Positions 1 to 55,209 of a stretch of DNA of 55,209 bases are shown piece after piece; the first letter of the stretch is position 1, and each line of letters begins with the position of its first letter. The notes under the pieces were generated by a model. The model worked only from the letters and a program-made list of their open reading frames with translations. It did no database searches and had not been told where the DNA came from. The DNA comes from Desulfocapsa sp. (GTDB lineage Bacteria > Desulfobacterota > Desulfobulbia > Desulfobulbales > Desulfocapsaceae), in the NCBI GenBank assembly GCA_013792135.1, contig VMSP01000165.1, forward strand, positions 1-55,209, in the 5' to 3' direction. A program made the translations under genes and the position numbers.

Positions 1-1
1 C

Positions 2-97
2 AGATACCAGGTAACACTTAAAGGAGTCCGGTTGATAAACATAGTGAATGCATTTTGGGCTGCATCTACTGAAGATTTAATGAAAATTGCCGTTTAA
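2..97 (+). CDS. 3' end of an unidentified gene (partial)
   Basis: An open frame runs in from the left edge and stops at TAA after 31 residues, ending in a segment like NAFWAASTEDLMKIAV. Too little is visible to name a family. It would converge on the peroxiredoxin gene. It could also be a chance open frame, since 31 codons is short; no start or RBS can be judged. Confidence 0.3.
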   Translation, partial: RYQVTLKGVRLINIVNAFWAASTEDLMKIAV

Positions 98-305
98 TTT
101 TCTTGTTTTTTATCACAGAAGTTCAGGAGTAAGGTACTAAACGGGTTTTCAATGAGACTCTCATAACAACTCACCGATTCTTTGAGAATGTCTCCCCAGA
201 AATCTATAACATCCATAAATCACTAGAGTTCCTTAACACATTTCCTCATGAGGGATATACCAGTCAGCCATCTTAATTGCAAAAGACTGACTGGTTGTAA
301 TAAAA
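98..305. other. Intergenic region downstream of the peroxiredoxin gene
   Basis: No convincing gene is seen. The only structure is an inverted repeat at 259-295: nine-base arms ACCAGTCAG and CTGACTGGT around a 19-base loop. It lies just beyond the stop of the minus-strand peroxiredoxin gene and could be a weak 3' hairpin, but it lacks a T-run on that strand. Confidence 0.4.
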
Positions 306-1025
306 TCAATCAAAGGCATCCGCTGTTTTCCACTCTTTCCAAACCTTTCCTACAAGATCAATACCTGGCTTCAGGGTCTTTTTACCAGGACGCCATCCTG
401 ATGGTGTTGCCTCTCCACCTTTGGTTTCCCGCACCAGTTGAAAAGCTTGAAGTTGGCGAAATGTTTCATTAACATTGCGACCAACAGGTGGTGTCAATAC
501 TTCATAGCCCTGAACAACACCATCGGGATCAATGATAAAGCGACCGCGAGCCTCAACACCAACGTTTTCATCATAGACACCATACACAGTTCCAACCTTC
601 CCGCCCGCATCTGAAAGCATTGGATAGGGCACTCCTCCCTTAACCATATGCTCCAACTCATGATCATTCCACATCTTGTGGACAAACATGGAATCTATGG
701 ACATGGAAAGTACTTCAGCGCCAAGCTTTTGAAATTCCGGGTATTTTTCAGCAACTGCTGAAATTTCTGTTGCTCAGACAAAGGTAAAATCGCCTGGATA
801 AAAACAGAGCAATACCCACTTTCCAAGATATTCAGAAAGCTTCACATTCACAAACGCCCCTTTATAATAACCAGGAGCAATAAAATCAGGCGCCTTTTGT
901 CCTACCTTAATCATTATCTGTTCTTCCTTTAAAATTTCATGTAATCGTGGAGTCTCATTTTTATTTTCCTCACCTACTGGACCGCCTGTTGGCCTGGCAC
1001 ATCCAACGGCTACTTCCTCTGCCAT
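306..1025 (-). CDS. Selenocysteine-containing peroxiredoxin (in-frame UGA), AhpC/Prx family
   Basis: Thiol/selenol peroxidase reducing hydroperoxides in the cytoplasm. Two open segments in one frame are separated by a single TGA at 774-776. The upstream part ends PGDFTFV and the downstream part starts [14 protein letters not shown], so TGA falls exactly on the peroxidatic cysteine of the Prx motif (FTFVCxTE in Cys homologues). Read as Sec84 the protein is 239 residues, a normal Prx length plus an N-terminal extension of about 37 residues containing VGCARP. The start at 1025 is supported by a strong GGAGGT four bases upstream. A SECIS-like hairpin follows the TGA directly. The usual C-terminal resolving Cys (VCPxxW) is replaced: the sequence reads ATPSGW, so a 1-Sec mechanism or another partner thiol is likely. 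Alternative: a nonsense-mutated pseudogene, unlikely because TGA sits at the catalytic codon and the rest is intact. Confidence 0.9.
741..773 (-). promoter_or_regulatory. Candidate bacterial SECIS element
   Basis: Directly 3' of the in-frame UGA on the minus strand, the RNA can form a seven-pair stem UUUCAGC/GCUGAAA capped by the tetraloop AGUU. The loop begins about 18 nt after the UGA, the spacing used by the E. coli fdhF element for SelB. A G lies within the apical loop, as expected. A competing pairing of GCAAC with GUUGC exists in the same segment. Confidence 0.65.
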
Positions 1026-1109
1026 AAGTACCTCCTATCTTGATGGACGGAAAACAGGATACGGCCAATCCGCACCCATTTGTGTATTTACCCATTACAT
1101 ACAACAACC

Positions 1110-1129
1110 ATGCCCATGTTCATGGGCAT
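1110..1129. repeat. Inverted repeat between nadB and the peroxiredoxin gene
   Basis: ATGCCCATG and CATGGGCAT form a nine-base inverted repeat with a two-base centre, in the 119-bp gap between the nadB stop and the peroxiredoxin start. No T-run follows on the minus strand in the right place, so it is more likely an operator or mRNA hairpin than a terminator. Confidence 0.4.
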
Positions 1130-1144
1130 AGACAAAAAAATTTC

Positions 1145-2770
1145 CTAACATTTTTCTATTTCTCCCAACAGTCCGCCTTTTTTTCTCCTGAACTTCGTAT
1201 TATTTTTAAAAATATCGAGTGATTCAGGATAATCTACAAGATAATGCAATCCACGAGATTCCTTCCTGAGTAATGCCGATTGAATTATTAATAGCGACAC
1301 CAGGGCTATATTTCGTAACTCAATCATATTCGGAGTAACAAAATAATCTCTATAATGTTCTTCAATCTCTTGGAAGATCCCTTTAATATGCCTTTGGGCT
1401 AGCTGTAACCTTTTAACCGTCCTCACTATGCCCACATAATTCCACATAATACGCCTGATGAGATCCCAATTATGATGAATCAAAATTTCTTCATTCAATT
1501 TTTTAGCTCCGCCAGCCTGCCATGGTTCAATCTCCGGAAAGGGCCTTTGGGTTATTTCCGACCAATGATCAGCGCAATATTCATAGGCCCTTTCTGCAAA
1601 AACTACTGCTTCGAGCAAAGAGTTGCTTGCAAGACGATTTCCACCATGTAATCCCGTGCATGCGGTCTCCCCCAGCGCCAAAAGCCCATCAACAGATGTC
1701 CTTCCCCATGTATCCGTCTGCACGCCTCCGCACATATAATGAGCTGCCGGTACGACAGGAACAAGTTCACTAGTTATATCAATACCATACTCAAGGCATC
1801 GTGCATAAATCGTGGGAAAACGCTCTTTCACAAAGGCCTTGTCTTTATGGGTAATATCTAGAAATACACAGTCGACCCCACTTTCCTTCATTTCTTTATC
1901 CATAGCCCTGGCCACAGTATCCCTGGTGGCAAGATCCTTACGACTGTCATATTTTTCCATAAATGGCCGTCCTTCCCGATCTACAAGAATTGCTCCTTCT
2001 CCGCGTACGGCCTCGGATATTAAAAAATTCTTCGCCTTCGGATGATAAAGACAGGTTGGATGAAACTGCACAAACTCCATATTGGCCATCACCGCCCCGG
2101 CCCTGAACGCCATAGCCAACCCATCTCCTGTGGCAATATCAGGATTAGTCGTATACAGATACACCTTCCCCGTCCCCCCCGTACAGAGAATCGTAACCTT
2201 AGCCTGGTAGGTTTCAACATTTCCATCCTCAGTCAGTACATAGGCGCCGGCACAATATGGTCCTTTTTTTTCCGTTTCACTCCTTTCACCCACCATAAGC
2301 AGATCTATCGCTCTATGGTTTTCCAGAATTTGTATTTTTGGATTCTGTTTTACCTTAACCAACAAGGCACGCTCTATTTCCCTGCCCGTGAAATCATGCG
2401 CGTGCGCAACGCGTCTCTCGGAATGCCCTCCCTCCCGACCCAAGTCCAACCCTGATGAATCTCTGGCATCTTTCACAAAATCAACCCCCAGCAGCATCAA
2501 CTCCCTTACCCTCTCCGGCCCATTACCCACAACAAGAGCAACGACATTTTCATCACACAATCCAGCTCCGCTTATAATTGTATCCTCGATATGATTCTTT
2601 TTTGAGTCATTGTCCGACAATACAGCTGCGATTCCCCCTTGAGCAAGGTTGGTCGCCGTGTCAATCTCATTCTTTTTGGTTACAATCACCACAGAACCCA
2701 ACTGAGCGACGCGCAAAGCAAATGAGAGTCCAGCTATTCCACTACCAATAATCAAAAAATCACATTTCAT
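1145..2770 (-). CDS. nadB: L-aspartate oxidase NadB
   Basis: FAD-dependent oxidation of L-aspartate to iminoaspartate, the first step of de novo NAD synthesis; in anaerobes fumarate can serve as acceptor. The 541-residue protein has the N-terminal dinucleotide-binding motif GSGIAGLSFA, the family signature ATNLAQGGIAAV, the substrate-region sequence GREGGHSERRVAHAHD, and the C-terminal FAD-site motif HGGNRLASNSLLE; a helical C-terminal domain follows. Length is typical. The start lies 21 bp from a parS site. nadA and nadC are not in the window. The peroxiredoxin gene follows on the same strand after 119 bp and may have its own promoter. Confidence 0.95.
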   Translation of the reverse strand: MKCDFLIIGSGIAGLSFALRVAQLGSVVIVTKKNEIDTATNLAQGGIAAVLSDNDSKKNHIEDTIISGAGLCDENVVALVVGNGPERVRELMLLGVDFVKDARDSSGLDLGREGGHSERRVAHAHDFTGREIERALLVKVKQNPKIQILENHRAIDLLMVGERSETEKKGPYCAGAYVLTEDGNVETYQAKVTILCTGGTGKVYLYTTNPDIATGDGLAMAFRAGAVMANMEFVQFHPTCLYHPKAKNFLISEAVRGEGAILVDREGRPFMEKYDSRKDLATRDTVARAMDKEMKESGVDCVFLDITHKDKAFVKERFPTIYARCLEYGIDITSELVPVVPAAHYMCGGVQTDTWGRTSVDGLLALGETACTGLHGGNRLASNSLLEAVVFAERAYEYCADHWSEITQRPFPEIEPWQAGGAKKLNEEILIHHNWDLIRRIMWNYVGIVRTVKRLQLAQRHIKGIFQEIEEHYRDYFVTPNMIELRNIALVSLLIIQSALLRKESRGLHYLVDYPESLDIFKNNTKFRRKKGGLLGEIEKC

Positions 2771-2791
2771 AATCTAACCCGACCTTCCATA

Positions 2792-2807
2792 TGTTTCACG
2801 TGAAACA
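2792..2807. promoter_or_regulatory. parS: parS centromere-like site
   Basis: The 16-bp palindrome TGTTTCACGTGAAACA matches the chromosomal parS consensus at every base. It lies about 350 bp upstream of parA and 1.1 kb from parB. ParB is known to nucleate on such sites and spread; parS sites normally cluster near the replication origin. It was the only perfect copy noticed by eye in the window. Confidence 0.95.
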
Positions 2808-3100
2808 TTAATAAGAAAATTACAAGCGACATATCTTAATATGCCTCTACGCAATCCTCAGCAAGAAATGTTTAAAGAGGCTACCTCGGGCCGATTGAGA
2901 CTTGATTGTAGCCGAAAGGTAGCTATTACTGAAGAACCCCATTGCTGGGAAATTCAGTAAATTCTGCTGAGAATTGCATACAGGCACTTATCTTAATGTA
3001 TCGAATACAGTATCAAAAAGCAAACAAACAAAGAAGACAACAGCGCCAAAACACAAGTAGAAGACAAATCATGCAGTTTTCTATTGTTGGGGATTGGAAA

Positions 3101-3110
3101 CTGGTATAAA
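3101..3110 (+). promoter_or_regulatory. Candidate extended -10 promoter for parAB
   Basis: TGGTATAAA fits an extended -10 (TGnTATAAT-like, with A at the last -10 position), about 55 bp upstream of the parA ATG. No well-spaced -35 is obvious; TTG-rich sequence lies 10-20 bp upstream. Confidence 0.35.
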
Positions 3111-3163
3111 AGTAGTACGTACAAACACACAAGTTCCCAAAAAAATTTAACAGGGTGGCGAAG

Positions 3164-3958
3164 ATGGAACAAGCGAAAGAAGCCAAAATAATTGCAATCG
3201 CCAACCAAAAAGGGGGGGTGGGTAAAACTACCTCCGCAGTTAATTTAGCAGCAGCATTGGCCAAAAAAAGAAAAAAAGTGCTTCTCGTAGATTCTGACCC
3301 CCAAGGAAACGCCTCCAGCGGCCTGGGAATCCACACAAGCGCCCTCAAACAACATCTCTACCACAGTTATACCGGAGGAGTTCCCTTAACGGACGTACTG
3401 ATAAAAACGAAAGTAACCAATCTTGTTGTCGCCCCCTCAAACATAGACCTGGTGGCTGCCGAGATAGAACTCATCTCCATGGAAAAGAGAGAATTTAATC
3501 TCAAAAAAATACTACAGACCGTTAGTAATCGTTTTGATTATATATTGATAGATTGCCCACCATCTCTGGGATTATTAACTATTAACGGACTAACGGCAGC
3601 ACACTCGGTATTAATCCCCATGCAATGCGAATACTACGCAATGGAGGGCCTGGCACAACTTGTAAAAACCATCAGGTCCGTTAAAAAGGCCTTCAATGAA
3701 GAGCTTTTTATTGAGGGCCTCTTACTCACTATGTATGATAAACGCAATAAACTAACCTATCAAGTGGCCGAAGAAGTCGCTAAACACTTTGGCGATCAAG
3801 TATTCAAGACAGTTATCCCTAGAAACGTAAGACTCAGCGAATGTCCAAGTCACGGTCAAACCATTGTTGAATATGATATCCGCTCAAGTGGGGCAATAGC
3901 ATATATGAACCTGGCTAGTGAATTTCTTAAACAACAGAGGCTTAATGTATGTCAGTAA
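3164..3958 (+). CDS. parA: Chromosome-partitioning ATPase ParA (Soj)
   Basis: Deviant Walker-A ATPase that forms nucleoid-bound dimers and moves ParB-parS complexes during origin segregation. The P-loop KGGVGKTTSAVNLA is near the N-terminus, followed by the Walker A' segment LLVDSDPQGN and Walker B LIDCPPSLG. A GTG at 3155 would add three residues, but ATG 3164 is preferred because AGGGTGG lies at a suitable distance upstream. The stop overlaps the parB start by 10 bp, implying coupled translation. Codon use is A/C-rich even though it is plus-coded. Confidence 0.95.
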   Translation: MEQAKEAKIIAIANQKGGVGKTTSAVNLAAALAKKRKKVLLVDSDPQGNASSGLGIHTSALKQHLYHSYTGGVPLTDVLIKTKVTNLVVAPSNIDLVAAEIELISMEKREFNLKKILQTVSNRFDYILIDCPPSLGLLTINGLTAAHSVLIPMQCEYYAMEGLAQLVKTIRSVKKAFNEELFIEGLLLTMYDKRNKLTYQVAEEVAKHFGDQVFKTVIPRNVRLSECPSHGQTIVEYDIRSSGAIAYMNLASEFLKQQRLNVCQ

Positions 3959-4833
3959 AAAAAACTGGTTTAGGGCAGGGCGTTAGTCTCCTTTTTGCCC
4001 AGGAAGATGAAGAGGAAAAATATTTCGAGTGTGATATCGATAAAATCATTCCCAATAAACATCAACCAAGAAGCTATTTTGAAGAACAGGGACTAGAGGA
4101 GCTCACTCAATCAATCGAAGAGCATGGAGTCATCCAACCTCTTGTCGTGACCAATCAACATGACGGCTATTATCAATTAATCGCCGGAGAAAGACGTTTG
4201 AGAGCCTCTCAACGAGCAGGATTAAAAAAAGTCCCCGTTATTGTCCGAGCTGTTGAGAACGATGATTCCCTGTTAGAACTAGCGCTCATTGAAAATATTC
4301 AACGAAAAGACTTGAACGTCATTGAAGAAGCAGAGGCCTACAACAAACTTATAGAAAAATTTAACTACACCCAAGAACAAGCAGCGCAAAGGGTGGGGAA
4401 GAAACGATCAACAATAACCAACATACTGAGATTACTACAACTTCCAGGATACATCAAAAATGATTTGGAACAGGGCGCCCTCACTGAAGGACACGCTCGG
4501 GTTCTCTTAAGGATTCTTGATACTCCAATAGAGCTTCAAAACTTACGGGATCAAATTATTCAAAAAAATCTCTCCGTACGGCAAACCGAGAAAAGTATAC
4601 GCAAAACAAAGGGGACAGGAAAACCGTCCATTTTGGCCAACCAAGCATCTCAGTCGGTTGAACTTTCTCAATCCTACTGTACTGCCCTGACAAATCAACT
4701 CACCAATGTATTACACTCAAAGGTTACAATCTCACAAAGTGGAAATCGCGGCAAGATTGAAATCGAATATTACTCACTGGACGACCTGGAAAGAGTCATA
4801 GAGCTGATCGCAGCAAGGCAGACAACAAACTGA
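3949..4833 (+). CDS. parB: Chromosome-partitioning protein ParB (Spo0J)
   Basis: CTPase and parS-binding clamp. The 294-residue protein has the ParB N-terminal domain with the CTP-binding motif GERRLRASQRAG, the ENIQRKDLNVIEEAEAY box, the helix-turn-helix segment TQEQAAQRVGKKRSTITNIL that reads parS, and a C-terminal dimerisation region. The KTGLGQGVSLLF start is the usual ParA-stimulating N-terminal peptide. It overlaps parA; a perfect parS lies 1.1 kb upstream. Confidence 0.95.
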   Translation: MSVKKTGLGQGVSLLFAQEDEEEKYFECDIDKIIPNKHQPRSYFEEQGLEELTQSIEEHGVIQPLVVTNQHDGYYQLIAGERRLRASQRAGLKKVPVIVRAVENDDSLLELALIENIQRKDLNVIEEAEAYNKLIEKFNYTQEQAAQRVGKKRSTITNILRLLQLPGYIKNDLEQGALTEGHARVLLRILDTPIELQNLRDQIIQKNLSVRQTEKSIRKTKGTGKPSILANQASQSVELSQSYCTALTNQLTNVLHSKVTISQSGNRGKIEIEYYSLDDLERVIELIAARQTTN

Positions 4834-4847
4834 AATAAAAGAACATA

Positions 4848-5171
4848 ATGGCATTATTACAACTTACTATAATTCCAAAAGGGACCTCAACTCCAAATCT
4901 TGGCGACTATGTTCTAACAATCCAGAAACGGCTGACGGATTTGGGTGCAATATTTACGCTCAACGATATGGGGACCTTAATAGAGGGTGAGGCAACAGAA
5001 CTTCTCAAGCTGGTCATCGCTCCCTATGAAAGCCCATTTGTTGAGGGAGTTGTACGGGTAGTAACTCAGATCACTATTGACGACAAAAGAGACAAAAAAG
5101 TGAAAATTGGTGATAAGACTCAATCAATTCTAAGCCGATATGTCTCACCGGAAACAAGCAACCATGACTAA
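4848..5171 (+). CDS. MTH1187/YkoF-type thiamine-binding family protein
   Basis: A 107-residue protein of the MTH1187 family (PF01910), small ferredoxin-fold tetramers; some relatives bind thiamine or hydroxymethylpyrimidine. Seen here: the N-terminal beta strand LLQLTIIPKG, the conserved IFTLNDMGTLIEG segment, and the acidic/basic middle RVVTQITIDDKRDKK. It follows parB by 14 bp and overlaps the next small gene by 8 bp, so it appears co-transcribed with a CxxC membrane peptide and a 4Fe-4S protein rather than with thiamine genes. Function in this setting is unknown. Confidence 0.8.
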   Translation: MALLQLTIIPKGTSTPNLGDYVLTIQKRLTDLGAIFTLNDMGTLIEGEATELLKLVIAPYESPFVEGVVRVVTQITIDDKRDKKVKIGDKTQSILSRYVSPETSNHD

Positions 5172-5313
5172 AAAAAACTCCATACCAATCTACCGATTCA
5201 TTCCGCTCATATTCTTCGTCATTCTTTTTCTAACTGGAATTGCACTGAACGAACCACAAAGAGTTTTGGAACAAGCATGGAATATCTGCCTGGAGTGCGT
5301 CGGAATAGGGTAG
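5164..5313 (+). CDS. CD1871A-type CxxC membrane micro-protein (49 aa)
   Basis: Small protein with a short basic N-terminus (MTKKNS), one predicted membrane helix (about residues 11-28, RFIPLIFFVILFLTGIAL) and a C-terminal tail carrying ICLECVGIG, ending four residues after the second Cys. This tail matches what I recall of the CD1871A family of CxxC micro-proteins, which have no assigned function. The ATG overlaps the stop of the preceding gene by 8 bp (translational coupling). The next gene encodes a membrane 4Fe-4S protein, so a role in membrane-associated redox or metal handling is an inference. Confidence 0.75.
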   Translation: MTKKNSIPIYRFIPLIFFVILFLTGIALNEPQRVLEQAWNICLECVGIG

Positions 5314-5335
5314 GTAGTAGAGCTTTCTATGATTG

Positions 5336-5366
5336 TAACTCTCTCTTTCTATAACTCTCTCTTTCT
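5336..5366 (+). repeat. Tandem duplication of a 15-base unit
   Basis: The unit TAACTCTCTCTTTCT occurs twice, separated by one base, in the gap between the CxxC micro-protein gene and the 4Fe-4S gene. It is pyrimidine-rich and looks like a slippage duplication. It may affect the spacing or leader of the downstream gene, which has a poor RBS. Confidence 0.6.
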
Positions 5367-5408
5367 GACAGAGGAAAAATAACAGATCAGTCACAAGAAG
5401 TCCTCATC

Positions 5409-6347
5409 ATGGTCATTTTTTATAATCTCATGGAAACTTTCAGAAAATTCATACAATTTATTTTCACACTGATAACGAATGGGTATCTCCTTTTTCCATG
5501 GACAAAAAACATCTATCAAGGACCATTAAAAGCACTTTGTTCACCAGGATTAAATTGTTACTCCTGTCCAGCATCAACCACATACTGTCCAATAGGGGCA
5601 ATTCAGCAATTACTCCTTGGAATACGTTTTTCCATTGAAACAGGATCATATTATTTTGGTTCATATGTTTTTGGAACCATAGGGATAATCGCATCATTAA
5701 CAGGAAGATTAACCTGCGGATGGCTTTGCCCGTTTGGATTTTTACAAGAACTCCTATACAAAATTTCTTCCTGGAAAAAAATTCAAATACCTCAATATCT
5801 AAGATATATAAAGTATTTAATGCTTATTTTCTTTGTTATCTTGCTTCCACTTATACTAACGGACCAATGGGGTATAGGCAAACCATGGTTCTGTAAGTTT
5901 GTTTGCCCAGCCGGTACTATTGAAGCAGGAATACCCATGCTCATTTTACAACCGGACCTCAGGGCAACTGTAGGATATCTTTTTTATAATAAACTTTTTT
6001 GGATGTTTTGCTTCCTTATCTGGAGTATCTTTTCAAGCCGTCCATTTTGCAAAACAACATGCCCTCTAGGTGCCTTTTACGGCATGTTTAATAAAATAAG
6101 CATACTCCAATTGCGCCTAAACAAAAAAAATTGCACTGATTGCGGTGCCTGCCTGCAGGTATGTCCCATGGATATTCAATTCAATAAAAACGTCAACAGT
6201 CCTGAATGCATACTTTGCATGCGCTGTATGACTGAAGCGTGTAAGTTTGAAGCCATATCAATACATTGCGCAGGACTACCCCTCTCAGTTCCACTTAAAA
6301 AAACAAGGGCACCAAAAATGGGTCTGTTACAATCTGACCAATCTTAA
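5409..6347 (+). CDS. Polyferredoxin-like membrane 4Fe-4S binding protein
   Basis: 312-residue membrane protein of the NapH/NosR/YccM-like 4Fe-4S superfamily. The N-terminus holds CSPGLNCYSCPASTTYCPIGA. Further Cys clusters are TCGWLCPFGFLQE, CKFVCPAGTIEAG and CKTTCPLGAFYG, embedded among about four or five hydrophobic helices. The C-terminus has two classical 4Fe-4S motifs, CTDCGACLQVCPMD and CILCMRCMTEACKFEA. Such proteins pass electrons across or along the membrane. Start is uncertain: Met at 5409 or at 5430, neither with a good RBS. It follows the CxxC micro-protein by 95 bp; the physiological partner is unknown. Confidence 0.85.
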   Translation: MVIFYNLMETFRKFIQFIFTLITNGYLLFPWTKNIYQGPLKALCSPGLNCYSCPASTTYCPIGAIQQLLLGIRFSIETGSYYFGSYVFGTIGIIASLTGRLTCGWLCPFGFLQELLYKISSWKKIQIPQYLRYIKYLMLIFFVILLPLILTDQWGIGKPWFCKFVCPAGTIEAGIPMLILQPDLRATVGYLFYNKLFWMFCFLIWSIFSSRPFCKTTCPLGAFYGMFNKISILQLRLNKKNCTDCGACLQVCPMDIQFNKNVNSPECILCMRCMTEACKFEAISIHCAGLPLSVPLKKTRAPKMGLLQSDQS

Positions 6348-6401
6348 AAAATTATTCATTAATACAAAGACCTATAATCTCAACCTTACTGTAACAGTAC
6401 A

Positions 6402-6866
6402 ATGTTAACCAAAATAAAAACTATACTATATACAATAATTATTTTAGTTCTGGTGGTATCTACAACCTCTTTTGCGGAAATGAAAAGCACAAGTGGTGAA
6501 AAGGTAAGTCTACGGACAGGACCAGGTGAAAAATACAATGTAAAATGGGAGTTTGGGAATGGTTTTCCAGTAAAGATTCTTTCCAAAAAAGGAAAATGGA
6601 CAAAGGTTCAAGACTTTGAAAATGACAGTGGATGGGTTTATACTTCCATGCTCAACAACAAGCCTCACATCATTGTTAAAGTGAACAAAGGTAAAAATAA
6701 AAAAATCAATATACGAAGTGGCCCTGGACCCAAATATTCCGTCGTGGGGAAGGCATATTACGGTGTCGTCTTTGAAAAAAAAGAACAGAAAAAAGGGTGG
6801 GTAAAAGTAAGGCATGAATCTGGACTAGAGGGATGGATTGAAAAATCTCTGGTTTGGGGGTTTTAG
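6402..6866 (+). CDS. Secreted tandem bacterial SH3-domain protein
   Basis: 154 residues with a signal peptide (hydrophobic stretch ending STTSFA) and two SH3b domains: roughly residues 28-85 (VSLRTGPGEKYNVKWEFGNG) and 95-154 (INIRSGPGPKYSVVGKAYYG). Each carries the RxGPGxxY signature. Such proteins are periplasmic and often bind peptidoglycan. A frameshifted paralogue with the same layout and closely matching motifs (FENDxGWVY, WVKVRHESG, WGF/WGW end) lies at 45457. No clear RBS precedes the ATG. Confidence 0.8.
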   Translation: MLTKIKTILYTIIILVLVVSTTSFAEMKSTSGEKVSLRTGPGEKYNVKWEFGNGFPVKILSKKGKWTKVQDFENDSGWVYTSMLNNKPHIIVKVNKGKNKKINIRSGPGPKYSVVGKAYYGVVFEKKEQKKGWVKVRHESGLEGWIEKSLVWGF

Positions 6867-6924
6867 AAAAAAAATTCAATAAATCTTCTCTAAAAAACTG
6901 TCCAAAGTTATATGATCGAAAAAA

Positions 6925-6962
6925 CAAAAACCCCTTTCAAGTTAATAACTTAAAAGGGGTTT
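6925..6962 (-). terminator. Rho-independent terminator for the tRNA-Ser pair
   Basis: On the minus strand AAACCCC.../...GGGGTTT arms enclose a second pairing AAGTT/AACTT; the hairpin is followed by TTTTTGTTTTTT. It lies 9 bp past the 3' end of the distal tRNA gene, and on the plus strand may also serve the SH3 gene. Confidence 0.8.
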
Positions 6963-6970
6963 CATGGCAT

Positions 6971-7062
6971 TGGCGGAGAAGGAGGGATTCGAACCCTCGG
7001 TGGAGTTTAACCCCCACACTCGCTTAGCAGGCGAGCACCATCGGCCTCTCGGTCACCTCTCC
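6971..7062 (-). tRNA. tRNA-Ser (anticodon GCT)
   Basis: Cloverleaf with long variable arm on the minus strand: acceptor GGAGAGG pairs with CTTCTCC, discriminator G, encoded CCA. The anticodon loop CTGCTAA is flanked by CTCGC/GCGAG; the T arm contains GGTTCGAATCC. It reads AGC/AGU codons. Confidence 0.95.
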
Positions 7063-7071
7063 AATGTAAAA

Positions 7072-7157
7072 TGGCGGAGGAAGTAGGATTCGAACCCACG
7101 GTACTTTCGTACAACGGTTTTCAAGACCGCCGCCTTAAACCACTCGGCCATTCCTCC
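7072..7157 (-). tRNA. tRNA-Ser (anticodon TGA)
   Basis: Acceptor GGAGGAA pairs with TTCCTCC, discriminator G, encoded CCA. The anticodon loop has TGA between CGGTC and GACCG-type arms; a long variable arm TGTACGAAAGTAC and T arm GGGTTCGAATCC follow. It reads UCN codons (mainly UCA). It lies 9 bp upstream of tRNA-Ser(GCT), so the two form one transcript. Confidence 0.95.
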
Positions 7158-7170
7158 ATCATTCTGAGCT

Positions 7171-7199
7171 CTTTTACCATCTGAACGAAAAACTGTCAA
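7171..7199 (-). promoter_or_regulatory. Sigma-70 promoter of the tRNA-Ser pair
   Basis: On the minus strand TTGACA, a 17-base spacer and TAAAAG; the -10 ends 14 bp before the 5' end of tRNA-Ser(TGA), a good fit for a stable-RNA promoter. Confidence 0.7.
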
Positions 7200-7346
7200 C
7201 ATCTGGCAGAATCATTACCTTACAAAAAAACAAATTTGTAATATCCTGTCGGAAAATATTGCATTTTCTGTTATAAACTAATTAAAATAAAGATCAGCAA
7301 CCCATTGTATCTCCATATCCTCTACGATCAATAACAAGCTATTATT

Positions 7347-8909
7347 ATGCTGGAGCCTAAAATAATTTCTGCGCACCTCCAGGACTTAACCTGCCTCTAT
7401 GAAATAACCAAGGCACTTGCGACAGCACTCAACTTGAGTGATTGCCTGGAAAAAATCATGAAAACCCTGGCCGATCTAAAATCCATGGAAAATGGGACGA
7501 TCACGATTATCAACCCTTTTACCGGAAAACTGGAGATAGAAGTGGCGCACGGACTCACTCCAGAAAGTAAAAAGCGGGGAAAATATGTACTTGGTGAAGG
7601 AATCACCGGAAGAGTTGTAGCCTCGGGAGAACCAATAATTGTACCACATATTGCCAATGAACCACTCTTCCTCAACAAAACAGGGGCAAGGGGAGAAGTT
7701 ACCCATAAAAACAAATCGTTTCTCTGTGTCCCAATCAGAGATAAACAACAAATAATTGGTTCTCTAAGCGTTGACCGTATGTATAAAGAAGGCCTGAACC
7801 ATCAGGCTGATGCAGATTTACGGTTTTTAATTGTCCTCAGTGGACTCATTGGCCAGACCACCAGAAGAATTCAGATCGTAAACCGGGAACAAGAAAAATT
7901 ACGTTTAGAGAACCTGAAACTTAAACGTGAGCTTTCAGAAAAAAACAGAATCAATAATATTATTGGCAACTCAAACAAGATGCAAGAAGTGTATGATATG
8001 GTGCATCGAGTAGTCGATTCCAACGCCACCGTCCTCCTGCGCGGTGAATCCGGTACCGGAAAAACATTAGTTGCTAAATCCCTACATTATAATAGTCATC
8101 GGAAAAATAAATCATTTCTGGTTGTGAATTGTTCCGCACTTCCTGAAACACTTCTGGAAAGCGAACTGTTTGGACATGAAAAAGGGGCATTTACAGGGGC
8201 TACAGAGCGCAGGATTGGACGATTTGAACAAGCTGAAGGGGGAACTCTCTTCCTTGACGAAATTGGCGAAATAAGCCCATCTGTACAGGTAAAACTTCTT
8301 AATGTAGTCCAGGAAAGGAATTTTCAACGCTTGGGGTCAACACGCACCATACAATGCGATGTGCGGCTGGTTGCTGCCACTAACAAAGATCTGGAACGGG
8401 CAGTAAAGGAAGGAAGCTTTAGAGAGGATCTTTATTATCGCCTCAATGTCTTCCCGATTTATATGCCACCTCTACGAGAACGGCGTACCGATATACTCCT
8501 TCTGGCGGAGTATTTTTTAGAAAAATATTCACGCGAAAATATAAAAATTATTAAACGTATCTCTACCTCAGCAATAGATATGCTTATTCAGTATCACTGG
8601 CCAGGAAACGTGCGGGAACTACAGAACTGTATGGAAAGAGCTGTCCTTATCTGTGATGATGAATCTATAAAAAGCGTTCATCTGCCACCAACCCTGCAGA
8701 CATCGGATTCAAGTCAATTAAACAACTTGTTATCACTGGCCGGATCTGTGGAAAATTTTGAAAAAGAGCTGATTATAGAAAGCCTAAAACACCACAATGG
8801 AAACCAAACCAAAACAGCTAAATCCCTAAATACAAGTTTGAGGATTATCAATTATAAGATTCATCAATATAATATCGACCCCAAAAAATTTAAAATTGTT
8901 AAAAAATGA
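7347..8909 (+). CDS. NifA-like sigma-54-dependent transcriptional activator (GAF-AAA-Fis)
   Basis: 520-residue enhancer-binding protein. An N-terminal GAF sensor domain (about residues 15-175) and coiled linker (about 180-205) precede an AAA+ domain with Walker A GESGTGKT, the sigma-54 contact loop ESELFGHEKGAFTGA, Walker B GGTLFLDEIGE and the arginine-finger region FREDLYYRLNVFPI; a C-terminal Fis-type HTH (GNQTKTAKSLNTSLRIINYK) follows. Domain order matches NifA, but no nif gene is in the window, so the target is open. Its stop overlaps the queH start by 4 bp (ATGA). Confidence 0.88.
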   Translation: MLEPKIISAHLQDLTCLYEITKALATALNLSDCLEKIMKTLADLKSMENGTITIINPFTGKLEIEVAHGLTPESKKRGKYVLGEGITGRVVASGEPIIVPHIANEPLFLNKTGARGEVTHKNKSFLCVPIRDKQQIIGSLSVDRMYKEGLNHQADADLRFLIVLSGLIGQTTRRIQIVNREQEKLRLENLKLKRELSEKNRINNIIGNSNKMQEVYDMVHRVVDSNATVLLRGESGTGKTLVAKSLHYNSHRKNKSFLVVNCSALPETLLESELFGHEKGAFTGATERRIGRFEQAEGGTLFLDEIGEISPSVQVKLLNVVQERNFQRLGSTRTIQCDVRLVAATNKDLERAVKEGSFREDLYYRLNVFPIYMPPLRERRTDILLLAEYFLEKYSRENIKIIKRISTSAIDMLIQYHWPGNVRELQNCMERAVLICDDESIKSVHLPPTLQTSDSSQLNNLLSLAGSVENFEKELIIESLKHHNGNQTKTAKSLNTSLRIINYKIHQYNIDPKKFKIVKK

Positions 8910-9466
8910 ACCTCTTTCTTCATATTTGTTGTGCTCCATGCACCACCTTTCCACTGGCCCAATTACGCCTGAAGGGGATAGCGGTATATGGATATTTCTA
9001 TAATCCCAACATTCATCCATATCGTGAATTTAAAAAGCGAATCCAGGGTGTACAACAACTCGCTGAGATAAGCGATTTAAAAGTGGAGATCGATAACACG
9101 TATGGTCTTACAGAATATCTAAGAAAGGTTGTTTTTCATGAACAGCAACGATGCCCCCTCTGTTACGCTATGCGCCTTGAGGTCGTGGTTCAAAAAGCGA
9201 AAGAAAGGGAATATGAGGCCTTTTCAACCACACTCCTATACAGTAAATATCAGGACCATGAGCGCATTCGTAACATTGGTGAAAAGCTGGCAATACAATA
9301 TGATATAGATTTTTACTATGAAGACTTCAGAGAAGGGTGGAAAGAGGGGATAGAACAAGCCATTGCCATGGATTTATATCGACAGTCATACTGTGGGTGT
9401 ATATATAGTGAACAGGAGCGTTACGATAAAGCATTCAAAAAGTATGCTGAAAAAATAAAACTATAA
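8906..9466 (+). CDS. queH: Epoxyqueuosine reductase QueH
   Basis: Final step of queuosine synthesis: reduces epoxyqueuosine in tRNA to queuosine; non-homologous replacement of QueG. The 186-residue protein has the family's cysteine motifs LHICCAPCTT near the N-terminus, QQRCPLCYAMRLE in the middle and QSYCGCIYSEQERY near the C-terminus, which bind 4Fe-4S and a second metal. Its ATG overlaps the stop of the NifA-like gene, and rdgB follows 15 bp later, so all three probably share a transcript. Confidence 0.92.
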   Translation: MNLFLHICCAPCTTFPLAQLRLKGIAVYGYFYNPNIHPYREFKKRIQGVQQLAEISDLKVEIDNTYGLTEYLRKVVFHEQQRCPLCYAMRLEVVVQKAKEREYEAFSTTLLYSKYQDHERIRNIGEKLAIQYDIDFYYEDFREGWKEGIEQAIAMDLYRQSYCGCIYSEQERYDKAFKKYAEKIKL

Positions 9467-9481
9467 AAAGAGAAGAGCACC

Positions 9482-10153
9482 ATGACTACCATCCTGATTC
9501 TTGCCACAACCAATAAAAATAAGGTGAAAGAATTCAAAGAAATGCTTAAGGACTTTCCCATTGAAATTCGATCACTGGCCGACTTTGGTCCTCTGCCAGA
9601 GGCCATTGAGGATGGTGCAACATTTGATGAGAATGCCTACAAAAAAGCCATCTATACAGCCAGAATACTCGGTTTCCCCGCTATCGCCGATGATTCCGGA
9701 TTGGCCGTGGAGGCTTTAAATGGAGCCCCAGGGGTTTATTCAGCAAGGTATGCCGGGGAAAACGCGACGGATGCGGAAAACGTTGATAAACTGCTGCACA
9801 AAATGCAAGGGATAAAGAATCGAAATGCCGCCTTTCACTGCGTACTTTCGATAGCAGTACCGTCTGGCCCGGCTTTGACCTACGAAGGAAGCTGTGAAGG
9901 TATTCTACTGGAGGAACGAAGAGGTGAAAGCGGTTTTGGTTATGATCCCATCTTCTATTTTGAGAATTTGGGAAAAACTTTTGCTGAATGCACAATGGAA
10001 GAAAAAAACAGAGTAAGTCATCGTGGAAAAGCGCTTGCAGATTTAAAAACAGAGTTTCCTCAGGTACTCAAATGGCTTACTCAACGATTATTAGAAGAAA
10101 AACCACCAAAACCAGATCATAGTGAATTTGAACACAATGATTGGTCAAAATAA
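9482..10153 (+). CDS. rdgB: XTP/dITP pyrophosphatase RdgB (Ham1 family)
   Basis: Hydrolyses dITP, XTP and ITP to monophosphates, cleaning the nucleotide pool. Signature segments: ATTNKNKVKEF near the N-terminus, DGATFDENAYKKA, DDSGLAVEALNGAPGVYSAR with catalytic Asp, GFGYDPIF and SHRGKAL near the end. 223 residues, slightly longer than usual owing to a polar tail after the RLLEE helix. RBS AAGAG upstream. It converges on gpsA with a 22-bp gap and no obvious terminator. Confidence 0.93.
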   Translation: MTTILILATTNKNKVKEFKEMLKDFPIEIRSLADFGPLPEAIEDGATFDENAYKKAIYTARILGFPAIADDSGLAVEALNGAPGVYSARYAGENATDAENVDKLLHKMQGIKNRNAAFHCVLSIAVPSGPALTYEGSCEGILLEERRGESGFGYDPIFYFENLGKTFAECTMEEKNRVSHRGKALADLKTEFPQVLKWLTQRLLEEKPPKPDHSEFEHNDWSK

Positions 10154-10175
10154 GGGGCGTACAACAGAGTATCTA

Positions 10176-11189
10176 TCACTCAATTTTTAATTCTCTCGTC
10201 AGGAGATCCATAACGGCAACTGAACAATCCTTATCTTTATACAGTATTTGATACACCTGTTCCAATATAGGCATATCAACATCAAGTCGCCTGGCAAGAT
10301 CATAAACAGATTGAGTTGTTTTAACCCCTTCGGCCACCATTTCCATCTCATCAAGAATAGCAGACAATTTTTTCCCCTGACCCAGTTTAAGTCCCACTGT
10401 TCGATTACGACTCAAATCCCCGGTGCAGGTAAGCACAAGATCACCAAGTCCACTCAAGCCAAAAAAGGTGAGGGGATCCGCACCCATTTTTACTCCAAGT
10501 CTTTTTATTTCTGCTAGTCCCCTGGTAATAAGCGCCGCCCGACTGTTGAGTCCATAACCAATTCCATCACTAATCCCTGCGGCAATGGCTACTATATTTT
10601 TCAAGGCTGCACTTATCTCAAGTCCTATCACATCACTGCTGGCATAGACTCGAAACCGCTCTGTGCCAAAAATATGCTGTAATTGTTTGGCTTTTTCTAT
10701 CTGCTTGCAACCAATTGTCACAGCTGTAGGCATACCTAAAGCCACTTCTTTCGCAAAAGAGGGTCCAGAAAGAACTGCAAGTGATATCTCTTTTTCACCT
10801 CTTGCTCCTAATATTTCGGTCATAACCTGAGTCATGGTCAGAAGGCTCTTATTTTCGATACCTTTTACTGCCGAAACGACGCAAGATCCTTCTTCAAGAA
10901 AAGGAGCAACCTCCTTAAATACCTTGCGAAACCCATGGGAAGGGACAACCATACAAACGGTTGTACATCCTTTTACGGCATCAGCCAGATCTTGGGTAGG
11001 TCGCAAAATATCAACAAATTGATATCCTGGAAGATATTTTTTATTTTCCCGATCCCGACTCAAGGTAGCCACATGGTCTGGATGATGGCCCCATAAGCTT
11101 GTCTGATAGCCTTTAGCAGATAAAATACCTGCAATGGCCGTACCCCAGGAACCAGCTCCGATTACTGCTATTTTTATATTGTTATTCAT
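10176..11189 (-). CDS. gpsA: NAD(P)H-dependent glycerol-3-phosphate dehydrogenase GpsA
   Basis: Reduces dihydroxyacetone phosphate to sn-glycerol-3-phosphate for phospholipid synthesis. The Rossmann motif [11 protein letters not shown] follows the chosen start MNNNIKIAV; later come [18 protein letters not shown], the catalytic-lysine region [11 protein letters not shown] and [16 protein letters not shown] longer open frame reaches 11255 but would lie within gyrA. ATG 11189 overlaps the gyrA stop by 8 bp, indicating coupled translation. 337 residues, typical length. Confidence 0.93.
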
Positions 11190-13671
11190 CTGTTGATTCG
11201 TTATCTGTTGATTCCTCGTCATCAGATTCATCGCGAGCCACGATATCCATAGCAACTACCTTTTCACCCTCTTCCAAATTTATCAGACGAACGCCTTGAG
11301 TTGTTCGGCCAATAATCCGCAAATTTTCAAGCGGCATTCGAATCATCTTTCCGGAATCAGCAATAAGAATAACCTCGCTCTCATTTTCAACCTGCATTGC
11401 GCCGATTACTGCACCATTACGCTCACTGGCCTTAATGGCAAAAATGCCCTTTCCGCCCCTTCGCTGAACACGATACTCATCAACCGGACTTCTTTTACCG
11501 TAACCATTTTCGGTCACCGTCAGAATAGAAGTCTCTGAGGAAATTACAATAGCGCCAACCAGAAAATCATTTTCTGCTAGATTAATTCCATTGACACCGG
11601 CAGCTGTACGCCCCATGGTACGAATATCTGACTCATGAAAACGAATGGATATGCCCTTGGAGGAGATAAGGAGAACGGTATCATCACCATTGAGGATATG
11701 GGCAGCTATAATCTCATCCCCTTCTTTGATGGTCAGAGCCCTTTTACCTCTTTTCAAAGGCTTACTGAACTCCTGGAGACTCGTTTTTTTCACCCGTCCG
11801 GATCGTGTAACCATCAGAATGGTTTTTTCTCCACCCTTGTCTGCTATATCGGAAATAGGCAGGATAGCTGCAACCTTCTCTCCTTCAGCCAACTCAAGAA
11901 GATTAACAATGGCCTTACCACGGGCCGTACGGCTTGCCATTGGAAGGTTATAAACCTTGCGCCAGAATATTTTTCCGTGATTGGTGAAAAAGAGGAAGGT
12001 ATCCAACGTAGAGGCCACATACAGATTGGTGACAAAATCTTCATCAATATTAGTTACACCACGAACGCCTTTTCCACCCCTGTGCTGTGACCGGTACTGA
12101 TTTACAGGATTCCGCTTTATATAACCTGAATGGGTAACGGTAACTGCCATATCCTCGGGTAAAATCATATCTTCAGGTAAGATCTCATCAACCGCATCAA
12201 TAATCTCTGTTCGCCTCTCATCCCCATAAGTCTCTTTAATTTCCACGAACTCATCACGAATAATCTGCATGACCAGTGCTTCATCACCCAGTATCTTTAC
12301 CAGCCTTTCTATTTCCAGAATGACCTCATTATAATCGCTTATGATCTTCTCTCGTTCCAAACCGGTAAGACGCTGCAGTCGCATCTCCAGTATCGATTGG
12401 GCCTGAATATCGGAAAATTCGAAACGTCTGATCAACTCCTCTTTGGCCTCCACGCCATTCTGGGAAGCGCGTATTAATTGCACAACCTCATCAAGGTTGG
12501 TAATGGCAATTTTGAGACCCTCCAACATATGGGCTCTCTCCTGGGCCTTATTCAGCTCAAAAGCTGTTCGTCGATAAACAATAGTTTTTCGATGAAGGAC
12601 AAAGTGTTCCAATATCTGTTTAAGGTTCAAAACCTCTGGTCTGTTATTGACAATGGCCAGTAAAATGATGCCGAATGAACGCTGCAAGGGTGTCATTTTG
12701 TGGAGCTGATTAATGACAATCTCCGCTATCTCATCCTTTTTCAGTTCCAGGACTACACGCGTTCCGTGTCTGTCCGATTCATCACGGACTTCTGAAATAG
12801 AGGTTATCTTTTTCTCTTTTACAAGAATGGCAATTTTTTCAACAAGGGTTGCCTTATTCTGTTGATAAGGAATTTCTGTAATAATGATAGCTTCACGCTT
12901 CCCATCCTTCATCTTTTCAATATGGGTCAGGGAGCGCATCAAAACACTGCCACGGCCTGTTTCATAGGCCTCTCTTATACCTGACCGCCCACAGATAAGT
13001 GCCCCGGTGGGAAAATCAGGCCCGGTAATATGGGTAATTAACTCATGAACAGTAATATCGGGATTATCGATCAGGGCAAGTAATCCATCCATGACTTCGG
13101 TCAGATTATGCGGTGGAATATTGGTTGCCATACCAACAGCAATACCGGAAGAACCGTTTATCAGGAGCGTGGGTATTTTACTGGGCATAACAGAAGGTTC
13201 TGTCATGGAATTATCATAGGTCGGCACAAAATCAACCGTTTCCTTATCCAGATCAGCCACGATCTCCCTGTCTATCCTGGTCATCCTGGCCTCGGTATAA
13301 CGCATAGCCGCAGGAGAATCACCATCCATGGAGCCAAAGTTTCCCTGACCGTCCACCAAAGGATAGCGCATGGAAAAATTCTGCGCCATGCGGACAATGG
13401 TATCATAGGCAGCGGTATCACCATGGGGATGATATTTACCGATGACATCACCGACAATACGCGCCGATTTCACATAAGGCCTGTTATAAAAAACTCCAAG
13501 TTCCCGCATGGCAAAAAGAGCCCGACGATGCACAGGTTTAAGCCCATCCCGTATATCCGGCAGGGCCCTGCCTATAATGACACTCATCGCATAAGCAAGA
13601 TAGGATTTTTGCATCTCCTTTTCGATGGATATGGTCGGGTATTTCTCTTTATTTTTTTCTTCCGTATTCAT
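11182..13671 (-). CDS. gyrA: DNA gyrase subunit A
   Basis: Breakage-reunion subunit of the type II topoisomerase that introduces negative supercoils. 829 residues: N-terminal [19 protein letters not shown], the quinolone-resistance region [16 protein letters not shown] with catalytic Tyr in [10 protein letters not shown], a coiled-coil with the C-gate, and a C-terminal beta-pinwheel with a GyrA box QRRGGKG plus the related QHRGGKG. The C-terminus is a highly acidic Glu/Asp/Ser/Thr tail. It follows gyrB on the same strand after 113 bp holding a perfect hairpin, and overlaps gpsA. Confidence 0.97.
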
Positions 13672-13736
13672 AAAAATTCTATTTATTAAACATTGATGGA
13701 TTCACAACAAATGCTAATTTGATTTGTCATCATCAG

Positions 13737-13765
13737 GGAATGAATTATAATTTGTAATTCATTCC
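13737..13765. repeat. Perfect 11-bp hairpin between gyrB and gyrA
   Basis: Arms GGAATGAATTA and TAATTCATTCC enclose a seven-base loop. On the minus strand it lies about 20 bp after the gyrB stop and 66 bp before the gyrA start. No T-run follows, so it is not a classical terminator; an mRNA processing or stability hairpin, or an operator, is possible. Confidence 0.6.
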
Positions 13766-13784
13766 ATTAAAAATGGTGAATATT

Positions 13785-16199
13785 TTAAATATCCAGAGAG
13801 GTTACCTCCAGGGCATGGCTCTGGATGAATTCTCTCCTTGGTTCCACTTTATCTCCCATAAGGGTGGTAAACATATCATCAGCCTGTTCCGCATCGTTGA
13901 TAGTTACCTGCACAAGAACTCTATTTTCCGGGTTCATGGTGGTATCCCAGAGTTGCTCTGGATTCATTTCTCCAAGACCCTTATAACGCTGAAGATGACT
14001 TCCTTTAAATGTTTCACTGCGGACAGTTTGCAGCATTTCACTCCAGTCCTTCGCGTGAATACCCTTATCCTGACCGGTGGTCGATTTCCTGACAATGGTA
14101 AACGTTCTCTTTAGATAGTCCCGGACAGAGGGAAATAATTCAAGTGCATGTCTGTACTCATTAATAAGAGGGATATTGGGTCCCAGGGTTATAAAAATAT
14201 GGGCCTTTCCTCTTATGGCAATATCTACCTCATAACATGTTGGTCGCCATCGACAGGAGCGAATGGGACCAATGATAAGGTCTTTGCTGGAAAGTTGATC
14301 AACAAGACCTTTTAAAAAAGATTTATCAGCAAATTGATCTGCCGAATGCACATCCTTTTCAAGGAGAAAATAGAGCATATCTTCCCATATATTCATCCTG
14401 TCAAGATAGGTAACTATTTTTTGATAAACTGACAATTTCCGTAGTTTTTCTACAAGGACATCGCCGACCAACTCCTTATCCTCTGTTCCATCTGTATGAA
14501 TCTCAATTATTTGGCTTGCTTCCATGAAAAGATGACTATTTAAATCTTCATCTTCCAAAAAATATTTTTCTTTTTTCCCTTTCCCCAGTCTGTATAACGG
14601 TGGTTGCCCTATATAGACATAACCACCTTCCACAAGCGGCAGCATCTGCCGATAGAAAAACGTGAGAAGAAGGGTACGGATATGAGCACCATCTACATCC
14701 GCATCGGTCATAATTATAACTTTGTGATAACGTAATTTTTCCACATCAAATTCATCTTTGCCAATTCCGCAACCCAGGGCGCCAATAAGATTTTTTATTT
14801 CCTCACTGCTTAAAATTCGGTCAAAACGGGCCTTTTCCACATTCATAATTTTACCGCGCAGAGGAAGAATAGCCTGAACAGATCTATCCCTTCCCTGTTT
14901 TGCTGAACCGCCTGCAGAATCACCCTCTACAATGAAAATTTCCCGTTTACTTGGCTCTTTCTCCTGACATTCTGCTAGTTTTCCGGCCATAAGCAGACTG
15001 GTAGACCCTTTTTTCCTAGACAGGTCTCGAGCCCTTTTAGCTGCTTCTCTGGCCCGTGACGCTTCAACGACTTTGATGAGTATTTTTTTGGCTTCTTGAG
15101 GATTTTGTTCAAGAAATATAGTTAATTTTTCCGAGCAGACAGATTCGACAATTGATTTTACCTCGGAATTTCCCAATTTAGTTTTGGTCTGCCCTTCAAA
15201 TTGGGGATCGGGTACACGAACAGAGATGACACAGGTAAGACCTTCACGCATATCATCCCCGTTCATTTTTTCTTTCAAACTTTTGGGAATAATATCGTCA
15301 CTGGCATATCTATTTATACATTTAGTGAGAGCGGCCCGAAATCCTGCTACATGTGTTCCACCTTCCCGTGTATTGATATTATTTACAAAAGAAAAAAGTC
15401 TCTCGGTATACCCATCAAAATATTGAAAGGCCAACTCAACCTGAACCATATCTTTTTCGCCAAAAACATAAATGGGTTCAGGGGTTATGGGAGTTCTTTT
15501 TCTATTCAGATATTCAACATACGATTTTATACCCCCTTCGGCATAAAAAGTGTCTTCAGCACCTGATCTTTCATCTTTTATATCAATACGAATTTCTTTA
15601 TTTAGATAGGACAATTCCCGTAGTCTGTTATTGATCGTTTCATAATCATAGACTGTTGTTTCGGTGAATATTTCAGGATCTGGTTTAAAGGTAATGCGTG
15701 TTCCTGTTGTCGTACTTTCTCCTATTACTTCCAGTTCGCCAACTTTTGCTCCATATTGGTACGACTGTCTGTATATTTTGCCATTCCTTTTTATTTCAGC
15801 GCTGGCTTTGATAGACAATGCATTAACAACCGAAACACCAACACCATGTAACCCACCGGAAACCTTATAGGATGAATGATCAAATTTTCCCCCGGCATGG
15901 AGTGTGGTCATTACCAGTTCCAAGGCTGACATTTTTTCAGTTGGATGCATATCAACGGGTATGCCCCGGCCGTTATCTTCAACAGATATAGAATTATCTT
16001 CATGAATTTTTACATGGATATTGGTACAATATCCAGCCAAAGCCTCATCTATACTATTGTCAACCACTTCCCATATAAGATGATGAAGTCCTGACTCAGC
16101 TGTATTTCCAATATACATGGATGGTCTTTTGCGAACTGCTTCTAAACCATCCAGAACTTTTATCTGTTCCGCACCGTATGCTTTATTTTCTTCTGTCAC
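13785..16199 (-). CDS. gyrB: DNA gyrase subunit B
   Basis: ATPase subunit of gyrase. 804 residues: GHKL ATPase motifs WEVVDNSIDEALAG, EDNGRGIPV and GGLHGVGVSVVNAL, a transducer domain, then the Toprim domain with EGDSAGGSAKQGRDR and ADVDGAHIRTLLLTFFYR, and a C-terminal tail with QRYKGLGEMNPEQLW. The start is GTG 16199, preceded by an AAAGGG-like sequence. A strong terminator-like hairpin lies only 26 bp upstream of the start, after dnaN. Confidence 0.97.
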   Translation of the reverse strand: MTEENKAYGAEQIKVLDGLEAVRKRPSMYIGNTAESGLHHLIWEVVDNSIDEALAGYCTNIHVKIHEDNSISVEDNGRGIPVDMHPTEKMSALELVMTTLHAGGKFDHSSYKVSGGLHGVGVSVVNALSIKASAEIKRNGKIYRQSYQYGAKVGELEVIGESTTTGTRITFKPDPEIFTETTVYDYETINNRLRELSYLNKEIRIDIKDERSGAEDTFYAEGGIKSYVEYLNRKRTPITPEPIYVFGEKDMVQVELAFQYFDGYTERLFSFVNNINTREGGTHVAGFRAALTKCINRYASDDIIPKSLKEKMNGDDMREGLTCVISVRVPDPQFEGQTKTKLGNSEVKSIVESVCSEKLTIFLEQNPQEAKKILIKVVEASRAREAAKRARDLSRKKGSTSLLMAGKLAECQEKEPSKREIFIVEGDSAGGSAKQGRDRSVQAILPLRGKIMNVEKARFDRILSSEEIKNLIGALGCGIGKDEFDVEKLRYHKVIIMTDADVDGAHIRTLLLTFFYRQMLPLVEGGYVYIGQPPLYRLGKGKKEKYFLEDEDLNSHLFMEASQIIEIHTDGTEDKELVGDVLVEKLRKLSVYQKIVTYLDRMNIWEDMLYFLLEKDVHSADQFADKSFLKGLVDQLSSKDLIIGPIRSCRWRPTCYEVDIAIRGKAHIFITLGPNIPLINEYRHALELFPSVRDYLKRTFTIVRKSTTGQDKGIHAKDWSEMLQTVRSETFKGSHLQRYKGLGEMNPEQLWDTTMNPENRVLVQVTINDAEQADDMFTTLMGDKVEPRREFIQSHALEVTSLDI

Positions 16200-16225
16200 T
16201 CTGTACCCTTTTGTTCAATTAAAAT

Positions 16226-16262
16226 AAAAATATCCATTCATGAAGTATGAATGGATATTTTT
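16226..16262 (-). terminator. Rho-independent terminator after dnaN
   Basis: A 16-bp perfect stem (AAAAATATCCATTCAT and its complement) with loop of five bases; on the minus strand it is followed by TATTTTAATT and includes its own T-run. It lies 23 bp past the dnaN stop and 26 bp before the gyrB start codon, so it can end dnaN transcription or attenuate read-through into gyrB. Confidence 0.8.
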
Positions 16263-16285
16263 AATAGTAACAATAGTTTATATTT

Positions 16286-17416
16286 TTATAGTTGCATGGG
16301 CATAATGATACTTAGAAAACCTTCATCAAAATCTGATTTCAAAAGACATGGACTGTTGTTTGAATTTATATAAGCATCTACTGTTTCACATTCCATCACT
16401 TGTAATGTTTCTATAAAAAAACGACAATTAAAACCAAGAGTGAGATTTTCTCCATTATAGATAATAGATTGCTCATCTTTTGCATTTCCTATATCCGCAT
16501 TTTGCGAAGATAATATCATTATATCATCCATTATTTCTAATTGAATAGTGTGATATATATCTTCTGTAAATAAGTTTATTCTTTTTAAAGATTCTAAAAA
16601 GGGAACTCTGTTTATTTTAATTTTATTTTGAAGTTGTACTGCATCTATAATAGCTCGGTATGGAGGAAATTCTCCTTGTTTTAAACGGATAACCATGATG
16701 GCATTATCATCTTTCACTACCAATTGTTTTTCTTCAAAAGAAATTTGTACATTATCACGATTTTCACAAAACTTTTTAAGTTCTTGAATTCCTTTTTTAG
16801 GAATAAGAGTCATCTTATTCAGAGTGAGATTATCTACATCTGCTGCAACATCTTTTTCCATAATAGAAAGACGATGACCATCAGATGAAATCATTCGTAT
16901 ATAATATCTGTCATTCTTTTTTTCTTTTTCAAAGAGAACACTGGTTAAGACATAATTATTTTCCTGTTCATTAGCTATTGAATAAATAATTTTATCAATA
17001 ATTTCTGAAAAAACATGGGCTTCAAAATTTACAAATGTTTCTTCATTAAAAGAAGGAAATTCAGGAAATTCATTACTGGGCATTCCTGCAAGATTATAAG
17101 TACTCAGTCCAGCATGGATAATAACCCAACTGTTCTCTGTTTCTTCTATACTTATAGATGAAGAACCAGATTCTCTGACTATTTCAAAAATTTTTTTACT
17201 GGGAAGAGTTATACTTCCAGAATTTTTTATTTCTGCTGGAATTTTAATTTTTAAACCAACTTCAAGATCGGTGGCTGTTAGATATAAAATATCATTATCT
17301 GTTTCAATAAGGATATTAGAAATAATAGCCAATGTACCTCTTTTATTGGTTAAATTTTGAAGGGCATTCAATCCTTCCAGAAAAACATTTTTTGAAATAT
17401 TAAAATTTAGAGCCAT
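16286..17416 (-). CDS. dnaN: DNA polymerase III beta sliding clamp
   Basis: Ring-shaped processivity clamp for replication. 376 residues with three repeats of the clamp fold. Recognisable segments: LNALQNLTNKRGTLAIISNI (domain 1), LTATDLEVGLKI, LPSKKIFEIVRE, SSDGHRLSIMEKD, KKGIQELKKFC and the conserved end FLSIIMPMQL. Very AT-rich codon use compared with later genes. Upstream is the AT-rich candidate origin; dnaA is not in the window. Confidence 0.95.
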   Translation of the reverse strand: MALNFNISKNVFLEGLNALQNLTNKRGTLAIISNILIETDNDILYLTATDLEVGLKIKIPAEIKNSGSITLPSKKIFEIVRESGSSSISIEETENSWVIIHAGLSTYNLAGMPSNEFPEFPSFNEETFVNFEAHVFSEIIDKIIYSIANEQENNYVLTSVLFEKEKKNDRYYIRMISSDGHRLSIMEKDVAADVDNLTLNKMTLIPKKGIQELKKFCENRDNVQISFEEKQLVVKDDNAIMVIRLKQGEFPPYRAIIDAVQLQNKIKINRVPFLESLKRINLFTEDIYHTIQLEIMDDIMILSSQNADIGNAKDEQSIIYNGENLTLGFNCRFFIETLQVMECETVDAYINSNNSPCLLKSDFDEGFLSIIMPMQL

Positions 17417-17711
17417 ATAAAAATAACCTTTATTTTTTATTTGTTTTATTATTGTTATTAATGAGGTTTATTTGTTTATACTTATCGTAACATTTGGATA
17501 TGAAAGACAAAACAATAAACAAATAAAAGTACATTAAATTTGTTTATTGTTAAAATAAAGTTTTCAACACATTATTAAACGAGTTTTCCAGTAAGTATTC
17601 ACTTTCTTCTGTTTAAAATTTATTAAAAAGAAAAATAACAATTTGATATATTTAACTTTTTAAGAATAATTCAAACAGGTAAAATATACAATAAAATAAT
17701 GGTTTTTTCCA
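17417..17711. other. Candidate origin of replication (AT-rich, inverted repeats)
   Basis: A strongly AT-rich 295-bp divergent gap upstream of dnaN. It contains a perfect 14-bp inverted repeat, AACAATAAACAAAT with ATTTGTTTATTGTT, near 17508-17548, plus further TTTGTTTA-type copies near 17440-17480. Gene orientation is largely minus to the left (dnaN, gyrB, gyrA, gpsA) and plus to the right. parABS lies 14 kb away. Only degenerate DnaA-box-like sequences such as TTTTCAACA were seen. An origin function is an inference. Confidence 0.45.
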
Positions 17712-18851
17712 GTGATTTTATTAAATAAAAACAGTTTAAGTCAGAGACTTTATGCTATTTTTTCGTCATCTCTGGATAAAGAAGTGTTTCCTGGGGCTGC
17801 CGTGGGAATTTCACAGTGGAATGGAAAAAAATATTGTCATTTTTATTATTATTATGGTCTGGCTCAATCATTTCCTATAAAAATTAAACTTAGCCGAAAA
17901 ATATTTTTTGATCTGGCCTCATTAACCAAAGCTTTAGCTACAGTTCCGGCATTATTATCGTTGATGGAAGATGGAAAAATCTCTTGGTCTTCAACGTTGA
18001 CGGAAATTTTTGGAAATATAATTAGAGAAGATAAAAAAAATATAAGTATAAAGCAGTTAATGTCGCATTCTTCAGGTTTACCAGCCCATAAGGAGTATTT
18101 TAAAAAATTATTAAAAGTGAATGAGAGTGAACGAAAAAAATGGTTATTTACTTCGATAATAGCAGAAAAATTAATATATTTTCCAGGAAAAGATTTTATT
18201 TATAGTGATCTGGGTTTTATGTTATTGGGATTTATTATAGAAAAAATATCAGGAAAAAACTTAGAGGATTATATACAAGAAAAAATATATAGACCACTTA
18301 ACCTCCATCATACTCTTTTTTATGGCGAAAAAGGTACTATAGAGAAACAAAAGTATGCGGCGACGGGAATATGTCCATGGACCGGCAAAATGCTGTCAGG
18401 GATGGTCCATGATGATAATTGTCGAGTCATGGGAGGGGTAGCTGGTCACGCAGGACTTTTTGGAAGCATAGACGGTGTTGTACAATGGTGTGACCAGCTC
18501 CTTTCTCAAATACAAGGAAGAACGAGACATCCATTTTTTGGAAATGAAATATTAAGACAGGCTATTAAAAAAGTGGGTGAATCATCCTGGACATCCGGTT
18601 TTGATACTCCATCCATAAAAGGATCAAGCAGTGGTAGATTTTTTTCCCCATTAAGTGTCGGTCACTTGGGTTACACTGGCACATCTTTTTGGATTGATCC
18701 GCAAAAAGACCTTATTGTTGTACTCTTAACTAATAGAGTTCATTCCAGCGCTAAAAATAATGAGTTAATCAGGAAATTCAGACCACTTTTTCATGACACT
18801 GTTATGGGTTGTCTGCAAAGAGAAAATAATAAAAAAACCCCTGAATCATGA
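17712..18851 (+). CDS. Serine hydrolase of the beta-lactamase class C/DD-peptidase family
   Basis: 379-residue penicillin-recognising-fold enzyme with the nucleophile motif SLTK (in FFDLASLTKALATVPALL), the second motif YSD in FIYSDLGFMLLG, and a C-terminal YTGTSFW replacing the KTG triad. The family includes esterases, D-Ala-D-Ala peptidases and beta-lactamases; the substrate cannot be assigned. No signal peptide is evident with this start. The start is GTG with no good RBS, so the N-terminus is uncertain. Very AT-rich (long A/T runs), like dnaN. Ends inside a bidirectional terminator. Confidence 0.8.
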   Translation: MILLNKNSLSQRLYAIFSSSLDKEVFPGAAVGISQWNGKKYCHFYYYYGLAQSFPIKIKLSRKIFFDLASLTKALATVPALLSLMEDGKISWSSTLTEIFGNIIREDKKNISIKQLMSHSSGLPAHKEYFKKLLKVNESERKKWLFTSIIAEKLIYFPGKDFIYSDLGFMLLGFIIEKISGKNLEDYIQEKIYRPLNLHHTLFYGEKGTIEKQKYAATGICPWTGKMLSGMVHDDNCRVMGGVAGHAGLFGSIDGVVQWCDQLLSQIQGRTRHPFFGNEILRQAIKKVGESSWTSGFDTPSIKGSSSGRFFSPLSVGHLGYTGTSFWIDPQKDLIVVLLTNRVHSSAKNNELIRKFRPLFHDTVMGCLQRENNKKTPES

Positions 18852-18873
18852 ATTCATAATTCAGGGGTTTTTT
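18833..18873. terminator. Bidirectional rho-independent terminator
   Basis: ACCCCTGAAT and ATTCAGGGGT arms flanked by seven A residues on the left and seven T residues on the right, so it works on either strand. It ends the serine hydrolase gene (whose stop lies in the hairpin) and the converging tusA-dsrE operon. Confidence 0.9.
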
Positions 18874-18904
18874 TATTATGCTGTAAAGCTAAAATTTTAT
18901 AAAA

Positions 18905-19078
18905 TTACCACCAACATACAGTCTTATCAGCAGCAATAATTTTAGCTACGAGCGTATCATAGTCAGGGGATTCCACATTAAGATCAAATTCATCTGCTTC
19001 ACGATCTCTGTTTAGAATTCCAACCAGTGTCTTCACATTATCATTAGGCTCTGAACGATATACTTGTAAAATTTTCAT
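18905..19078 (-). CDS. 57-residue protein ending Cys-Trp-Trp, last gene of the tusA-dsrE operon
   Basis: Not a family I can name. It starts MKILQVYRSEPNDNVK, is acidic, has a single Cys three residues from the end, and stops directly after CWW. A GGAG precedes the ATG at a slightly long distance. It follows the dsrE-like gene by 26 bp and is the last gene before the bidirectional terminator, so it is very likely expressed with the sulfur-relay genes. A C-terminal Cys is reminiscent of the swinging Cys arm of DsrC-type carriers, but there is no sequence similarity that I can see; this is speculation. Confidence 0.7.
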   Translation of the reverse strand: MKILQVYRSEPNDNVKTLVGILNRDREADEFDLNVESPDYDTLVAKIIAADKTVCWW

Positions 19079-19104
19079 TGCACATAACTCCTTTAATTAT
19101 TCAG

Positions 19105-19461
19105 CTATTCAGCACAGGCAGGTGGTGGCTCATTGGTTTGTTTAGGCAGACCGTAAGGAATGATAAAATCAGCATCCCGCATGGCCTCACCCAGCTCTTC
19201 CAGAGAAATTTCATCAATCAGTTTGTCACCTTCTTCATCCACGCAATTATCAGGAGCAGGGGCACCGCAGGAATAAACCTGACCTTCCATATCCTTAACC
19301 CAGGCGATATTCTCAGTCATATAGGTAGAAAAAGAAGGAAATTCTCCATTCATGATAACTGGAAAGGCATAATGATTTTCTACAGCTAAACCCAGACCAG
19401 AGCGAACACCATCACCATACATACGGTTAGCGATCAGAAAATATACTTTTAATGATTCCAT
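19105..19461 (-). CDS. DsrE/DsrF-like sulfur-relay family protein (118 aa)
   Basis: Likely DsrE-fold protein: N-terminal strand KVYFLIANRMYGDGVRSGLGLAVENHY-type segment, with Cys at residues 65 (YSCGAPAP), 73 (DNCVDEE) and 116 in a Pro-rich tail PPPACAE. The segment with Cys65 sits where DsrE-like proteins carry the sulfane-sulfur-binding Cys. It follows the second dsrE-like gene by 13 bp with a good RBS (AAGGAG). The C-terminal PPPACAE tail is unusual and could be a flexible thiol arm. Exact subfamily unknown. Confidence 0.7.
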   Translation of the reverse strand: MESLKVYFLIANRMYGDGVRSGLGLAVENHYAFPVIMNGEFPSFSTYMTENIAWVKDMEGQVYSCGAPAPDNCVDEEGDKLIDEISLEELGEAMRDADFIIPYGLPKQTNEPPPACAE

Positions 19462-19474
19462 TCTGTTTTACTCC

Positions 19475-19807
19475 TTATAGAACGATGTACTTGCCGCACT
19501 CGTCAAGCAGAGCGCCATGAAAAGCCTGAGTTCTCATCTGTTTAGCAGATAATCCAGCAGGAATATCTGCTGCTGAATCATATCCTTCGCATGTGTAGCT
19601 ATCAGCACAGATGGCTATATTATCTTCACCGCATTTTTCAGCCAATGCCTTAAATCTGGAATCTTTGGTGAGATGAATTGATTTGTAGGTGAAAAAAACC
19701 ATAGGTGTTTTTCCTGCCTTTTCAGCAGCATTAGCAATACCTACAACGTGCCGCATATTTTGCGGAGAGGTTACAAAAATAGCAAATTTGTTTGGATCTG
19801 CAGCCAT
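19475..19807 (-). CDS. DsrE family sulfur-relay protein (110 aa)
   Basis: Small DsrE-fold protein with the family's N-terminal FAIFVTSPQNMRHVVGIANA segment and a middle MVFFTYKSIHL. Cys residues are at 59, 67, 73 and 104; AICADSYTCEGYD is the likely active loop. Proteins of this kind carry persulfides between sulfurtransferases. It follows tusA by 43 bp with RBS CGGAGG. With TusA it probably forms a sulfur-transfer chain. Confidence 0.8.
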   Translation of the reverse strand: MAADPNKFAIFVTSPQNMRHVVGIANAAEKAGKTPMVFFTYKSIHLTKDSRFKALAEKCGEDNIAICADSYTCEGYDSAADIPAGLSAKQMRTQAFHGALLDECGKYIVL

Positions 19808-19850
19808 TGGCTTTATCCTCCGTTAGAGAAAAATACGAAAATGGGAAAAA

Positions 19851-20108
19851 TCAACCTTTTTTAACAAAGAAGCTGATATAGCCAGACTGCTCTTTCTCGC
19901 CCAGGTATTCATGTCCTCCACGGGCACACCAACCTGGAATATCGTTACGTGAACCAGGATCAGTACCGTCGATTTGTAAAATCTGACCAGATGCAATCTT
20001 GCCAATCTCTTTTTTAGTACGAAGAAGGGGCATTGGACAACTTAATCCTTTTGTGTCAAGTGTAGCTGCTATTGCCAGTCCTTCTGGGGCAACCTTGATG
20101 TCACTCAT
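19851..20108 (-). CDS. tusA: TusA/SirA-family sulfurtransferase
   Basis: Carrier of protein-bound persulfide. 85 residues with the canonical LDTKGLSCPMPLLRTKKEI motif; the acceptor Cys is residue 24 in the CPxP signature. A second Cys lies in GWCARGGHEYLG near the C-terminus. RBS TGGAGG precedes the start. It is first in an operon with two DsrE-like proteins and divergent from a YeeE/YedE transporter, a combination seen in sulfur-oxidising and disproportionating bacteria. It need not be the tRNA-thiolation TusA. Confidence 0.9.
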   Translation of the reverse strand: MSDIKVAPEGLAIAATLDTKGLSCPMPLLRTKKEIGKIASGQILQIDGTDPGSRNDIPGWCARGGHEYLGEKEQSGYISFFVKKG

Positions 20109-20226
20109 TTAATTTTCCTCCAAAAAAATAATGTAATTAGGTATAAATTTTTTTTATACCAGAAATAAAAATACATATTCAGATGTTGAATCTAAACCTG
20201 AATAATGAATAAATCAACCCTTGTGA

Positions 20227-20255
20227 CCTATACTTTAGCAAAGAATATCTGTCAA
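20227..20255 (-). promoter_or_regulatory. Sigma-70 promoter for the tusA-dsrE operon
   Basis: On the minus strand: consensus TTGACA, 17-base spacer, TATAGG. It lies about 120 bp upstream of the tusA start, leaving a long 5' leader. Confidence 0.75.
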
Positions 20256-20295
20256 GGGCAAAATGAATGACTATTCACGGTGTGTTTTAACTGTA

Positions 20296-20336
20296 ATGCA
20301 TTGTATTTATATATTATTTATATAAATACAATGCAT
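20296..20336. repeat. Perfect 18-bp inverted repeat between divergent promoters
   Basis: Arms ATGCATTGTATTTATATA and its exact complement enclose a TTATT loop. It lies between the two divergent promoters, about 40 bp from the minus -35 and 31 bp from the plus -35. It could be an operator, a cruciform or an RNA hairpin; no T-run follows. Confidence 0.7.
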
Positions 20337-20366
20337 AAATGCCGGCCTCGTTTATCTCTTAGATGC

Positions 20367-20395
20367 TTGACAAAACTTGTCTTCGAGGGTAAAGA
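20367..20395 (+). promoter_or_regulatory. Candidate promoter for the YeeE/YedE transporter
   Basis: Consensus -35 TTGACA, 17-base spacer, then TAAAGA as a weak -10. It lies about 60 bp upstream of the ATG. Confidence 0.5.
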
Positions 20396-20456
20396 AAATT
20401 TTGTTTATTCTGTAAAAAGGTTTTTAGCATTTTTTTGATTAAAAAAAGGGGGGGAC

Positions 20457-21701
20457 ATGAGTGAGGAAAGTGTAATGGGTCGTAAGGTCAAAGAGCTTTA
20501 TAAAACCCTGTGTCAGTCAGAGTGGAATGCCACGGTAACCGGTGTTCTGGTCGCTTTTTTATCCGTGATAATTATGGCGTGGTGGAGGCCCTGGGGTGCT
20601 GTTGGTGCCATTAGAAACTGGGGTGACTGGATTATGTACGGAATAACCAGTCTTGTTGGATCCAGCGCTGGTATTTTCAGTTATTATGGAGAGGCCCCTA
20701 AATCAGTTTTTATGGATTCCGGTTCTGTTATTGGTATTTGTTTTGTAGTAGGCGCCTTTATTTCTGCTTGCCTTGGTAAAGATTTTGCCTTTCGAATTCC
20801 TCCCTATAGAGAGATGGTTAAGGCTGTCATTGCCGGAATACTCATGGGGATTGGGGCAACACTGGCTGGTGGTTGTAATGTTGGTGGCTTCTATAATGCT
20901 ATAGGTAATCTTTCGGCACATGGTTTTGCCATGTGGATAGGTCTAGTGGCAGGAGTTCTTTTGGGTTTGAAACTGCTTTATGTAGAAATGGAATATATTA
21001 CCTGGGGTGATGGTGGTTCTGCAACAATTGAGTTGCCCAGTTCACTTATTTATCTGCTTGGTATTTCTGCTCTGTTTGGTATTTTTTGGTGGGCATACAG
21101 TTATGCCGGACATATTGAGAATGGTTATATGGTCTCTTTGAGTGGGGTTATCGTGATTGCTGCCGCCTTGGGATATACCATGCAGCGTGGTCGCTGGTGT
21201 ATGGTTCAGGGGTTTCGGGAGCCACACATGACTGGAAATAGTACTCTTGCAAAATCCGTGGCCCTTTCTATCCTCCTTGTTGCCATAGGTGCGGCTGTTC
21301 TGAAATATTCTGTTCCGATGCGGGCTGAGGGTGTTGCAGCTCTTGATCCTGCTAATTATGTGCGTGGAACCTTTGGTTGGGGTGGGGTTGTTGGTGGTTT
21401 TATCTTTGGTCTTGGCGCTATGCTTGCTGGTGGATGTGGTACTGGAACTTTGTGGCGGGTAGGGGAGGGACAGGTAAAGTTAATAATGGTTGTTCCTTTT
21501 TTCGCTATTTCCAATTCGATCATGACAGCATGGTTTAAGGCCAATGATTTTGAGGGTAAAGGTCTTCTTGGTTCCAAAGTATATCTGCCAGAAGTTATGG
21601 GATATGGTGGCACTTTATTTTTTATAGCTGCTATTATGGGGATCTGGTATCTGGTGGTGACCTGGAATGAAGACACCAATAAACTGATACTGCCTATGTG
21701 A
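20457..21701 (+). CDS. YeeE/YedE-family sulfur transporter
   Basis: 414-residue polytopic membrane protein of the YeeE/YedE (TsuA) family; characterised members import thiosulfate by relaying it along conserved Cys residues. The equivalents here are Cys140 in LAGGCNVGGF, Cys248 in RGRWCMVQGF and Cys327 in LAGGCGTGTLWRVGEGQ, giving two GGC half-repeats. About ten hydrophobic helices are visible. RBS is a G-run GGGGGGG just before ATG. It is divergent from tusA-dsrE, suggesting uptake coupled to persulfide relay. A role in selenium metabolism, known for other YedE relatives, is an alternative. Confidence 0.88.
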   Translation: MSEESVMGRKVKELYKTLCQSEWNATVTGVLVAFLSVIIMAWWRPWGAVGAIRNWGDWIMYGITSLVGSSAGIFSYYGEAPKSVFMDSGSVIGICFVVGAFISACLGKDFAFRIPPYREMVKAVIAGILMGIGATLAGGCNVGGFYNAIGNLSAHGFAMWIGLVAGVLLGLKLLYVEMEYITWGDGGSATIELPSSLIYLLGISALFGIFWWAYSYAGHIENGYMVSLSGVIVIAAALGYTMQRGRWCMVQGFREPHMTGNSTLAKSVALSILLVAIGAAVLKYSVPMRAEGVAALDPANYVRGTFGWGGVVGGFIFGLGAMLAGGCGTGTLWRVGEGQVKLIMVVPFFAISNSIMTAWFKANDFEGKGLLGSKVYLPEVMGYGGTLFFIAAIMGIWYLVVTWNEDTNKLILPM

Positions 21702-21726
21702 TGTTGTTATTATAAATAGCCATCTA

Positions 21727-21769
21727 AGTCGCAACTCCTGTGAATACAGTGGTTGCGACTTTTTTTTTT
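21727..21769 (+). terminator. Rho-independent terminator after the YeeE/YedE gene
   Basis: AGTCGCAAC and GTTGCGACT arms with a further CTGT/ACAG pairing inside, then nine T residues. It covers the first possible GTG of the next open frame, which argues for a later start there. Confidence 0.9.
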
Positions 21770-21784
21770 AAAAAAGGCATAGCT

Positions 21785-22369
21785 TTGGACGTTTCTTCTT
21801 TTTTACGAAAAAAATTTCTTCTTGCCCGGGATGGTTTACATATTCGGGATCGTCGGTCCATGAGTTGTGCTATTGCTCAAAAAATTCTTCTCCTTGAAGA
21901 GCTTATAAACAGGGACACGATTTTCATTTATGTTGATTTTCGCTCTGAGGTCGAAACCACTCTCCTTATTGCTGAGCTTATACGGCGGGGTAAACGGGTG
22001 GTGGTTCCGGTCACTTTGGTCAAGGAGAAGAGGTTGCTTCCTGTGGAGATTCGGGATTTGGAAAAAGATCTTGTGCCAGGCTATTGTTCCATACCAGAAC
22101 CACGAATGGAGCTCAGAAAGAGTAACCTTGTGCCCGGCAATGAGGTAGAAACCATTATTTTGCCCGGTTCTGTTTTTGATGAGCGGGGTGGTAGATTGGG
22201 GTATGGTGGCGGATTTTATGACCGGTTCATGGCATATGAGGCACCCCGGGCTAAACGAATTGGTTTGGCTTTTGAGCTGCAGATGGTTGACAGATTGTCC
22301 TTACAGGCTCATGATGAAATGCTTGATCTGATTGTTACCGAAAAAAGAATTATTCAAGGAATACGATAA
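21785..22369 (+). CDS. 5-formyltetrahydrofolate cyclo-ligase
   Basis: ATP-dependent conversion of 5-formyl-THF to 5,10-methenyl-THF (YgfA/MTHFS family). Signatures: basic N-terminus RKKFLLARDGL, the substrate region YVDFRSEVET, and the ATP-binding glycine motif ERGGRLGYGGGFYDRF. A GTG at 21740 lies inside the preceding terminator, so TTG 21785 (MDVSSFLRKKF) is preferred, giving 194 residues, the normal length. RBS is weak. Followed by the HDAC-like gene after 23 bp. Confidence 0.88.
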   Translation: MDVSSFLRKKFLLARDGLHIRDRRSMSCAIAQKILLLEELINRDTIFIYVDFRSEVETTLLIAELIRRGKRVVVPVTLVKEKRLLPVEIRDLEKDLVPGYCSIPEPRMELRKSNLVPGNEVETIILPGSVFDERGGRLGYGGGFYDRFMAYEAPRAKRIGLAFELQMVDRLSLQAHDEMLDLIVTEKRIIQGIR

Positions 22370-22392
22370 AAAAGTGTGACAGAAGGAGAGAT

Positions 22393-23460
22393 ATGCGCAA
22401 AACAGCAGTATTCAGAGATTCTCTTTTTTTAGATCATGATCCCGGCTTTGATCATCCAGAATCACCCAAGCGTTTAAAGGGAATTTATAAGCTCCTTGAT
22501 GATGATGCAGTCTTACGCAACTGTTTCCTTGAACCTGAATTTCAGTCGGCTTCCCATAAGCTTATCGGTTTAAACCATTCAGATGCCCTTATTGAGCGGG
22601 TTTCTGAGACCGCCGGTAAAATATTTGATGCTCTTGATCCGGATACAAAAACCTCACCGGATTCTTATGCTGCCGCCTGTCTTGCTGTGGGTGCTTTGAT
22701 CAAAGGGGTTGATCTGTTAATGGCGGGTGATATTGATAATGGTTTTGCCCTGGTGCGTCCACCCGGTCATCATGCAGAACACAATAAGTCAATGGGCTTT
22801 TGTCTCTTTAATAATGTGGCTATTGCCGCCCATTATGCCTTAGAGACCCTTGGTCTGGAAAGGGTGATGATTGTGGACTGGGACCTGCATCATGGAAATG
22901 GAACCCAGCATTCTTTTTATGAGAGTGAAAAAGTTCTTTATATCTCTACCCATCAATACCCCTTTTATCCTGGTACCGGATCTCTCAAGGAGAGTGGTCG
23001 GGGGAAAGGAGAGGGTTTTACGGTAAATGTGCCATTGCCCGGGTATCAGAGAGATGTGGATTATGCCACTATTTTTAATGATCTGGTCCTTCCCGTTGGT
23101 CACGAATATAAACCTCAACTTATTCTCGTCTCCGCAGGATTTGATATTTACAAAGGAGACCCCCTTGGGGCCATGGAGGTGTCAGCACAAGGATTTGCCT
23201 ATATGACCAGAACCCTTGTCCAGTTGGCTGAAGATGTCTGCAGTGGGCGGTTGCTGGTAACTCTGGAGGGTGGATATAATCTTGATGGGCAGCGGAATGG
23301 TATCCTGGCGGTTTTGGGTGAGTTGTATGGTCAGGCTCTTGATACTGGTTATCCGACTAATCTGGATGATGATACTGCCAATCGTTTGAGCCGGGAAAAA
23401 TCATTGCATCCGGCTATTCTCCAAGCATGGGATGTTGCAAAAAAATATTGGAAAATGTAA
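22393..23460 (+). CDS. Histone-deacetylase-family amidohydrolase (AcuC/HDAC-like)
   Basis: Zinc-dependent deacetylase of small acetylated amines or proteins. 355 residues with the family's RPPGHHAEHNKSMGFCLFNN active-site His pair and zinc motifs DWDLHHGNGTQ and SAGFDIYKGDPLG, then LEGGYNLDG near the C-terminus. RBS AAGGAGAG precedes the ATG. It follows the cyclo-ligase closely and precedes an HD-GYP regulator. The substrate cannot be told from sequence. Confidence 0.92.
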   Translation: MRKTAVFRDSLFLDHDPGFDHPESPKRLKGIYKLLDDDAVLRNCFLEPEFQSASHKLIGLNHSDALIERVSETAGKIFDALDPDTKTSPDSYAAACLAVGALIKGVDLLMAGDIDNGFALVRPPGHHAEHNKSMGFCLFNNVAIAAHYALETLGLERVMIVDWDLHHGNGTQHSFYESEKVLYISTHQYPFYPGTGSLKESGRGKGEGFTVNVPLPGYQRDVDYATIFNDLVLPVGHEYKPQLILVSAGFDIYKGDPLGAMEVSAQGFAYMTRTLVQLAEDVCSGRLLVTLEGGYNLDGQRNGILAVLGELYGQALDTGYPTNLDDDTANRLSREKSLHPAILQAWDVAKKYWKM

Positions 23461-23512
23461 GCTCTTTTTCAATCTTGTTGTTTCTTGAATTTTAGTCGCT
23501 CCAGCACCGTCC

Positions 23513-24607
23513 GTGGCCATCGAAAAGGAAAAAGGTTTGGAAGGAAAAAAAGCAAAAATATTACTCGCGGATGATGATGTTACCGTTCGCAGTACCGTCA
23601 CTACGGTATTGGAGATGTTTGGTCATACGGTCATAACGGTTGCTGATGGTGTGGATCTTGTTGCTATTGTTGATGATTCCTATGATGTGATCATCCTGGA
23701 TATCAATATGCCGAACATGGGTGGTTTTGAAACAATCAAGGTATTAAACTCCCGTCAGTATGATATCCCGGTCCTCTTTCTTACCGGTGCCGGTTCCATG
23801 GAATATGTGATGCAGGCGATTAATCTTGGTGGGTATGATTTTTTAACTAAACCCATTGAAGACCTTGATATTTTTAATGTAAAGATTCGGCGGGCCATAG
23901 AAAAAAGATCATTTATTCTTCGGGAAAGGCAATATAAAAACAACCTGGAACGGGATGTCCAAAGCAAAACCCAGGAACTGGAGGAGAGCAATAGACTTTT
24001 ACTTAGTTATAGCCATAGTCTGGAGAACGCAACAGTTCAGTTGATGAGCAGTCTCCAGAATGCAATGGAAGAGAAGGATTTCTATACTGCCGGCCATACC
24101 ATGCGCGTGACTGAGTATGCGTTGATGCTCGGCATTGCCATGGATTTACCGGAAAAAGAATTGGTAGTGTTACGGAGAGCAGCCCAGTTTCACGATATTG
24201 GCAAACTGGTGATAGATCTTTCCTGTATTCAGAAACCTGGGAAGTTAAGCGACGAAGAGTGGATACTTATCAAAAAGCATCCGGTTGTTGGTGCTAATAT
24301 TATTAAACCGCTGGGATTCATGGAGCGGGAACATTTTATTATCAGACATCACCATGAGAGGTTAGATGGAAAGGGGTATCCGGACGGTTTGATGGGGGAT
24401 GATCTGGATAAGTTGACCAAAATTCTTACTGTTGTCGATGGGTATGATGCTATGACTTCCAAGCGCAATTACCGTCGAAATTTAAATATGGAAGAGGCTC
24501 TTTGTGAACTGCAACTGTGTTCTGGATCTCAGTATGATGGGGAAACGGTGGATGTTTTTTCCCGTGCTGTTCAGGATTTTGTGTTAACATTCGATGTTTC
24601 ATTGTAA
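23513..24607 (+). CDS. Response regulator with HD-GYP output domain
   Basis: RpfG-type protein predicted to hydrolyse c-di-GMP when phosphorylated. Receiver domain (about residues 14-130): acidic pocket LLADDDVTVR, phospho-Asp in IILDINMPNMGG, conserved Thr/Lys in FLTGAG and FLTKPIED. A coiled linker (about 140-175) joins the HD-GYP domain with HTMRVTEYALML, FHDIGKL, KKHPVVGANI and HHHERLDGKGYPDG. Start is GTG 23513; no sensor kinase is adjacent. GatC follows 24 bp later. Confidence 0.92.
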   Translation: MAIEKEKGLEGKKAKILLADDDVTVRSTVTTVLEMFGHTVITVADGVDLVAIVDDSYDVIILDINMPNMGGFETIKVLNSRQYDIPVLFLTGAGSMEYVMQAINLGGYDFLTKPIEDLDIFNVKIRRAIEKRSFILRERQYKNNLERDVQSKTQELEESNRLLLSYSHSLENATVQLMSSLQNAMEEKDFYTAGHTMRVTEYALMLGIAMDLPEKELVVLRRAAQFHDIGKLVIDLSCIQKPGKLSDEEWILIKKHPVVGANIIKPLGFMEREHFIIRHHHERLDGKGYPDGLMGDDLDKLTKILTVVDGYDAMTSKRNYRRNLNMEEALCELQLCSGSQYDGETVDVFSRAVQDFVLTFDVSL

Positions 24608-24631
24608 CTCTGATTTGAAGGTTTATAGGGA

Positions 24632-24916
24632 ATGAAGATAACAAAAGAAGAAGTCGAGAAGGTGGCGCATTTGGCCCGGTTACATCTTAGTGCAGAGGAA
24701 CTGGAAACCATGACCACTCAGCTGGATACTATCCTTTCTTATGTAGCGAAACTCGATGAGCTTGATACCACCGGGGTGCAGGCAATGACCCATGCCTTTT
24801 CCGAATCCAATGCCTTTCGTGAAGACAAGGTGACTGATTCGCTGGCCAGGGAAGATGCCTTGGCCAATGGGCCTTGCCAGAATGGAGAGGCGTTTGTTGT
24901 CCCAAGGGTTATTTAG
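24632..24916 (+). CDS. gatC: Asp-tRNA(Asn)/Glu-tRNA(Gln) amidotransferase subunit C
   Basis: Small chaperone-like subunit that stabilises GatA. 94 residues with KITKEEVEKVAHLARLHLS at the N-terminus, the helix LDTILSYVAKLDELDT and the typical C-terminal FVVPRVI end. It precedes gatA by 66 bp. gatB is not in the window, so the subunits are split between loci. Confidence 0.93.
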   Translation: MKITKEEVEKVAHLARLHLSAEELETMTTQLDTILSYVAKLDELDTTGVQAMTHAFSESNAFREDKVTDSLAREDALANGPCQNGEAFVVPRVI

Positions 24917-24982
24917 GTGCCGTTGCTACACAAGTCAGGATTGTTAGTATACAGAGCAGAGTGTTTATTTTTTGAGGTATGA

Positions 24983-26443
24983 ATGAATCCTTATGAGTTG
25001 ACCATAGCCGAGGCAACAAAGCAGTTGGCTGCAGGAAGCCTTTCGTCCCGTGAATTGACCCAAAGTTGCCTTGAACGCATTGAGGCAGTTGATATAAAGG
25101 TGAAGGCCTTTCTGGTTGTTAATGCTGAACAGGCCTTGCTTCAGGCTGATGAGGCGGACAAAATTCTGGCTTGTGGTGAGGCGAAACCGTTATGTGGTAT
25201 TCCACTTTCCTTAAAAGATCTCCTTTGCACCAAAGGGGTGGTTACCACCTGTGGATCCAGGATGCTGGAAAATTTTATTCCCCCCTACGACGCAACGGTT
25301 GTTGAAAAGCTGAAAGGGCAGGGAGCTGTACTCCTTGGTAAGGTCGCCATGGATGAATTTGCCATGGGCTCCACCTCGGAGAGTTGTGCCTTTCGAGTCC
25401 CTGAAAATCCATGGAAACTTGGATTTGTGAGTGGAGGTTCCTCCGGTGGTTCTGCGGCTTCTGTGGCGGCCCTGGAGTGTCCAGCTTCTCTTGGCTCAGA
25501 TACTGGTGGCTCCATTCGCCAACCCGCCTCTCTCTGCGGTATTGTGGGGATGAAACCAACGTATGGTCTGGTTTCCCGCTATGGTCTGGTGGCCTTTGCC
25601 TCTTCCCTGGATCAGATTGGCCCTCTGACTCGTGATGTCACCGATTGCGCCTTGATGATGAATGCGATCAGTGGCTATGACGCAAAGGATTCCACATCGG
25701 TCAGACAGGAGACACCTGATTTTACGGCGTCCATTATCGAGGGGGTGCAGGGGATGCGAGTGGGGGTCCCTCGTGAATATTTTGGTGAGGGACTGGACCC
25801 GGAGGTGAAGGCGGTTGTGACCCATGGCATTGAGGTGCTGAGGGATGCAGGGGCGGAGATTGTGGAGGTGTCGCTGCCGCGCACAGATTATTGTGTGGCC
25901 GTTTATTATCTCATTGCCACGGCTGAGGCCAGCTCCAATCTGGCTCGATACGATGGTGTTTCCTATGGTTTTCGAGACCAAGAGGTTCACTCACTCATGG
26001 AGATGTACAAAGAGACCCGTTCCCATGGGTTTGGCGCAGAAGTGAAACGTCGGATCCTTATTGGGACCTATGCCCTGTCTGCCGGCTATTATGATGCCTA
26101 TTACAAAAAGGCCTCACAGGTCCGGACTCTGATCCTGAATGATTTTAATCGTGCCTTTGAGCAGTGTGATGTTTTGATTTCACCCGTTGTCCCCACTCCA
26201 GCCTGGAAGATAGGGGAGAAGGCCGATAATCCGCTGGCCATGTATCTTTCGGATGTGTTGACCATCTCTGCCAATCTTGCCGGAATCCCAGGTATCTCGG
26301 TGCCCGGTGGTTTCAGCCGGGATGGGTTGCCAATCGGTATCCAACTCCAGGGGGCTCATTTCAGGGAGGACTCATTGTTCAAGGTTGCCTATAATCTGGA
26401 ACGAGGTTTGAAGCTGCTGCCACAACGGCCGGGGATTACGTAA
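24983..26443 (+). CDS. gatA: Asp-tRNA(Asn)/Glu-tRNA(Gln) amidotransferase subunit A
   Basis: Glutaminase/amidase subunit supplying ammonia to transamidate misacylated tRNA. 486 residues of the amidase-signature family: catalytic Lys in IPLSLKDLLCTKG, the cis-Ser/nucleophile Ser region SGGSSGGSAASVAA and LGSDTGGSIRQPASLCG, then MKPTYGLVSRYGLVAFASSL. C-terminal PGISVPGGF as usual. Confidence 0.95.
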   Translation: MNPYELTIAEATKQLAAGSLSSRELTQSCLERIEAVDIKVKAFLVVNAEQALLQADEADKILACGEAKPLCGIPLSLKDLLCTKGVVTTCGSRMLENFIPPYDATVVEKLKGQGAVLLGKVAMDEFAMGSTSESCAFRVPENPWKLGFVSGGSSGGSAASVAALECPASLGSDTGGSIRQPASLCGIVGMKPTYGLVSRYGLVAFASSLDQIGPLTRDVTDCALMMNAISGYDAKDSTSVRQETPDFTASIIEGVQGMRVGVPREYFGEGLDPEVKAVVTHGIEVLRDAGAEIVEVSLPRTDYCVAVYYLIATAEASSNLARYDGVSYGFRDQEVHSLMEMYKETRSHGFGAEVKRRILIGTYALSAGYYDAYYKKASQVRTLILNDFNRAFEQCDVLISPVVPTPAWKIGEKADNPLAMYLSDVLTISANLAGIPGISVPGGFSRDGLPIGIQLQGAHFREDSLFKVAYNLERGLKLLPQRPGIT

Positions 26444-26516
26444 AGGCTTTGAATAATAAGTGCTTGATTAAGGGCCTAGTTTGTATCGTGTTTTTAAATT
26501 TTAGGGTGAAGAGGTA

Positions 26517-27632
26517 GTGATGAAGATCCAAGTGCCTGATAATATTGCATCCATAATTCCATACCCACCAGGTAAACCCTTGGAGGAACTGGAAAGGGAG
26601 TATGGGGTCAGGAATTCCATCAAGATGGCCTCCAATGAAAATCCATGGGGGCCTTCACCCAAGGCAATCCAGGCCATCCGCGGGGCACTTGAAAATCTGC
26701 ATCGTTATCCGGACGGGTCTGGGTATTATCTGGTTCATGCCCTGTCCGAAAAACTTGGGTTTTCAGCTGAAGAGATTGTGCTCGGCAATGGTTCTAATGA
26801 GATTATCGAGATGCTGGTCAAGGCTTATGTCCAGAATGGTGACGAGGTTATTACCAGCCACCCCTCATTTCTCATGTATCAGAAGATTATCCAGGTCCGT
26901 GGTGGGGTGAATATCGTCATCCCTTTGGCGAGAATGCATCACGATTTGGATACGATTCTGGCGGTTATCACTGACAAGACACGCCTCATTTTTCTTGATA
27001 ATCCCAACAATCCCACTGCTAATCCGATAAAACCTACGGATCTCTATACCTTTATCAGTGCGGTTCCGGAATCGGTTCTGGTGGTGCTTGATGAGGCTTA
27101 TGTCGATTTTATGGATAGTGAGCTGCAGGTCGATATCTTTTCTCTGATTCGTAACAGCAAAGGTCGGTGCGGGGTAGTGTCTTTGCGTACTTTTTCCAAG
27201 GCATACGGCTTGGCAGGATTACGCATCGGCTATGGTCTCATGCCGTCCCAAGTGGCAGTGAATCTCCATAAAGTGCGGCAGCCTTTTAATGTGAATCAAC
27301 TTGCCCAGATTGGAGCCCTTGCTGCCTTGGAGGATGAGGAATTTTATCAGCAAACCTTGCGGCGTACCCGTGAGGGGTTGAACTATCTGCAGGATGAAGT
27401 AGAGAAACTTGGCTGTAAAAGTTATCCGTCGCAGACCAATTTTTTTCTCATTGATGTGAAGGGTGATGCAACGGTATTGTATGAAGCCATGCTTCACAAA
27501 GGGGTTATTGTCCGTTCCATGAAACCCTATGGGTATACCGATATGGTGCGTATCACAGTGGGTAATGAAGAGGAAAACAATCGCTTCCTGGCGGCACTCT
27601 CTGCCTGTCTGCTTGAGCTTTCCTATGTCTGA
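26517..27632 (+). CDS. hisC: Histidinol-phosphate aminotransferase
   Basis: PLP enzyme converting imidazole-acetol phosphate and glutamate to histidinol phosphate and 2-oxoglutarate. 371 residues: MASNENPWGPSPKA near the N-terminus, FLDNPNNPTA, DEAYVDFMD, the PLP-lysine motif SLRTFSKAYGLAGLRIGYG, and VRSMKPYGYTDMVRITVG near the C-terminus. The start may be the codon at 26517 or ATG 26520. Its end overlaps the cmk start by 8 bp. No other his genes are nearby. Confidence 0.93.
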   Translation: MMKIQVPDNIASIIPYPPGKPLEELEREYGVRNSIKMASNENPWGPSPKAIQAIRGALENLHRYPDGSGYYLVHALSEKLGFSAEEIVLGNGSNEIIEMLVKAYVQNGDEVITSHPSFLMYQKIIQVRGGVNIVIPLARMHHDLDTILAVITDKTRLIFLDNPNNPTANPIKPTDLYTFISAVPESVLVVLDEAYVDFMDSELQVDIFSLIRNSKGRCGVVSLRTFSKAYGLAGLRIGYGLMPSQVAVNLHKVRQPFNVNQLAQIGALAALEDEEFYQQTLRRTREGLNYLQDEVEKLGCKSYPSQTNFFLIDVKGDATVLYEAMLHKGVIVRSMKPYGYTDMVRITVGNEEENNRFLAALSACLLELSYV

Positions 27633-28314
27633 GAAGCGTGAGATTGTTACTATCGATGGACCCTCCGGTGTGGGAAAGTCTACGATCAGTCGGAGAGTGG
27701 CTGCCGCTCTTGGATATACCTATCTGGATACTGGGGCCATGTATCGGGCGGTGGCTCACAGTCTCCAGCAGTTGCAGATAGATCTGAGCGATGAACAGGT
27801 AGTGAGTTCCACCCTTGCTGCTCTGGATTTACAATTGTTGCCGGCAGCAAAGGAAGATGGGGATGTAGGGGTTGTGGTCAATGGGCAGGATGTGAGCAAT
27901 GCTATTCGTACCTCTGAAATGGGGATGCTGGCTTCACAGGTCTCAGCGATTCCGGTGGTCAGAAAAAGGTTGACTGAGATGCAGCAGGCTATCGGTCAAG
28001 CGGGGAAAATCGTTGCCGAAGGAAGAGATACGGGCACTGTCGTTTTCCCTGATGCCTGCTGGAAATTTTTTCTTGAAGCTGATCCTGAAGAACGGGCTCG
28101 CAGACGAAAGGCGCAGCTGCGAGCTGCCGGGCAGGAGGTTGATGCAGAGGAGTTGCTGGCAATGATTGTCAAGCGTGACCGTGATGATCAGGAGCGGACA
28201 TTGGCTCCTTTGCAAAAGGCAGAAGATGCGATAGTCATTGATACCACCTCTATTGATATTCAAGAGGTGTGTAGAAAGATGCTGGAGTTTGTGCAGAGCA
28301 AAAAGACTTCCTGA
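27625..28314 (+). CDS. cmk: Cytidylate kinase
   Basis: Phosphorylates CMP and dCMP. 229 residues with the P-loop IDGPSGVGKSTISRRVA, YLDTGAMYRAVAH, EGRDTGTVVFPDA and RDRDDQERTLAPL. The open frame extends upstream to 27529, but ATG 27625 gives the normal N-terminus and overlaps the hisC stop. A strong terminator follows. Confidence 0.95.
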   Translation: MSEKREIVTIDGPSGVGKSTISRRVAAALGYTYLDTGAMYRAVAHSLQQLQIDLSDEQVVSSTLAALDLQLLPAAKEDGDVGVVVNGQDVSNAIRTSEMGMLASQVSAIPVVRKRLTEMQQAIGQAGKIVAEGRDTGTVVFPDACWKFFLEADPEERARRRKAQLRAAGQEVDAEELLAMIVKRDRDDQERTLAPLQKAEDAIVIDTTSIDIQEVCRKMLEFVQSKKTS

Positions 28315-28337
28315 AAAAAGAGATTAAAACAAAGCAT

Positions 28338-28381
28338 AAAAAAAGGGGGCCAATACCGAAAGGTATTGGCCCCCTTTTTTT
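28338..28381. terminator. Strong bidirectional terminator
   Basis: A 13-bp perfect stem, GGGGGCCAATACC with its complement, capped by a GAAA tetraloop, with seven A on the left and seven T on the right. It separates convergent cmk and pal. Confidence 0.95.
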
Positions 28382-28399
28382 GTTCAAGACGGAAAAAGA

Positions 28400-28981
28400 T
28401 TATTCAATCACAAAGTCATCACGTCTATTGCTTTCATAACTTGATTCATCCTGTCCTTCAAAGAGTGGTCTTTCTTCGCCATAACTGACTGTACGGATTC
28501 GTGCGGCGTTAACACCAAGATCAACCATATACTGTTTGGCATTGATGGCACGTCGTTCCCCCAGAGCCAGATTGTACTCATTGGTGCCCCGTTCATCACA
28601 GTTACCCTCAACGACGATGGACTCTGATGAGGATTTCATGTACTCTGCATTGGCCACCAGATTCTGGGTCATGTCCTGACGAATATTTGATTGGTCAAAA
28701 TTAAAATAGATGGGTTGAAACTGGGCAGAAGAACGACCATGTTGGCGTTTATATTCATCACTTTGTTCGTCCTGGCCAAAACTGCCGTTTTGCTGACTGT
28801 TGGTGTCATCCAGAGTACCCTCTGTGGCGCTGGAATCTGGATAATTAATATTGCTGCCCCCGGAGAGATCTTCCCCGGATTTTGGGGAGGTTATCTCTTT
28901 TTTGCTGCAACCTCCGGCAACAAGGGTGACTGAGCCAATCAGAGTCAGAAAGAGAAGGGTTTGCAAGGTCTTATTTTTCAT
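28400..28981 (-). CDS. pal: Peptidoglycan-associated lipoprotein Pal (OmpA family)
   Basis: Outer-membrane lipoprotein of the Tol-Pal system that anchors the outer membrane to peptidoglycan. From ATG 28981: signal MKNKTLQTLLFLTLIGSVTLVAGG followed by Cys, a polar Ser/Asn-rich linker, and an OmpA-like domain with VEGNCDERGTNEYNLALGERRA and the peptidoglycan-binding Asp/Arg. The lipobox (AGGC) is a little atypical. The frame extends to 29026, but that start lacks an RBS. 193 residues. Confidence 0.88.
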   Translation of the reverse strand: MKNKTLQTLLFLTLIGSVTLVAGGCSKKEITSPKSGEDLSGGSNINYPDSSATEGTLDDTNSQQNGSFGQDEQSDEYKRQHGRSSAQFQPIYFNFDQSNIRQDMTQNLVANAEYMKSSSESIVVEGNCDERGTNEYNLALGERRAINAKQYMVDLGVNAARIRTVSYGEERPLFEGQDESSYESNRRDDFVIE

Positions 28982-29226
28982 GATTTTCACGCTGAGAAAG
29001 TGGAGAGTTAAATTGTTGTTAGTCAAATCAATACATAATTAAAGCAAGAGATTACAAATTTTATCCGAACTCTACTATACCTTGAATATGGAAGACGTCA
29101 AGGTAATTTGGAGAAAGACCTGCGATTTTCATAAAAGTCTTGCTCCAGGCCTTGAATCATGGTAAGTGATTGACTTTTAAGGGATAGAATAAGGTCTTTA
29201 TTGATCATACAGGAGGAGGGGTAATA

Positions 29227-29958
29227 ATGAAAAAAATTGTAATGATGTTGTTGGTGATAGCTTCTATGGTCAATAGTGCATGGGCTCAAAAGGAGGTTGT
29301 GTTTGCAGTTGATGCTACTTGGCCGCCCATGGAATTTGTTGATGCTGAAAAAAATATTATTGGATACTCGATCGATTATATGAAGGCGGCTGGCGAGGCT
29401 GCCGGTTTTAAGCCTGTTTTTAAAAATGTGGCCTGGGATGGCATCTTTGCGGGATTGGCTACCGGGAAATATGATGCCGTCTGTTCTTCAGTGTCTATCA
29501 CCGATGAGCGTAAAAAAGCCATGGATTTTTCTGCTCCTTATTTCAAGGTTCGTCAGGCATTGATTGTTTCCAAAAAATCTCAGGTGAAAAGTCTTGCTGA
29601 GTTGAAAGGACAGAAAGTTGGTGGTCAGATTGGTACCACTGGGTATTTTGCCATCAAGGCTGCTGATGGGGTTGAGGCCAAGTCCTATGATGAGGTGGGC
29701 CTGGCCATAGAGGATCTGAATGTGGGACGTCTTGCCGCAGTGGTCTGTGATGATCCTGTCGCTGCCAATTATGCCTTGAATCAGTACAAGGATACCCTGA
29801 AGATTGCTGCTATTATTGAGACCGGAGCTGTTGAAAGTTACGGGATTGCTGTAAACAAAGGGAATCAGGAAACGCTGGATCTTGTCAATAAGGGAATTGC
29901 AGCAGTCATTGCCAGTGGCAAAGATAAAGAGTTGCAACAGAAGTGGATTGGTCAGTAG
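29227..29958 (+). CDS. Amino-acid ABC transporter, periplasmic binding protein
   Basis: 243 residues: signal peptide ending SAWA, then VVFAVDATWPPMEFVD, typical of family 3 solute-binding proteins for polar amino acids; YDAVCSSVSITDERKKAMDFSAPYF and KGQKVGGQIGTTGYFA follow. RBS AGGAGGGG just upstream. First gene of an operon with permease and ATPase; a hairpin terminator follows it. Ligand not determinable; glutamate/glutamine or basic amino acids are possible. Confidence 0.9.
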   Translation: MKKIVMMLLVIASMVNSAWAQKEVVFAVDATWPPMEFVDAEKNIIGYSIDYMKAAGEAAGFKPVFKNVAWDGIFAGLATGKYDAVCSSVSITDERKKAMDFSAPYFKVRQALIVSKKSQVKSLAELKGQKVGGQIGTTGYFAIKAADGVEAKSYDEVGLAIEDLNVGRLAAVVCDDPVAANYALNQYKDTLKIAAIIETGAVESYGIAVNKGNQETLDLVNKGIAAVIASGKDKELQQKWIGQ

Positions 29959-29988
29959 GGTAGAGTTGGTAATTGCGCTGGAGTGTTG

Positions 29989-30028
29989 ATCCGGGTGGAT
30001 TTTGAAGAAGAGTCCACCCGGATTTTTT
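29989..30028 (+). terminator. Attenuating terminator between binding protein and permease
   Basis: ATCCGGGTGGA and TCCACCCGGAT form an 11-bp stem with a 13-base loop, followed by TTTTTT. It would leave excess binding protein over the membrane subunits, a common arrangement in ABC uptake operons. Confidence 0.85.
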
Positions 30029-30050
30029 ATTTATAGAATCCCGATTAAAT

Positions 30051-30836
30051 ATGAGTGAAAAGCAGGTAATTATTGATGTTGGCGATGGGGCAGCGATCCC
30101 TCGTCCTGAAGATAAAGGGCTCCTTTCCGCTTGGTGGCTTTCATTCCTGGGTACTTTGGCGGTACTGGCTTATCTGCTGATCTTCCACCCTGACCCCTAT
30201 CTCAGGCTCCTCAAATTTTTACCTGATGGGATCATTGTGACCTTTCAAGTCACAATTGCCTCTATCTGTCTGGCGCTTTTGCTTGGCCTGTTGGCCGGAT
30301 TGGGTCGGATATCAAGAAACAGGATCGTCAATCTTGTGGCCTCAACCTATGTGGAGATTATTCGCGGTATTCCATTGCTGGTGCAGCTCTTTTATATCTA
30401 CTTTGCCTTGGGCCGTATTGTGCGGGTCCCGGATATGGTGGCAGCAATCATTGCCTTGGGCTTCTGTTATGGTGCCTATATGGGGGAGGTATTCAGGGCC
30501 GGGATCATGTCCATAGATCATGGTCAGACCGAGGCTTCACTCTCTCTTGGTTTTAATCGTTCCCAGACCATGCGTTATGTGATTCTTCCCCAGGCCTGGC
30601 GGACAATCCTGCCCCCGGTGGGCAACGAGTTTATCGCCCTGCTCAAGGATACCTCGCTGGTCTCCATCATTGCAGTATCTGATATTCTGCGCCGTGGGCG
30701 GGAGTTTGCCTCTGAGTCGTTTCTCTACTTCGAGACCTATACGCTGATCGCCATTATTTATCTGCTGATCACCCTTGTCCTTTCTAAGATTCTCAGTAAC
30801 GTGGAACAGAGGCTCAGCCATTATGAACGTCGTTGA
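30051..30836 (+). CDS. Amino-acid ABC transporter permease
   Basis: 261-residue inner-membrane subunit of the HisMQ/GlnP type. After a cytoplasmic N-terminal stretch of about 25 residues come five or more helices; signatures are [37 protein letters not shown] and the EAA-loop region [24 protein letters not shown]. Overlaps the ATPase gene by 14 bp. Confidence 0.92.
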
Positions 30837-31563
30837 TCCCATTATTCAAATAGAGCATGTTAATACCTTTTTTGGCTCTTTTCAGGCCCTGACCGATGTG
30901 TCTCTTACTGTGCAGCCAGGGGAAAAGGTGGTGGTTATCGGGCCGTCCGGTTCCGGGAAATCTACCTTGCTGCGTACTATCAATCGGCTGGAAAAAATCA
31001 GCTCTGGTTCCATTGTTGTCGATGGGCATGCGCTTGATGACCCATCCCAGGATATCAACAAGATCAGGGAAGAAGTGGGCATGGTTTTTCAGAGTTTCAA
31101 TCTTTTCAGGCACATGACCGTTCTCAAAAACCTGACTCTTGCCCCTGTCAAGCTGAAAAAGCAGCAAAAATCCCAGGCTGAAAAGCATGCCATGGAGCTT
31201 CTGGCCAAAGTGGGTGTTGCTGATAAGGCCTCCAGTTACCCGGTCCAGCTTTCCGGTGGGCAGCAGCAGCGGGTGGCTATTGCCAGGGCTCTGGCAATGA
31301 ATCCAGCCATTATGCTTTTTGATGAACCTACTTCCGCCCTTGATCCGGAGATGATTGGTGAAGTGTTGGATGTCATGGTGACCCTTGCCCGGGAAGGGAT
31401 GACCATGGTGGTGGTGACGCACGAGATGGGATTTGCCAGAGAGGTGGCCGATAAGGTGGTATTCATGGATGGGGGCAGGATTCTGGAAATCGCTCCTCCT
31501 GGCACCTTTTTTGACTATCCGGTGCATGAGAGAACGCGCACATTTTTAAAACAAATACTTTAG
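30823..31563 (+). CDS. Amino-acid ABC transporter ATP-binding protein
   Basis: 246-residue ATPase of the GlnQ/HisP type: Walker [11 protein letters not shown]-loop MVFQSFNLF, signature [15 protein letters not shown], Walker [15 protein letters not shown] and the switch His in [10 protein letters not shown]. Start ATG 30823 lies inside the end of the permease gene; the longer frame to 30775 would overlap too far. Confidence 0.94.
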
Positions 31564-31569
31564 GCGACT

Positions 31570-31989
31570 ATGGATATCACCTTTACTACGCCCGCCCTGC
31601 TCTTTCCTGCCGTGACCTTTCTCCTGATCGCCTATACCAATCGTTTTTTGGCCCTTGGCTCGCGGATCCGTAACCTGCATGATCGCTACTTGGTAAACCC
31701 GGATGAGATGTTGCTGTGTCAGATCAAAAGTATGCGGCGTCGGGTGATATTGATAAGGAATATGCAGGCTTGTGGGGTGGCTGGACTTTTCTGCTGTGTG
31801 ATCTGCATGCTCTTTCTCTTTTCAGGTCTACAGCTTGCCGGCAAGATTACCTTTGTGATCAGTTTATGTCTGATGCTTACCTCCCTGGCCATCTCGTTCC
31901 GGGAAATCCTGCTCTCTGTTGAGGCGTTGAATCTTGAGTTACGCTCCATGGAAAGCAAGGGAAAGGTGGGTGGCAAGGGCAATCTGTAG
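31570..31989 (+). CDS. DUF2721-family membrane protein
   Basis: 139 residues with three hydrophobic segments (about 8-28, 68-88 and 92-110) separated by the basic, conserved SRIRNLHDRYL and IKSMRRRVILIRN segments typical of DUF2721. No function is known for the family. It follows the ABC ATPase by 6 bp and is probably co-transcribed with it. Confidence 0.75.
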   Translation: MDITFTTPALLFPAVTFLLIAYTNRFLALGSRIRNLHDRYLVNPDEMLLCQIKSMRRRVILIRNMQACGVAGLFCCVICMLFLFSGLQLAGKITFVISLCLMLTSLAISFREILLSVEALNLELRSMESKGKVGGKGNL

Positions 31990-32003
31990 GGGATTGTTTA
32001 TAA

Positions 32004-32543
32004 TTATCCTGGCCAGAATGCAGGAGTTATATTGGGGAGACTTTTCTCAATTGTCTCTTCATAATAGATTGTCATGCCACGGGCCAGATAATTAGCCAAC
32101 GCAGCTGGGTGGTCGAGACTGCAGGTATTGACTGTTACTCTTTGTTGTCCTTCTTTTCCGGCAATGGTCAGCGCTTCAAGAAGTATTGTTTTACCAAGAC
32201 CACATCCTGAAAATTGTTTCAGGATACCAAAATAGGCTATTTCTGTTGTCTCCGCTTCTCTCTGTTCCAACTCAAAATAACCACAGGGGGCACCATGCTG
32301 CCAAGCACCCCAGGTCTGCAGGTTGTCCCGCTCTACATAGTTTTGCCATTCCTTTTCCGACCAGTTGAGTTTATCGATCCAGAACCATTCTCCCCCCACG
32401 GCCCGGTACATAAAATAGTTAAAGGCCGGGCAAGGAATCGTGAGTTGTTTGATATGTAACCCTTCAATATCAACACTCATTCCTTGAGGATTCTGTCCGC
32501 GCTTGAGTTCCAGATAGGAGATGGTGACGCTTTTTCGTTCCAT
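32004..32543 (-). CDS. GNAT family N-acetyltransferase
   Basis: About 179 residues from ATG 32543 (MERKSVTISYLELKRG). The acetyl-CoA motif appears as FSGCGLGKTILLEAL, followed by NTCSLDHPAALANYLARGM. The start is uncertain: the frame extends to a TTG at 32594. It converges on the DUF2721 gene with a 14-bp gap. Substrate unknown. Confidence 0.8.
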   Translation of the reverse strand: MERKSVTISYLELKRGQNPQGMSVDIEGLHIKQLTIPCPAFNYFMYRAVGGEWFWIDKLNWSEKEWQNYVERDNLQTWGAWQHGAPCGYFELEQREAETTEIAYFGILKQFSGCGLGKTILLEALTIAGKEGQQRVTVNTCSLDHPAALANYLARGMTIYYEETIEKSLPNITPAFWPG

Positions 32544-32653
32544 GTGCGTTAAAATATGGTAAAATAAATTAATTTGACTTCTCGTTGGAAACAATGACTG
32601 ATATTATGATAGATAAAAGAATATAAGGTTTTTTCATAGGGAAAAGAGTGATT

Positions 32654-33979
32654 ATGCACAGAATATATCTTGTTTTTGTTTTTGTTCTGATCGTTTGTTC
32701 TCCACCGGCATTTGCGGTTGATGGTGATTCTGTATCAGCACTGCCGACGCTGTGGACAGCCCGTCAAGCCGTGCAATTCGCCTTGACCCATAGTCCGGAC
32801 AGTCAGGTGGCGTTACAGAGAATAGAAGCATCCAAGGCCATGCTTGATCAGGTCAAGGCTAGTTATTATCCACAGATTGGTCTCAATGCCGAATATGGGC
32901 AGACCAATAATCCCATGTATTCTTTCGGTAATATCCTCAATCAGGGGCAGTTTGATCAGTCCATTGATTTTAATGATCCCGGCCGTACTGACGATCTGAA
33001 CCTGCGGGCAGTTCTGCAATATCGCTTTTATAATGGCGGGCGTGATCAAGCTGGAATAGAGGCAGCAGAGGCCGGAGTTGCTGTATCGGAGATGCAGCAA
33101 CTGGCAGTATCTGCCCAGCTGAGTTTTGAGGTAGTGCGCACCTTTAATACTATTGCCCAGTCAATGGAGATGCTGGAAGCGCACCAGGCATCAATCAAGG
33201 CGATCGGGGCCTCTTTGGTCGTTGCCCGAGCGCGTTTTGAGGCTGGCGATCTGCTGAAGGCTGATCTGCTTAACATTGAGGTGCAGGAGTCCATGGCCAA
33301 GGAGAATCTGATTCTGGCAGAGCATAGTCTTGAGCTTGCCCGCAAGGCCTTTCTGAATCTTCTGGGGCTGCGTGAGGGCCAGGTACGTATTGATATCGTC
33401 CTGGAGCGTGACCAGGAACTTCCGGAAGATCGGGGCTACATGAAACGTCCTGAAATCAAAGGAATTGAAGGTCAGATTCAGGCGGCCGAGGCAGAGTTGC
33501 GTGTGGCCTTGGGGGGACGCTATCCCACGGTCGATGGTCTGGCCCATTATCAGTATGATAATGGTTTTGTCTTGAATGGTTCCGGAGACTCCTGGATGGG
33601 GGGGGTACGGGTGAATTATCCCTTATTTACAGGGGGGAAAACAGAGGCCGATATTGCCAATGCCCGGGCTCGACTTGCCGGATTAGTGGCGTCAAAGAAG
33701 AAGCTGGAACTAGCCTTGGATTTTGAGGTGAAGCAGGCTGGACTTGCCTACAGGCAAGCGGAACAGCGCCTGCATGTTACGGACAAGATGTTTGAACAGG
33801 CCCAGGAAAGTGCCCGTTTGAGCCGGGTTCGTTTTAAGGAGGGCGTGATTCTCTCCTCTGACCTTATGGATGTTGAAACACGGTTGACCGAGGCCCGGGT
33901 TCGGCAAACTGCTGCCAGAACGGCCATTCGTGTAGCGGTTGCCGATTTGCGCCGGGCCATAGGGCTGTCGCAGTTTTAG
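32654..33979 (+). CDS. TolC-family outer-membrane efflux protein
   Basis: Outer-membrane channel of a tripartite efflux pump. Signal peptide ending PPAFA, then two repeated helical regions: ARQAVQFALTHSPDSQ, SYYPQIGLNAEYGQ, VNYPLFTGGKTEADI and RVRFKEGVILSSDLMDVETRLTEAR-type ends. 441 residues. A GTG two codons upstream (32648) is less likely. Followed by the adaptor gene after 106 bp. Confidence 0.9.
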   Translation: MHRIYLVFVFVLIVCSPPAFAVDGDSVSALPTLWTARQAVQFALTHSPDSQVALQRIEASKAMLDQVKASYYPQIGLNAEYGQTNNPMYSFGNILNQGQFDQSIDFNDPGRTDDLNLRAVLQYRFYNGGRDQAGIEAAEAGVAVSEMQQLAVSAQLSFEVVRTFNTIAQSMEMLEAHQASIKAIGASLVVARARFEAGDLLKADLLNIEVQESMAKENLILAEHSLELARKAFLNLLGLREGQVRIDIVLERDQELPEDRGYMKRPEIKGIEGQIQAAEAELRVALGGRYPTVDGLAHYQYDNGFVLNGSGDSWMGGVRVNYPLFTGGKTEADIANARARLAGLVASKKKLELALDFEVKQAGLAYRQAEQRLHVTDKMFEQAQESARLSRVRFKEGVILSSDLMDVETRLTEARVRQTAARTAIRVAVADLRRAIGLSQF

Positions 33980-34085
33980 GAGTCGTAATAAAAGAGCTGT
34001 TTCTTTATGGATTATTTCTTATGGCTTCTGATAATATAAAATTATATCTTTTTTGTTTTAATAAGTAGAGAGGGAATGGCCGGTG

Positions 34086-35174
34086 ATGAGACAAAGAAAA
34101 CAGTTGATTGGATATCTATTACTGGCAGGGATTGTGCTCCTTTCAAGCTGTAAAGGGGGCCATGAAGGTAAGTCAGCCCCTGAACTTCCTGTAGTGCAGG
34201 TGAGTGTGCAGGAGGTTGTGGAGGAGAACGTCAGATCTCAGATTGAGCTGGTGGGAACGGTACAGGCGGTTGAAAGTGCCTCTATTGCCTCCAGGGTGAG
34301 CGGGCAGATTATCCAGTTGCCGGTGGTACTCGGGTCACTGGTGCAGAAGGGTGACCTTCTGGTCAAGATAAGCGCCGGGGAGATATCGGCTCAGGTTCTC
34401 CAGAACCAGGCTCGGGTTGAACAGGCCAGGAGAAATCTTGCAAGAGAGGAGAGGTTGCAGAAGCAAGGAGCTTCAACTCTTGAGACTGTTAAGTCCCTGC
34501 GGGAGCAGGCCCGGATCGCTGAAGCCGCCTATGAAGAGGCAAAATCAATGCTTCAGTATGCGACCATCTCTGCCCCGTTTGATGGGACTATAACACGGAA
34601 GATTGCAAGTGTTGGTGATCTGGCGTCACCTGGTGTTGTCTTGCTGGAATTGGAAAATGGAAAGGTGTTTCAGGTGGTGGCTCAGGTGCCTGAAGGGCTG
34701 ATTCTCAAGGTGCGCAAGGGAGATATCCTACCGGTCTTTATTCCAGCCGCCGGGACAACCTTGAACGGAGAGGTGGCAGAGGTGGCTCCGGCGGCTGACC
34801 CGTTCTCTCGTACTGCACCGGTGAAGATTAATATTGTAGCTGGAGTGGATCTCAGGTCTGGGCAGTTTGCCAGGGTGACTTTGGCCGGATCGGATGAGAA
34901 AGCTTTGTTGATCAGCGAGAAAGCGGTTCAGTCTTTTGGACAGATGGAGCGAGTTTTTCTTGTGGAAGATAAGAATATTGCCCGTCTGCGTCTGGTACGG
35001 ACAGGTGCGCACTATAACGGGCAGGTTGAAATCCTGGCAGGCCTGGTGTCTGGCGATCGGGTGGTTGTGACTGGAGTAGAACAGCTGCAGGATGGGCAGC
35101 CTGTGGATGTGAAACTACACACCATGGAAGTCCCAGTGTCGCGTGAACCAGGGATGGTGCAGGAGCGACCATGA
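34086..35174 (+). CDS. RND efflux periplasmic adaptor (membrane fusion protein), lipoprotein
   Basis: 362 residues: N-terminal lipobox LLSSC, then the barrel-sandwich/lipoyl halves ([19 protein letters not shown] and [20 protein letters not shown]) around a coiled-coil hairpin of about 90 residues, and a beta-barrel/MP domain. Connects the RND permease to TolC. Overlaps the permease start by 4 bp (ATGA). Confidence 0.92.
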
Positions 35175-38100
35175 GCAGCAACAATCTTGATAAACCTGGT
35201 TTTGCCGGCCGGATAGCCGCAATCTTTGTCAACTCGCGGTTAACTCCTGTTGGTATCCTGGCTTCTTTATTACTGGGCCTGATTGCCATTGTCATGCTTC
35301 CCAGGGAGGAAGAACCGCAGATCAAGGTCCCCATGATTGATGTCATGGTCTCCATGCCGGGGGCCACCCCGAAAGAGGTGGAAGAGCGGCTTTCCGTTCC
35401 CATGGAAAAGCTGCTTTATGAACTGCCAGGGGTGGAATATATCTACTCTACCTCCATGGCTGGTCAGTCTATGCTGGTGGTGCGTTTTTATGTTGGCGCG
35501 GATCTGGAAAGTTCCATTGTCCGCCTGAACCAGAAATTGGCCACCAATTTTGACCGTATCCCGCACGGAGTTTCTTTTCCGCTTATTAAGCCGCATATCA
35601 TTGATGATGTGCCCATTCTGGCCCTGACCTTTCACAGTAAGAGCTATGACCATTATACCCTGCGCCGGATGGCGGCCCAGGTGAATGATGCGATCAAGAG
35701 TGTCCATAAGGTAGCGGAAACCACCCTGATTGGCGGGACCAGGCGGCAGGTCAGGGTCCTTTTTGATCCTCTACTCCTGGCTGCCCGCAATCTGACGGTG
35801 ACCGAGTTGGTGCCGAAGATCCAGCAGGCCAACCGGCAGGATTATTCCGGCCGACTGGAGACTCAAAATCAGGAGATCCTGTTGCAGACCGGGAAATTCT
35901 TGAGTAGCGCTAAGGAGATTGGCCGACTGGTGGTGGGTATTTTTGAAGGCAGTCCCGTCTATCTAGATGAAGTGGCCCAGATCCTTGATGGCCCTGAAGA
36001 GCCTGATAATTACGTCCTTTTTGGTGAGGCTGGTGGTCATGGCCAGGAGGCCGCGGTGACACTCTCTATAGCCAAACGTCCCGGGGCCAATGCCGTGAGC
36101 GTGGTGGAGGAGGTGATGCGCAAGGTCGAGAGCCTGAAAGGCACCTTGATCCCGGCTGATATTGAGGTAACGGTGACCCGGGATTATGGGGCTACCGCTG
36201 CTGAGAAGTCCAATGAGTTGCTGCTCCATATGGGGATTGCGGTCTTTGGCGTGGCCCTGCTCATCCTCTTTTTTCTGGGCTGGCGTGAATCAACGATCGT
36301 CATGCTGGCCATTCCCTCCACCCTGGCCCTGACTCTGCTCGTTTTTTATCTCTATGGATATACCTTAAACCGCATCACCCTCTTCGCCTTGATTTTTTCT
36401 ATCGGGATTTTGGTGGATGACGCCATTGTGGTGGTGGAAAATATTGTCCGCCACATGCGTTTGCCTGCCAGTCGTGACCGATCGCTTGTTGATGTGGCGG
36501 TGGAAGCGGTAATTGAGGTGGGCAATCCCACGATCCTGGCCACCTGGGCGGTTATTGCCGCCATTCTGCCCATGGCCTTTGTGGGCGGGCTAATGGGCCC
36601 CTATATGCGGCCTATTCCCATTGGATCGTCGGCGGCAATGATCTTTTCGCTGATCATTGCCTTTACCGTTACTCCCTGGGCCGCTACCCATATTCTGAAA
36701 AAGAAATGCAGTCCCAGTGAGTGTGCTGTCGATGATGGTCATACCGAAGATCATGCCCCGGATGATTGGTTTACCAAACTTTATCACCGCATCATGGATC
36801 CACTGCTGGCGAGTGCTTCCTGGCGTCTACTCTTTTTTGCGGTTATTATCTCTCTCTTGCTTGCGACCTGCTCCATGGTCTATTTTGGTTTGGTCAAGGT
36901 GAAGATGCTGCCTTTTGACAACAAGAGTGAATTTCAGGTGATTCTCAATATGCCCGAGGGCTCGACTCTGGAGCAAACCAGTCGAGTGGCACTCGAAATG
37001 GCCGAGGTGATCAAGAAAGATCCGGCCGTGATCAATTATCAGGTCTATGCAGGAACGGCCTCGCCTTATAACTTTAATGGCCTTGTTCGCCACTATTTCA
37101 TGCGCAGTGGCCCGACGGTGGCCGATATTCAGGTGAACCTGCGGTCCAAGCATGAGCGGGATGTACAGAGCCATGCTATTGCTGTGCGGGTGCGTCCGGA
37201 GCTTGCAGTTATTGCCAAAAAATATGGAGCAGCGGTGGCCGTTGCCGAGGTGCCGCCCGGCCCACCTGTGCTTCAGACTCTGGTGGCTGAAATCTATGGC
37301 CCGACAGATGCTGATCGGGTGCGGCTGGCAGAAGCAGTCAAAGGGATCTTTGAGAGCTCCGAGGGTGTGGTGGATGTGGACTGGTACCGGGAGACCGAGC
37401 GTAAGCGGCTGGTGCTGACCGTCGATAAGGAAAAGGCTGCCTTAAACGGTATCACCGAGGACGAAATAACTCGGACGGTGCATCTGGCTGTGCAGGGGAA
37501 GTCCATTGACCTCTTTCATCAGCCTGCTGATAAGGAAGAGATCAATATGGTGCTGGAGCTGCCGCGTGCACTCAGGGCACGCGTGGATGGCCTCCTGAAT
37601 ATTTCCCTGCGCTCCTCCTTGAATTCGCAGGCGCCGTTGGTGCCCCTCAGGGAACTGGTACGGGTGAGCAATATGGCGGTTGATCAGCCCATTTACCGCA
37701 AAAATCTCAAGCCGGTGATCTATGTCACCGGTGATGTCGCCGGAACCGTTGAGAGTCCGGTCTATGCCATTTTTGAGATGAACAAGAAACTGGCTGCGCT
37801 CAAGGGAGGAGAGTATGGTGGACTTCAGGACAAGGTACAGGTTTATAATCTGAGTCAACCCTTTTCCGACGCTGAACCCTCCATGAAATGGGACGGAGAG
37901 TGGCATATTACCCTAGAGGTCTTTCGTGACCTGGGGCTGGCCTTCTGCGTGGTCATGATCCTCATCTATATGCTGATGGTTGGCTGGTTCAAAGATTATA
38001 TTACACCTCTGGTGGTCATGGCGGCCATCCCCTTTTCTCTGATCGGCATCCTGCCGGCTCATTGGGGCTTCGGTGCCTTTTTCACCGCCACCTCTATGAT

Positions 38101-38410
38101 CGGTTTTATGGCCGGCGCCGGCATTGTGGTCCGTAACTCCATCATACTGGTGGATTTTATCGAGCTGCGGATCAGTCATGGCCTGCCTCTGGCTGAGGCG
38201 GTTGTAGAGGCAGGGGCCATTCGTTTTCGGCCTATGCTGCTCACCGCCTTGGCGGTAGTGGTGGGTGCCTCGGTGATCCTGGCCGATCCGATCTTCCAGG
38301 GTCTTGCCATTTCGCTTATGTTTGGTGAGATCGCCTCACTCTTGATTAGCCGTATGGCGGTGCCGGTACTCTATTTTATGCTGAAAAATAAAAAGAAGGC
38401 GCACGCTTAA
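35171..38410 (+). CDS. RND efflux transporter permease
   Basis: 1079-residue proton-driven pump of the HAE/AcrB-like family: first helix [20 protein letters not shown]4 with the proton-relay Asp pair in [18 protein letters not shown], periplasmic pore domains, and a second TM block with [20 protein letters not shown]. In the second block, Asn stands where many HAE1 pumps also have a neutral residue. Substrate class is unclear (drugs, solvents or metals). Last gene of the TolC-adaptor-permease operon; a long-armed hairpin follows. Confidence 0.93.
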
Positions 38411-38417
38411 CACTTAC

Positions 38418-38459
38418 GGGGACAGATAAAGCAGTTTTGAATGTGTCTTATCTGTCCCC
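38418..38459. repeat. 12-bp inverted repeat, REP-like / terminator
   Basis: GGGGACAGATAA and TTATCTGTCCCC enclose an 18-base loop just past the RND permease stop. It may end the operon (TCTTTC follows), but the GGGGACAG...CTGTCCCC ends also resemble REP-type palindromes. A related GGGGGACAG occurs singly near 42137. Confidence 0.6.
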
Positions 38460-38537
38460 TCTTTCATCCTCGTAGAAGGGCATGGTTCTCATGCCTGCCC
38501 TTTTGTGCCTTCCTGCCTGTTTTACCTTGTATTCATT

Positions 38538-40763
38538 ATGAAATCAAAAAATTACACCCTGATTGCCACCTGTGCCGCCGGTCTGGAAGAGCTTGTCTTT
38601 GAGGAGATTGCCTCCTTTGGCGGTCGGGAGATCGTCCGGGCCAGGGGGGCTCTCACCTGGCAGGGGGATCTGGACAGCGCTTATCGGGCCTGTCTCTGGT
38701 CCCGTTTCGCCTCGCGCGTCCTTCTGCAGCTGGCCGAGTTCCCCGCCGCCGATGATACCGAGCTCTATGATCAGTGTGGTGCCATCAACTGGCAGGAGCA
38801 CATGGATAACAGCTCGACCTTTGCTATTGACTGCGCCCTGAGCAATTCCGCCATCACCCACAGCCAATATGCCGCCCTCCGGGTCAAAGACGCGCTGGTT
38901 GATCAGTTTCGAGATCGGAGCGGCGAGCGTCCTTCGGTTCAGGTTGAACGGCCGGATCTGCAGATCAGGCTTCACATCCATGATGATGTGGCCAGCCTGG
39001 CCCTTGATCTCTCAGGTGAGAGCCTGCATCGTCGTGGCTACAGGGTGGCAAGAACTATTGCCCCCTTGAAGGAAAGCCTGGCCGCAGCCATTGTGGCCCT
39101 GGCTGGTTGGAACAGGGATATTGGCGTCGATACCATGTTTCTTGATCCCATGTGTGGTTCCGGTACCCTGCTCATTGAGGCGGCTCTGCTCTATGGCGAT
39201 TCCGCACCTGGTCTCTGGCGCAGCTATTTTGGTTTCATGGGCTGGAAGGGTCATGATGAAGCTCTCTGGGCCCAGCTTGTTGACGAGGCGGTACAGCGGG
39301 AAGAGGTCGGGCTCGATCGGCCGTGGCCGGTGATTCTTGGCTATGATGCCGATCCGGTGGTGGTGGCCGCGGCCCGCCAGAATATTGAAAAGGCGGGGCT
39401 CCAGGAGAAGATCAGGGTCAGACAGGGCCAGCTTGCCAATCTGAAACGACCGGCAGCCAAAGGGCTTCTTGTCTGTAATCCGCCCTATGGCGAGCGTCTG
39501 AATGAGGTGGATGAGGCGGTCCAGCTCTATCGGGCCTTGGGGCGTGTGGCACGTGAAGAGTTTGTGGGCTGGCAGCTAGGGATCTTTATCGCCAGTCCCG
39601 ATTTTGCCGATCGGATCGGTCTGCAGTGGCAGGCCAGTCATCGCCTCTTTAACGGCCCTATTGCCTGTCGCCTGTTGTGCGCTGAGGTGGCGGAGCAGGG
39701 ACCGGAGCAGAAGTTCCAATGGCAGGTCGCAGCGGAGACTTTTCAAGGAGAGGGCTCGGATTTTGCCAACCGTTTAGCCAAGAATCTGAAGAAGATGCTT
39801 AAATGGGCGGAACGGGAAGGGATCAGCTGTCTGCGTGTTTATGATCGTGATCTTCCTGAGTATAATGTGACCATTGATCTCTATGACAAGTGGATTCATG
39901 TCCAGGAGTATGCGCCGCCTGCCACCATTGATCCGGATCTTGCCGCATCGCGTTTTAGTCTGGCGCTGACTAAGATCCGGGAGGTCCTGGGGGTGCGGAG
40001 GGACCGGATTTTCATCAAGACCCGCAAAAGGCAGAAAGGAAAGCAGCAGTACCAGAAACAGGGCAGTCGTAAAAAGATGTATGAGGTGCGGGAGGAGAGA
40101 TGTTTTTTCCTGGTTAACTTCACCGATTATCTCGATACCGGTCTCTTTCTTGATCATCGGATTATCAGGGAACGGATTGGCCAACTAGCTGCCGGCAAGC
40201 GATTTCTCAATCTCTTCGCCTATACCGGAACTGCTACCATCCACGCGGCACGAGGCGGGGCGGAATCGACAACCACCGTTGACTTGTCGGCCACCTATCT
40301 CAGCTGGGCCAGGATGAATCTGGCCCTGAACGGCTATGGCGGCCCGGCCCATCTCACGATTCAGGAAGATTGTCTGCAATGGCTGGAAAGTGCGGAACAT
40401 GGACGCCCGAGTGTCGCACGAGCCAAGGCCGGAGTCTCCACTTCGGCTCGCATATCTGGCGAAAAATCGACTCCACCTGGTCAGTATGATTTGATCTTTG
40501 TCGATCCACCCACCTTTTCCAATACAAAAAAAGAGAATCGGGTCTTTGATGTGCAGCGGGATCATGCACGGCTTCTCGAGCTTTCCATGCACCATCTGGC
40601 CCCTGGCGGTCTGTTGGTCTTTTCCACCAATTTCCGTAAGTTTGTCCTTGATGAAGGGTTGGGACTCCGTTTTTCCATCCGTGATATCAGTCGTGAGACT
40701 ATACCACTTGATTTTGAGCGTAATAGCCGGATTCACCAGTGCTGGGAGTTCAGGAATCGTTAA
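38538..40763 (+). CDS. rlmKL: Bifunctional 23S rRNA methyltransferase RlmKL
   Basis: Methylates G2445 (N2, RlmL half) and G2069 (N7, RlmK half) of 23S rRNA. 741 residues: THUMP domain (about 50-160); RlmL half with FLDPMCGSGTLLIEAALL and the catalytic LVCNPPYGERL; RlmK half with FLNLFAYTGTATIHAARGG and LIFVDPPTFSNTKK. Start ATG 38538 (MKSKNYTLIATC) is preferred over GTG 38505. About 28 extra residues (about 619-647) without counterpart in E. coli lie between QWLES and YDLIF and are encoded by palindromic DNA. Confidence 0.93.
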   Translation: MKSKNYTLIATCAAGLEELVFEEIASFGGREIVRARGALTWQGDLDSAYRACLWSRFASRVLLQLAEFPAADDTELYDQCGAINWQEHMDNSSTFAIDCALSNSAITHSQYAALRVKDALVDQFRDRSGERPSVQVERPDLQIRLHIHDDVASLALDLSGESLHRRGYRVARTIAPLKESLAAAIVALAGWNRDIGVDTMFLDPMCGSGTLLIEAALLYGDSAPGLWRSYFGFMGWKGHDEALWAQLVDEAVQREEVGLDRPWPVILGYDADPVVVAAARQNIEKAGLQEKIRVRQGQLANLKRPAAKGLLVCNPPYGERLNEVDEAVQLYRALGRVAREEFVGWQLGIFIASPDFADRIGLQWQASHRLFNGPIACRLLCAEVAEQGPEQKFQWQVAAETFQGEGSDFANRLAKNLKKMLKWAEREGISCLRVYDRDLPEYNVTIDLYDKWIHVQEYAPPATIDPDLAASRFSLALTKIREVLGVRRDRIFIKTRKRQKGKQQYQKQGSRKKMYEVREERCFFLVNFTDYLDTGLFLDHRIIRERIGQLAAGKRFLNLFAYTGTATIHAARGGAESTTTVDLSATYLSWARMNLALNGYGGPAHLTIQEDCLQWLESAEHGRPSVARAKAGVSTSARISGEKSTPPGQYDLIFVDPPTFSNTKKENRVFDVQRDHARLLELSMHHLAPGGLLVFSTNFRKFVLDEGLGLRFSIRDISRETIPLDFERNSRIHQCWEFRNR

Positions 40764-40909
40764 CAATGACTGGTTTGTCGCGTTCATGTATAACGGTTTC
40801 TTATGCTCTTCCTGCCATCTCTTGGCTGGGATCATAGTATGAAAACGGTTTGGATAGAAGCTAAGGCCCAGCGAGTTGTATGATATCATTTTGAAATAAT
40901 GGTGCAATC

Positions 40910-41971
40910 ATGTCCCTTCTTCTGGCTGCAGACATAGGTGGAACCAAGAGCGTCCTGGGGATTTTTGACCTTCATGATGGGCTGAAGTCAGTGGCCCGCA
41001 TACAGGCCGTTTATGCCAGCCGTGACTTTGGTGGTATTGAGGAGATTATTCACTCCTTTCTGGAAGAGAGTGGCTGCGCTCCCGAATATGCCTGTCTGGC
41101 CGTGGCCGGTGTGATTTGCCATGGTCAGGCAAAGATGACTAATCTCCCCTGGCTGATCAGTGAACAGGTGCTGGCGGCACGCTTTGGCTTTACCGGGGTC
41201 TGGCTGGTCAATGATCTGACAGCTGTCTGTTCTTCCCTTCCCCTGCTGGGAAAGAATGATTTTCTGGAGTTGCAGTCTGGAGCAGCGGAGTCGGGTGGCC
41301 GCTCTTCCGCTGGGGCGATCCCCAGTGGGGTCATGGCGGTGATTGCCCCGGGCACCGGTCTGGGCGAGGGTTTTCTGCTGCAGAAAGGAGAGGTGGTCTT
41401 TGCCCAGGGGACAGAGGGCGGTCATGTCGATTTCGCCCCGACTGATGCTACTCAAGTTGCTCTGCTGGACTGGATGCGTCGGCATCATCCATGGCCCACC
41501 CCTGTAAGCTATGAAATGCTCTGTTCAGGGCTGGCTATACCCACTCTTTACGCCTATTTCAAGGCATCGGGGTTGAAAGAAACAGCGGCGGTCAGTACGG
41601 CGCTGAAACAAGCAGTGGATCAGACCCCGGTGATTATAAACAGCGCCCTTGATGATAAACCCTGTCTCTTGTGCCGGAAGAGCGTGGAGACCTTTCTCGC
41701 CATTCTCGGGGCCGAGGCCGGAAATCTTGCTCTGAAACTGTACAGCACTGGCGGTTTGTACATTGGCGGCGGGATCATGCCGCGTCTGGCCGGCCGGATC
41801 TCTTTTGCCCCCTTGCTTGCGGCCTTCAATAATAAAGAAAAGATGGAGGCGCTGATGGCCACGATCCCGGTGCGCCTGATCACCAGAAAAGATACAGCTC
41901 TCTTGGGCGCTGCCAGTTATGGAGGAGGGATGGTGTCACTTCTGCAGCGTAAAGGAGAGGGCATTATTTGA
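40910..41971 (+). CDS. glk: Glucokinase (ROK-unrelated Glk family)
   Basis: ATP-dependent glucose phosphorylation. 353 residues: phosphate-1 motif LAADIGGTKSVLGIFD, substrate segment LVNDLTAVCSSLP, GTGLGEGFLL, the EGGHVDFAPTD signature of the bacterial Glk group, and the GGLYIGGGIMPR adenosine motif. ATG 40910 is preceded by a poor RBS. Flanked by 146 bp on the left with no gene seen. Confidence 0.9.
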   Translation: MSLLLAADIGGTKSVLGIFDLHDGLKSVARIQAVYASRDFGGIEEIIHSFLEESGCAPEYACLAVAGVICHGQAKMTNLPWLISEQVLAARFGFTGVWLVNDLTAVCSSLPLLGKNDFLELQSGAAESGGRSSAGAIPSGVMAVIAPGTGLGEGFLLQKGEVVFAQGTEGGHVDFAPTDATQVALLDWMRRHHPWPTPVSYEMLCSGLAIPTLYAYFKASGLKETAAVSTALKQAVDQTPVIINSALDDKPCLLCRKSVETFLAILGAEAGNLALKLYSTGGLYIGGGIMPRLAGRISFAPLLAAFNNKEKMEALMATIPVRLITRKDTALLGAASYGGGMVSLLQRKGEGII

Positions 41972-42336
41972 GCTGGATTTTTACACATCTCGTTGTTGCG
42001 AATACTATTTAAACGTCGTTGATAGGTTTTGTTGGGTTGTGTAGCCCCTTGAATTTAGGAGCGAGACAGAAAGAGTGAAGAAGCAAGAGATCTGAGAAAG
42101 CAAAAACGACATAAATTCATCTTTGAATTTATGAGTTCAGGGGGACAGCATATACCGCTTACAGCAGGCGGTCTGAAAGTCCATTTCCGACTGAGGCAAA
42201 ACGACCCCTGTTTGCTGTTTGTGCCAATCGTTTTATTGTTATTGACCACCTCAATAATGAGTGGTTTCATTAATGCTTACAATACAACAGACCAAAATCT
42301 TTATCCTCGAGCTGGTACAATCAGGAGAAGGTCATT
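41972..42336. other. Intergenic region between glk and the HD-GYP gene
   Basis: 365 bp. Contains a perfect 10-bp hairpin CATAAATTCA/TGAATTTATG with a TCTT loop (42110-42133) and a GGGGGACAG fragment. A 69-codon frame (42131-42340) lacks an RBS and was not called, although its stop overlaps the next ATG. The RBS CAGGAGAAGG for the HD-GYP gene lies at the right end. Confidence 0.5.
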
Positions 42337-43545
42337 ATGATTAAAAAGGTTAAAGTCGAAGATCTTAAGATTGGAGTTTATATCCATGATTTCAATTGTA
42401 AAGGGAATGATGGACTCATATATATTGATCAGAACTTGTTCCAAAACGAAAATGTCATAGACATACTTAAATCCTGGAACATCAAGGAAGTATATATCGA
42501 CACAGAGAGAGGTCTTGATGTAAACAGTTCGAAAGCCCCTAGTAAGGCAGGAAGAGCGACTGCAGAAAATGGTCAAACGCGTAAGGTCGAAAGGCCGCAG
42601 GTTCCACTGGCGCGGGAACTACAATCAGCAAAGCATGTTACTCAAGATGCCATACAATTTATGCAGCGGATGAATCAGCAGGTCATGGAAGGTAAACTGC
42701 CTGATGTTCATTCTTCCTATGCTCTTGCCAATAGAATGTATGAGTCAATAAACCGTAACAGTGATGCCTTATTACTACTCACACGAATGCGAACGAAAGA
42801 TGAATACACGATCTATCACTCAATTAACGTTAGTTCTCTCGTGATAAATATGTGTAATTACTGTCAGGTGTCAGAATCTCAAACACTGGATTTAGCTGTT
42901 GGCGCGCTGTTTCATGATATTGGCAAGGCCGTTGTTCCCCAGGGTATCTTAACCAAACCAGCAAGGCTCACCCAGGAAGAGTATTCTGAGATGCAGTTGC
43001 ACGTCGAACATTCGGCGAAACTCCTGTCTCAAGTTAAAGGGTTGCCATTAGAATGTTATGATATTGCACTGCATCACCATGAAAGATATGATGGCAATGG
43101 GTACCCTCATGGATTGAAAAAAAATGAAATCAGTTATGCAGCCCAGCTGACAGGGGTTTGTGACGTGTACGACGCAATAACCTCAGACCGATGCTATAAA
43201 CTTGGTATGGATGCTGTTGTGGGACTGACGGAGATATATGAAGGAAGCGGCATTTCTTTTAGTAAAGAAATCACCTATGACTTTATCCAATCTGTCGGAA
43301 TATATCCTGTCGGCACAACTGTCGTATTAGCTAATGGAAAAAGTGGAGTGGTAGTGAGTTCTACCGAGGATATGATGCGGCCGATCGTCCAAGTCATTTA
43401 TGATGAAAAGAAAAAGGAGCGGATTCAACCTCTCAAGATTGACCTGTCAAAGACCGAAGATGTTATAGTTTCTTATGGCGATCCGAAAAAATTTGGGTTT
43501 ACTTCTAAGCAATTACTTAAAAAATTTTTATATTCTCAATCGTGA
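42337..43545 (+). CDS. HD-GYP domain protein with DUF3391-like N-terminus
   Basis: Predicted c-di-GMP phosphodiesterase. 402 residues: N-terminal DUF3391-like domain (about 1-60, MIKKVKVEDLKIGVYIHDF), Gly/Lys-rich linker, HD-GYP domain (about 150-320) with IYHSINVSSLVINMC, LFHDIGKAVV, HVEHSAKLL, HHHERYDGNGYPHG and CDVYDAITSDRCYK, and a C-terminal beta domain with GTTVVLANGKSGVVV. All catalytic HD and GYP residues are present. No receiver domain, so it is not a two-component regulator. Confidence 0.9.
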   Translation: MIKKVKVEDLKIGVYIHDFNCKGNDGLIYIDQNLFQNENVIDILKSWNIKEVYIDTERGLDVNSSKAPSKAGRATAENGQTRKVERPQVPLARELQSAKHVTQDAIQFMQRMNQQVMEGKLPDVHSSYALANRMYESINRNSDALLLLTRMRTKDEYTIYHSINVSSLVINMCNYCQVSESQTLDLAVGALFHDIGKAVVPQGILTKPARLTQEEYSEMQLHVEHSAKLLSQVKGLPLECYDIALHHHERYDGNGYPHGLKKNEISYAAQLTGVCDVYDAITSDRCYKLGMDAVVGLTEIYEGSGISFSKEITYDFIQSVGIYPVGTTVVLANGKSGVVVSSTEDMMRPIVQVIYDEKKKERIQPLKIDLSKTEDVIVSYGDPKKFGFTSKQLLKKFLYSQS

Positions 43546-43568
43546 CAGGAAGATACTAATTCCAAAAA

Positions 43569-43651
43569 GCATTCAAGTGGACACCGTGAAGACGGGTAGT
43601 GCGATGAGAGGAGCCACGCTGTGCAGCCTACGAAGATACCGGCTTGAATGC
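43569..43651. other. Possible structured element bounded by 9-bp inverted repeats
   Basis: GCATTCAAG and its exact complement lie 65 bases apart; inside are CCGT/ACGG with a GAAG tetraloop and GTAG/CTAC pairings, consistent with a branched fold. On the minus strand it lies 16 bp after the stop of the pseudo-receiver gene and is followed by TTTTT, so it may act as its 3' end. No known RNA family was recognised. Confidence 0.4.
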
Positions 43652-43667
43652 AAATTCGAATAAGGAT

Positions 43668-44264
43668 TTAAAATTTATAAAGAAAAGATGTGCTTATATT
43701 GAGACAGTCAAGAAAAGGGCGGAAGAGGTTTTCATAATCACAAAACCCTTTGTGCAAAATATTTTCCAGGTTTTGAAGATCCTTGTCATTTATAACCAGA
43801 TTTGCACTGAGGGTAAGAGCTTCAAGATCATAGAGCGTATGGAGATGAGGCCCGACAATAGCGTAATATGTCTCTCTCCTCCTGGTAGAGGGAAAACTAC
43901 AGATGTATTGGTGAATATCTTTGAGAGCGGCTTCTGTCCCGCATATGATCAATTTGTGTTGAACCGCCTGCAGTCTCTGTATGGCCGGCGCTACTGACAG
44001 TGCAGTGTCGACAGCGTACCCCATTTTCGTAAGAACCTTTTCCACAATTGTTCTCGTATGATCTGCAACGATTACCACTAATGCAGTGACTGAATCACCT
44101 GATTGACTCGTCTCTGTTTCCGCCATGCCATCTGCGAGCCAACTGATATCAGGTGGTGGCGGTGGCGGAATCGTGTCCCTGCACTTTTTCTCTTTTAAAT
44201 CGTCACGAAAGAGATCAGGAAAAAGATCAAAGGCGCTTTTCCCGGCAAGACTTTTAATATCCAT
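43668..44264 (-). CDS. Pseudo-receiver domain protein, function unknown
   Basis: 198 residues. N-terminus has a poly-Pro stretch (six Pro, DTIPPPPPPDISWL) that looks like a linker; then a segment with receiver-like layout, ALVVIVADHTRTIVEKVLTK followed by a helix with LQAVQHKLIICG. The position expected to hold the phospho-accepting Asp is Cys (LIICGTE), so phosphorylation is unlikely. Divergent from MarR and convergent with HD-GYP. Confidence is limited by weak similarity. Confidence 0.55.
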   Translation of the reverse strand: MDIKSLAGKSAFDLFPDLFRDDLKEKKCRDTIPPPPPPDISWLADGMAETETSQSGDSVTALVVIVADHTRTIVEKVLTKMGYAVDTALSVAPAIQRLQAVQHKLIICGTEAALKDIHQYICSFPSTRRRETYYAIVGPHLHTLYDLEALTLSANLVINDKDLQNLENILHKGFCDYENLFRPFLDCLNISTSFLYKF

Positions 44265-44623
44265 ATATTTTTACGCTCTTCCGCTGAAGCTGATGGTGTT
44301 TTTTATAAAATTCACGCTGAATTGAGCTTAACAAACCACCTTGTGAAACACAAGGTAACGAGAAAAAGTTTATCAATCAAGGCCAAAAGTGACATTTCGA
44401 TGCAGCATAACTTACTGTGCATATTTGATAATGCCTTGTCTGACAACCAAGTCTGTTAAAGTGCCTCCTGTTTTTTTCTGCCGCACTTAGTATTTACCAC
44501 CCCCATTCTCTCGCAGGGCTGAGTTCTCCCAATGCAGGGAGAACTACTATCCCAAGGTCTCCGCTGATTACCATATTACCGAGCTTGGCAGGGTTGCTTG
44601 ACCCCTGGTTGGGTAACTTACAG

Positions 44624-44651
44624 TTGACACATTTGTGCAATATGTTATTGT
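44624..44651 (+). promoter_or_regulatory. Promoter of the MarR-family gene
   Basis: Consensus -35 TTGACA, a 16-base spacer and TATTGT as -10. It lies about 55 bp upstream of the preferred ATG and overlaps the palindrome at 44629-44659. Confidence 0.55.
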
Positions 44652-44659
44652 ACAAATGT
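44629..44659. promoter_or_regulatory. Palindromic operator, probably for the MarR protein
   Basis: ACATTTGTGCAAT and ATTGTACAAATGT are complementary apart from one base, with a five-base centre. The element spans the spacer and -10 of the promoter, the layout expected for autorepression by a dimeric MarR protein. Confidence 0.65.
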
Positions 44660-44705
44660 ATTATTGGTAGAAACAAAATTCTGCATGCGTACGAGGAAAA
44701 GTAAA

Positions 44706-45239
44706 ATGGATGGGATAGGCGAACCACATCTGCAGTTACAAGAAAAAGAAGATGATCCGCGTTTTGTTCGATCTCAAACAATTCTCAAAGATTTTCGTAT
44801 CATCTTTCGCTCGGTGCAGGACCACTCCCGTTGGGTAGAAAAAGAATCAGGGCTCTCTGCTGCACAGTTGTGGATGATATGGGAGTTATTCAATGAGCCA
44901 GGTCTGACGGTTTCCGCTCTGGCCAAGGTGCTTTCCATTCATCAATCCACCTGTAGCAATCTGCTTGACAAGATTCAGAAGAAGGGGCTGGTTTCCCGTG
45001 ATCGTTCCATTGACGATCAAAGGGTCGTGCGTCTCTATCTCACCGAGAAAGGAACTATCTTGCTGGCAAAAGCTCCGCGCCCGGCTCAAGGGGCCTTGTC
45101 TGATGTCTTGCTTCGTTTGCCGGATAATGTTTTGTGCGAATTGGAATCCGGGCTTAATCAATTTATTGATGCCCTGAAAATTGTCGATGAAAAAGCAGGC
45201 ATGTTGCCGATTACCGAAGAAAAAGAAGATCTCAAATAA
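44706..45239 (+). CDS. MarR-family transcriptional regulator, EctR-like candidate
   Basis: 177-residue winged-helix protein: N-terminal helices, SGLSAAQLWMIWELFNEPG, recognition helix IHQSTCSNLLDKIQKKGLV, wing DRSIDDQRVVRLYLTEKG, and C-terminal dimerisation helices. ATG 44706 is chosen because AGGA lies nine bases before it; earlier starts (TTG 44664, ATG 44685) lack an RBS. MarR-type EctR regulates ectoine genes in methylotrophs, and the ect operon begins about 1 kb downstream, so an osmotic-response role is an inference. Confidence 0.88.
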   Translation: MDGIGEPHLQLQEKEDDPRFVRSQTILKDFRIIFRSVQDHSRWVEKESGLSAAQLWMIWELFNEPGLTVSALAKVLSIHQSTCSNLLDKIQKKGLVSRDRSIDDQRVVRLYLTEKGTILLAKAPRPAQGALSDVLLRLPDNVLCELESGLNQFIDALKIVDEKAGMLPITEEKEDLK

Positions 45240-45273
45240 CTTGATGATGGCAAGCGGCCATCATCAAGTTTCT
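45240..45273 (+). terminator. Terminator after the MarR gene
   Basis: CTTGATGATGGC and its perfect complement form a 12-bp stem with a five-base loop, followed by TTTCT. It starts right after the stop codon. Confidence 0.75.
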
Positions 45274-45456
45274 CGAAGGGGTCTTTGCAACTGGGCACAG
45301 CCTTGGTGGCGCCCTTTCTCCACCATAAACTGACCATCTTCTCTCTCGCATTTTTTGATAGTTACCTGGATCGTCTTGCTGCTGAAGTGTGCGCTTGCCA
45401 AGGATTGATTCATGGTATGACTGGCTCTTGTGGAGATTGATTAAGGAGGGTAGGGG

Positions 45457-45905
45457 ATGTATTCCCAACTCAAAATTTTTCTAATATTTTTTGTTTTCCT
45501 TCTCTTTTGTGCCCCTCTTCCGTCTGAAGCCAAGATGGTCAGCATTAACCGGGAAGGGGTCAATATTCGTTCCGGGCCTTCCACCATATCCCAGGTGAAA
45601 TGGAAAGTGGATAAAGGGTTTCCCCTCAAGGTTATTGGCAGCAGGGGCAAGTGGTACAAGGTCCGGGATTTTGAGAATGATGAGGGATGGGTGTATTCAC
45701 CGCTTACCATCCACAAGGCTCATCTGGTCGTCAAAAAACCGGTGATAAATATTCGTAACGGCCCGGTCCCAACTACCGCATTGTCACCCAGGCAAAACAT
45801 GGAGTGGTCTTCCAAACCCTGACAGAGGTCAAGGGCTGGGTCAAGGTACGGCATGAGAGTGGCGTCACCGGTTGGGTGGCCAAGAGACTCCTCTGGGGCT
45901 GGTGA
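45457..45905 (+). pseudogene. Frameshifted tandem SH3-domain secreted protein
   Basis: Paralogue of the intact SH3 protein at 6402. It has RBS AGGAGGG, a signal peptide (ending SEA) and a complete first SH3 domain (VNIRSGPSTISQVKW...). Inside the second domain, near 45767, the frame shifts: after VINIRNGP the original frame stops at 45822, whereas another frame continues NYRIVTQAKHGVVF, WVKVRHESG and ends LLWGW. One inserted base would restore RNGPGPNYR, matching the paralogue's RSGPGPKYS. So a single-base deletion or a sequencing error in a short GC-rich run. Confidence 0.8.
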
Positions 45906-46270
45906 TTCCAGGTTGGAAAAAGATGTGCAGGCCTCTGTCTTTGGTTACTGAAGAGAGGTTGAAAAGAGTAATCGCTAGCGGCGAGAAGTAGAACCATCAA
46001 ACGATTTGTGACCGACTGTAAAGACTTTCCCCCCCTCAGCTACGACAACCCAGCGACAAAAATCGATTCAAAAGAGGCTGTTCTTGTTTCAGGATCTTCG
46101 CTAGGATGATCCCTGGAGTAAACTCCAAATATCCTCGCGAGCAGCTTCCCGACCAGCTGGCTTTTGCCTTTGGGGAAAAAGCAAAGCTGTCTATTCAAAT
46201 TTTCGCATAACGATAACAGTCTGTGGCCGGAAGTGGTGTCAAGCAGGTCGCAGACAGGAGCTGTAAACAT
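45906..46270. other. Region upstream of the ectoine operon
   Basis: 365 bp between the SH3 pseudogene and ectA. It presumably contains the ect promoter, but no well-spaced consensus was found, and no clear copy of the marR operator; CGATTTGTGAC near 46004 resembles only half a site. A 34-codon frame near 46104 was not called. Confidence 0.45.
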
Positions 46271-46762
46271 ATGGATGATCAGATACTTTTCCGTTCGCCG
46301 GCCAGTCACGATGCCACGGCTATGCGCCTTCTGGCCCAGGGCTCTCAGGTTCTTTCAGTCAATTCCACCTATTATTATGCCCTGATGGCCCGTCACTTTC
46401 AGACAACATGTATGGTTGCCGAAGGTGCAGCGTCTCTCTGTGGCTATGTCATCGGCTATTGCCCGCCAGAGCAAGCTGATACCCTGTTTGTCTGGCAGGT
46501 AGGGGTGGCAAGACTGAGCCAAGGGAAGGGGCTTGGTAAAAGGCTGCTCATCTCCCTTCTCCAGCAAAAACGGCCTGATTTCCTGGAGGCCACCATTGCC
46601 CCGGATAACCAGCCTTCAATCAATCTTTTTAGCTCAGTGGCTCGTCATTTCGACACTGACCACACATTTTCCGAGGCACCCTTTTTTAATGAAGAGGATC
46701 TTGGTGCCGGCGAAAAAGGCGAGCATCTCATGCGAATTGGACCTTTTTCATATCATAGTTAA
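46271..46762 (+). CDS. ectA: L-2,4-diaminobutyrate acetyltransferase
   Basis: Second step of ectoine synthesis: N4-acetylation of diaminobutyrate. 163-residue GNAT enzyme with FRSPASHDATAMRLLAQG, TYYYALMARHFQTTCMVAE, the acetyl-CoA loop RLSQGKGLGKRLL and EATIAPDNQPSINLF. ATG 46271 (MDDQILF) is preceded by an AGGAGCTG-like RBS. First gene of ectABC-ask. Confidence 0.93.
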   Translation: MDDQILFRSPASHDATAMRLLAQGSQVLSVNSTYYYALMARHFQTTCMVAEGAASLCGYVIGYCPPEQADTLFVWQVGVARLSQGKGLGKRLLISLLQQKRPDFLEATIAPDNQPSINLFSSVARHFDTDHTFSEAPFFNEEDLGAGEKGEHLMRIGPFSYHS

Positions 46763-46793
46763 CATTCATTCAATCTTTCATATGGAGTAAAAC

Positions 46794-48068
46794 ATGCGTA
46801 TATTCGAGAATATGGAGTCTCAGGTGCGGGGTTATATCCGCTCCTTTCCGGTCATTTTCAGCTCAGCGAAAGGGTCGATCATGACCGATGAATCCGGTAA
46901 GGACTATATTGATTTTTTTGCCGGTGCCGGCACTCTCAATTACGGTCATAATAATGAGCGGCTCAGCAACGCCATGATCGAATATCTCCAGTCGAACGGA
47001 GTTGTTCATGGCCTGGACATGGCCACTACGGCCAAAAAAAACTTTTTGCAGAAGTTCAACGACACCATTCTGGTTCCCCGCAACCTGGAATACAAAATCC
47101 AGTTCACTGGCCCCACCGGGACCAATGCGGTGGAGACTGCCTTGAAACTGGCCCGCATGGTCAAGGGCCGCTCCAATATCGTCTGTTTCACCAATGGCTA
47201 TCACGGCCTGACCATGGGCGCCCTGGCCGTTACCGGCAATAACTTCTACCGTGATGAGGCCTATATAAGTCGTTCCAATGTCTCCTTCTTGCCCTTTGAC
47301 GGCTATATGGGTCCTGATTACAACACCCTTGACCTCTTCCGCAAACTGCTCGTTGACAATTCCAGCGGCCTGGATCTGCCGGCCGCCGTCATCCTCGAGA
47401 CGATCCAGGCCGAGGGTGGTATCCACATCGCCAGTGCCGCCTGGTTAAAGGAGCTTTCGGAAATCTGTAACGAATTTGATATCCTGCTCATTATCGATGA
47501 CATCCAGGTGGGCAATGGTCGCAGCGGTGATTTCTTCAGCTTTGAAGAGGCGGGGATCAGGCCTGATATTATTTGCCTGTCCAAGGCCATCGGTGGCGGT
47601 TTGCCCTTGGCCTTTATCCTCTTTCGCCCCGATCTGGACCAATGGAAACCGGGTGAGCATACAGGTACCTTCCGCGGCAATAACCTGGCCTTTGTTGCCT
47701 CCTATCAGGCCATGCATTATTGGGACAACAACGATCTCTCCGAGGCGGTGAAGTATAAGGGTGCCGTCATAGAAAAAGAGCTGCTGGCCATTAGAGACAA
47801 ATATCCGGAGCTCAATGCCGAGGTGCGAGGACGGGGCATGATTTATGGTCTGGAGATCCTGGAGCGCGGCCTGGCTGGCCAGATTTCCGAGAAATGTTTT
47901 GAGAATGGACTGGTTATTGAGTTGGCCGGTGCGGATGATCAGGTGGTGAAATTTCTGCCGGCCCTGACCATTGATGAAGAAACCCTGCTGCGCGGGATTG
48001 CTATTGTTGACAAGGCCATCGGAGATATTCTGCAGGAGAAGCATGAAAAAAGGACAGGTGAGATGTAA
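46794..48068 (+). CDS. ectB: Diaminobutyrate-2-oxoglutarate aminotransferase
   Basis: First committed step of ectoine synthesis: aspartate semialdehyde plus glutamate to L-2,4-diaminobutyrate. PLP class III aminotransferase of 424 residues: [55 protein letters not shown] and the PLP-Lys in [21 protein letters not shown]. Its last base is shared with the next ATG. Confidence 0.96.
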
Positions 48069-48457
48069 TGATCGTTCGCAAGATCAGTGACATAACAGAT
48101 ACGGATCGTGAGGTCAAGGGTGAAGGCTGGACAAGCCGCCGCCTCCTGCTCAAAAAAGACGGCATGGGGTTCTCCTTTCACGAAACCATTATTCCGGCTG
48201 GTGCCACCCTGCACCTCTGGTACAAGCAGCACCTGGAGGCCGTTTATTGCGTGGCCGGTAACGGCAGCATTGAGGATCTGGCCAGCGGTGAGATCCATGC
48301 CATCGAAGACGGTGTCCTCTATGCCTTAAATAACCATGACCGCCATATCCTGCGCGGCGGCAGCGAAGACATGCGCCTGGTCTGCGCCTTCAACCCGCCG
48401 GTGACCGGCCGTGAAACCCACGACAGCGACGGCTCCTATGAACTGGTGGAGGACTGA
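48068..48457 (+). CDS. ectC: Ectoine synthase
   Basis: Cyclises N4-acetyl-diaminobutyrate to ectoine. 129-residue cupin. The iron ligands known for EctC fall at the expected places: Glu57 (KQHLEAVYC), Tyr85 ([10 protein letters not shown]) and His93 (DRHILRGG). Overlaps ectB and ask by one base each. Confidence 0.97.
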
Positions 48458-49872
48458 TGGGTACCCATACCGTTGAAAAAATAGGCGGCACCTCCATGAG
48501 CCAGTTTGGCGATGTTCTTGACAACATCCTGATCGGCACCCGCCGTGAGGAGGCGCTGTATAACCGGATTATCGTGGTTTCCGCCTATGCCGGCATCACC
48601 AATGAACTGCTGGAGCATAAGAAGAGCAGCAAGTCAGGGGTCTATTCGCTCTTTTCCAGTCATGACGACTCGTGGGCCTGGGGTGATGCCATCAGCGGGG
48701 CGGGGCAGAAGATGTGCGCCATTAATAAAGAGTTTGAGCATCTTGGACTGGACATCAGGCAGGCCGATCGCTTTGTCAAAGAACGTATTGAAGGGGTGCG
48801 CAGTTGTCTGCTTGATCTGACCCGTCTCTGCTCCTATGGCCACTTTCAGCTCGACGAACACCTGCTCACTGTGCGCGAGATGCTGTCGGCCATCGGTGAG
48901 GCCCATAGTGCCCATAACAGCTATCTCATCCTCAAACATAAAGGAGTTAATGCCCACTTCGTTGACCTCTCCGGCTGGATGGAGACGGAACAGCTCTCCC
49001 TTGACGAGAAGATCAAAAAATATCTCAGCGATATCGATCTCAGCACCGTCCTGCCCATTGTTACTGGTTACACACAATGCAAGGAGGGGATCATGAATAC
49101 CTATGACCGGGGATATACTGAAATAACCTTCAGCAAGATTGCGGTGCTCACCGAGGCCCGAGAGGGAATTATTCATAAAGAGTATCATCTCAGCAGCGGT
49201 GATCCAAAAATAATAGGGGAAGACAAGGTCGAGGTGATCGGCAATACCAATTATGATGTGGCTGACCAGCTTTCTGATTTAGGTATGGAGGCCATCCATC
49301 CCGGCGCCGCCCGAGGTATGCGCCGCACGGATATCCCACTTCGGATCAAGAATGTTTTTGAGCCGGATCATCCCGGCACCCTGATCACCAATGCCTATAA
49401 AAGTCCCGAGGCTAAAGTGGAAATTATCGCAGGCCGTAAAGGGGTCACCGGTATTGAGGTTTGGGATCAGGATATGGTCGGACGTTGGGATCATGATGCG
49501 GAGCTGTTAACCCATTTCGCCGACCAGAAAATACGCTATCTGGCCAAAGATACCAATGCCAATACCCTTACTCACTATGTGGCTGCCCCCCTGGCCCGTA
49601 TAAAAAAGCTGAGTGATTCGATAAAAAAATCGTTTCCCGCTGCGGATATCATGGTGAAAAAAGTGGCCCTTGTCTCGGCCATCGGCTCCAATATGGCCGA
49701 GACTTGGATTCTGCCCACGGCGGTCCATGCCTTGGCCAATGCCGGCGTGGAAATTCTCGGCCTCCATAAATGTATGCGCCAGGTGGATATTCAGTTTGTT
49801 GTCGAGGAGGATGATTTCGAGAAGGCCATCTGCACCCTGCATCAAAACCTGGTGGAGGCTGGGGGACAATAG
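48457..49872 (+). CDS. ask: Ectoine-cluster aspartate kinase
   Basis: Aspartokinase of the Ask_Ect type, supplying aspartyl phosphate for ectoine and thought to escape feedback control. 471 residues: N-terminal VEKIGGTSMSQFGDVLD, GYTQCKEGIMNTYDRGYTEITFSKIAV substrate region split over about residues 195-230, and C-terminal ACT-like segments with KVALVSAIGSNMAET. Overlaps ectC by one base. Confidence 0.93.
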   Translation: MGTHTVEKIGGTSMSQFGDVLDNILIGTRREEALYNRIIVVSAYAGITNELLEHKKSSKSGVYSLFSSHDDSWAWGDAISGAGQKMCAINKEFEHLGLDIRQADRFVKERIEGVRSCLLDLTRLCSYGHFQLDEHLLTVREMLSAIGEAHSAHNSYLILKHKGVNAHFVDLSGWMETEQLSLDEKIKKYLSDIDLSTVLPIVTGYTQCKEGIMNTYDRGYTEITFSKIAVLTEAREGIIHKEYHLSSGDPKIIGEDKVEVIGNTNYDVADQLSDLGMEAIHPGAARGMRRTDIPLRIKNVFEPDHPGTLITNAYKSPEAKVEIIAGRKGVTGIEVWDQDMVGRWDHDAELLTHFADQKIRYLAKDTNANTLTHYVAAPLARIKKLSDSIKKSFPAADIMVKKVALVSAIGSNMAETWILPTAVHALANAGVEILGLHKCMRQVDIQFVVEEDDFEKAICTLHQNLVEAGGQ

Positions 49873-49873
49873 G

Positions 49874-51427
49874 ATGAACATGCTGCATGTCGCGGAAAAT
49901 GCTTATAACAGCAACCAGGGGGCAGCAATCCTGTTCATTGTCGTTGTCTTTGCCTGGCTTCCTGGCAGCCATTTACCGATATGGCGCCGCCAACAGGAGC
50001 GCTTTCCTCTCTTTCTCGCCCTCCTTGACCTGATTTTTGCCCCTCTGGCTGTCGTTCTTTTCTTTACGATTCTCAAGAGTGTCCTTGGCCCTGATTTCTG
50101 GGCGGGCCATGCTAGATCGTTGACCGGCATCTTTTATCTTGCCCTCTGTCTGACCATAAGCTGGTTTGTGGCCAAGGGGGGATACGCTTTTGTCTCCCGT
50201 CGTTATATTGGTGAACGGAGTTCCCACTCGCAATCTATTCCTGGTTTGTTGCGCAGTGTGATCTACGGCACTGCCCTGATTATTGGTGTCGGCTTATTTC
50301 TGTGGGCTCAGGGCTATTCCTTGACCGGGATATGGATATCTACCGGCCTGTTAACGGCTCTCATCGGTTTTGCCCTGCAGCAGACCCTTGGAGATTTTTT
50401 TTCCGGGCTGGCTCTGGGGCTTGAGGGCTCCTTTCGGATCGGCGACTGGCTGCAGCTTGAGAACGGCACAGAGGGCCAGGTTGTTGATCTGAACTGGCGC
50501 GCCACCTGGTTGCGCTGTTGGGATAACACGACTCAGGTTATCCCCAACGCCAAACTGGCGGGGGAGGGCTTTAAAAACCTGCATGGGGATCGTCATCAAT
50601 ATCGGCCCTGGTATTATGTAAAGATTGCCGGTGAGGTTGATCCCCGTTTCGCCAAAGAGCTTTTGCTTGAGGCGGCCTTTAACTGCAAAAATGTCCTGAA
50701 GAATCCCGCGCCGATTATCCGCCTGACAAATGCCTCAACCTTGCCCTATACCTATATGCTGTGGGTCTCGTTTGCCAATTATCCTGCCATGTTCCGGGGA
50801 CGAGAGGAACTCTACCGGGAAATTCATTATGTTCTCCAACGGGCCGGAGTGACACCTGCTGCTGAGATTCATGAATGGCGCGGTCGGAAAGCGAAGATAC
50901 CCATAGCTGAGCCGCCAACGATTCAGCTTGCCCTCAGGAGTCTGGAGCTTTTTTACAGTCTGGAAGAAGAGGAGATCGAACAGCTTGCCATGGCCAGTCA
51001 GCAGGTTCACTATGATGTGGGCAGTACCATTTTGCTGGAAGGAGATGGTCGTGACGCCCTCGATATTGTGGCCAGTGGTATCGTTGACTCCCAGATAGAA
51101 TTGCCGAATGGAGAGCTGGTAAAAACAGGTGAATTTGCGGCGGGCCAATATTTCGGCCTTCTCTCCATGTTTACCGATCAGCCAGCTCTCTTTAACTATA
51201 CGGCCCAGACCGATGTCACCTTGATAAGGGTTGATTTGGATTGTATTCAGGATGTATTAAAACGTCACCATGAGTTAGCTGACCGTTACGCCATTATTAT
51301 CAAACAACGGCTCGACGAAGCGGAACTTTTACGAACACCCTATAGCCAGGCGGCCTCGACAACAGCGACCCTGCAACAGGTCAAGCGCCTTGTCAAAAAA
51401 TTTATAATGAGCGGCAGACCTGTCTGA
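49874..51427 (+). CDS. MscS-family mechanosensitive channel with C-terminal cyclic-nucleotide-binding domain
   Basis: 517 residues. About four or five membrane helices up to residue 175; the last matches the MscS pore helix (LIGFALQQTLGDFFSGLALGLEG), followed by the beta domain GSFRIGDWLQLENGTEGQVVDL and VIPNAKL. A CNB domain is near 355-480 (VGSTILLEGDGRDALDIVASG, GEFAAGQYFGLLSMFTDQPALF). ATG 49874 starts one base after the ask stop, with GGGGA as RBS, so it is part of the ect operon. Role inferred: solute release on osmotic downshift, gated by nucleotide. The CNB lacks a clear full cyclic-nucleotide pocket (no RxA motif noted), so binding is unproven. Confidence 0.9.
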   Translation: MNMLHVAENAYNSNQGAAILFIVVVFAWLPGSHLPIWRRQQERFPLFLALLDLIFAPLAVVLFFTILKSVLGPDFWAGHARSLTGIFYLALCLTISWFVAKGGYAFVSRRYIGERSSHSQSIPGLLRSVIYGTALIIGVGLFLWAQGYSLTGIWISTGLLTALIGFALQQTLGDFFSGLALGLEGSFRIGDWLQLENGTEGQVVDLNWRATWLRCWDNTTQVIPNAKLAGEGFKNLHGDRHQYRPWYYVKIAGEVDPRFAKELLLEAAFNCKNVLKNPAPIIRLTNASTLPYTYMLWVSFANYPAMFRGREELYREIHYVLQRAGVTPAAEIHEWRGRKAKIPIAEPPTIQLALRSLELFYSLEEEEIEQLAMASQQVHYDVGSTILLEGDGRDALDIVASGIVDSQIELPNGELVKTGEFAAGQYFGLLSMFTDQPALFNYTAQTDVTLIRVDLDCIQDVLKRHHELADRYAIIIKQRLDEAELLRTPYSQAASTTATLQQVKRLVKKFIMSGRPV

Positions 51428-51447
51428 CCCTGCAGCACCTTCCGAGC

Positions 51448-51484
51448 GAGTGGCTTTCATTCCAGAAAGCCACTCCCCCCTTTT
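51448..51484 (+). terminator. Terminator of the ect-mscS operon
   Basis: GAGTGGCTTTC and GAAAGCCACTC form an 11-bp stem with a six-base loop; CCCCC and then TTTT follow. It lies 20 bp past the channel stop. Confidence 0.75.
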
Positions 51485-51653
51485 ATCTTTATTCCTCTAT
51501 CTTTCCAAAACGAAGATGATATACTGCTTGTCAGGAGGCGATCTTTATCCTAAAGCCTTGGACCAAGGCAGTATTGGGCAGTTTCAGGCGTGAAGGGCGA
51601 TCTGCGAGCATGTAAATCCTCAAATTCCGTTTATATCAATTTGTTCAGGCCCC

Positions 51654-52340
51654 ATGAAACAAGCCACTATCAACAAGATTATCATTGTTGTTGCTATCTT
51701 ACTGCTGATTCTGTTGTTTAAGATTCTGCATCTTGATCAGTATCTGACCCTTTCTTATCTTAAGGAATCACGAGAACAGTTTTCCCTGCTCTATGCCGAG
51801 CGGACCGGTCTGGTCATTGCTGGCTATATGCTGATCTATATCCTGGCCACCGCCTTGTCTCTGCCCGGGGCGGTGATCCTGACCCTGGCCGGGGGTGCCC
51901 TCTTTGGTCTGGTCACGGGGACCATAGTCATCTCTTTTGCCTCGACCATAGGGGCAACCCTGGCCTGTATGGTCTCCAGGTTCCTGCTTCGTGACTGGGT
52001 TCAGGCACGGTTTGGCGAAAAACTAGAGCGGATTAATGAGGGTATTGAGCAGGAAGGCGGTTTTTATCTCTTTACCCTGCGGCTGATCCCGGTTTTTCCT
52101 TTCTTTGTCATTAATCTGGCCATGGGCCTGACCAGGATCAAGCTTTCCACCTATTACTGGGTCTCGCAGCTTGGTATGTTGCCAGGAACGCTTGTCTATG
52201 TGAACGCCGGCAAAGAGCTGGGTAAACTGGAAACACTGGCCGGGATCCTGTCGCCGAGCCTGATCTTTTCCTTTGTCCTGTTGGGGCTGTTTCCGATTAC
52301 GGTTAAGAAGATCGTGGGTCGGATTAAAAGGAAAGAGTGA
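51654..52340 (+). CDS. TVP38/TMEM64 (DedA-like) membrane protein
   Basis: 228 residues with six or so helices and the SNARE-associated domain signature: LATALSLPGAVILTLAGGALFGLVTG, then FLLRDWVQARFGEKL, and FTLRLIPVFPFFVINLAMGLTRI. Members are implicated in lipid scrambling or membrane homeostasis. It precedes the FAD reductase by 73 bp, a pairing I recall in other bacteria, suggesting linked function. Confidence 0.88.
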   Translation: MKQATINKIIIVVAILLLILLFKILHLDQYLTLSYLKESREQFSLLYAERTGLVIAGYMLIYILATALSLPGAVILTLAGGALFGLVTGTIVISFASTIGATLACMVSRFLLRDWVQARFGEKLERINEGIEQEGGFYLFTLRLIPVFPFFVINLAMGLTRIKLSTYYWVSQLGMLPGTLVYVNAGKELGKLETLAGILSPSLIFSFVLLGLFPITVKKIVGRIKRKE

Positions 52341-52413
52341 CTTATCAAGGGCTGGTTTTGTTGTTCTTTCAGTCTTTTGTTTGCATACCTCAATTTTACA
52401 AGGATGAGAACCC

Positions 52414-53874
52414 ATGGCAACGTATGATTACGATCTGGGTGTGATTGGCGGCGGGGCAGCAGGCCTGACCGTGGCTTCCGGGGCCTCCCAGTTGGGGGCC
52501 AGGACCCTGCTTATTGAAAAGGAGCCTTCACTTGGCGGCGATTGCCTCCATTTTGGCTGCGTGCCGTCCAAGACCCTGATCCACTCTGCCAGGCTCTATC
52601 ATAGCCTGAAAAGCTGCTCGCGTTTCGGCCTGCCGGAAGTGGACATGAAAGAGGTCGATTTTTCCAGAATAGCAGAGCGGATCAGGTCGGTGATTGCGGT
52701 CATCCAGGAACATGATTCCGTGGAACGCTTCTGTCGCCTGGGTGTGGAGGTCAGGTTCGGTGCCCCCCGTTTTGTTGATGAACATCAGATCGAGCTGGGC
52801 TCCAAACGGATTTCAGCCAGATCGTGGGTCATAGCCACAGGTTCCTCTTCGGCCCTTCCCCACGGTGCTGCCCTGCAGAATATTCCCTATATTACCAATA
52901 AAGAGATCTTCACGCTCGACCGACTGCCTGCCTCCCTTGTGGTCCTTGGGGCTGGCCCCATTGCCATAGAGATGGCTCAGTCCTTCTGCCGTCTTGGTTC
53001 AAGGGTGACGGTGATTCAGCGTTCCGGTCAGATCCTGAGCAAGGAGGATAAAGATCTGGCCGATGGGGTGATGGAGGTCATGGAGTCAGAAGGGGTTCGC
53101 TTCATGCTCAATACCACCGTTATCGGAGCCAGGACTGTGGGAAACAAGCAGGAACTTGTGCTGGCCACCCAGGCGGGTGAAAAGACGATCCAGGCCGAGA
53201 CCGTGCTGGTGGCCCAGGGACGCAGACCCAATATCGACGGCCTGGGGTTGACGGAGATTGGTGTTGCCCATAGCGCTAGGGGGATTACAGTGGATGAGCG
53301 GATGCGTACCAGTCACAGCCATATCTATGCCCCGGGGGATGTGAACGGGAACTTCCAGTTTACCCATGCCGCCGGTCATGAAGGGGGAATCGTGGTTACC
53401 AACGCCATCTTCCGTCTGCCTCGCAAGGTCAATAGTCGCTGGATGCCTTGGTGTACCTACTGCGACCCGGAACTGGCCTCCATCGGTATGAATGAGAAAA
53501 GGGCCAAAGAGGCCGGGATTTCGTATACCGTCTGGACCGAGGAATTTTCTGCCAATGACCGGGCCCTGGCCCAGGGCGAGGGGCTTGGCAAATTAAAGAT
53601 GCTTCTTGATGAAAAGGAAAAACCCCTGGGGGTACAGATCCTTGGGCCGTCGGCTGGAGAGCTTCTGGCTGAATGGGTGGCGATCCTTAACAGCGGCATG
53701 AAGCTTTCCTCCCTTGCCGGGGCCATCCATCCCTATCCAACGCTGAGCGAGATCAATAAACGGGTGGCAGGTTCCTATCTCTCACCCAAGATCTTTTCGC
53801 CCACAGTGCGCAAGGGACTGAAGCTGATCTTTCAATTGAAGGGCTCTGCCTGCAACCCCAGTTCAAAGATTTGA
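52414..53874 (+). CDS. Mercuric-reductase-like pyridine nucleotide-disulfide oxidoreductase
   Basis: 486-residue flavoprotein: FAD motif GVIGGGAAGLTVA, redox pair in GGDCLHFGCVPSKT, NAD motif VVLGAGPIAIEMAQ, and IYAPGDVNG near the C-terminal FAD site. The C-terminal interface has HPYPTLSEINK with catalytic His. No N-terminal metal-binding HMA domain and no vicinal C-terminal Cys pair is seen, so mercury reduction is doubtful; a dihydrolipoamide-type or thiol-disulfide role is possible. Confidence 0.87.
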   Translation: MATYDYDLGVIGGGAAGLTVASGASQLGARTLLIEKEPSLGGDCLHFGCVPSKTLIHSARLYHSLKSCSRFGLPEVDMKEVDFSRIAERIRSVIAVIQEHDSVERFCRLGVEVRFGAPRFVDEHQIELGSKRISARSWVIATGSSSALPHGAALQNIPYITNKEIFTLDRLPASLVVLGAGPIAIEMAQSFCRLGSRVTVIQRSGQILSKEDKDLADGVMEVMESEGVRFMLNTTVIGARTVGNKQELVLATQAGEKTIQAETVLVAQGRRPNIDGLGLTEIGVAHSARGITVDERMRTSHSHIYAPGDVNGNFQFTHAAGHEGGIVVTNAIFRLPRKVNSRWMPWCTYCDPELASIGMNEKRAKEAGISYTVWTEEFSANDRALAQGEGLGKLKMLLDEKEKPLGVQILGPSAGELLAEWVAILNSGMKLSSLAGAIHPYPTLSEINKRVAGSYLSPKIFSPTVRKGLKLIFQLKGSACNPSSKI

Positions 53875-53881
53875 CGGATCG

Positions 53882-54973
53882 ATGCAGGAAATAATAGCTC
53901 AATTTTGTGATACATCCTCTCTGGCCGCGGTCGAGCCTGTCGTTACGGTTTTAGGCGTCGGCAATATCAACGACACCTGGCTGGTGCGGACAGGTGAGCT
54001 CTCTTTTGTCCTGCAGCGTCTGAACCTTCAGGTCTTTCCTCGGCCGCATCTGGTCATGGCCAATCTGGCCACACTCTCCCAGCATTTTCAAGCTAAGGTT
54101 AACAGCTGTGATCAGCGCTGGGAGCATTGTCTCCTTCTGCCCACCACTACGGGGGCGCCGTTTTATACCGACCACCAAGGCGAGGTGTGGCGGGCAGTCA
54201 GTCATATTGACAGGACGATAACTCATCAGACCATAACAGCATCAGCCCAGGCCAGGCAGGTTGGCTGGGCCCTTGGTCATTTCCATCATCTGCTGGCCGA
54301 CCTTCCGGCCCAAGACCTCCATGAGACCCTGCCCGGCTTTCATATTCTGCCTTGCTATCTTGATCATTTTGATCGGGTGTGGAGTGGCGCTGCCATGAAG
54401 AGCGGCCACAAGACAGGACGAGAGTCTTCGCTTCGCTTTTGTTTCGACTTTATTACTGCCAGGCGTTCTGGTGCAGATTTACTGGAGCGGGCCCGGTATG
54501 AGGGCAGAGTCAAGGTGCAGACGATCCACGGTGATCCCAAGGCGGGCAATGTCCTCTTTGATGTGGCAAGCGATCTGGCGGTAAGCCTTATCGATCTTGA
54601 TACCGTGGGACCGGGACTCATTCACTACGATATCGGTGACTGTCTCCGTTCCTGTTGTAATGTCTCAGGGGAGGTGGCAGCAGATCTTTCCCAGGTTTTG
54701 TTTGATATGGATATGTGCCGGGAGGTGCTTGCGGGCTACTTTTCCGGGGCCGGAACGCTCCTCTCCGCCTATGACCGGCAGCTGATGTTTCAGGCGGTTC
54801 GTCTGATCGCCTTCGAACTCGGTCTCAGGTTTTTTATCGATTATCTGGCAGGCAACTGCTATTTCAAGGTACTGCATGAGGAGGAAAATCTGCACAAGGC
54901 CCTGGTCCAGTTCCATTTGGTGCAAAGCATAGAGCGACAGAAAAAAGAGATTGAAAAAATAGCTTTAAAATAG
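53882..54973 (+). CDS. Aminoglycoside-phosphotransferase-family (APH) kinase
   Basis: 363 residues with an APH fold: N-terminal GVGNINDTWLVRTG nucleotide loop, FVLQRLNLQVFPRP, catalytic HGDPKAGNVLFD and Mg motif LIDLDTVGPGLIHYDIGD. The layout is like N-acetylhexosamine 1-kinases and related sugar kinases, not true antibiotic kinases. It follows the flavoprotein by 7 bp. Substrate unknown. Confidence 0.85.
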   Translation: MQEIIAQFCDTSSLAAVEPVVTVLGVGNINDTWLVRTGELSFVLQRLNLQVFPRPHLVMANLATLSQHFQAKVNSCDQRWEHCLLLPTTTGAPFYTDHQGEVWRAVSHIDRTITHQTITASAQARQVGWALGHFHHLLADLPAQDLHETLPGFHILPCYLDHFDRVWSGAAMKSGHKTGRESSLRFCFDFITARRSGADLLERARYEGRVKVQTIHGDPKAGNVLFDVASDLAVSLIDLDTVGPGLIHYDIGDCLRSCCNVSGEVAADLSQVLFDMDMCREVLAGYFSGAGTLLSAYDRQLMFQAVRLIAFELGLRFFIDYLAGNCYFKVLHEEENLHKALVQFHLVQSIERQKKEIEKIALK

Positions 54974-55040
54974 CTTAATAAAATAATCAGTAGTTATTCA
55001 GACTTGATCTGGCATAATTTGGGAGAAAGATCCCAGCTAA

Positions 55041-55135
55041 TCTGACACCTTGTTTATTTGATTCAGGATGATCATGCTATGAAAGAGTGGACACTCAGTT
55101 AAGTCATTGATAGAAACAATGACAGGAGGAAATTT
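55041..55135. mobile_element. Candidate left end of an insertion sequence
   Basis: Upstream of the transposase start. TGACACCTTGTTTATTTG at 55041 begins with the TG typical of IS3-family ends, and a second GTGGACACTC lies near 55088. The matching right end is outside the window, so the terminal repeat cannot be confirmed. Confidence 0.3.
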
Positions 55136-55209
55136 ATGAGTGTTCAACAACGTAGAAAATATGATTCTGACTTTAAGCGCAATGCTGTTCAGTTGTCCAA
55201 GGAACCAGG
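55136..55209 (+). CDS. IS3-family transposase OrfA, N-terminus (cut by window end)
   Basis: ATG with a strong AGGAGG RBS; the first 24 codons read MSVQQRRKYDSDFKRNAVQL and SKEP, the standard start of a HTH_Tnp_1 OrfA (RRKYDxDFKxxAVxL). The rest lies beyond the window, so completeness is unknown. Confidence 0.85.
   Translation, partial: MSVQQRRKYDSDFKRNAVQLSKEP

Follow-up and report, generated by a model that had tools for sequence, protein, structure and literature searches.

A CxxC micro-protein of the CD1871A family and a NapH-like 4Fe-4S membrane protein form one unit with a likely thiol-redox setting

Why should a thiamine-binding-type protein, a one-helix peptide of 49 residues and a 4Fe-4S membrane protein be encoded one after another, and what might they do together? 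The question is posed by a locus in the window, by which we mean the whole 55,209-nucleotide stretch of DNA analysed here. The original prediction saw in the three genes a single undescribed membrane redox or metal-handling system, and all three were confirmed at 4848-6347 (Table 1). The first two open reading frames share 8 nt if the peptide begins at the ATG given in the table; an in-frame ATG upstream, at 5140, would give a form of 57 residues. The first protein passes both PF01910 (74.8 bits, cut-off 24.9) and TIGR00106 (66.4 bits, cut-off 54.7). The micro-protein, MTKKNSIPIYRFIPLIFFVILFLTGIALNEPQRVLEQAWNICLECVGIG, is built from a basic N-terminus, a single hydrophobic stretch and a C-terminal CLECVGIG. 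The "at least five Cys clusters" predicted for the membrane protein are present as one group of four cysteines, three CX3CP motifs and two ferredoxin motifs.

Table 1. Genes and cysteine motifs of the locus, with positions in the window
Feature	Position	Strand	Remarks
parA	3155-3958	+	lineage-specific upstream neighbour
parB	3949-4833	+	lineage-specific upstream neighbour
PF01910/MTH1187 thiamine-binding-type protein	4848-5171	+	107 aa
CD1871A-family micro-protein	5164-5313	+	49 aa, ATG at 5164
Micro-protein motif Cys42-Leu-Glu-Cys45	5287-5298	+	C-terminal CxxC
NapH-like membrane 4Fe-4S protein	5409-6347	+	312 aa
NapH-like C44, C50, C53, C60	5538-5588	+	predicted outer face; gapped or substituted in E. 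coli NapH
NapH-like C103/C107 CX3CP	5715-5729	+	predicted inner face; aligned with NapH CSWVCP
NapH-like C162/C166 CX3CP	5892-5906	+	predicted outer face; WEWINP in E. coli NapH
NapH-like C214/C218 CX3CP	6048-6062	+	predicted inner face; aligned with NapH CGHICP
NapH-like two-cluster ferredoxin domain, C242-C278	6132-6242	+	Fer4_9/Fer4; predicted cytoplasmic
SH3-domain protein	6402-6866	+	PF06347, 95.7 bits; kept downstream neighbour in the lineage
GAF-sigma54 activator	7347-8909		two genes 3' of the module

The micro-protein belongs to a family that already has a name. It scores 38.7 bits (cut-off 32) against NF040920, the NCBIfam model "CD1871A family CXXC motif-containing protein", aligning over positions 5-38 of the 38 in the profile; the model description gives no function. 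The expectation that so short a gene would be easily missed was thus only half right, as NCBI has a model for it. "Undescribed" must likewise yield to the NCBIfam name, and stands to the extent that a literature search for the CD1871A family, with many journals outside it, found no paper; neither "CD1871A" nor "NF040920" occurs in the main text of a 2026 review (PMC13188914). What we add to the family are its pairing with a NapH-like protein, its UGA forms and its linkage to thioredoxins.

Matches to NF040920 with E values up to 0.001 were found in 38 of the 93 genomes of the window's family-level group (32 over the cut-off), in 80 of 394 genomes sampled from its phylum (49 over the cut-off), in 47 of 293 from the class of a Clostridiaceae MAG (45 over the cut-off) and in two of 198 from the class of a Sedimentisphaerales MAG (one over the cut-off), with none in the 14 control genomes in each of the four scans. 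Judging from named relatives, the phylum would be Desulfobacterota and the two classes Clostridia and a planctomycete class. Among named genomes, the best 80 of 109 loci include representatives of Desulfobacterota, Clostridiaceae, Spirochaetales, Aminicenantes, Sedimentisphaerales and Christensenella. The window's genome carries two copies of the micro-protein, the second scoring 30.8 bits, under the cut-off.

Gene order was compared at 176 loci, the window's own excluded. Sixty loci from the phylum sample (of 82 places) and the best 80 named loci make 140, of which 130 are distinct; the 46 further loci comprise 45 of the 49 places in the Clostridia class (G778, G523, G695 and G490 being left out, the last identical to L126) and one of the two places in the Sedimentisphaerales-MAG class, the other being L158. 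A family-level set, 31 of 46 places read with their flanks, overlaps the other sets. A NapH-like gene adjoins the micro-protein at 172 of the 176 loci, in several phyla (128 of the 130 distinct loci and 44 of the 46 further ones), and at all 31 loci read for the family-level set. It usually lies 3' of the micro-protein and in a few cases 5' (L107, L011, L012). The unpaired loci are L070, where a search of 1.8 kb revealed no NapH-like gene, L199 and L294, which lie at contig ends, and L293, whose flanks are without such a gene. We conclude that the micro-protein and the NapH-like protein are one unit. The neighbourhood comparison that had been proposed as a check on the module thus finds the association recurring, and the notion of one membrane redox system is upheld by this adjacency and by a setting in which thiol-disulfide chemistry is frequent.

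Might the adjacency be a passively inherited gene order with no joint function? The parAB and SH3 neighbours of the window's copy are lineage-bound, as such an explanation would have it. The pairing itself extends across several phyla, NapH-TlpA fusions occur, and L293, the sole member with intact flanks that has no CxxC, also has no NapH-like gene in its flanks; against these observations we find passive inheritance scarcely credible.

The remaining neighbours are less constant. Relatives of the PF01910 protein lie directly 5' of the pair at 37 of the 130 loci and none was detected at the 46 further loci, all but one from the Clostridia-class sample, so that this protein, predicted to be part of the module, is better described as an optional partner. 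Downstream of the pair are an SH3 protein at 24 of the 130 loci, a protein that we take to be RdgB-like at 21 and relatives of the GAF-sigma54 activator at 11; the window's activator scores 518.6 bits against the NifA model, slightly below the cut-off of 528.85. The two genes preceding the module, presumably parA and parB from their ORF sequences, had been thought to be there perhaps by chance. They are instead part of a lineage-level neighbourhood, with ParB-like proteins at 14 and ParA-like proteins at 13 of the 130 loci. Genes that we take from their ORFs to be gyrA-, gyrB- and dnaN-like occupy the minus strand at about 11182-20400, and next to them the cumulative GC skew reaches its minimum, near 18-20 kb, and there is a stretch of 28% GC. 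This suggests that the region is that of the chromosome origin, which would account for parAB close by.

The PF01910 neighbour bears on a second alternative, in which the pair handles a metal or cofactor, the CxxC binding a metal that the Fe-S protein loads or reduces. CxxC motifs can indeed also bind metals. No metal transporter or chaperone was recognised on reading the recurring neighbours, and the UGA that replaces a cysteine codon in some members (see below) points to redox chemistry; metal handling is in our judgement very unlikely.

The CxxC motif of the micro-protein is present, in five cases as UxxC, in 183 of 185 family members, one of which (L276) runs only a few residues beyond it; the two without it are L293 and L294. 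Positive charge is greater on the N-terminal than on the C-terminal side of the hydrophobic stretch in 176 of 185 micro-proteins, duplicate rows included, and the CxxC is accordingly predicted to lie outside. At L293, from the Clostridia class, SLHY takes the place of CxxC, and the motif and the NapH-like gene both seem to have been lost naturally. Two weak family-level matches, G050 and G051, end before the motif. At L158, in a Sedimentisphaerales MAG, the micro-protein forms the C-terminus of a 269-residue protein (positions 4269-5078 of that locus; 25.4 bits, under the cut-off), which by eye is probably exported, and a TlpA-like gene comes after the NapH-like gene. This protein had no match in a Pfam search, and the idea that its N-terminal part is a DsbD alpha domain was dropped when searches of Pfam and of PDB sequences yielded no usable result. 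Some other NF040920 matches lie in long open frames, which were considered as fusions and rejected, those read being unrelated in-frame sequence upstream.

The partner resembles NapH and departs from it in its cysteines. Pfam recognises two copies of Fer4_5 (PF12801), Fer4_9 and Fer4, and BLAST aligns the protein with E. coli NapH at an E value of 1e-10; this alignment identifies the two CX3CP motifs and the C-terminal two-cluster ferredoxin domain of NapH. Its NCBIfam matches (25 of 35 listed) include TIGR02163 (NapH/MauN) at 62.4 bits, far from the cut-off of 213.05, and we therefore call the protein NapH-like and not NapH. Across 62 sequences C50, C53, C60, C103, C107, C162, C166, C214 and C218 are invariant and C44 is at least 90% conserved; in the ferredoxin domain C242, C245, C248, C252, C267, C270 and C273 are invariant and C278 is at least 90% conserved. 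Six of these cysteines, C44, C50, C53, C60, C162 and C166, are absent from E. coli NapH, the sole NapH compared. Their predicted placement on the outer face follows from the helix count and from what we take to be the topology of NapH. An AlphaFold model of the window's protein (62 rows) has a mean pLDDT of 83.9 and a pTM of 0.81; it is weak at residues 21-60, falling below 50 at residues 36-48 in the region of the four outer cysteines, and over the last 20 or so residues. A Foldseek search with this model returned 19 matches, none with E ≤ 0.001, headed by ferredoxin domains and including no membrane homologue from the PDB. Neither PF02683, the DsbD transmembrane domain, nor an FMN-binding family is among the 15 Pfam families that match the protein with E values up to 1.

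The kinship with NapH invites the reading that the pair is a quinol dehydrogenase of the NapGH type, drawing electrons from the quinol pool, with the micro-protein as an outgoing carrier or an assembly subunit. NapH-like proteins have been proposed to take electrons from quinols, according to sections of two earlier studies (PMC5928378, PMC8238504), and the BLAST match speaks for such a role. The six cysteines without a counterpart in the one NapH compared do not, and at L136 a gene for an NAD- and FAD-binding 2Fe-2S reductase, with relatives at three of the 130 loci, lies upstream of the pair and suggests a cytoplasmic donor at that locus. We consider a quinol dehydrogenase unlikely.

The likely setting of the unit is thiol-redox, as its neighbours indicate. 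A TlpA-like thioredoxin often belongs to the same operon as the pair, namely at 69 of the 176 loci, counting two NapH-TlpA fusions. At 31 of the 130 distinct loci a TlpA-like CxxC gene lies directly beside the pair on the same strand; at the other 99, as with the window's copy, there is no such adjacent gene. Same-strand midpoints in this set fall in two bins, 26 at -1 to 0 kb and seven at +1 to +2 kb, all other bins being empty, perhaps somewhat too cleanly, as the profile was built from seven proteins beside the pair and favours neighbours of that kind. On the opposite strand a thioredoxin-like gene is found at nine of the 130 loci, with nine midpoints at +1 to +3 kb and one at -5 to -4 kb. 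The 46 further loci include 36 with an adjacent TlpA-like gene (among them L294, with no NapH-like gene in view) and the two fusions; at the 45 Clostridia-class loci all 37 TlpA-like matches, fusions included, have their midpoints between -1 and +2 kb. In the fusions, L250 and L251, Pfam finds Fer4_5 together with Redoxin/AhpC-TSA, and in L250 an extra hydrophobic stretch, seen by eye, separates the ferredoxin from the TlpA domain, which fits a ferredoxin domain inside and a TlpA domain outside. Mapped on a FastTree phylogeny of the NapH-like proteins (163 rows), the TlpA label requires no fewer than 12 changes, of which supported branches force nine; the linkage is thus not one inherited neighbourhood.

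The second copy in the window's genome lies in an operon of the order DsbB (PF02600), DsbA-like (PF13462), TlpA-like, micro-protein, NapH-like. The clusters to which these DsbA- and DsbB-like proteins belong, each named by Pfam from the one protein of the window's genome, recur at 15 and 14 of the 130 loci, respectively, always on the same strand and at median distances of -1.3 and -1.7 kb. Elsewhere the pair is found with CcsB (L072) or an FdhE-like protein (L203). The presence of DsbA-like proteins alongside raises the possibility of the opposite direction, in which the module would re-oxidise outer thioredoxins in the manner of DsbB, passing electrons inwards to ferredoxin or quinone, and CxxC pairs work either way in principle. 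The DsbB-like proteins in the same operons imply, however, that oxidation is already served there. The TlpA-like proteins score too low for the curated cut-offs set for the named ResA and TlpA models, and the four tested match the ResA model best; ResA is a reductant. Low-potential 4Fe-4S centres, moreover, are better suited to reduction. Re-oxidation is on these grounds an improbable direction.

Five micro-proteins from two phyla have UGA at the first cysteine codon of the motif, the window's copy having Cys. Four (L066-L069) come from four genera of one family in the phylum sample and the fifth (L249) from the Clostridia class; in all five the conserved remainder continues after the UGA up to a normal stop codon. 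Replacement of the first cysteine in this way points to a redox-active pair. In the usual bacterial SECIS element, as described in PMC13188914, a G stands early in a small loop that lies 16-37 nt downstream of the UGA. All five genes can form a SECIS-like hairpin, a 6-bp stem closing a GGGU loop that starts 18 nt after the UGA. The stem is in part fixed by the coding of GIG or GVG, so that the telling half is the part after the stop codon. The 19-nt hairpin segment has a folding energy of -9.5 to -11.6 kcal/mol in L066-L069 as against -0.6 to -6.2 kcal/mol in six Cys relatives; in 45-nt folds L066 adopts another structure and the ranges overlap (-13.0 to -16.1 kcal/mol for UGA forms, -7.6 to -15.3 kcal/mol for Cys forms). 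The hairpin of L249 is weak (-5.0 kcal/mol when 40 nt are folded) and disappears when longer segments are folded. SelB was found over its cut-off in all five UGA-form genomes, but also in seven of eight and four of seven Cys-form genomes in two sets, and its presence is therefore permissive and not specific. At L066, L068 and L069 the region upstream, at -1.6 to 0 kb, encodes a protein of thioredoxin fold that has no CxxC and, by eye, carries TPR-like repeats. As a separate observation, the minus strand of the window at 306-1025 holds a frame that we take to be peroxiredoxin-like, with an in-frame TGA at the position expected for the active cysteine (FTFV-U-ATE, frame residue 84); it is probably a selenocysteine peroxiredoxin of known kind.

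The two genes are paired at nearly all loci, a thioredoxin gene is often linked to them and twice fused to the NapH-like one, UGA stands for a Cys codon in some micro-proteins, and the NapH-like protein has cysteines not seen in E. coli NapH. On these observations we favour, as the probable reading of the sequences, a transmembrane Fe-S conduit that would reduce extracytoplasmic thioredoxins and act as a functional analogue of CcdA/DsbD built from unrelated parts. Its sidedness, the ligation of its clusters, the flow of electrons and their direction, and the electron donor are what we infer in proposing the following route. The NapH-like protein would take up electrons through its two-cluster ferredoxin domain, on the cytoplasmic side, and hand them to Fe-S centres on the inner-face pairs C103/C107 and C214/C218. 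From there they may reach the outer-face cysteines C44/C50/C53/C60 and C162/C166, acting as putative ligands of further Fe-S centres, and would go on to reduce the micro-protein at its CxxC or UxxC outside the cytoplasm. Thiol-disulfide exchange could finally carry them from the micro-protein to thioredoxins of the TlpA, ResA or DsbA type or to other outside thiols.

Is the conduit found where DsbD and CcdA are not? In the phylum sample PF02683 was detected in 23 of the 40 carriers, compared with 36 of the 40 non-carriers (Fisher p 0.0018); in the Clostridia-class sample the numbers were 12 of 40 and 21 of 40, respectively (p 0.069). It is rarer in carriers overall (combined CMH p 0.0004, for hand-picked genomes uncorrected for kinship and genome size). 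Of the 17 carrier genomes to which the named loci led, for which no completeness is stated, 11 gave no PF02683 match. The window's genome has two PF02683 genes, so that there the module is not simply a replacement. We are evenly divided over the larger claim, namely that many anaerobes possess an undescribed transmembrane thiol-reducing system as a substitute or reserve for DsbD/CcdA. In it a polyferredoxin with an outer-face Fe-S centre would deliver electrons one at a time to the CxxC, or selenocysteine UxxC, of a membrane peptide some 45-60 residues long, and thence to extracytoplasmic thioredoxins; a new selenoprotein family with forms in two phyla would be part of it. The practical question is how, in anaerobes without DsbD/CcdA, outer thioredoxins, cytochrome c and further cysteines are maintained in the reduced state. 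The pair is a directly testable candidate for this task, one that would give a function to an NCBI family known by name only. If the proposal is true, Fe-S clusters and a peptide-borne thiol or selenothiol do across the membrane what DsbD does with cysteine pairs.

The module may be compared with several known systems. With CcdA, DsbD and ScsB (PF02683) it would share the job of moving cytoplasmic electrons to extracytoplasmic thioredoxin-like proteins, and it shares their setting, its neighbours including TlpA-like, DsbA-like and CcsB genes; it differs in having Fe-S motifs in place of membrane cysteine pairs, a separate CxxC micro-protein and no PF02683. Fe-S chemistry also reduces a disulfide in the chloroplast ferredoxin:thioredoxin reductase, a soluble enzyme not known to be related in sequence. 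With NapH, NosR, PceC and RdhC (PF12801) the module has in common a membrane part with two CX3CP motifs, as these are set out in sections of PMC5928378, and with NapH the C-terminal two-cluster ferredoxin domain as well; relative to E. coli NapH it has four cysteines in the N-terminal region and one extra CX3CP motif. Unlike the flavinylated NapH-like systems NosR and RdhC, as treated in parts of PMC8238504, the NapH-like protein has no FMN-binding Pfam match. Its partner, finally, is neither a flavoprotein nor a nitrate reductase, as in those systems, but a CxxC micro-protein, often joined by a thioredoxin.
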